Virus record (IMG/VR): IMGVR_UViG_3300045004_000044
Location: 1 to 23,520 of that record
From: a virus
Length of the DNA: 23,520 nt
Direction: 5' to 3' (one strand)
Part shown: piece by piece, positions 1 through 23,520 of the stretch
Layout: every line of letters starts with the position of its first letter
How positions within the stretch are numbered: the stretch's first letter is position 1
Notes under the pieces: generated by a model
Database searches by the model: none
Seen by the model: the letters and a program-made list of their open reading frames with translations, nothing else
Told to the model about the DNA's origin: nothing
Program-made: the position numbers and the translations under genes

Positions 1-610
1 TCAGCAGGCGCTTGAACACGCCGGGGTTTTCCGGACGGCTCCGCCATTCCTTCTTGCGGGTCACACCGTCCACGAACGAGAGGCCCAACTCGCCGGGCCA
101 GATCAGCTGATGGAAGGCGTTGTTCAGTCGCCAGTCCGCGTTCGGTTCCAGCTGGCGCTCCGCCTGGGTGCCGCACTCCAGCGTCAGGGCCCAACCCTCA
201 GCGTCCACGGACAGGCGCGGCTTGTCGATCTCGCCGTCGAACTTCAGTTCAGGAGCACCGATCAGCAGGCCCGTGACCGGATCGATCACGCCTTCCCACC
301 ACTGAAACCGACCGCCCTGCACATTGGGCGAGCCGAGAGCCGCCGCCGCCAGATCGGACGCAGGCAGGATTTCGACATCCACGCGCGGTGTGCCGCTGTC
401 GGCCCCGTCCTTGGCGTTCCCGACCCGGCTCAACACGCCATAGGTCGGATGCCGCCCCAGATAGGTTTCGACACCCTCGCCCTCGCCGGCGTCGAACAGG
501 GCGAACCCGCCGTCCGTCAGGCACAGCGCCTCGCCCGGCAGTTCGAACCGAACCAGAGTGCATTTGATCGGCGCGGGCTGCTGAAACGCCGCGACAAGAG
601 CCGCGTCCAT
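1..610 (-). CDS. Tail tip/hub-associated protein, C-terminus cut by window edge
   Basis: The reading frame starts at an ATG at 610-608 and stays open through base 1 (203 codons), so the gene is partial. It begins one base after the stop of the 195-aa gene, indicating co-translation. The visible part is a beta-rich, Trp-containing protein with segments such as FLG-less 'TYLGRHPTYGVL' and 'WPGELGLSFVDGV' that resemble a family found directly after tape-measure genes in alphaproteobacterial siphoviruses, where tail-tip and hub proteins lie. I infer a structural role at the distal tail. I cannot name the family with certainty; a DUF2163/GTA-gp13-like hub protein is one possibility. An apparent TGA at bases 1-3 is out of frame and is not the stop. 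Confidence 0.75.
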   Translation of the reverse strand, partial: MDAALVAAFQQPAPIKCTLVRFELPGEALCLTDGGFALFDAGEGEGVETYLGRHPTYGVLSRVGNAKDGADSGTPRVDVEILPASDLAAAALGSPNVQGGRFQWWEGVIDPVTGLLIGAPELKFDGEIDKPRLSVDAEGWALTLECGTQAERQLEPNADWRLNNAFHQLIWPGELGLSFVDGVTRKKEWRSRPENPGVFKRLL

Positions 611-611
611 C

Positions 612-1199
612 TCAGTCCCGCTCCTCGATCGTGAACTTCAGGCCCAGCGCCGACAGGGTGGACAGCGACGCCGATTGATTGGCGGGAACCAAACCCTCGA
701 CCATCGGCGTCGCTAGTTCGACCGTAGCGCCGTCGATCGTGGGCCTGCGGAGAAGCGTCGTGATCGGCACTTGGGCCTTGCCCGCGCCGTCCGCCACCAC
801 ATCGGCCGCGACCAAATAGAGATAGCGCTGACCCGCCAGGACCAGCGACATCCACTTGCCCTTGGCGATCGGCACGGCCGGAGTCAGCCCCCGCACCGGA
901 ACCACAGATCCGGCCGCAACGCCGTCCATGACGGGCGAGCCGTAGGGGCGGCTGGGGATGCGGTCGGGCACGGGCATGACCACCGGCTCGCGCTTTCCAC
1001 GGGTCAGGTCGGCGAAGAGGCCCATGCCGCAGGCGCGGGCGTCCAGGGCCGGGATAGTCACGTCCCACGCCCAGTGATCGCCCTTCCGCGCTAGGGGTTG
1101 AAGCGGTCCCCCGAACGCGGGACGCAGCACATTTCCCGCAGCGACTTCCCGAAACTCGTAGGTGGTGGTCTCAGGCAGAGCCTGGAGCTGGATCGTCAT
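612..1199 (-). CDS. Hypothetical tail protein downstream of tape measure
   Basis: This 195-aa protein starts at an ATG that overlaps the TGA of the tape-measure gene (ATGA at 1196-1199), so it is probably translated by re-initiation. There is no signal peptide or transmembrane segment. The composition is a soluble beta-rich protein with many Val, Pro and Gly residues, including a central 'LVLAGQRYLYLV' strand-like stretch. Position directly after the tape measure and before the putative hub gene implies a tail-tip or distal-tail role, as for the genes between H and J in lambda-like phages. I do not recognise a specific family, so function is inferred only from synteny. Confidence 0.75.
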   Translation of the reverse strand: MTIQLQALPETTTYEFREVAAGNVLRPAFGGPLQPLARKGDHWAWDVTIPALDARACGMGLFADLTRGKREPVVMPVPDRIPSRPYGSPVMDGVAAGSVVPVRGLTPAVPIAKGKWMSLVLAGQRYLYLVAADVVADGAGKAQVPITTLLRRPTIDGATVELATPMVEGLVPANQSASLSTLSALGLKFTIEERD

Positions 1200-3709
1200 T
1201 TCAGGCGATACCTCCGGGCCGCGTTGGCCTGAGATTGGTCCAGGCGAGATTGAGCGACGGCCTGTTCAGCACCGCGCCGCGCCGCCGCCTCCGCAATGGC
1301 CGCCACGGCGGCGTCACCGTTGGCGCCGGACACATCCACCGTGATTGCGATCGCACCGCCGCCGCCTCGGCCGACGCCCGTCTGAAGGCCACGCATCTGA
1401 CCATTGGTCAGGATCGAGCCGTTCATGCCGGGCACGAACCACTCGCTCTGAGGGTTGTTGTGGTTGACCTTGTAGGCGCGGCCGGCCGTGACAGGACCAC
1501 CGGTCGCACGGGCGCCGCCGCTGAAGAAGGAGCCTATGCCGGAGGCGATGGTGTTGAGGAGGCCGCCCTTCTTGTCGCCGCCGACGTTCGATATCAGGTC
1601 AAAAAGATCATCTGCCAGATTGTCCAGCATCCGGTTCGTGAAGCGGTCCGCCAGGCCCTCGAAGAACCCGCCGACATCGCCATCAATGGCGGCCCGGATG
1701 CCGTCGCTGAACGCAGTGCGAAACTCGTCGCGCATCCGGCCGGAGCGGTCGGCGGCGTCGAGAGCGTCAAACTCCTGTCCCGCTTTGGCGCGCGCCTCCT
1801 GTTCGGTCATCGAGAGACGCAGGGCCATCAGCTCGTTCGTCCGCTGCTCGACGTACAGCCTGCGCTCGGCGTCGCGGATTGCGCCTTCCTCTCCTCGGAG
1901 TCCCGCCAATTGAGCCTCGATCTGAAGTGCATCCAGCAGTTGGTCGTTCAGAAGGCGTTGATAGTCTGCCTCGCGCTCAAGCTGGCGCTGTCGCCCCTCA
2001 AGGATCTTATCGACATCCTCTTCGGCCTTTGCCCGCTCCTGAATCAACGCCTCGGCCTGATTGAGCAGGGACAGATGCTCCAGCGCCCTGGCGTTGGCGT
2101 CCGCATAGCCGGCATCCAGATAATCGGCCGTCAGCTGAGCAAGCGTTTGGCGCTCCTCGGCGGCCTTGATGGACGCTTCGTCGCCCGCAGCACGGGCTTG
2201 GACGATTGCGAGTTCCTGCGCGAGTGCGGCCCGCCTTTCGGCCTGGCGCTCGGCAGCAGCGGCGCCGGATCTGCCCGAGCCGCCACCGGGCGCGCCGGGG
2301 CGGCGCTGGGCGTCGGAAAGTCCGAAGTCGCCAAGCTGACTAAGTGCCGCCCGCGACGCGGCGTCCGCCTCGCCAAGCGCCTTGTCCTGCTCGGCCTTCG
2401 CCGCCGCAGCATCGCGCGCCTGTATCTGCTGCTGGAGCGCTGCGACGCGCTGATTAGCGGCGGCAAGCCCTTGCCGCTGCTGCTGAACTACACGTGACGA
2501 TTTCAGGAAGGTGTCGTTGGCGAGGGCCTGCGCCTGGTCACGATTTTTGACCGCTTGTTCAAGTTGCCTCTGAAGATCGTCGCCACGGTAGGGCGCAGGA
2601 GCAAAGCTTCCGGTCCCGACGAGAAGACCGGCGCCCAGGGCCGCCGTCCCGAGAACGCCGCGGCCGGCTATGCCGCCGACGCCACCACCGCCTCGGCCAC
2701 CTCCGGCTCCAGGGGTCGAGCCCAAGGCAGCCAGCGCCGCGCGGGCCGCTACTGCAGCCGCGATCAAAGACCGAATGCCCGTGATCGCAGCCCCAACCGG
2801 GCCAGAGGCGGCCACGAAAGCCAACAGAGCTAAGCCCGCGGTCTGCGTACCTTCTGGCAACTTGTTGAAAGCATCGAGAGCGTTCGACGCCCAAACCAGC
2901 ACGTCCTTCGCAACGGGGAGAAACTTGCGGCCGAAATCCTCCGCCGCCTTCGTGAACTCGGCGCGCGTCCGCTTTTCCTGCTCGGCCAACTGGTCGCTTT
3001 CGCGTGCGACTTGCCCGTGCATGTCGGCGCTCTGCCGCATGATGATGTTGGCGCGGGCGATAGCCTTGGCGCCTTCGGACGCCTGCTCTGCGTTGCCCTT
3101 GAACCCCAGCCGGAGCAGCTCGGCCTTCGTAGCAGTCTCGTTGACCACGATGCCGAAGCGCTTGAGGGGTTCAGTTTCGCCAGTAAGCCCCGAAATCACA
3201 GCGCGGAAGGCTTCGGCATCCTCCACGTTTGCGAACGCGCCGATATCCAGAGATCGGCGTTGCAGCTGATCGACAATCTTCAGAGACTGCTCGGCATCCA
3301 CCCCCAACGCAGTTAGAACGCCCCTCATCCGAGTGAAGTTGTCCTTCACATCGGTTTCTAGGCGCCCAAACTCTTCGCTGATCTTCAACACCGCAGCCTG
3401 GGCTTCCTTCGGCATGTCGCGGAAGACCTGCTGGAATGCGCCGTCAACGGCCTCTGCGCGCTTCGCGGCGTTCAGAGAAAAGCCGACGATGGCGCCGAGC
3501 GCGACGGTCGATGCAAGCTGTATTGGACGATAGAAGTCGTTTGCGACGTCGCGGCCAGCGTCCTTCCAGTCCTTCTTGATCGCGTTAAGCGTCTTGCGCG
3601 TCTCGGCCTGCGAGCCGTACAGCGCCTTGTTCATCTTCTTGATCTGGCGCTCAAACTGTTCCGCGTTGGCTTCAACGCGGACCAGAAGTCTCTCGATCTC
3701 GTCGGCCAT
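1196..3709 (-). CDS. Tail tape measure protein
   Basis: At 837 aa this is the longest gene in the window, as expected for the tape measure, which sets tail length and is ejected with DNA. Residues 1-60 form a charged helical start, followed by a hydrophobic stretch (about 63-82), a helical region with 'GLTGETEPLKRFGIVV' typical of tape measures, hydrophobic segments around 290-365, then a long Ala/Gln/Glu/Arg-rich coiled region (about 375-600). The C-terminus has the 'ATGGPV..G..Y.V' and 'EWFVPG' pattern common at tape-measure ends. At about 1.5 angstrom per residue (known rule) the tail would be near 125 nm. A strong AAGGAGG site lies 4 nt before the ATG, inside a potential hairpin (3712-3738). 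The stop overlaps the next gene by 4 nt. Confidence 0.93.
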   Translation of the reverse strand: MADEIERLLVRVEANAEQFERQIKKMNKALYGSQAETRKTLNAIKKDWKDAGRDVANDFYRPIQLASTVALGAIVGFSLNAAKRAEAVDGAFQQVFRDMPKEAQAAVLKISEEFGRLETDVKDNFTRMRGVLTALGVDAEQSLKIVDQLQRRSLDIGAFANVEDAEAFRAVISGLTGETEPLKRFGIVVNETATKAELLRLGFKGNAEQASEGAKAIARANIIMRQSADMHGQVARESDQLAEQEKRTRAEFTKAAEDFGRKFLPVAKDVLVWASNALDAFNKLPEGTQTAGLALLAFVAASGPVGAAITGIRSLIAAAVAARAALAALGSTPGAGGGRGGGGVGGIAGRGVLGTAALGAGLLVGTGSFAPAPYRGDDLQRQLEQAVKNRDQAQALANDTFLKSSRVVQQQRQGLAAANQRVAALQQQIQARDAAAAKAEQDKALGEADAASRAALSQLGDFGLSDAQRRPGAPGGGSGRSGAAAAERQAERRAALAQELAIVQARAAGDEASIKAAEERQTLAQLTADYLDAGYADANARALEHLSLLNQAEALIQERAKAEEDVDKILEGRQRQLEREADYQRLLNDQLLDALQIEAQLAGLRGEEGAIRDAERRLYVEQRTNELMALRLSMTEQEARAKAGQEFDALDAADRSGRMRDEFRTAFSDGIRAAIDGDVGGFFEGLADRFTNRMLDNLADDLFDLISNVGGDKKGGLLNTIASGIGSFFSGGARATGGPVTAGRAYKVNHNNPQSEWFVPGMNGSILTNGQMRGLQTGVGRGGGGAIAITVDVSGANGDAAVAAIAEAAARRGAEQAVAQSRLDQSQANAARRYRLK

Positions 3710-3711
3710 GA

Positions 3712-3738
3712 AGCCTCCTTGTGGAGGCTGTAGCCTCC
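3712..3738 (-). promoter_or_regulatory. Alternative hairpins over the tape-measure ribosome-binding site
   Basis: On the minus strand three related blocks follow one another: GGAGGCT (3738-3732), AGCCTCC (3729-3723) and GGAGGCT (3718-3712). The middle block can pair with the first (6 bp, loop TACA) or with the third (7 bp, loop ACAA), not both. The third block contains the Shine-Dalgarno sequence of the tape-measure gene. The stop codon TAG of the upstream 113-aa gene (3740-3738) touches the first block, so a terminating ribosome would disturb the arrangement. The pairing is read directly from the sequence. A regulatory role is inference. Confidence 0.5.
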
Positions 3739-4079
3739 TACGGTAGGTCGCGCCCCGCCCAGTTGTTGCCCAGTTTCTCCCGACACCATCCGTCCAACGC
3801 CGCGCTCATCACCGGTCGGCCGTCGTCAACGATCAGGGTCTTGCTGTCTTCGCGGTAGACAAGATCGGCGCCCGCTCGTCTGGCGCACACCGCTCGTTCG
3901 CGGATGCCTTCGACAATCACCGCGTCGGTTAGGGAGGAACCCGCTGCTGCGCGAGCCGCCGCAAAGAGGTCAGCGTCGTGGTCGAGGGGCGCCGATGAGC
4001 GGAAGTATTGATTGTAGGCGCAGGGAGCGACGACGAAGAGCAGAAGCGCAGCAAGCGCGATATTGCGAAGGGTCTTCAT
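3738..4079 (-). CDS. Small secreted or membrane-anchored protein within tail cassette
   Basis: This 113-aa protein begins with a classic export signal: basic start (MKTLRN) and a hydrophobic core (IALAALLLFVVAP, about residues 7-19), then a polar body with three cysteines (about positions 20, 61 and 96). It could be cleaved into the periplasm or remain anchored. A good AGGAGG site lies 7 nt upstream of the ATG. It sits between the tail chaperone genes and the tape measure, where lambda-like phages have no gene, so it looks like an inserted accessory gene. No family is recognised. By analogy with exported phage proteins that block DNA entry, such as HK97 gp15, superinfection exclusion is a possibility, but nothing in the sequence proves it. 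Confidence 0.7.
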   Translation of the reverse strand: MKTLRNIALAALLLFVVAPCAYNQYFRSSAPLDHDADLFAAARAAAGSSLTDAVIVEGIRERAVCARRAGADLVYREDSKTLIVDDGRPVMSAALDGWCREKLGNNWAGRDLP

Positions 4080-4096
4080 GGCTCGTCCTCCTGAGC

Positions 4097-4656
4097 CTAA
4101 GACCTAGCCGCTTTCACCGCTCGTTCAAATGCCTCTATGGACGGGGCGCCGGCCTTCTCCTCGACACCCTGCGCCTTGCGCCAGCCCCGATGCGCCTCGC
4201 TTAGCTGCCAGAGACTGCTTTCGCGGACCTCTTTCGGGGAGAGTCCGATTTGCGCACCAGCGGCGTAGAGTCCTGCGAAGCGGATTTTTCGGCGGGGGAG
4301 GGGTCTTTCGCCCCCGCTTGTTGCTCCCCCGACGGGGTGTCCTCGTCGGGAGCGCCGACCAGGGCCGCGGCGAGGATGCCGAGGACGAGCGGCTTCAGCG
4401 AAGCCAGATAGCCCTCCGCAGCATATCGGGCCTGCATAGCCAAAGCGCGCATCGGGTCCATACCGCCACGGATCAAGCCGATGCGAATGGGCTCCCTTAG
4501 GTCGGCGATGCGCCAGTTGCCGTTTGAGACCCGGTGATAAAGCTCTTCGGGTCCGGCGTCGGTCTTCTCCTGCAACTCCTCCAGACCGCCGATGTCGAGG
4601 ACGAAATCGTAGACTCCGTCCCCGAACGGAGCCCGGTACTTGGCGCTGCGGCTCAT
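4097..4656 (-). CDS. Tail assembly chaperone, predicted -1 frameshift fusion (GT-type)
   Basis: Predicted 186-aa product made when ribosomes on the 151-aa chaperone gene slip back one base near 4291-4285. The first 124 residues are the G-like part. The next 62 residues come from the -1 frame and end at TAG (4097-4099). That tail contains 'IGLSPKEVRESSLWQLSEAHRGWRK', here read as two parts (IGLSPKEV, SLWQL), closely matching the small TAC_6-type chaperone (PF09550 pattern: L-P-E-F-W..T..EL) normally encoded right after GTA-gp10. The -1 frame has no ATG, GTG or TTG between the slip site and that domain, so independent initiation is unlikely. Frameshifted G/GT chaperones are established in lambda and many long-tailed phages; here it is inferred. 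Confidence 0.65.
4201..4656 (-). CDS. Tail assembly chaperone, GTA-gp10 family (G-like product)
   Basis: The unshifted 151-aa product. Residues 1-100 match the gene-transfer-agent gp10 family (Phage_TAC_11 type): a beta start ('YRAPFGDGVYDFVLDIGGLEELQEKT'-like, shown here only in part), a helix following 'WRIADLREPIRIGLIRGG', and a closing hydrophobic helix 'LKPLVLGILAAALVG'. Residues 104-151 are Ser/Lys/Asp-rich and disordered, as expected for sequence that spans a frameshift window. These chaperones coat the tape measure and recruit tail-tube subunits; they are not in the virion. The start overlaps the tail-tube stop by one base (TGATG), so dosage is coupled to the tube protein. Confidence 0.88.
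   Translation of the reverse strand: MSRSAKYRAPFGDGVYDFVLDIGGLEELQEKTDAGPEELYHRVSNGNWRIADLREPIRIGLIRGGMDPMRALAMQARYAAEGYLASLKPLVLGILAAALVGAPDEDTPSGEQQAGAKDPSPAEKSASQDSTPLVRKSDSPRKRSAKAVSGS
4285..4291 (-). promoter_or_regulatory. Candidate -1 slippery site CGAAAAA
   Basis: Minus-strand heptamer read C GAA AAA in the chaperone frame. After a one-base backward slip the A-site tRNA re-pairs perfectly (AAA to AAA) and the P-site tRNA imperfectly (GAA to CGA). It is the only A-run in the region where both frames are open, and the downstream -1 frame immediately becomes chaperone-like. A second weaker candidate is the CTCCCCC run just upstream (4300-4294). Choice of the exact site is inference. Confidence 0.5.
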
Positions 4657-5090
4657 CAGGCGCCGGCCGTGATGGTCGGCTCGTCGGCCTGGACCAGAGT
4701 GACCGAGGCCGTGGCGTATTCACGGGCATTTCCGGTGATCGAGAACTCGGTCAGGATGTAGGGGCCGGCGATCTGGAAGGAGCCGGCCTTGCGGACGCGG
4801 CAGTTGATCGTTTGACCTACGCGGTTCAACCAGGCCAGCACCGACGCGGAATGCAGGAGGCCTTCGCCGCTGATCGTGCTGTCGGTCGAGTCCGTGCGCC
4901 GCATGGTCTTGGGCGGCTTGGACGGATCGGTGCAGTTGGGGATCTGCTGATCGGTCGTGGTCGCCGTGCGGTTGAACCCGCGCGAGCCGTTGATCATGCA
5001 GTCATGGGCGAAGACCTCGGGGTCCGCACCGTCGCCGAGCTGGACGAGGATTTCCTCGCCCGAGACGACGCTCACGAAAACGTCCGACAT
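4656..5090 (-). CDS. Major tail tube protein (TP901-1-like)
   Basis: A 144-aa protein with the layout of TP901-1-type major tail proteins (PF06199 pattern): an opening strand 'EEILVQLGDGADPEVFAHDC', then a Thr/Ser-rich segment ('RTATTTDQQIPNC') and a second strand set ending in 'EFSITGNAREYATASVTLVQADEPT'. Tube subunits polymerise as hexameric rings around the tape measure. Position between the DUF3168 tail-completion gene and the GTA-gp10 chaperone is the standard order. AAGG lies 8 nt upstream of the ATG. A terminator-like hairpin lies just before the gene, which may uncouple its level from upstream genes. It shares one base with the next gene's start codon. Confidence 0.88.
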   Translation of the reverse strand: MSDVFVSVVSGEEILVQLGDGADPEVFAHDCMINGSRGFNRTATTTDQQIPNCTDPSKPPKTMRRTDSTDSTISGEGLLHSASVLAWLNRVGQTINCRVRKAGSFQIAGPYILTEFSITGNAREYATASVTLVQADEPTITAGA

Positions 5091-5108
5091 TCGGATGCCT
5101 TTCTCTGT

Positions 5109-5128
5109 CGAAGAAACCCCCGAGGGGG
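5109..5128 (-). terminator. Terminator-like hairpin between tail-completion and tail-tube genes
   Basis: On the minus strand CCCCC-TC-GGGGG (better drawn as CCCC, CTCG tetraloop, GGGG) is followed by GTTTCTTC. This is a short but classic Rho-independent shape, placed in the 60-nt gap between the DUF3168 gene and the tail-tube gene. Since late genes continue beyond it, it would act as a partial terminator or an RNA-stabilising 5' structure for the tube gene. Confidence 0.5.
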
Positions 5129-5150
5129 CGGGATGGCCCGCAGGGCGGGA

Positions 5151-5573
5151 TCAGGCGGCCTTCTTCAGGCCGTAGCGCAGGCGAAGGAGGGCGCGGCTGG
5201 TGAGGCCGTCCTGCTCGCGCTGATAGGACAGGCGCTCGACCCGGTGCGTCACCACCTCGAAGCCTGCGACGGCGAGTTTGGTGTTCAGCAGGGCCGCAGC
5301 GCGAGCGCCGATGCGCTTCACCTCCGGATAGCCGACCTCTCGGGACCACCCGTTCAGGTCGATAAAGCAGTCAGAGGGGCCGACGCAGGCCGTACCTTCA
5401 TCGGTCGTATCGGCTGAGCCGAAACTCAGGTACGGAAACGGCCCTTGCGGAATGCCGTCCACATTGACCGGAACGCGGTCGAAGATGCGACCGGCGATCA
5501 GGGTGTCTAGCTCTGCGTCGGCCTTGACCGCCGCGACGATGGCGGCCTGAAGCGGAAGCTGCGGGTCGATCAT
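5151..5573 (-). CDS. Tail completion protein, DUF3168 family (GTA-gp8-like)
   Basis: A 140-aa protein with the DUF3168 pattern (PF11367): 'LQAAIVAAVKADAELDTLIAGRIFDRVP' at the start, then 'PFPYLSFGSADTTDEGT', and 'DLNGWSREVGYPEVKRIGARAAALLN' in the centre (motifs quoted in part; key features are the PYLSFG strand and the W-S...G..E/K helix). This family closes the end of the tail that joins the head. The ATG overlaps the TGA of the HK97-gp10-like gene by 4 nt (5570-5573). It ends in LKKAA before a 60-nt gap with a terminator-like hairpin. Confidence 0.88.
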   Translation of the reverse strand: MIDPQLPLQAAIVAAVKADAELDTLIAGRIFDRVPVNVDGIPQGPFPYLSFGSADTTDEGTACVGPSDCFIDLNGWSREVGYPEVKRIGARAAALLNTKLAVAGFEVVTHRVERLSYQREQDGLTSRALLRLRYGLKKAA

Positions 5574-5989
5574 CGGGCGGCCTCCGCCTTGATGGCGCGG
5601 CGCATGGCGTTGGCGATCCGGCGCTTCACCTTGCGCTGATTTGCCCGAACCACTGGATAGAACGAAGGGCTGGCCTCGACGTGTCGGCCGTTGGCGGCAA
5701 GGTGTCCAAGCTCGACACGCGGCGCCTTCGGGCGGCCCTTCGCATCCTTCGCGTCGCTGATCACGACATAAGACACTTCGCCAAGGCGGCCCTCTTCGAC
5801 GTGGATATGGTCGCGGACCTGTTCTCCGTTGTTCGGATCGTCATCCCGAGGTGCGATCCGGCGCATCTGGGCCGCCATCTCCTCTGCTTGAAGAAAGGCC
5901 TCCTGGCCCGCCGCCTTGCGGACGGCTGGGGTCATGGCCGACAGCTTGCGGGTCAGACGTTCGACGCCTTCAAGGCCGCCCTTAGCCAT
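5570..5989 (-). CDS. HK97 gp10-like head-tail connector/tail protein
   Basis: A 139-aa basic protein whose start 'GLEGVERLTRKLSAMTPAVRKAA' and middle 'MAAQMRRIAPRDD' fit the HK97-gp10 family (PF04883), followed by the usual 'VELGHLAANGRHVEASPSFYP' region, where proteins of this family have a G..PA.PF..P motif. These proteins act at the head-tail joint or tail terminus. It lies between the head-tail adaptor and the DUF3168 gene, the standard order of HK97-like phages. Its start overlaps the end of the adaptor gene by 8 nt and its stop overlaps the next start (ATGA). Confidence 0.87.
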   Translation of the reverse strand: MAKGGLEGVERLTRKLSAMTPAVRKAAGQEAFLQAEEMAAQMRRIAPRDDDPNNGEQVRDHIHVEEGRLGEVSYVVISDAKDAKGRPKAPRVELGHLAANGRHVEASPSFYPVVRANQRKVKRRIANAMRRAIKAEAAR

Positions 5990-6341
5990 CGGCGCCTCCT
6001 GACACGGCCTGAATCAGCAACCACGTTCGGTCGCCGTCCATGTCGCCGATGAACCCGATATTGAAGGTGCGCGAGGTGTCCCGCTGGTCCACCATTCGGT
6101 CGCCGGTCTGGAGCGAGCGGGTGCCGCTGTCTGACCTGACCCAGCAATCCCACTGCACACGCCCCGAGAGGCGGTCGGATTGCACCGCCTCGCTGCCCCG
6201 CGTGGGAAGCAGGCTCGCCGCGCGGCTGATCCCCAAGGGCTCCCAGCCCTGGACCGGGTTTCCGTAGGCATCCGACCCCTCGGCCCGACGCTCGAAATAG
6301 ACCCGCTGGCGCAGATCGCCCGCACCCTTAGGCTTCGGCAT
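5982..6341 (-). CDS. Head-tail adaptor (head closure) protein, Phage_H_T_join type
   Basis: A 119-aa protein starting at the ATG at 6341 (MPKPKGAGDLRQRVYFERRAE). The LRQRV.FERR start, 'YGNPVQGWEPLG', the 'RGSEAVQSDRLSG' segment and the terminal 'GDRTWLLIQAV' strand are the hallmarks of the SPP1-gp16/HK97-gp9 head-closure family (PF05521). It closes the portal and provides the docking surface for the tail. A longer open frame runs up to 6494 but its extra N-terminus is out-of-family sequence overlapping the 81-aa gene; the 6341 start leaves a 14-nt overlap with that gene. Confidence 0.88.
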   Translation of the reverse strand: MPKPKGAGDLRQRVYFERRAEGSDAYGNPVQGWEPLGISRAASLLPTRGSEAVQSDRLSGRVQWDCWVRSDSGTRSLQTGDRMVDQRDTSRTFNIGFIGDMDGDRTWLLIQAVSGGADG

Positions 6342-6573
6342 CGGTATGCTTCGCCTTCGGGAGTGAGCCGCCCTTTCGTCCGTCCTGGTCATGGTCCAGC
6401 GGGTCGGAGGCCACCTCCTCGCCAGCGCCAGCCTGGACCGCCGCCTCACCACACTCGCGCTTGACGGTGTAGATGCCGTCCTTGTTTGCGCCACCGGCAG
6501 CGCGATAGGCGATCAGCACGCGCGGCTCTTCGGACGGAATGTAGTCGAACGATTCAGTGAAGCGGACGCGCAT
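6328..6573 (-). CDS. Hypothetical small head-region protein
   Basis: An 81-aa protein with a compact start (MRVRFTESFDYIPSEEPRVLIAYRAAGG) showing an 'F.Y.P......AYRAG....V' pattern often seen in a small gene between the gp6-like connector and the adaptor in alphaproteobacterial siphoviruses. The second half is acidic then Lys/Asp-rich and probably flexible. A GAGGAG site lies 6-7 nt before the ATG. It lies 10 nt after the connector stop and overlaps the adaptor by 14 nt. No function is known to me; a role in head completion is inferred from position. Confidence 0.75.
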   Translation of the reverse strand: MRVRFTESFDYIPSEEPRVLIAYRAAGGANKDGIYTVKRECGEAAVQAGAGEEVASDPLDHDQDGRKGGSLPKAKHTDAEA

Positions 6574-6583
6574 GGCGATCTCC

Positions 6584-6883
6584 TCAGACCCGAAGCCAGC
6601 GGTACGGGTCGATCAGGTTTCGGATCGGCGATCCATCAGACAGCACCGGCTCGCGATTCGCGTAGAGATCGCCGAGCGCCAGCAGCGCGGCGGCCTTGAA
6701 GGCCGCGACAGCGGCGCCGCCAGGCACAAGCGCGAGGTTGCAGTATTGCAGCACACGGCTGACTGCGGCATCCGCGTAAGTGCTGATCAAGGCGTCGTCG
6801 TCACTATGATCGACGCGCAGATGTTCCTTGGCCTCTTCGAGGGTGAACAGCGGGCCGGTCTCGGTGACGACGACGTTGAGCAT
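6584..6883 (-). CDS. Head-tail connector, gp6-like (QLRG family)
   Basis: A 99-aa protein matching the HK97 gp6/gp15-like connector family (PF05135): 'LFTLEEAKEHLRVDHSDDDALISTYADAA' is the family's defining start (L..aK.hLRvd...DD.li..y..aA), followed by a helix 'AAVAAFKAAALLALGDLYANRE' and a C-terminal 'IRNLIDPYRWLRV'. The protein forms the ring beneath the portal. AAGGA lies 7 nt before the ATG, overlapping the end of the upstream gene, whose TGA is 3 nt away from the start. Confidence 0.92.
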   Translation of the reverse strand: MLNVVVTETGPLFTLEEAKEHLRVDHSDDDALISTYADAAVSRVLQYCNLALVPGGAAVAAFKAAALLALGDLYANREPVLSDGSPIRNLIDPYRWLRV

Positions 6884-6886
6884 GGG

Positions 6887-7204
6887 TCAGTCCTTCGTGG
6901 CTTCGGTCTTGCCGTAGACCGACATATCCAGTCCCTGGCCGGCAAAGCCATCTTCCGAGGGATGGCGGCGAACCGGATCATTGAAATCGCCGCCGTTCTG
7001 CACGGCCGAGGTGCCCGCGCGCGGGTTGTTCTCGACCGAAGGGTGTTCGACCGGTATCGCTGCCTTGATCTCCGGCTCGATGAACGCACCCGAGGCCGAG
7101 TCCATCTCGGTCGCCGGATCCGGGTTCTCGACCGCCATGGTCTCGGGCAAGCGGCCCTCGGATTTGGCGGGTTCGGCCGCAGGGGCCTTCTCAATCTTGG
7201 CCAT
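6887..7204 (-). CDS. Hypothetical disordered capsid-proximal protein
   Basis: A 105-aa, low-complexity protein rich in Ala, Pro, Glu and Asp. Segments such as 'VEHPSVENNPRAGTSAVQNGGDFNDP' (quoted in part) recur in a small gene between capsid and connector in related prophages. The start at 7204 is chosen because AAGGAGG lies 7 nt upstream; a longer frame up to 7261 lacks support and would run into the terminator region. No domain, signal peptide or membrane segment is visible. It could be a minor head or decoration-like protein, but that is a guess from its place after the capsid gene. Confidence 0.75.
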   Translation of the reverse strand: MAKIEKAPAAEPAKSEGRLPETMAVENPDPATEMDSASGAFIEPEIKAAIPVEHPSVENNPRAGTSAVQNGGDFNDPVRRHPSEDGFAGQGLDMSVYGKTEATKD

Positions 7205-7274
7205 AACGGCCTCCTTTTTCAGATGGATGGTCCCCGGCTTGCCAGGAAGGACGGCGCGCATCCGCCCTGGAAAG

Positions 7275-7300
7275 CCGGGCCGGGATCTAACCCGGCCCGG
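7275..7300 (-). terminator. Strong terminator-like hairpin after the capsid gene
   Basis: A perfect 10-bp inverted repeat (CCGGGCCGGG at 7275-7284 and CCCGGCCCGG at 7291-7300) with a 6-nt loop. On the minus strand it is followed by CTTTCC. It lies 17 nt past the capsid stop codon. It probably ends a fraction of transcripts, or protects the 3' end of capsid mRNA, giving capsid a higher level than downstream genes. Confidence 0.7.
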
Positions 7301-7317
7301 TGACCTCAGATGGCCGC

Positions 7318-8535
7318 TTAGGAAGCGGCCATCTTCAGGGCCTTAATGGCCTCCGGGTTCTGTACGCCGCCGCCAACGCGCTTCGTGGTGTAAAACATCA
7401 CGTAGGGCTTATTGGAGTACGGGTCGCGAAGGACGCGGACGCCAGTGCGATCGACGATCAGATAGCCCCGGCGGAAATCGCCGAAAGCGATCGGTACGGC
7501 GCCGGCCGCCATGTTCGGCATCGCCGCCATTTCCGTCACCGGATAGCCCAGGAGTTGGGCCGGCTGGCCCGCCTGCAGCGAGGGCTGCCAGATGTAGTTG
7601 CCGTCGCCGTCCTTCAGCTTCCGAACCTTCGACAGGCTGTTGCGGTTGGTGACGAAACGCGCGTTCTGCGCGAGCACACCCGGCAGGCTGTAGACCAGGT
7701 CTATCAGCTCGTCGGTCGTAACCGCCGCAGCAGCGGCGGCCGTGGTGACCTGGATCGCGCCCAGGGGATTGTCGGCGGCGTTGGCGGCGCCGGTGACGTA
7801 GGTCAGGAAGCCCTTGGGCTTGTTTGTGCCGTTGCCGGACACGAAGGCCAGGCCCTCCTGGTAGGCGAACTCGGTCTCGACCTCGTTGGCCAGCCAGGCC
7901 TCCAGGTTGACCTCCGCGTCGTCCAGCAGTTGCTGGGTCGCTGCGGGGTTCGCGTACAACTCGCCCGGGACGAAGGTCTGCGCGCCGAACTCCGGAGTCG
8001 CAGTCTCCGGACGGGCGGCAGTTTCACCGACCCAGCCGGAACCGGTACCGTGCAGATTGTACAGCTTCTTGAAGCCGGCGCTCGACACGGTCTGCACGGT
8101 CGCGATCTGGCGCATGGGCGAGACCTCGATCAGCTTGTCGGTGATCGTGCGGTCCCACTCGATGGGGGCCAGATAGCCGCCCTCATCGTCGGCGCCCTTG
8201 TTCAGGGACGCCTCGACGGAGCCTTTGCGGAAGTGCGCCTGAAAGGCCGAGGTGTACTCGGCGTCACGCGGTGCGTCCTTGTTGGCGGCGCCGGCCGCGA
8301 TCTTGGCGTTCAGATCGTCGATCGTCGCCTGGAAACCGTCGATAGCGGCGTCGAGGCGCTGGACCTTCTCGTCCAGGATCACGTCCGCCTTGGCCTTCAG
8401 CTTCTCGTCGTTCGTTTTCTTGAACTCTTCGAAGGCGGCCTGCAGTTGGCCGATCATAGTCTTAGGGTCGGTGACGTCGGCGCGCACGCCGCCGCACAGG
8501 GCGCGCGGAGCTGCGCCCAGCAGATGGGTCTTCAT
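7318..8535 (-). CDS. Major capsid protein, HK97 family
   Basis: A 405-aa HK97-fold capsid protein (PF05065). Residues about 26-84 are a charged heptad-like helix, the delta/scaffold domain removed by the maturation protease in this family. The mature part begins around residue 108-118 ('NKGADDEGGYLAPIEW', a typical N-arm start). Later landmarks are 'SGWVGETAARPET' and 'GELYANPAATQQLLDD' (E-loop/P-domain region), 'FVSGNGTNKPKGFL' and the closing 'DRTGVRVLRDPYSNKPYVMFYTTKRVGG'. AGGAG lies 8 nt before the ATG. It follows the protease by 21 nt and is followed by a strong hairpin. Confidence 0.97.
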   Translation of the reverse strand: MKTHLLGAAPRALCGGVRADVTDPKTMIGQLQAAFEEFKKTNDEKLKAKADVILDEKVQRLDAAIDGFQATIDDLNAKIAAGAANKDAPRDAEYTSAFQAHFRKGSVEASLNKGADDEGGYLAPIEWDRTITDKLIEVSPMRQIATVQTVSSAGFKKLYNLHGTGSGWVGETAARPETATPEFGAQTFVPGELYANPAATQQLLDDAEVNLEAWLANEVETEFAYQEGLAFVSGNGTNKPKGFLTYVTGAANAADNPLGAIQVTTAAAAAAVTTDELIDLVYSLPGVLAQNARFVTNRNSLSKVRKLKDGDGNYIWQPSLQAGQPAQLLGYPVTEMAAMPNMAAGAVPIAFGDFRRGYLIVDRTGVRVLRDPYSNKPYVMFYTTKRVGGGVQNPEAIKALKMAAS

Positions 8536-8556
8536 GATGATATCTCCTGACGCGCC

Positions 8557-9441
8557 TTAGGCGCGGATGGTGGCAAGCAAGTCGGCCATGGAAGCCGACA
8601 GTTCGTGGTCGCCAGCGCCCGGCGTGGCGTCGTCATCAGGGGCAGCGCCAGGCGTGCCCTTGATCTTGCTGATGCGGTCGCGCGCCTGGGTGCGCGTCAT
8701 GCCCGCACGGACGAGGTCAAGCTCCGCGGCGCGGAGCTCGTTGACCCGGCGATCTTCCGCCTTGGCTTTCTCGTCGGTTGTGGTCTTGTCGGCTGGCAGC
8801 AGAGCGTCGGCGAACCCGCGCTCGATCGCCTGCGAGCCTGACATGAAGGTCTCGGCGTCCATCCAGGCCGCGATCTGGTCCGCCTTCTGTCCCGAACGGG
8901 CGGCATAGACTTCGACCATGGCAGCGTCGAACGGGTCAAGGAACTCAGCGGTCTCGCGCATGTCGTGCCGGTTCCCCATCGCGAGAACCCAGCAGTTGTG
9001 GATCATCAGGAAGGAAGCCGCCCCGATCTCGATCTTGTCGCCGGCCATGGCGATAATCGAGGCGGCGGAGGCGGCCATCCCCATGACCTTGACCGTGATC
9101 TCCTGCGGGTGCTCGCGCAGGACATTGTAGATCGCGATCCCCTCGAACATGTCGCCGCCCGGCGAGTTGATCTGGACCTCGACGGGCCGGTCTCCGATGG
9201 CGCGAAGCTGCTGCGAAACCTTCTTCGCCGTGATCCCGCCGCCGGACCAGAAGTCCTCGCCGATCACATCGAACATGGTGACGACGTTGTCGCCCCGCTC
9301 CAGGGCGCGCACGCCCGCCGCGTCTTCCGACCATTTGTCGAAGACCTGGGGCTTCGTGAATGCCGCCACGTCACGGCGCGCGGGGAGGGGCATGGCCCCC
9401 GGACGCGCCTTGGCAAAAACCCGCAGATTACGCTGGCGCAT
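8557..9441 (-). CDS. Head maturation protease, ClpP-like (S14)
   Basis: A 294-aa prohead protease with a ClpP fold. 'VEVQINSPGGDMFEGIAIYNVL' (residues about 87-108, quoted in full length of 22 only by its key SPGGD motif) is the oxyanion-side motif. The nucleophile is Ser125 in GMAASAAS, and the catalytic His is 148 in MIHNCW; Asp169 or Asp172 in FLDPFD may complete the triad. Residues about 215-294 are a charged extension beyond the ClpP core that could serve as scaffold. It cleaves the capsid delta domain and then itself. It overlaps the portal gene by 14 nt, the standard portal-protease-capsid order. Confidence 0.95.
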   Translation of the reverse strand: MRQRNLRVFAKARPGAMPLPARRDVAAFTKPQVFDKWSEDAAGVRALERGDNVVTMFDVIGEDFWSGGGITAKKVSQQLRAIGDRPVEVQINSPGGDMFEGIAIYNVLREHPQEITVKVMGMAASAASIIAMAGDKIEIGAASFLMIHNCWVLAMGNRHDMRETAEFLDPFDAAMVEVYAARSGQKADQIAAWMDAETFMSGSQAIERGFADALLPADKTTTDEKAKAEDRRVNELRAAELDLVRAGMTRTQARDRISKIKGTPGAAPDDDATPGAGDHELSASMADLLATIRA

Positions 9442-10714
9442 CGCCGCCTCCGTTTTCTTCGGGCGAGGGCGAGCCGCCCTGATTGCCCTTGCTGATCGCG
9501 TTGCTGGCCGGATCGGTGTCGTCCGGCATGTCGTTGAGGCGACGCACCTCGTTCGGGCTCATCCATCCCGGCTGACCACCGGCACCCAAGGCCTTCGCGA
9601 AGAAGTCGCCCTGATCTTTCGTCGAGCCGCGAAGCAGAGCCCCAGGATTGAACTTGACAGCGTACCGATCCTTCTCCGCCCCGGTTAGGAGTGACCGCTC
9701 GGCGGCCTGCTGCCAGGCCTCAAACCAGGGGTTCAGGGCGTACTGGACGAAAAACTGGCCCAGCGCCTGGATGCCTGAGCCCCAGCTGGTCTCATCGACC
9801 ATCAGGAGCGGGCGCGGCACACCGGTCACGCGGGCGATTTCCTCGACCTGCATCTTCCGCAGCTCGGTCAGCTGCGAATCCCGCGCGTTCTGCGACAGGG
9901 CGATGTAATCCATGCCCTCTTCGAGAATCAGGTTCTTGCCGGCGTTCTCCGCGCCCTCCTTGTCGGCGAGCGAGCTCTTCAGACGTTCGAAGGCTGGATC
10001 CGACAACTTGCCGGGATGCTTCAGGGCGCCGCCGACAAACGAGCCGTTCTTGAACAGTCTACCGGCCGCCAGTTCGGCACTAAGCGCCAAACCGATCGCA
10101 TCACGCGCCTGCTTGACCAGCGACATGCCACAGATGCCGTCGAGCGACAGGCCGCGCAGATGGAAAACCTCCTCCGGCCGCAGTGTGCGTAGGGCGCCGT
10201 TCTTCGGCTGGTATCGGTAGCTGACGCTCCAGTCGTCGTTCTGGACCGGCGTCACCAGATCGGGGTCGAGAGGCACGAGCCGGATAATCTCGTCGCGACC
10301 GGTTCGGATCTGTCGCGACCGGATAATCAGCGCATAGGCATTGCCCTTCACCAGGGCCCGCAGCTGCATCAGCGATCGGAAGTCGAACGCCGTTTGCCAG
10401 TTGTTCGGCTCCCGATGCAGAATGCGGAACAGCGGGTGATCCGCCTTCTCCTTCGTCTCGTCGTCGATGACGTGAAGCGGCAGCATGCCAATCGCGTAGG
10501 AGATCAGGCTGACCGCCCGGAACATGGCCGGGTTGCGCAGCGCGGTCTGCGTGCTGACCCGGGCGCCCGAGGCGGCCTCGTAGCCGTCGCGCATGAACTC
10601 CAGCAAAAACGGGTCGTTCAGCGAGTAGGCCATGAAGGCGTCGCCGTGAGGCTGGCGCGCCGTCATGGCGGACTCTGGCTTTGCGCCAAAACCTAGCAGG
10701 CGGGCAAAGTTCAT
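9428..10714 (-). CDS. Portal protein, HK97 family
   Basis: A 428-aa portal (PF04860), the dodecameric DNA gate at one capsid vertex. Family landmarks are 'NPAMFRAVSLISYAIGMLPLHV' (start of the fold), 'HPLFRILHREPNNWQTAFDF', 'LVKGNAYALIIR', the 'EEVFHLRG' strand and 'MQVEEIARVTGVPRPLLMVDE' in the stem/crown region (all quoted in part). The last 40 residues are Gly/Asn/Pro-rich and disordered. A GGAGG site lies 4 nt before the ATG, immediately after the terminase stop at 10725. Length is normal for the family. Confidence 0.96.
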   Translation of the reverse strand: MNFARLLGFGAKPESAMTARQPHGDAFMAYSLNDPFLLEFMRDGYEAASGARVSTQTALRNPAMFRAVSLISYAIGMLPLHVIDDETKEKADHPLFRILHREPNNWQTAFDFRSLMQLRALVKGNAYALIIRSRQIRTGRDEIIRLVPLDPDLVTPVQNDDWSVSYRYQPKNGALRTLRPEEVFHLRGLSLDGICGMSLVKQARDAIGLALSAELAAGRLFKNGSFVGGALKHPGKLSDPAFERLKSSLADKEGAENAGKNLILEEGMDYIALSQNARDSQLTELRKMQVEEIARVTGVPRPLLMVDETSWGSGIQALGQFFVQYALNPWFEAWQQAAERSLLTGAEKDRYAVKFNPGALLRGSTKDQGDFFAKALGAGGQPGWMSPNEVRRLNDMPDDTDPASNAISKGNQGGSPSPEENGGGDAPA

Positions 10715-10724
10715 TCCGCCTCCC

Positions 10725-12404
10725 TCAGACCATCAGAAGGCCCCGCGCCTCGTAGACGCTCGGCCCCGTCGCCATGGGCTTGCGCGCCATCAGCATCATC
10801 GCGTTGAACGCCGCCACGAGCGGGTCGATCTTTGCCCGGCCGGCCGACTGTTTGGTGATGATCACCGCGCCGCCTCGGACCTCGACCTTCGCGTTGCCGA
10901 CACACCAGGCCATCATCCGCTGACCGCCATGCTTCAGCGATCCGTTCTTCAGCTTGATCTCCGCGCCCCAGGAGGCCGGCGAGAGCGCAAATCCCTGTCG
11001 AATCGCGACCTGCTGTCCCGGCGCGATTCCGCGCGCCTCCAGCTCATCGACGAGCGCGGCGACGCCGATTGGGTCGATCCCCACGCCCTCAGACTCGGGC
11101 AGCAGGGAAGCCTCCTTGACCCGTTCGATGTAGGCCGCAGCCTCCATGATTGGGGCCATCGGATCTTCGCTGATCGTCAGGTCGCCATCGCCTTCGAAGT
11201 CCTTCAGCCGGCTTGCGATGTCCGCGCGGCGCTTAAGCACGTCGTCGTGCGCCCAGGCATGGGTCCAGAGCAGCCACTTCTGCGTTTCCCTGCACCGGCC
11301 CAGCACCGCCAGACCGAACAAGTCGTCCAGGCCGCCGCCGTCGATGCCAATCGTGCAGACCTCCGAACGCGCCAGGACCTCTTCGAGGGTCAGGCTCTTG
11401 TCTGTCGCCGCTTCCCAATAGTCGGCGCCGGCCCAGCGGTTGTTCGCCAGCTTCAACCCGATCTCGACGTTCAGGTGCTTGGCGAGGAAAACCTGCCTTT
11501 CGCCCCCGGTCGCGTTCTCGACCTTGCGAAGCTCAGCCTCCAGCCACTCCTGATCGACCGACCGGCCCAGATTCGGGTTGGTGATGTAGAAGTTTTCCGG
11601 CCGCAGGAAGGCCTCGGCCTCCACCATCTGCTCTGGAAACTCATAGATGACGGGAAGGGAGCGCTGATCCGCGATCTTACCGTCCCGAACGTCGCGGAAA
11701 TAGTCGAGCTTGGTCTTGAAAACCCCCGCCGGCTCTTCGTCCGACTGCGTGCTGGCCCAGATGATGAAGCCCTCGGGCCTAGAGACCGTGCCGCCCGTGG
11801 CCTCTCGAAGCATCGCGTCAGCCTTGGCGCGTTTTCCGAAGACCCACAGCTCGTCGATGAAGATGTGGCCGGCCTTCTTGCCGGACACCGTGTCCGTGTC
11901 GGCCGCCACGACCTTCAGCATGGCGCCGTTGTCGCGGTGCGTGATCGTCCTGATATGATCCTGGACGTGGAAGAGGTCTTCCAACTCCTCGTCCGCCTTC
12001 ACCATGTCCCGCGCGGGCTTGTAGGCGTTCTGGGCGACCTCGATTGTCGGCGCTAGGATCAGCAGCTCCGCCGAATGGCGCCAGTTCCGGATGAGCGCCG
12101 TGAGCATGATGCCCGCCGCAATGGTGGACTTCGAGTTCTTCTTGCTGATGAGCAGGAAGAACTCCTTGATCAGACGCCGGCCGCTTACTGCGTCATAGGC
12201 GCCGAAGATGGCCGATACGAAATCGAACACCCACTGCTCACAGGCCTCGCCGAAAGTCGGTTGACGCGGCGCATCCACGATGCGGAGCGACTTGAAGACC
12301 TCCAGCGCCTCTCGCGCTTCGTCCCTGAACAGCGGCGACGGGATAAGGGACCGCTTGGCGACGATCCGGTCTCTCCAGTCGACGCAGGCTGTCGACCACT
12401 CCAC
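10725..12404 (-). CDS. Terminase large subunit, HK97/TerL type
   Basis: A 559-aa packaging motor with an ATPase and a nuclease half. The Walker A-like motif is SKKNSKST (residues 87-94) and the Walker B is IFIDE (181-185). 'LAPT' (117-120) and 'WASTQSD' (motif III) are in place. The C-terminal RNase-H-like nuclease starts with [11 protein letters not shown] (Asp355 the expected metal ligand). The partner small subunit is upstream and separated by only 3 nt. The HNH gene nearby suggests a cos-type (cohesive end) packaging system as in HK97 relatives, which is inference. Full length and intact. Confidence 0.96.
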
Positions 12405-12407
12405 CGG

Positions 12408-12980
12408 TTACTGCACCAGCCGAATAGGCGGCGGGGGCGAAGCGAAGCGGCTGCTGCTTTTTGCGACCCGCTGTCCGGCCTCCTGGCGCTGTTTCTTGAC
12501 GCCCTGGGGGGCTCCCGCTTCCGCCAACGTCTTTGCCGCCGTCGCCAGCGCCTTAAGAACATCGGATCTGGTCTTCAGCGACACCGCCTGCATCAGGGCG
12601 GCGCGCTGCCCGCTGGCGTCGGCCTCGTCGGTTGACGAAACGATCAGTGACTCTAGCTCGCCTTGTCGGCTCGTGGTGGCGTCCAGCTCGTCCATCATCC
12701 GCATGACGAGGTTCCGACCTCGACCGACGATTGCCTCGGGCGTCGTGTTCTCAGGGGTCAGGACAGTGCCGATGTAAACTTTCTCGGGCTCCGGGTGCGC
12801 GGCCTCAGCCTGCGCACCATCCTGCGAACTCGGGCGCTCCCATCCGTCCTTCTTGGCGCGCTTTCGGATCGCCGCTTCTGTGATCCCGTACCAGCGGGCA
12901 ATCTCGCGCACAGACATCTTGCTCGTGCGGTAGTCGCGCTCGATCTCAGCCCAATCGACGGGCTTTTTTTCATCCGCCAT
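12408..12980 (-). CDS. Terminase small subunit-like HTH protein
   Basis: A 190-aa protein that binds packaging-start DNA by inference. Residues 5-45 contain an HTH ('DYRTSKMSVREIARWYGIT' and 'AIRKRAKKDGW', typical of small terminases of the DNA-binding phage type). The middle (about 80-150) is helical and would oligomerise; the end is basic and Pro-rich. I chose the ATG at 12980 because AGGAG lies 5 nt upstream; the frame runs to 13007 without a better site. It sits immediately before the large subunit, overlapping nothing and leaving a 3-nt gap. Confidence 0.88.
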   Translation of the reverse strand: MADEKKPVDWAEIERDYRTSKMSVREIARWYGITEAAIRKRAKKDGWERPSSQDGAQAEAAHPEPEKVYIGTVLTPENTTPEAIVGRGRNLVMRMMDELDATTSRQGELESLIVSSTDEADASGQRAALMQAVSLKTRSDVLKALATAAKTLAEAGAPQGVKKQRQEAGQRVAKSSSRFASPPPPIRLVQ

Positions 12981-13103
12981 GAGGGCTCCTGCCGGCCCGG
13001 TTCGCACCCGCGAACTTCCCAGCCGGGATTTAATCTGTCCGTGAGTAGGCGGCCGGTCTGTGAGCGACGGACCTTCGGAAGTTTCGATGCCCCCCTGGGG
13101 CTG

Positions 13104-13484
13104 TCAGCTCCAGTCGCCCCGTTGGTGGAGGCTGGACTGCTCTTCGGCCTGGATAGCGCTGTCGTGGACGGCCTTGCTGACCGTCTCGACGTTGGCTGGG
13201 TCCCAGAAAAGGGCGGGGTCGCCACGGTGCGGACGCTTATGGTTGGCTACCGGGCTGTCAGGCGCGGGATATGTCCCGCCACAGAGTTGGCCCGTCCGCT
13301 GGCAGGTGTAGTTGTCCCGGATGTGGACCTCAGCCTTGAGGTCACGCCATCGTTTCGTCTTGTACCAGGCCTTCCATGGCTGGCTATGCTGTGCAGGCGC
13401 GGGGCCTCTGGATGCATCCGAAGCAAAGGCCCGGCGATCGCACGCGTAGTTGACGCGACTGGACAGGTGCGACAGTCGGGCCAT
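13104..13484 (-). CDS. HNH endonuclease next to terminase
   Basis: A 126-aa HNH nuclease. 'WYKTKRWRDLKAEVHIRDNYTC' style start, Cys61 and Cys68 (first zinc knuckle), the catalytic region 'NHKRPHRGDPALFWDPANVE' (Asn-His at 81-82, Asn98) and a final His107 are visible. Unusually the second Cys-x-x-Cys pair that normally surrounds the last His is replaced (TVSKAVHD, Ser and Val). HNH proteins beside terminases assist cohesive-end cutting in HK97-like phages (known). AGGAG lies 6 nt before the ATG. It is the first gene of the late block, after a 372-bp gap. Confidence 0.9.
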   Translation of the reverse strand: MARLSHLSSRVNYACDRRAFASDASRGPAPAQHSQPWKAWYKTKRWRDLKAEVHIRDNYTCQRTGQLCGGTYPAPDSPVANHKRPHRGDPALFWDPANVETVSKAVHDSAIQAEEQSSLHQRGDWS

Positions 13485-13856
13485 CGCGAGCTCCTGATCT
13501 ATCCGGGAATGACCGCCATGCCAGCAATGGGAACGGCTATGCCGTGCCGCGCCGCTGGGTTGACGCTATGGACGCCTGGCTATCCCGAGCCATCGTCAGC
13601 GCTGGTCGGTCGAGATGAACGTCCCTTGTCCCGGTGCTGGACGACGTGGAACTGGCGCGGGGTATCTTGTCGGACTGCTCAGGGCGAGTTTCGCCTTACC
13701 GACGATGCAGTCCCCTATCGAGGTCGCTGATCGTCCGGACCGAGGCCTGCCCGCTGGGCTGTTTTACCAAGGGGCTGCATTGCCCGTGAGCTGTGTCCGC
13801 ACCATCTGCCTGCCATGATTTGCGCCGAGGTGCAAGCCCCGGCGCAACATCTTGTG
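13485..13856. other. Gene-poor gap between early and late blocks
   Basis: No convincing gene is seen on either strand in these 372 bases. Open frames on the plus strand here continue into the HNH and terminase genes and look like shadows. The minus strand, the direction of transcription, has stops in all frames. The right end holds an inverted repeat just past the NusG-like gene (13820-13847). Position suggests a late promoter or an antitermination leader; I could not identify a consensus promoter by eye. Confidence 0.5.
13820..13847 (-). terminator. Hairpin after the NusG-like gene
   Basis: A perfect 8-bp inverted repeat (TTGCGCCG at 13820-13827, CGGCGCAA at 13840-13847, 12-nt loop) begins 9 nt past the stop codon of the NusG-like gene. 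There is no T-run afterward on the minus strand, so it is not a clear Rho-independent terminator. It may be a weak terminator or part of a leader on which the NusG-like protein acts. Confidence 0.4.
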
Positions 13857-14351
13857 TCAGGCAGCCGCCTCCCACTCTTCATCCTCGCCGTCCAGCTCTC
13901 CAGACAGCACCAGATCCAGGCGCCCGTTGGGATCGGTCTTCAACAGCTTGCCGAGGGCGGTCAGTCCGTTCCCGACCAGCCGATTCATCGAACCGACCAT
14001 GGGCTTCGGCGGCAAATATCGGTGCGACGTGGTCTGGTCAAACTCGCCGGCGCACTGGCGGGCCATCAGCTGATAGACCAGAGACGCCAACCGTTCGCTG
14101 CTAAGCCGGGTCTCGACGATCCGCGTCAGCCCGTCGATGTCGTACAGCTGGTCATAGTCATTCCAGGGGCCCAGGCCGACGAACAGATAGCCGGGGAACA
14201 GGGGCCGCTCCACCTCCTCGCGACCGCCCTTCGGAACAGACTTGTACGTCCGTTCGATCGGGCAATAGACCGTGAAGCGGTGCTCTCGCAGAGCGATCGC
14301 CGCCCGGCGGCCGGCTTGGGTCACTTGGGCGATGTGCCAGGTCAAGGTCAT
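13857..14351 (-). CDS. NusG-like (NGN domain) protein, candidate late-gene antiterminator
   Basis: A 164-aa protein with a NusG N-terminal-type domain: Trp5 after a beta start (TWHIAQVTQAGRRAAIALRE), 'FTVYCPIERTYK' (26-37) and the diagnostic 'RPLFPGYLFVGL' strand (49-60). NusG-family proteins bind RNA polymerase and alter pausing or termination (known). The C-terminal KOW domain is not obvious; 'LTALGKLLKTDPNGRLDLVL' (130-149) may be a degenerate version. It is the last gene of the early operon, directly before the late genes, the same place as lambda Q. A role in switching on late transcription is inferred. Its ATG overlaps the upstream gene's TGA. Confidence 0.85.
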   Translation of the reverse strand: MTLTWHIAQVTQAGRRAAIALREHRFTVYCPIERTYKSVPKGGREEVERPLFPGYLFVGLGPWNDYDQLYDIDGLTRIVETRLSSERLASLVYQLMARQCAGEFDQTTSHRYLPPKPMVGSMNRLVGNGLTALGKLLKTDPNGRLDLVLSGELDGEDEEWEAAA

Positions 14352-15112
14352 GCGGCGGCTCCGTCGTGGTCTTGCGGTTTGGGGGCGATGGTTCCGGCGC
14401 GCTCGAGCATGGCGCGCATTTCGGCGCTCATGGCGCTGCCGGGCGGCAGGGGCGCGGCTGGCGTGGGCTTGCGGGCGGCCTGCCGGGCGGCGAGGGCCTT
14501 GGCGGTCGGCGTCTGAGACAAGGCCTCCAGGGTCTGGGCCAACATGGCCTTGACCTCTTCGGGCGAGTGCCGGACCACCGGCGCCTCAATCATGACTTCC
14601 GCCGCGCGGGCTTGAACCACCGCCGCGCGGGCGCGGTTATGAGCTCGGGTCCAGCGGCCGGGCGTCGTCGATTGCCGGGCCAGATCCGCCAGACGGCCGG
14701 GCTTGGGCAGAAACTCCGACTTCGGGTCGGCGACATGGGCCTTCATGCCCGCTTCGATCTGCGCCGGCGTCAGTCCGTCCAGGGCGTCGAAATAGTCGGC
14801 CCAGAACGCCGCCGTCTCGCCTGTGTCCCGTTCCGGCTGGGGATAGGTCGCGAACCGGCTCCCGATGATGTCGCGGACCTCCGATTCAGAGGCCGGACGC
14901 AGGGCCGCCGCGCGCAGGGCCGGCATCGCCATCGCCGCCTCAGACCGCAACATCTCGCTCTTGGCGATGACGTCGACGGCCTTGGCGTCAGTAGGCTCGT
15001 CGAGCAGCCACGAGGCCAGCGGCTTGCTCAGCACCGGCGTAGTGACGGTCGAGGTTTGCGCGTTTTGCGGACAGCTTAGCGCTCGGGCGGTGTTCATCGG
15101 CTGGGCTTGCAT
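14348..15112 (-). CDS. Putative replication protein, P-like (helicase-loader position)
   Basis: A 254-aa soluble protein. The most conserved-looking part is residues 76-147: 'SEVRDIIGSRFATYP', then 'FWADYFDALDGLTPAQIEAGM' and 'EFLPKPGRLADLA', which resembles the pattern of phage helicase-loader-type proteins (a helical domain with W...L..L....i..g......EFPP.PG.l). It follows the initiator gene, the position of lambda P, so loading the host helicase is a reasonable inference. The ATG at 15112 gives a 125-nt overlap with the initiator gene; alternative starts are at 15097 and 14953 (the latter past the overlap, giving 201 aa). The start is therefore uncertain; C-terminal residues 200-254 are Ala/Pro-rich. 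Confidence 0.72.
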   Translation of the reverse strand: MQAQPMNTARALSCPQNAQTSTVTTPVLSKPLASWLLDEPTDAKAVDVIAKSEMLRSEAAMAMPALRAAALRPASESEVRDIIGSRFATYPQPERDTGETAAFWADYFDALDGLTPAQIEAGMKAHVADPKSEFLPKPGRLADLARQSTTPGRWTRAHNRARAAVVQARAAEVMIEAPVVRHSPEEVKAMLAQTLEALSQTPTAKALAARQAARKPTPAAPLPPGSAMSAEMRAMLERAGTIAPKPQDHDGAAA

Positions 15113-15908
15113 GGGGGCGGGCTTCCGGGATCGAGAGGGCGGCGCGGTTGTCGGCGATGGATTGAGCGATGGCGGGTGCGAAGAACTTCCAGGTGGCGAT
15201 TGGGCGGCGGGCCTTCTGGGCCAGGGCCGTGACCACCGGCACGACGTCGTATCGCCACGACGCCCCGTCCCGCTTCCAGGCGACCAACTGGCCCAGCGTC
15301 GTCGCGAGGCCCGGCTGACGGGCGGGGTCCAGCATCACGGTCCCGGCCTCGCCGACCAGTTCCGCCGACCAGGCACGGGCGTCGCCCTCTGGCCAGTCGT
15401 CCTCGACCAGCGCCTCGGCTATCACCTGCACCATCGGCGCCGTCGCGATTTCCGCGCCTCGCGCGTCAACAACAGCAAGTGATGGTTCTAGTGACGGTTC
15501 GAACGTAGTGAGGCCTGCATCTGGTGCAGTCTGTACCGGCACCTCGTGCAGTCTGTCGGCGTCACAGGCGGCATCTGGTGCAGTCTGTTCATTCCGGCAT
15601 TTCGTGCCGCCTGCACGTCGTGCAGTCTGGTTATGACCACCGTTGGGGAAAAGCGTGAACAGATCCGACGTCTGCGTCCCGTTCTTCCGCCGCCGCGTGG
15701 CCTTCTCGATGGCCCTGACGGCGATCAGAGACTGGATCGCGTTCCGCACGGCCCGGTCGCTCAGGCCCGTCTCCGCCACGATCTTCTTGACCGGCGGGAA
15801 ACACTGCGCGTTCTCGTCCGCATAGTTGGCGAGGGCCAGCAGAACCAGCTTTGTCGTTGGGCTGGGGGCGTCGAACGCGAACGCCATGGCGATGCACTGA
15901 ACGCTCAT
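14988..15908 (-). CDS. Replication initiator-like HTH protein (lambda O position)
   Basis: A 306-aa protein. Residues 10-87 form a winged-HTH of the HTH_36 type (PF13730 style): 'SPTTKLVLLALANYADENAQC', 'FPPVKKIVAETGLSDRAVRNAI' and 'GTQTSDLFTLFP', typical of phage replication initiators. Residues 93-131 are a Thr/Ala/Pro/Asp-rich linker containing QTAPDA twice, because the DNA here is an iteron array (15517-15630). The C-terminal half is a separate helical domain, which would contact the helicase loader. The start at 15908 is chosen because it forms an ATGA overlap with the upstream DnaA-like gene. A longer frame upstream to 15944 is not supported. Confidence 0.85.
   Translation of the reverse strand: MSVQCIAMAFAFDAPSPTTKLVLLALANYADENAQCFPPVKKIVAETGLSDRAVRNAIQSLIAVRAIEKATRRRKNGTQTSDLFTLFPNGGHNQTARRAGGTKCRNEQTAPDAACDADRLHEVPVQTAPDAGLTTFEPSLEPSLAVVDARGAEIATAPMVQVIAEALVEDDWPEGDARAWSAELVGEAGTVMLDPARQPGLATTLGQLVAWKRDGASWRYDVVPVVTALAQKARRPIATWKFFAPAIAQSIADNRAALSIPEARPHASPADEHRPSAKLSAKRANLDRHYAGAEQAAGLVAARRAY
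15517..15630. repeat. Iteron-like repeats inside initiator gene, candidate phage origin
   Basis: Five 18-bp direct repeats start at 15517, 15539, 15571, 15597 and 15613. Copies 1 and 3 are identical (GCATCTGGTGCAGTCTGT); copies 2 and 4 differ by two to four bases; copy 5 (15597) is more divergent. The core GTGCAGTCTG is exact in four of them. Spacings are 22, 32, 26 and 16 bp. They fall in the linker region of the initiator gene, as the lambda O-binding iterons do. Just to the left (about 15479-15505) a 12-bp tandem repeat, AGTGAYGGTTC, follows. Confidence 0.65.
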
Positions 15909-16390
15909 CGGACACCGCCTGCGGCGATCAGTAGTTCGCCCCACAGCACCCGCGCATGGTGGCGCTCAATGCCCTCCATCACGGTCGTATGGTGCATCCC
16001 GCCGAAGATCGCTCCTATCCTGGGAAGGCTGAGCCCAAACCGGGCCTGTACCTCGGCCATAGCCTGATGCCGGGCATAGGCCCGGTGACGCTTGTTGCAC
16101 TTCTCGAGAACTTCGCGGGCAGACAGGCCGTATCGCCGCGCCACACTCTCCACCGTCGCAATCACCGCATCATGCGGCGTCGTCGGGTGTCGCGTGGGCT
16201 CCCTGGGCGGAAGCGACTTCACTGGCTGACAGAAACGAGGCCCCGGCACATAGGACGGCCTGGATGGCCGAGAGACGGGCAGGGCGGCGACCGAGATCGA
16301 AGAAACGCCCGCCATTGCTGCGGCGGCCTGCACAGGCACGCCCGACCGCATCAGGTCCATAGCCATGCTGTAATGGGCTGAGGTCGTCAT
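15905..16390 (-). CDS. DnaA domain-IV-like DNA-binding protein
   Basis: A 161-aa protein. Residues 74-150 match the C-terminal DNA-binding domain of DnaA (PF08299): 'VARRYGLSAREVLEK', 'AYARHQAMAEVQARFGLSLPRIGAIFGG' and the signature 'GGMHHTTVMEGIERH' (130-144). In E. coli DnaA the aligned GGRDHTTV uses Asp433, His434, Thr435 and Thr436 for base contacts; here His-Thr-Thr is kept but Arg-Asp is Met-His, so target preference may differ. Domains I-III, including the ATPase, are absent; residues 1-70 are unstructured-looking. It lies between the second DnaA-like gene and the O-like initiator with ATGA overlaps at both ends. A role in phage origin choice or in disturbing host initiation is inferred. 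Confidence 0.88.
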   Translation of the reverse strand: MTTSAHYSMAMDLMRSGVPVQAAAAMAGVSSISVAALPVSRPSRPSYVPGPRFCQPVKSLPPREPTRHPTTPHDAVIATVESVARRYGLSAREVLEKCNKRHRAYARHQAMAEVQARFGLSLPRIGAIFGGMHHTTVMEGIERHHARVLWGELLIAAGGVR

Positions 16391-16848
16391 GCGGCTTCGC
16401 CCCTGTGCCGCCCTATCCAACGGCAAAGGCTCGCCTTGTCCCGCTGAAAGATCGCCTGTTGGTCGATCAGCGTCAGATCGGGAAAGGCTTCACGCACGGC
16501 CTTGATCGACGCGATCAAGGCGCGGGCCGCAGGGCTGGGATAGCGGATCTTCGTGGCGGCGCAGGCCTTCAGGTCGGCAACCTGTACGCCGTGCGCGGCG
16601 CAGACCTCGCGGATGACCGACTGGTGGGGCCCATCGCAGCCGCCCAAGGGCCAGGGCTCGCGGGCACGGGGCATTCCCTCCACGTCTCCGCCGCCTAGAA
16701 TCGCCCGAACGTCGGCCTCGCACCGGCCCAGCACCTTTGCGATCTGGGCCGGCGTGGCGCGGGCGCCCAGCTTCTGCCGGGCGTCATTGACCTCGGACTG
16801 AAGAACACCGCCACGCCGCGCGGTCGCAAATGATCCCGCGCTGCTCAT
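16387..16848 (-). CDS. Second HTH protein with degenerate DnaA domain-IV-like C-terminus
   Basis: A 153-aa protein with two parts. Residues 15-52 look like a small HTH ('ARATPAQIAKVLGRCEADVRAIL'-type, quoted by key LGRCEADV). Residues 76-148 again resemble DnaA domain IV: 'VIREVCAAHGVQVADLK', then 'RALIASIKAVREAFPDLTLIDQQAIFQRDKASLCRW', in which FQRDKASLCR takes the place of the DnaA GGRDHTTV signature. The His-Thr-Thr contacts are replaced, so the resemblance is only structural. It is adjacent to the better-matching DnaA-like gene, sharing ATGA, and may have arisen by duplication and drift. It could also be a different HTH family. Function unknown. Confidence 0.8.
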   Translation of the reverse strand: MSSAGSFATARRGGVLQSEVNDARQKLGARATPAQIAKVLGRCEADVRAILGGGDVEGMPRAREPWPLGGCDGPHQSVIREVCAAHGVQVADLKACAATKIRYPSPAARALIASIKAVREAFPDLTLIDQQAIFQRDKASLCRWIGRHRGEAA

Positions 16849-17006
16849 CGGGCGCGCTCCGCCTTCTGGCCTACGATCACCACCGCGTCGCCCTCGTTCA
16901 AAGGTTCTTCGCAGAGAAGGGGGAGGGGGTGGTCTTTGACATAGACGCGGGTCTTGCCGTCCCGGCCGGTGTAGGCGGAGACCACCGTGTAGCTCTTGCG
17001 GGTCAT
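16845..17006 (-). CDS. Small hypothetical protein (53 aa)
   Basis: A 53-aa protein reading MTRKSYTVVSAYTGRDGKTR and continuing to a C-terminal 'NEGDAVVVIVGQ'-like strand (actual: AVVIVGQKAERAR). It is a compact beta-type small protein of unknown role. ATGA overlaps tie it to the winged-helix gene before it (17003-17006) and to the DnaA-like gene after it (16845-16848), which is strong evidence of translation in the operon even though it is too short for most gene finders. Confidence 0.7.
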   Translation of the reverse strand: MTRKSYTVVSAYTGRDGKTRVYVKDHPLPLLCEEPLNEGDAVVIVGQKAERAR

Positions 17007-17335
17007 GCGGCCTCCATGATCAAGCGATCGAGGACCACCGAACGGCCTGGCTCAGGCAGGGCATAGGACAGGCCCTCTTTCCGACCACCGCCGACGACCA
17101 GCCCGCCGAGGCCGACGTCCTCCAGGCTCTGGCGGAGGAGGCAGACGCGGGTTTTCACCACTCCGGCGCTCGCCTCTTCAGCGTGCATTTTCCAGGGCCT
17201 GGCGCTGGCCAACTGACGCCAGTTCATCAGGGCGCCCTTGGCGTCTATCAGGGCGCACAGCGTGGCAGCCTGAGCGCGGGAGCCCAGCAGGGTGTAGGCG
17301 GATACCTCAAGGCCGAGGCGTTCAAGGCGGGTCAT
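17003..17335 (-). CDS. Stand-alone winged-helix protein, OmpR/PhoB/CtrA-type DNA-binding domain
   Basis: A 110-aa protein with the order of an OmpR-type effector domain (Trans_reg_C): 'SRAQAATLCALIDAKGALMNWRQL' (first helix and strand), the recognition region around 55-72 ('VVKTRVCLLRQSLED', matching the usual V..hI..LRkKLe), and the wing with 'GGGRKEGLSYALPE' (matching the TVRG.GYrL hairpin). No receiver domain is present, so it cannot be phosphorylated like a response regulator. It lies in the early operon between a 28-aa and a 53-aa peptide with ATGA overlaps. In Caulobacterales the main cell-cycle regulator CtrA has this fold; a phage regulator that competes for similar DNA is possible but is inference. 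Confidence 0.72.
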   Translation of the reverse strand: MTRLERLGLEVSAYTLLGSRAQAATLCALIDAKGALMNWRQLASARPWKMHAEEASAGVVKTRVCLLRQSLEDVGLGGLVVGGGRKEGLSYALPEPGRSVVLDRLIMEAA

Positions 17336-17418
17336 CGCCCCACCTTCAGCGCTTCATGCGTCACCGGACAGGCGGGCATCCGCCCACCGTCGACGCTGGT
17401 GTTCGAATGCCCTCCCAT
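17332..17418 (-). CDS. Candidate 28-aa peptide
   Basis: A 28-codon frame (MGGHSNTSVDGGRMPACPVT then HEALKVGR) between the DUF2303 gene and the winged-helix gene. It begins 2 nt after the DUF2303 stop and ends in an ATGA overlap with the winged-helix start, the same junction style as its confirmed-looking neighbours. It has no recognisable domain. The ribosome-binding site is weak, so it would rely on coupling. It could be a chance frame. Confidence 0.4.
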   Translation of the reverse strand: MGGHSNTSVDGGRMPACPVTHEALKVGR

Positions 17419-17420
17419 GG

Positions 17421-18239
17421 TCAGCCCGCCGTCCCGAAGACCACCGGCCGCTCAGTGCGCTCGCCGGCTTCGATGACGATCTGCTTGAATACGGCCTGGC
17501 GGACGTGCTCGGCACGGTGAAGGGCGATGCCGAGCGACAGGTCGCCCTCCGTCAGCTTCCAGCGCAGGAAGGCGAAAAGGGCGACCGACTCGCCGCCGAA
17601 ATAGACTGGCAGGCGCAGTTCGAACTTCGTCGGCACCTCGACGCCGCCGTTCTTCGTGCGCGCCTCGGTCTCGTCCGTGTATTCGAAGTTCTCGTTGTCG
17701 CTGCTGGTCCGAACCGCCTTGCGGAAGTCCACCTTGCGAACGGCCTGCAGATCGCGGCACGTCTCCAAGAGGTCGGCCCCTGTCGGCGCCACCACGTCCA
17801 CGGCGTTCTCTTCCAGGAAGCGCGCGAACTCCAGCTGGCTCATCAGCCGGCCGTCGATCGCGGTCCAGGTCTTCCATTCTTGCGAGAACGGCAGGGACAG
17901 GTTGGCCTTGTGGTCGACGTGGGCCGGCGCGGTCGGACCATGATAGTCGATCAGAGCCGCGATCCTTGAGCCGGCGATGTCGGCAAACAGGATCGTGTGT
18001 TCGGTCTTGAAGATATTCACGTAATCGACCAGCGAGTCGACCGTCTGCAGGGTTACCGCCTGACGGATGCGAATCGGATCGGCCTGGGTCAGACCGTGCG
18101 GATCGGTGACTTCCGCCGCGTGGACGCCGGTCTGGGTGACCAGCCATGTCCGGCCGGCCGAGGTGACGACTTCGGCGCGGGGTGCGGCCTTCTGGGCCAG
18201 GCCGGCGATAAAGCCGGCTTCGGTGCTGGGATTGTCCAT
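17421..18239 (-). CDS. DUF2303 (YfdQ-like) family protein
   Basis: A 272-aa protein whose body, 'TVDSLVDYVNIFKTEHTILFADI' through 'IAALIDYHG' and 'WTAIDGRLMSQLEFARFLEENAVDVV' (all in part), and the C-terminal beta set ending 'HRAEHVRQAVFKQIV', follow the DUF2303 family (PF10065). The family is common in prophages early in the genome and its biochemical role is not established. It is preceded by the 111-aa partner seen next to DUF2303 in other prophages, sharing a TAATG junction. Intact length. Confidence 0.88.
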   Translation of the reverse strand: MDNPSTEAGFIAGLAQKAAPRAEVVTSAGRTWLVTQTGVHAAEVTDPHGLTQADPIRIRQAVTLQTVDSLVDYVNIFKTEHTILFADIAGSRIAALIDYHGPTAPAHVDHKANLSLPFSQEWKTWTAIDGRLMSQLEFARFLEENAVDVVAPTGADLLETCRDLQAVRKVDFRKAVRTSSDNENFEYTDETEARTKNGGVEVPTKFELRLPVYFGGESVALFAFLRWKLTEGDLSLGIALHRAEHVRQAVFKQIVIEAGERTERPVVFGTAG

Positions 18240-18574
18240 TAGGCGGGCCTCCGGGCGTCGACGACCTTGTCGCCGAGGTTAGCGTCACGGAACATTTCCG
18301 GTTGACGCGGGTCGTTGCGGTGCAGATCGCCGTCCATGTCGGCGAAGAAGATGGCCTCGGGCATGTCGGCCGTCGGCGAGGATGCGGTGACCTTCGAACT
18401 GATCACGACCTGTTCGCTGTCGCCCTTCTGGGGCTTCACGGTCAGCTTGAGGGTCAGCGAACCGGGCTTGCCGGTCGCGGTGACGGCGCGGACGACGTTG
18501 GCCAGCTCTTCGCCGGCCGCTTCCGCCACCATCCCCTTGCGGATATCCCGCAAGACGTCTGTAATAGGCTTCAT
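18239..18574 (-). CDS. Hypothetical protein paired with DUF2303
   Basis: A 111-aa protein with a helical start (MKPITDVLRDIRKGMVAEAAGEELANVVRAV, in part), a central beta hairpin 'GSLTLKLTVKPQKGDSEQVVIS' and a polar tail 'FADMDGDLHRNDPRQPEMF'. Proteins of this shape sit upstream of DUF2303 genes in other prophages, where the pair presumably works together. Function is unknown. Stop and next start overlap by one base (TAATG). Confidence 0.8.
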   Translation of the reverse strand: MKPITDVLRDIRKGMVAEAAGEELANVVRAVTATGKPGSLTLKLTVKPQKGDSEQVVISSKVTASSPTADMPEAIFFADMDGDLHRNDPRQPEMFRDANLGDKVVDARRPA

Positions 18575-18585
18575 TGTTTGTGCTT

Positions 18586-18855
18586 TCAGTGGTTGTGCGG
18601 CTGGGTGGTGAGAGACCCGGCCGACGCCGCGTCCAGCGGCCGGGGAACAGGTTTCAGGGCCTCGGTCGCAAAGACCTTCATCGCCTCTTGGAGGTGATTG
18701 ATTGCCCGCGTGTCGCGCCGCCGTTCGGCGCGGGCGATCAGGTCGCGCGCCAAGCTGCGAACCGGATCCATGGGATCGGCGGCCTTGCGCTCACGGAGCG
18801 CCCGGGTCGCGGCCCGAAAGCCACGGCGCGCGGCGTCGAGGGCGTAACCGATCAT
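18586..18855 (-). CDS. Small basic hypothetical protein
   Basis: An 89-aa, Arg/Ala-rich helical protein (MIGYALDAARRGFRAATRALRE start, IARAERRRDTRAINHLQEAMKVF in the middle, quoted in part). It is tied to the CII-like gene by an ATGA overlap at 18852-18855 and lies 11 nt before the DUF2303 partner. No domain is recognised. Richness in Arg could allow nucleic-acid binding, but that is only composition. Confidence 0.7.
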   Translation of the reverse strand: MIGYALDAARRGFRAATRALRERKAADPMDPVRSLARDLIARAERRRDTRAINHLQEAMKVFATEALKPVPRPLDAASAGSLTTQPHNH

Positions 18856-19265
18856 CCGACCCTCCCCACGCTCTTCAGCACGTCGTGCATCTGGGCCTTG
18901 GCTTCCAGCGCGGCCTGACGGATGGGGCGAGCCTCGGCCTCTGTAATCTGTCCGTCGCGGGCGGCGAGGCGGACCATGCTCTGGACCCGTGCGGCAGCCT
19001 CGGTCGCCTCTGCCGCCTCGTCCAGAATGTCCTCGACGGCGCCTTCATCCGGCGACGCGAAGAGAGCGACCACCGCTCGGCGCTCGTCCGCCGTCAGGCT
19101 CATGTCGACCAGACGGCCCAGCGGAATCGTCGTCTCGGGCTTGTCGGCGTTCTCGTAGCCGCTCCAGACGCCAGGGCTGACGCCGGCGGCAGCGGCCGCA
19201 GCCTCGGTCGAGCCGTAGCGAAGCCGGATGCGTTTCGTGATGGCCTTGATGACGGGAATGCTCAT
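18852..19265 (-). CDS. CII-like HTH regulator
   Basis: A 137-aa protein. Residues 5-52 form a Cro/CI-type HTH ('AITKRIRLRYGSTEAAAAAAGVSPGVWSGYENAD', in part: GS.EAAA.AAGVS...WS.YEN), as in the phage regulatory protein CII group (PF06892). The second half is an acidic helical region that could oligomerise. It lies downstream of cro and past a strong hairpin, exactly as lambda cII follows tR1, so a role in the lysogeny decision is inferred. A GAGGA site lies 9 nt before the ATG. Confidence 0.75.
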   Translation of the reverse strand: MSIPVIKAITKRIRLRYGSTEAAAAAAGVSPGVWSGYENADKPETTIPLGRLVDMSLTADERRAVVALFASPDEGAVEDILDEAAEATEAAARVQSMVRLAARDGQITEAEARPIRQAALEAKAQMHDVLKSVGRVG

Positions 19266-19383
19266 GCCTGTCGTTCCTCGAAGGTTCTGGTTTGTCGTTT
19301 TGCTGACGGCCTAGGGGAAACCCCGTACCGTCCAGCCTGTGAGTGGCGTTTGGGAGTAGGCGTATGGGTTACGAAGAGGGGGG

Positions 19384-19425
19384 GCTCCGGCGGGGGCGGA
19401 GGGGGAGGGCGACCCCCGCCGGAGC
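19384..19425 (-). terminator. Candidate tR1-like hairpin between cro operon and CII-like gene
   Basis: A 13-bp perfect inverted repeat (arms 19384-19396 and 19413-19425, 16-nt loop of purine-rich sequence). It lies downstream of the 98-aa gene and upstream of the CII-like gene in the direction of transcription. No T-run follows, so termination would be Rho-dependent or paused rather than intrinsic. Placement suggests a tR1-like control point. Confidence 0.45.
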
Positions 19426-19437
19426 GTTCGCGAACGC
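19424..19437. promoter_or_regulatory. Perfect 14-bp palindrome GCGTTCGCGAACGC
   Basis: A self-complementary 14-mer abutting the large hairpin. It has a spacer-less dyad typical of a homodimer binding site. Which protein binds it cannot be told. Its location upstream of the CII-like gene makes an operator plausible. Confidence 0.35.
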
Positions 19438-19474
19438 CGTGAGGGCGGGCCGGCGGCGCGAAACGGACGAAGCC

Positions 19475-19771
19475 TCAGGCCACCTCCTTCGCAGGAAGGG
19501 GGTTCGGATCTTCGATGGTGTTCTTGGTCGCCAGCCAGGCCGTCAGGTCGCGGCGCTGGACCTTGCGGAAGTGCTCCGCCGGAAGCCCGCACAGCGGGTC
19601 CACAGGCCAGTTGTCCAGCTCAATCCAGAAGCCGCCGCACACTGTTTCTCCAACAGCGGTAACGATGCCGACGTGCCCGATCTCTGGATCAGGCGTTCTC
19701 GACAAGGGGTGCGGCCCAGCCGGGCCCATCCTGTAGCGCACCACCTCATCGCCCGGTTTCAAGTCGCACAT
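19475..19771 (-). CDS. Hypothetical protein downstream of cro
   Basis: A 98-aa protein with a beta start 'LKPGDEVVRYRMGPAG' and 'GHVGIVTAVGE', a 'GGFWIELDNWP' strand, and a helical end 'RRDLTAWLAT'. The KPGD..v.......G.vg.V..v pattern resembles a small beta-barrel domain. Its ATG shares one base with the cro stop (TGATG), so it is made from PR with Cro. No function is known to me. Confidence 0.78.
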   Translation of the reverse strand: MCDLKPGDEVVRYRMGPAGPHPLSRTPDPEIGHVGIVTAVGETVCGGFWIELDNWPVDPLCGLPAEHFRKVQRRDLTAWLATKNTIEDPNPLPAKEVA

Positions 19772-20022
19772 CAGGCGGCCTCCCCTTGGGGGGCGGTGTT
19801 GGCGGCGCGACGGGCGACCACCGTCTCGGGTGCGGCAATGCGGCGATCGAGAGCATGAGCGACCTCGCGCAAAGTGCTGAGGCGCGGCTCAACTCCGCCT
19901 TTACGCCACCTCCACCATGTGGACTGCGCTACGCCGACTTCCGCCAGGATAGACGCCATGGTCAGGCCCGCACCCTTCGCGCGCTGCTCAACTTCGATCA
20001 CTTCGGGGGCGACGTTCTGCAT
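19771..20022 (-). CDS. cro: Cro-like repressor, HTH protein
   Basis: An 83-aa HTH protein: 'AGLTMASILAEVGVAQSTWWRWRKGG' (18-43, key VGVAQSTWWRWRKG recognition helix) followed by 'PRLSTLREVAHALD'. It is divergent from the CI repressor gene and its gap holds three operator-like dyads, so it occupies the Cro position. Cro-type proteins repress early genes and cI once lytic growth has begun. The predicted PR start point is one base before the ATG, implying a very short or absent leader. The symbol is used by position; sequence similarity to lambda Cro is not apparent. Confidence 0.83.
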   Translation of the reverse strand: MQNVAPEVIEVEQRAKGAGLTMASILAEVGVAQSTWWRWRKGGVEPRLSTLREVAHALDRRIAAPETVVARRAANTAPQGEAA

Positions 20023-20029
20023 GACCTGC

Positions 20030-20058
20030 AGAATGTGCAGGAATGCACGCTAAGTCAA
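20030..20058 (-). promoter_or_regulatory. PR-like promoter for cro
   Basis: Minus strand: -35 TTGACT (20058-20053), 17-nt spacer, -10 CATTCT (20035-20030). The start point would fall about 20023, next to the cro ATG at 20022. Operator 1 lies in the spacer and operator 2 begins at the -35 element, so repressor binding would block the polymerase. Confidence 0.5.
20035..20048. promoter_or_regulatory. Operator-like dyad 1 (OR1-like)
   Basis: GTGCA-GGAA-TGCAC, a perfect dyad with a 4-bp centre, within the PR spacer. The surrounding 17-mer AATGTGCAGGAATGCAC (20032-20048) recurs exactly at 21448-21464. Confidence 0.65.
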
Positions 20059-20071
20059 TGCCGAAATGCAC
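20058..20071. promoter_or_regulatory. Operator-like dyad 2 (OR2-like)
   Basis: ATGCC-GAAA-TGCAC. One half matches the consensus, the other in three of five bases. It ends directly before the presumed PRM -35 position, where lambda CI bound at OR2 activates its own promoter. Confidence 0.5.
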
Positions 20072-20100
20072 AGTGTCTTGACGTTGCACATGTGCACAAT
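20072..20100 (+). promoter_or_regulatory. PRM-like promoter for cI
   Basis: The -10-like CACAAT (20095-20100) has a poor -35 (AGTGTC, 20072-20077) 17 nt upstream. Start would be about 20107, the A of the cI ATG, giving a leaderless message. A consensus-like TTGACG at 20078 has no -10 at proper distance. Weak -35 next to operator 2 fits an activator-dependent promoter. Inference. Confidence 0.35.
20084..20097. promoter_or_regulatory. Operator-like dyad 3 (OR3-like)
   Basis: TTGCA-CATG-TGCAC, containing the 12-bp palindrome TGCACATGTGCA. It covers the presumed PRM -10, so binding would shut down cI, as at lambda OR3. Confidence 0.6.
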
Positions 20101-20106
20101 CGCGCA

Positions 20107-20790
20107 ATGGCAAACACCACCGAAGACGCTAGGGCTTTCCTCACCAAGGCGCTTGAGGCATCCGGCCTAAAGCCCTTTGCGCTTGCCAAGAAGGCAGGAA
20201 TCGCACCGACGACAATTACGCGGCCTCTAAACGACCCTGAGTTCAAATTTACACCGAAACCCGCAACCCTACGAAAGATCGCCGAGGCGGCCGGCTTGGA
20301 GCTGCCTGCAGGGCTGCTGGTAGCGCCGGCGGCGCCTGCCGCGGTGGATGAGCTGCCTCTTATTGGCCCGATACAGGCGGGCAAGTGGGCCGAGATCGAC
20401 GAGACCATTCAGGACGAGCCGCTGTTCTTCTCGGTTGTGGCTGATCGGCGCTACCCGCATGCCAGGCAGTGGCTTCGCGAGATCCGAGGCGATAGCATGA
20501 ATGCGCGTGGAATTATGCCAGGCCAGCTCGCCCACATCGTCGATATCGCGGAAGCGGGCGTGAACCTAAACACTGGCATGATCGTTGAGGTCACGCGCTG
20601 CAGAGACGGCGGGGCGCTTCGCGAGATCACGCTGAAAGAGGTCGAGATCAGCGCAGACGGAATGAAGCTTTGGCCGCGATCGACAAACCCACGATGGTCG
20701 GAGCCGATCAGCTTGGACGACGGGACGACCGGGGATATCGAGGTCCAAATCACGGGCTTGCTGCTGCAGGCGGTGCAGAGGTTCCTCTGA
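20107..20790 (+). CDS. cI: CI-like repressor, HTH plus S24 (LexA-type) peptidase domain
   Basis: A 227-aa repressor. Residues 8-65 are an HTH ('LKPFALAKKAGIAPTTITRPLND'-type, key AKKAGIAPTTITR). Residues 82-227 are the S24 self-cleaving domain: candidate cleavage bond Ala91-Gly92 (IQAG), nucleophile Ser130 in RGDSMN, general base Lys177 in ITLKEV. RecA-stimulated cleavage would induce the prophage. I chose the ATG at 20107, not the upstream in-frame codons, because the longer frame would run through the operators and the cro gene. No Shine-Dalgarno sequence precedes this ATG, consistent with a leaderless message. Symbol given by role and position. Confidence 0.9.
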   Translation: MANTTEDARAFLTKALEASGLKPFALAKKAGIAPTTITRPLNDPEFKFTPKPATLRKIAEAAGLELPAGLLVAPAAPAAVDELPLIGPIQAGKWAEIDETIQDEPLFFSVVADRRYPHARQWLREIRGDSMNARGIMPGQLAHIVDIAEAGVNLNTGMIVEVTRCRDGGALREITLKEVEISADGMKLWPRSTNPRWSEPISLDDGTTGDIEVQITGLLLQAVQRFL

Positions 20791-20797
20791 AAAGACA

Positions 20798-20824
20798 GAG
20801 GGCGGCACGCGCGGCGCCGCCCTC
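20798..20824 (-). terminator. Hairpin between cI and lipoprotein gene
   Basis: Arms GAGGGCGGC (20798-20806) and GCCGCCCTC (20816-20824), loop 9 nt. On the minus strand it is followed by TGTCTTTTC, so it can terminate the lipoprotein transcript. It lies between the converging stop codons of the two genes (20790 and 20831) and may serve both. Confidence 0.6.
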
Positions 20825-20830
20825 GTTAGC

Positions 20831-21226
20831 TTAGTGCTGACCGGCGCCGACCACTTGGCCGATCCACTGGCCCGCGCGATCCCAAAGGTTCGCCGTGGCT
20901 ACAGGGCAGCTCTTCGCGCGCTGCGCCTCCTCGATTCCGGCAATCCGAGAGCGGATGGCGCGGTCGGCGTCAGACTTCGCCATGGCGTTGCCGATCCCAT
21001 AGTCGCCTAGGAAACCTGCGACTGAGCGCCAGTCGAAATCGGCAGTTTCCGCGATCTGAGTCTGGATTTGCTTTGCGCGGACCATTTCCAGACGCAGCAT
21101 GTCGCAGTTCATGGCATCCGCTTCAGCGGGCGACCACTGTGTTGCGATTGGGTAGCGCTTCGTCGCGCAGGCCGACACGGTGAACGCCACGGCGCACAGA
21201 GCCGCGACGGTTGCAATCTTCTTCAT
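20831..21226 (-). CDS. Predicted outer-membrane lipoprotein, prophage accessory gene
   Basis: A 131-aa protein with a type II signal peptide: MKKIATVAALCAVAFTVSAC, with lipobox V-S-A-C (Cys20). The mature part is soluble and helical with conserved-looking 'ADAMNCDMLRLEMVRAKQIQ' and a terminal Gly/Gln tail. The start at 21226 is chosen because GGAGGG lies 6 nt upstream and the signal peptide begins there; the longer frame to 21286 lacks both. It faces cI tail-to-tail and could be expressed in the lysogen. Phage lipoproteins at such places often block reinfection (known for other phages); here this is inference. Confidence 0.82.
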   Translation of the reverse strand: MKKIATVAALCAVAFTVSACATKRYPIATQWSPAEADAMNCDMLRLEMVRAKQIQTQIAETADFDWRSVAGFLGDYGIGNAMAKSDADRAIRSRIAGIEEAQRAKSCPVATANLWDRAGQWIGQVVGAGQH

Positions 21227-21324
21227 TGATTTCCCTCCCAGGAATAAAACCACAACCCCCGTTGCGGCTTCTCTCCGCTCTAGCACAGCGTCAGCGCGAG
21301 TAAAGTTCTCCTGAAATCAAAGGT

Positions 21325-21370
21325 GGCGGCTCGGCTCCAGAAGGATTCAAGCGGGGAGCACCGAGCCGCC
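21325..21370. terminator. Hairpin between lipoprotein gene and PL-like promoter
   Basis: A perfect 10-bp stem (GGCGGCTCGG at 21325-21334, CCGAGCCGCC at 21361-21370), possibly extended by CTCC/GGAG inside. On the plus strand it is followed by TTGTTCC, giving a terminator-like end that would stop transcripts running rightward past cI before they reach the PL promoter. It could also be a leader structure for the lipoprotein gene. Confidence 0.45.
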
Positions 21371-21425
21371 TTGTTCCATTGGGGGAACGCGCTCAGAGGT
21401 AGCATAACCAGCAACCACATAAACT

Positions 21426-21439
21426 GTGCATTTATGCAT
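21426..21439. promoter_or_regulatory. Operator-like dyad, PL region, site A
   Basis: GTGCA-TTTA-TGCAT: same GTGCA-N4-TGCA(C/T) design as the OR sites, touching the -35 of the PL-like promoter. Its flank ACTGTGCATT is the inverse complement of AATGCACAGT found at 20065-20074 and 21458-21467. Confidence 0.6.
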
Positions 21440-21467
21440 TGACATGCAATGTGCAGGAATGCACAGT
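21439..21467 (+). promoter_or_regulatory. PL-like rightward early promoter
   Basis: Consensus -35 TTGACA (21439-21444), 17-nt spacer, -10 CACAGT (21462-21467). It directs transcription of the rightward early operon starting at 21491. Two operator-like dyads overlap the -35 and the spacer/-10, so the same repressor should control it. Confidence 0.65.
21451..21464. promoter_or_regulatory. Operator-like dyad, PL region, site B
   Basis: GTGCA-GGAA-TGCAC, identical to the OR1-like site, 25 bp from site A and overlapping the promoter spacer and -10. Confidence 0.65.
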
Positions 21468-21490
21468 CTCCGCATTAACGGAGACGCACC

Positions 21491-21736
21491 ATGCAGACCC
21501 AAGCCGCCACCGGCGTCGTGATCCCCTTCCGCCGCCCGGCCCATGCCCAGGGCCTTGTCAAACACACCGCCCGCCTGTCCTGGCTGGATCGGGAAGGGCG
21601 CCAGCATGTCGAGCGGTTCGCCGCCTGGACCCTGTCTGAGGCGACGCGCCAGGGCTGGGTCCGGGCCCGATCACTGCGGCTGTCGGGCGAAGCCTCCACC
21701 TATCGCATCCAGCACACCGAACAGGTCTACGTCTGA
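21491..21736 (+). CDS. Hypothetical first gene of rightward early operon (lambda N position)
   Basis: An 81-aa, Arg/Gln-rich protein with a soluble beta core ('HTARLSWLDREGRQHVERFAAWTL', key LSW.D..G) and a basic middle ('EATRQGWVRARSLRLSG'). GGAG lies 8-9 nt before the ATG. It is the first gene of the PL-like operon, the place of the N antiterminator in lambda, but it has no arginine-rich N-terminal helix of N type that I can recognise, so function is unknown. It overlaps the next gene by one base (TGATG). Confidence 0.75.
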   Translation: MQTQAATGVVIPFRRPAHAQGLVKHTARLSWLDREGRQHVERFAAWTLSEATRQGWVRARSLRLSGEASTYRIQHTEQVYV

Positions 21737-22302
21737 TGGGCCTGTTCACCGTCACCACCGTCGCGACGCCGAAACGGGATGTGGACCTGTTCGGCACTAC
21801 CACCGTCCGCATTGACCGGCGCCGCAGCGACGAAATCGCGGGCGTTCCCGTCCTCTACCTGTCCGCCTATGTCGCCGACGATCCCGACTTCGTTCAGAAG
21901 GTCGGCGCGGCTCTGGCTTGGGTCACAGACGGTTCCTTTTCTGCAGCCAGGGCCGGGGACGCGCCGAATAAGCCGTCCCCGGAAGCTGCCGTCGCCGCCG
22001 CCGTGCCCGCCGTCGACGAGACGCCGGAGCCCAGCCTCTATTTCATGCCCGACTTTGTCGAGGACGTGGACTATGGCGATCCGCTGTTCCTGCCTGACGA
22101 CTTTCAGCAGGCGGACTGGAAGGCCTGGGCCGCCGCCATGCTTCGCCGGATCCAGCTGGCGAACACCGCGCGACAACTGGCCGAACTGACCACCGCCAAC
22201 GCCGTCGGCATGAAGTGGTGTCCCTGGAAGCCCCGCGCCGAGATCGGCCGGGCCCTGACCGACGCCTATCTCATCACGGCTGATCAGGCGGCTGCCGCAT
22301 GA
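21736..22302 (+). CDS. Hypothetical early protein
   Basis: A 188-aa protein with a beta-rich first half ('GLFTVTTVATPKRDVDLFGTTTVRIDRR', in part), an Ala/Pro/Glu linker (about 75-105), an acidic region and a helical C-terminal half ('WKAWAAAMLRRIQLANTARQLAELTT' in part) with a Trp-Cys-Pro-Trp segment (KWCPWKP). No family is recognised. One-base and 4-base overlaps tie it to both neighbours. Confidence 0.75.
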   Translation: MGLFTVTTVATPKRDVDLFGTTTVRIDRRRSDEIAGVPVLYLSAYVADDPDFVQKVGAALAWVTDGSFSAARAGDAPNKPSPEAAVAAAVPAVDETPEPSLYFMPDFVEDVDYGDPLFLPDDFQQADWKAWAAAMLRRIQLANTARQLAELTTANAVGMKWCPWKPRAEIGRALTDAYLITADQAAAA

Positions 22303-22730
22303 CCGGCGCTCTTCCTGCATTCTCCGATTTCGAGGCCGCTGAGAGACCGGCCTCGGAACAGCCCGCGTCCGATGGTTTCCCCCAGCCGCATACGGACGCG
22401 GGCGAGCCTTTCCAACGCCGCGACCTGACGCCCGAACAGGCCCAGGTTCTGGCGTCTCTGAACCATAACCGATCGCTCCAGCGGATGGCCTTCGCCGGTC
22501 AGCCGTTCCGCGTCACCTTCGACAACCCCGAGCCCGGCAAGGACCGACCGGACTTCCCCGAGCATCTGATCCTCGAAATGATCGAGGCCGGCCTCCTCTA
22601 CGCCACCAACGCCGCCGCCGCCTGGCCGGCCCGGAACGTCCCCGTCCGGCCTTGGTGCGTCCGCCTGACCAAGGACGGAGACGGCGAACGCCGGCGCCTG
22701 GGCAAGACCACCGTCACGAGGGCCGCCTGA
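22299..22730 (+). CDS. Hypothetical early protein
   Basis: A 143-aa protein. The first 40 residues are acidic and disordered. The rest has a helix ('DLTPEQAQVLASLNHNRSLQRM' in part) and a compact end ('FPEHLILEMIEAGLLYATNAAAAW', 'WCVRLTKDG'). The pattern could be a small helical DNA-associated domain but I cannot assign one. ATGA overlap with the gene before and one-base overlap (TGATG) with the gene after. Confidence 0.75.
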   Translation: MTGALPAFSDFEAAERPASEQPASDGFPQPHTDAGEPFQRRDLTPEQAQVLASLNHNRSLQRMAFAGQPFRVTFDNPEPGKDRPDFPEHLILEMIEAGLLYATNAAAAWPARNVPVRPWCVRLTKDGDGERRRLGKTTVTRAA

Positions 22731-23161
22731 TGGTCACCGCCCAGGAACGCGCCATCCTCCGCAAGGCCGCAGAGATCAAACGGGCGAAGAACCGGGAGCG
22801 GCGGATGAAGATCGCCGCCGCGCGCAAGCCGGGCGGCAAGGCCAGCCGGGGCAGGGAGCGCGACACCGGTTATCTGGCCTTCCTCCGTCGTCTTCCCTGT
22901 GTCTGCGGTTGCGGACGGCCGGGGCCCAGCGACGCGGCGCACATCCGCATGGCCAGCTCGGAGCGCGGCAAGCGGTCAACCGGGATGCAGGTCAAGCCGT
23001 CCGATCGGTTCGCCGTCCCGCTGAACCGCCTCTGTCACGAACGCCAGCACGGCATGGCCGAACACCGCTTCTGGTCCGAGCTCGGCCTCGACCCCTTCGA
23101 GATCGCCGACCGGCTCTACGCCGAATACCGCACCCCTCAATCAGAAGGCTCTGAGAAATGA
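22730..23161 (+). CDS. DUF968-like Cys/His phage protein, putative nuclease
   Basis: A 143-aa protein with a basic helical start ([20 protein letters not shown] in part) and a C-terminal zinc-like domain: CVCGCG (57-62), DAAHIRM (68-74), [10 protein letters not shown] (89-98), LCHERQHG (101-108) and FWSELGLDP (114-122). This matches a group of phage HNH-like proteins (DUF968-type) found in early operons with recombination genes. Nuclease or DNA-processing activity is a family-level inference. The start at 22730 overlaps the upstream stop by one base, and the stop overlaps the pentapeptide gene (ATGA). A longer frame upstream is not supported. Confidence 0.78.
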
Positions 23162-23520
23162 CCGAAGTCACCATTCCGTTTGAAGTCAAAAACCGCTGGA
23201 GCGGTGAGATTCAGTTTACCGCGCAGATCACTTGCGCACCGGATGCGACCCCCGCCGTGAGGCTCGGGCTTGCCGTCCGATGGGCAGTGAAGGTCGGAGC
23301 CAATCTCGCCGACGCCAATCTCACCGACGCCAATCTCGCCGGAGCCAATCTCGCCAGGGCCTATCTCGCCGACGCCAATCTCGCCGGAGCCAATCTCGCC
23401 GGAGCCAATCTCACCAGGGCCAATCTCACCGACGCCAATCTCGCCGGAGCCAATCTCACCGACGCCAATCTCACCGGAGCCAATCTCGCCAGGGCCTATC
23501 TCGCCGACGCCAATCTCACC
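23158..23520 (+). CDS. Pentapeptide repeat protein, C-terminus cut by window edge
   Basis: The frame is open to base 23520 (121 codons). Residues 1-47 ([20 protein letters not shown] then [20 protein letters not shown] and RWAVKVG) are a conserved-type cap; similar caps occur on phage pentapeptide proteins in alphaproteobacteria. From residue 48 there are 14 full A(N/Y)LXX pentapeptides plus part of a 15th. Such repeats fold into a right-handed quadrilateral helix. Some family members mimic DNA and bind gyrase (MfpA, Qnr), others have unknown roles; which applies here is not known. It overlaps the upstream gene (ATGA) as the latest visible gene of the rightward operon. Confidence 0.88.
23299..23520 (+). 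repeat. 15-bp tandem repeats coding pentapeptides
   Basis: A coding tandem array of 15-bp units (consensus GCCAATCTCGCCGGA or GACGCCAATCTCACC in register), 14.8 copies to the window edge. A 42-nt stretch at 23341-23382 recurs exactly at 23476-23517, 135 bp or nine units apart, indicating recent duplication. Confidence 0.85.

Follow-up and report, generated by a model that had tools for sequence, protein, structure and literature searches.

Origins within initiator genes

An origin whose iterons lie inside the gene for the initiator is, of course, a classical arrangement. In phage lambda, dyad iterons lie in gene O and an A+T-rich region follows them. Here, dimers of the O protein bind the iterons, and the neighbouring 40-bp A+T-rich region opens (PMC5043065). 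In the annotated lambda record, the iterons are spaced 20, 24, and 23 bp apart, or about two helical turns. In phage SPP1, oriL lies within the initiator gene 38 and combines direct repeats with an A+T-rich unwinding element (PMC6316719).

Plasmids offer further comparisons. Initiators of the pSK41/pPR9 type have an N-terminal winged helix-turn-helix (HTH), a central linker encoded by the origin, and a C-terminal domain. In the staphylococcal plasmid pPR9, a PF13730 N-terminus and the origin next to it are reported to have taken the place of their counterparts in a pSK41-type initiator, and the mini-replicon replicates (PMC5703833). In RK2, short 13-mers of about one helical turn lie beside the iterons, and the Rep protein TrfA binds one strand in a sequence-specific way (PMC4081077).

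The locus considered here comes from viral DNA in IMG/VR, in a window (the whole stretch analysed) of 23,520 bases; our guess for the host is a member of the Caulobacterales. It shares with lambda the iterons inside an initiator gene and a relatively A+T-rich region after them, and with the pSK41/pPR9 initiators their three-part layout. The latter belong to Firmicute plasmids, and they, like SPP1 oriL, are likened to the window by published description. We consider it likely that the window carries a phage origin of the theta type, embedded in the gene for its own initiator and working by the iteron-binding, melting, and helicase mechanism proposed below. An in-gene iteron origin in an environmental phage would add a member to a known class. 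The new part, which would matter more if true, is a single box conserved beside iterons that change continually.

The initiator and its iterons

The features discussed are collected in Table 1. The initial annotation had described an array of five repeats with a GTGCAGTCTG core, exact in four copies, lying in the linker-coding part of a gene for an HTH initiator and forcing QTAPDA twice into the protein. All of this was confirmed: the array occupies 15517-15629 within the initiator reading frame, and the translation contains QTAPDA twice.

Table 1. Positions of features in the window
Feature	Positions	Strand	Basis
NusG-like gene (PF02357; phrog_6386 'transcription antiterminator')	13857-14351	-	Pfam/PHROG
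Initiator gene, 306 aa: HTH_36 N-terminus, predicted disordered linker, helical C-terminal region	14988..15908	-	ORF, PF13730/PHROG matches, and model
Part coding for conserved C-terminal region (residues 169-306)	14991..15404	-	81/116 aligned residues (169-290) identical to L003
Low-stability stretch covering the GAACC boxes, proposed unwinding element	15467..15511	.	Stability ranking and G+C z
GAACC box 2, GAACCATCA, 12 bp from box 1	15480..15488	-	12-bp tandem repeat 15478-15500
GAACC box 1, GAACCGTCA	15492..15500	-	Sequence; pair also in identical 33.3-kb record
Iteron 4, CAGACTGCACCAGATGC, codon phase 0	15517..15533	-	Exact 17-mer
Iteron 3, CAGACTGCACGAGGTGC, codon phase 2	15539..15555	-	Exact 17-mer
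Iteron 2, CAGACTGCACCAGATGC, codon phase 0	15571..15587	-	Exact 17-mer
Degenerate iteron, 2 mismatches, off helical phase of the others	15597..15613	-	17-mer search
Iteron 1, CAGACTGCACGACGTGC, codon phase 0	15613..15629	-	Exact 17-mer
Part coding for predicted winged-helix DNA-binding domain (residues 1-88)	15645..15908	-	AlphaFold2 model
Protein with DnaA domain IV (Bac_DnaA_C), upstream of initiator	15905..16426	-	Pfam; same position in L002, L003
Pentapeptide-repeat protein (PF00805, E 4.9e-34), runs off window end	23281-23520	+	Pfam

The N-terminal domain of the protein matches HTH_36 (PF13730; E 5.6e-12, 45.7 bits against a cut-off of 25), the sole Pfam family above its cut-off. PHROG families annotated as 'replication initiation' also match (phrog_1032 at E 1.4e-19), as do 'O-like' families at the N-terminus; we do not class the protein as a lambda O. 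In the AlphaFold2 model, the blocks of residues 1-70 have pLDDT values of 82-93 and those of residues 71-90 have 68 and 78. The elements H3-11, H17-28, H40-47, H51-63, E67-73, and E80-86 describe a winged helix up to residue 86. Winged-helix chains stood among the best VIA rows of a fold search, with Z as high as 10.2 across roughly 85 residues. Thus, residues 1-88 are predicted to adopt the winged-helix fold, which is a common one. Residues 92-167, encoded by the DNA that holds the repeats, have pLDDT below 50 and are predicted to be a disordered linker; helices follow at 177-258 in the C-terminal region. The model as a whole is modest (mean pLDDT 64, pTM 0.33). A Foldseek search with it gave no match at E <= 0.001 and otherwise generic winged-helix matches, a sequence search of the PDB found no relative of the initiator at E up to 1, and the C-terminal half, searched on its own at E 0.01, matched nothing in phage records.

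Exact matches to the 10-base core (CAGACTGCAC on the gene strand) number four in the window, every one within the array; in 100 dinucleotide shuffles the mean was 0.05 and the maximum 1. Extended to the 17-mer CAGACTGCACNNNNTGC on the gene strand, it is found exactly four times and once more with two mismatches, and a repeat finder returns the identical five copies. The exact iterons are spaced 42, 32, and 22 bp apart, in steps of about one helical turn; the degenerate copy, 16 and 26 bp from its neighbours, falls outside this helical phase. Each of the five can be read as an imperfect dyad with 5 to 7 of 8 positions paired about a shared best-scoring centre, a score that is the best of several centres, taken without a chance control, over copies that are not independent.

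One exact iteron (15555-15539) is read in another codon phase than the other three exact copies, which means that the array is not merely a peptide repeat. The repeat score of the window was never reached by shuffles of codon order or by within-gene synonymous shuffles (300 trials each).

Relatives of the locus

A 33.3-kb IMG/VR record is identical to the window over 6,918 of 6,918 bases, and in that record the iteron occurs at this place only, in a search that allowed one mismatch. Loss of the repeats from close relatives with the same initiator had been named as evidence against an origin. This was examined in locus L002, whose initiator is 80% identical, and the repeats are retained there: four sites with spacing identical to that of the window, of which three are exact and the other has one mismatch.

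In a third locus, L003, the protein shares with that of the window 27 of 86 residues in the HTH (31%), 6 of 43 in the linker, and 81 of 116 in the C-terminal region (70%). At the same place in the gene L003 carries four copies of a different repeat, spaced 31, 22, and 22 bp. With another HTH and other iterons on a constant C-terminus, HTH and iterons have been swapped together. Such a pattern would follow from each HTH recognising iterons of its own. The iterons are most simply taken as binding sites for the winged helix of their own gene, and very probably belong to a phage replication origin buried in that gene. The module swap in pPR9 (PMC5703833) is of the same kind.

Retention in L002, the joint swap in L003, and the initiator-family matches support the earlier proposal that a replication origin lies at the array, and on this comparative evidence a lambda-like origin within the gene is well supported. 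Among codons for identical amino acids, the window and L002 differ at the third position in 5 of 30 iteron codons, 1 of 12 box-region codons, 26 of 83 HTH codons, and 21 of 118 codons for the C-terminal region. The rate in the iterons is below that of the HTH but equal to that of the C-terminal region, so this pair alone indicates no special silent conservation.

Phage records contained no DNA-level relatives of the region from 13.8 to 17.4 kb, and a scan of genome contigs with the single initiator protein gave no match. An alignment-based scan of genome contigs delivered 11 distant loci; when 385 genomes belonging to a single class were searched with alignment A2 (E <= 1e-20), the sole match was the genome already known.

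A panel of 26 genes was then assembled by protein similarity. It comprised the window (L001), L002, L003, nine of the 11 genome loci (L010 was omitted as a presumed near-duplicate of L009, and L014 as a partial match), 13 phages chosen by hand for variety from 114 phage records, and one plasmid likewise chosen from 18. Significant direct repeats within the gene are present in 25 of the 26, the window included; the largest p is 0.030 when codon order is shuffled and 0.033 when synonymous codons are shuffled within the gene, each taken per gene and uncorrected for 26. The gene of Caulobacter phage Sansa is the one in which they were not significant. The repeats are restricted to the linker in many panel genes, and spread more widely in some (such as L003, L004, L006, and L009).

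A second conserved element

Beside the iterons lies a second conserved element that is absent from the initial annotation: boxes of the form GAACCRTCA, 12 bp apart. They occupy the position of the unwinding region in lambda. The 45-bp stretch that covers them ranks eleventh in the window for low stability among distinct stretches of that length, and is alone between 12.2 and 17.9 kb among the 15 least stable listed. Its G+C content at the boxes is 0.48-0.50 against 0.66 for the gene, with z = -4.2 against a synonymous-codon null. This is far less extreme than in lambda, where the 40 bp after the last iteron have a G+C content of 0.23. An A+T-rich element therefore adjoins the iterons in relative, not absolute, terms, and the ten distinct stretches of the window that are less stable limit the origin reading. 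Lambda differs in two further respects: the HTH profile made for this analysis gives its O protein -0.5 bits, which is no significant match, and the fetched sequence of its O region has GAACC on neither strand.

Both boxes of the window stand in one frame, and the step that separates DNA from peptide as the conserved thing rests, in consequence, on relatives. Many panel genes have a linker that closes with an EPSxEPS-like peptide, whose DNA is GAACC(A/G)TCA or a variant, at a spacing of about one turn. A strict GAACC pair at 10-14 bp is present in 13 of the 26 (codon shuffles gave a mean of 0.20 and a maximum of 2 in 300 draws), and a loose AACC pair at 10-13 bp in 18 (shuffle mean 1.52, maximum 5). 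Five of the 13 genes that have no strict pair (L004, L006, L008, L009, L011, L012, L013, L015, L020, L022, L023, L024, and L025) have the loose one, and eight have neither. The shared box is not universal: lambda and these 8 of 26 panel genes manage without it.

A set of 78 genes selected by protein, not all of them phage initiators, fell into 48 clusters at 60% HTH identity. Here, AGAACC is the most widespread hexamer of the linker, found in 19 of the 48 clusters as against 2 of 48 in the rest of those genes. It occurs 30 times, where synonymous recodings gave 11.9 +/- 3.0 (maximum 24 in 200 draws). In this set, 12 bp is the commonest spacing of GAACC pairs (14 pairs), and a smaller group falls at 23-25 bp (8 pairs).

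Viral contigs were also scanned with DNA only, for GAACCRTCA pairs 9-19 bp apart. The scan returned at least 120 contigs, a sample of unknown order, and a control pattern likewise returned at least 120 in unknown order. As the box pattern had been picked after inspection of the panel, and as clusters are not independent draws, such a scan bears on association, frame, and order but not on the exact consensus. Among the matches listed, an HTH_36-like ORF lies within 1.5 kb in 78 of 120 box contigs and 33 of 120 control contigs; the control pattern is also found there because repeats are common near these ORFs in themselves. By cluster, among the matches listed, the 77 box ORFs reduce to 22, and the 33 control ORFs to 2, in one phase. 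Box contigs in which no HTH was matched numbered 42 among the matches listed. Of 25 checked by eye, seven resemble initiator genes truncated at the end of a fragment, and the rest resemble simple repeats or unrelated frames. Spacings of 10-13 bp account for 92 of 99 HTH-associated box pairs and 22 of 50 of the others, among the matches listed.

Each of 41 scan clusters, formed at 70% HTH identity from the matches listed, has three or more repeat pairs to the HTH side of its boxes; 2 of the 41 have three or more beyond them. Mean G+C drops by about 0.10 at the boxes and is back up 20-30 bp further on. The best repeated 10-mers differ between clusters, with a commonest spacing of 21-23 bp (78 of 147, taken without a chance control); in cluster L102 the best repeated 10-mer is itself box-like.

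The iterons may fall into a few specificity classes. Among the linkers of L069, L077, L123, L130, L149, and L114, CCCCCG is common to several separate HTH clusters, at spacings of 17 and about 22 bp, and other clusters share GGGTGCA-like cores. The control scan brought up a different style of repeat in L191 and its relatives (30 ORFs among the matches listed), a large HTH_36 clade with 15-bp repeats directly after the HTH that encode DTSKS-like peptides.

What the boxes might be

In the phages fetched with a strict pair, the annotated downstream partners vary: a DnaB-like helicase, a P-type protein, a DnaC-like protein with a helicase, a replicative helicase, and a primase/helicase. The same box beside many different iterons, HTH domains, and differently annotated downstream partners argues for a common reader or a common physical need. 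We read the boxes as probable DNA-unwinding elements that have been conserved. More specifically, we lean, with rather modest confidence, towards GAACCRTCA every 10-13 bp being a second module, conserved in the origins that go with HTH_36-type initiators of phages and prophages. This would be a sequence-specific unwinding element, read by a common partner (either a replication factor of the host or a surface that the initiators have in common), retained when iterons and HTH are exchanged, and spelled EPS, RTV/GTV, or NRQ according to frame. The 13-mers of RK2 are likewise short, about-one-turn repeats adjoining iterons, although there they belong to one initiator, whereas here one box sequence stands beside many different iterons. 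Literature searched by title-level listings, with most subscription journals outside it, gave no description of such boxes in phage initiator genes.

Reading frame provides the way to weigh the case in which EPSxEPS is conserved as a peptide, for example for a protein contact, and conservation of the DNA is secondary. In-frame copies do dominate, with phase 0 in 17 of 22 clusters among the matches listed. Both boxes of the window are in frame, and one of the two out-of-frame phases of AGAACC is unenriched in the protein-selected set (6 against 5.8 expected). Yet phases 1 and 2 are each represented in 8 of the 22 clusters, among the matches listed, and in L118 four boxes, exactly 11 bp apart, run through all three frames. 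Among the matches listed, the spacing departs from a multiple of 3 in 50 of 99 HTH-associated pairs and in 7 of 50 pairs where there is no HTH. Further, codons at the motif are shifted towards A+T in 20 of the 23 panel genes that have an EP (mean z -2.15), a count in which the EP picked is in some genes not the motif (for example L006 and L020), L004, L015, and L024 having no EP. A conserved peptide is accordingly unlikely, if worth keeping in mind.

The boxes could also work in mRNA, as a repeated site for an RNA-binding protein. At least 77 ORFs carry them in the sense direction (one strand examined; with both strands, at least 78 contigs have them near an HTH ORF), and a repeat of 11-13 nt could fit a multimeric RNA binder. 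The boxes, however, come after the repeats and at the dip in G+C, with a spacing near one turn of DNA and a lesser group near two, and a role in RNA seems to us improbable.

If the boxes are indeed a DNA module, they would offer a handle for finding origins in many unannotated phages. Recurrent EPS and NRQ peptides in initiators would be explained as by-products of DNA, and whether duplexes open by sequence or by mere A+T content would become a question for synonymous recoding.

A model for the proposed origin

The mechanism that we infer has four parts: protein-DNA binding, melting, helicase loading, and boxes that act as DNA. The N-terminal winged helix would bind the iterons, probably as dimers and on one face of the helix. 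The array so bound would strain the DNA, and the adjoining low-stability stretch, with its 12-bp-spaced GAACC boxes, would open. The C-terminal region would then recruit the replicative helicase or its loader. The linker, being disordered in the prediction, could accept any peptide that the iterons spell.

The same sites might serve as operators that let the HTH protein repress or autoregulate its operon, with no origin at all. Control through initiator binding is known for plasmids, and an HTH protein with dyad-like sites would suit it. The sites, however, begin only after some 280 bp of the gene. In the relatives sampled, moreover, repeats beside a boxed stretch of low G+C are the general layout, and the family is annotated as replication initiators. 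For these reasons we give operators little credence. That the repeats merely mirror a low-complexity linker peptide is very improbable, QTAPDA and the recurring linker peptides noticed on visual inspection of several relatives notwithstanding, since one exact copy is off-frame, the best 10-mers occupy more than one frame in 38 of 41 box-scan clusters (without a chance control), and synonymous shuffles stayed below the observed score.

The origin so proposed has no obvious DnaA boxes. TTATNCACA, with one mismatch allowed, occurs three times in the window, where 3.25 are expected by chance, and none is near the iterons. Where lambda has its P-type loader, the window has a downstream 254-aa protein that matched nothing in Pfam at E 0.1 and, weakly, two PHROG entries of unknown function.

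Neighbouring genes

The gene for a Bac_DnaA_C protein lies directly upstream of the initiator in L002 (2150-3001) and L003 (2213-3001) as well, with differing lengths and N-termini. On the other side, the NusG-like gene sits just past the 254-aa gene that follows the initiator. Far from both, the pentapeptide-repeat gene contains 15-bp and 45-bp DNA repeats that are the top-scoring tandem arrays of the window.
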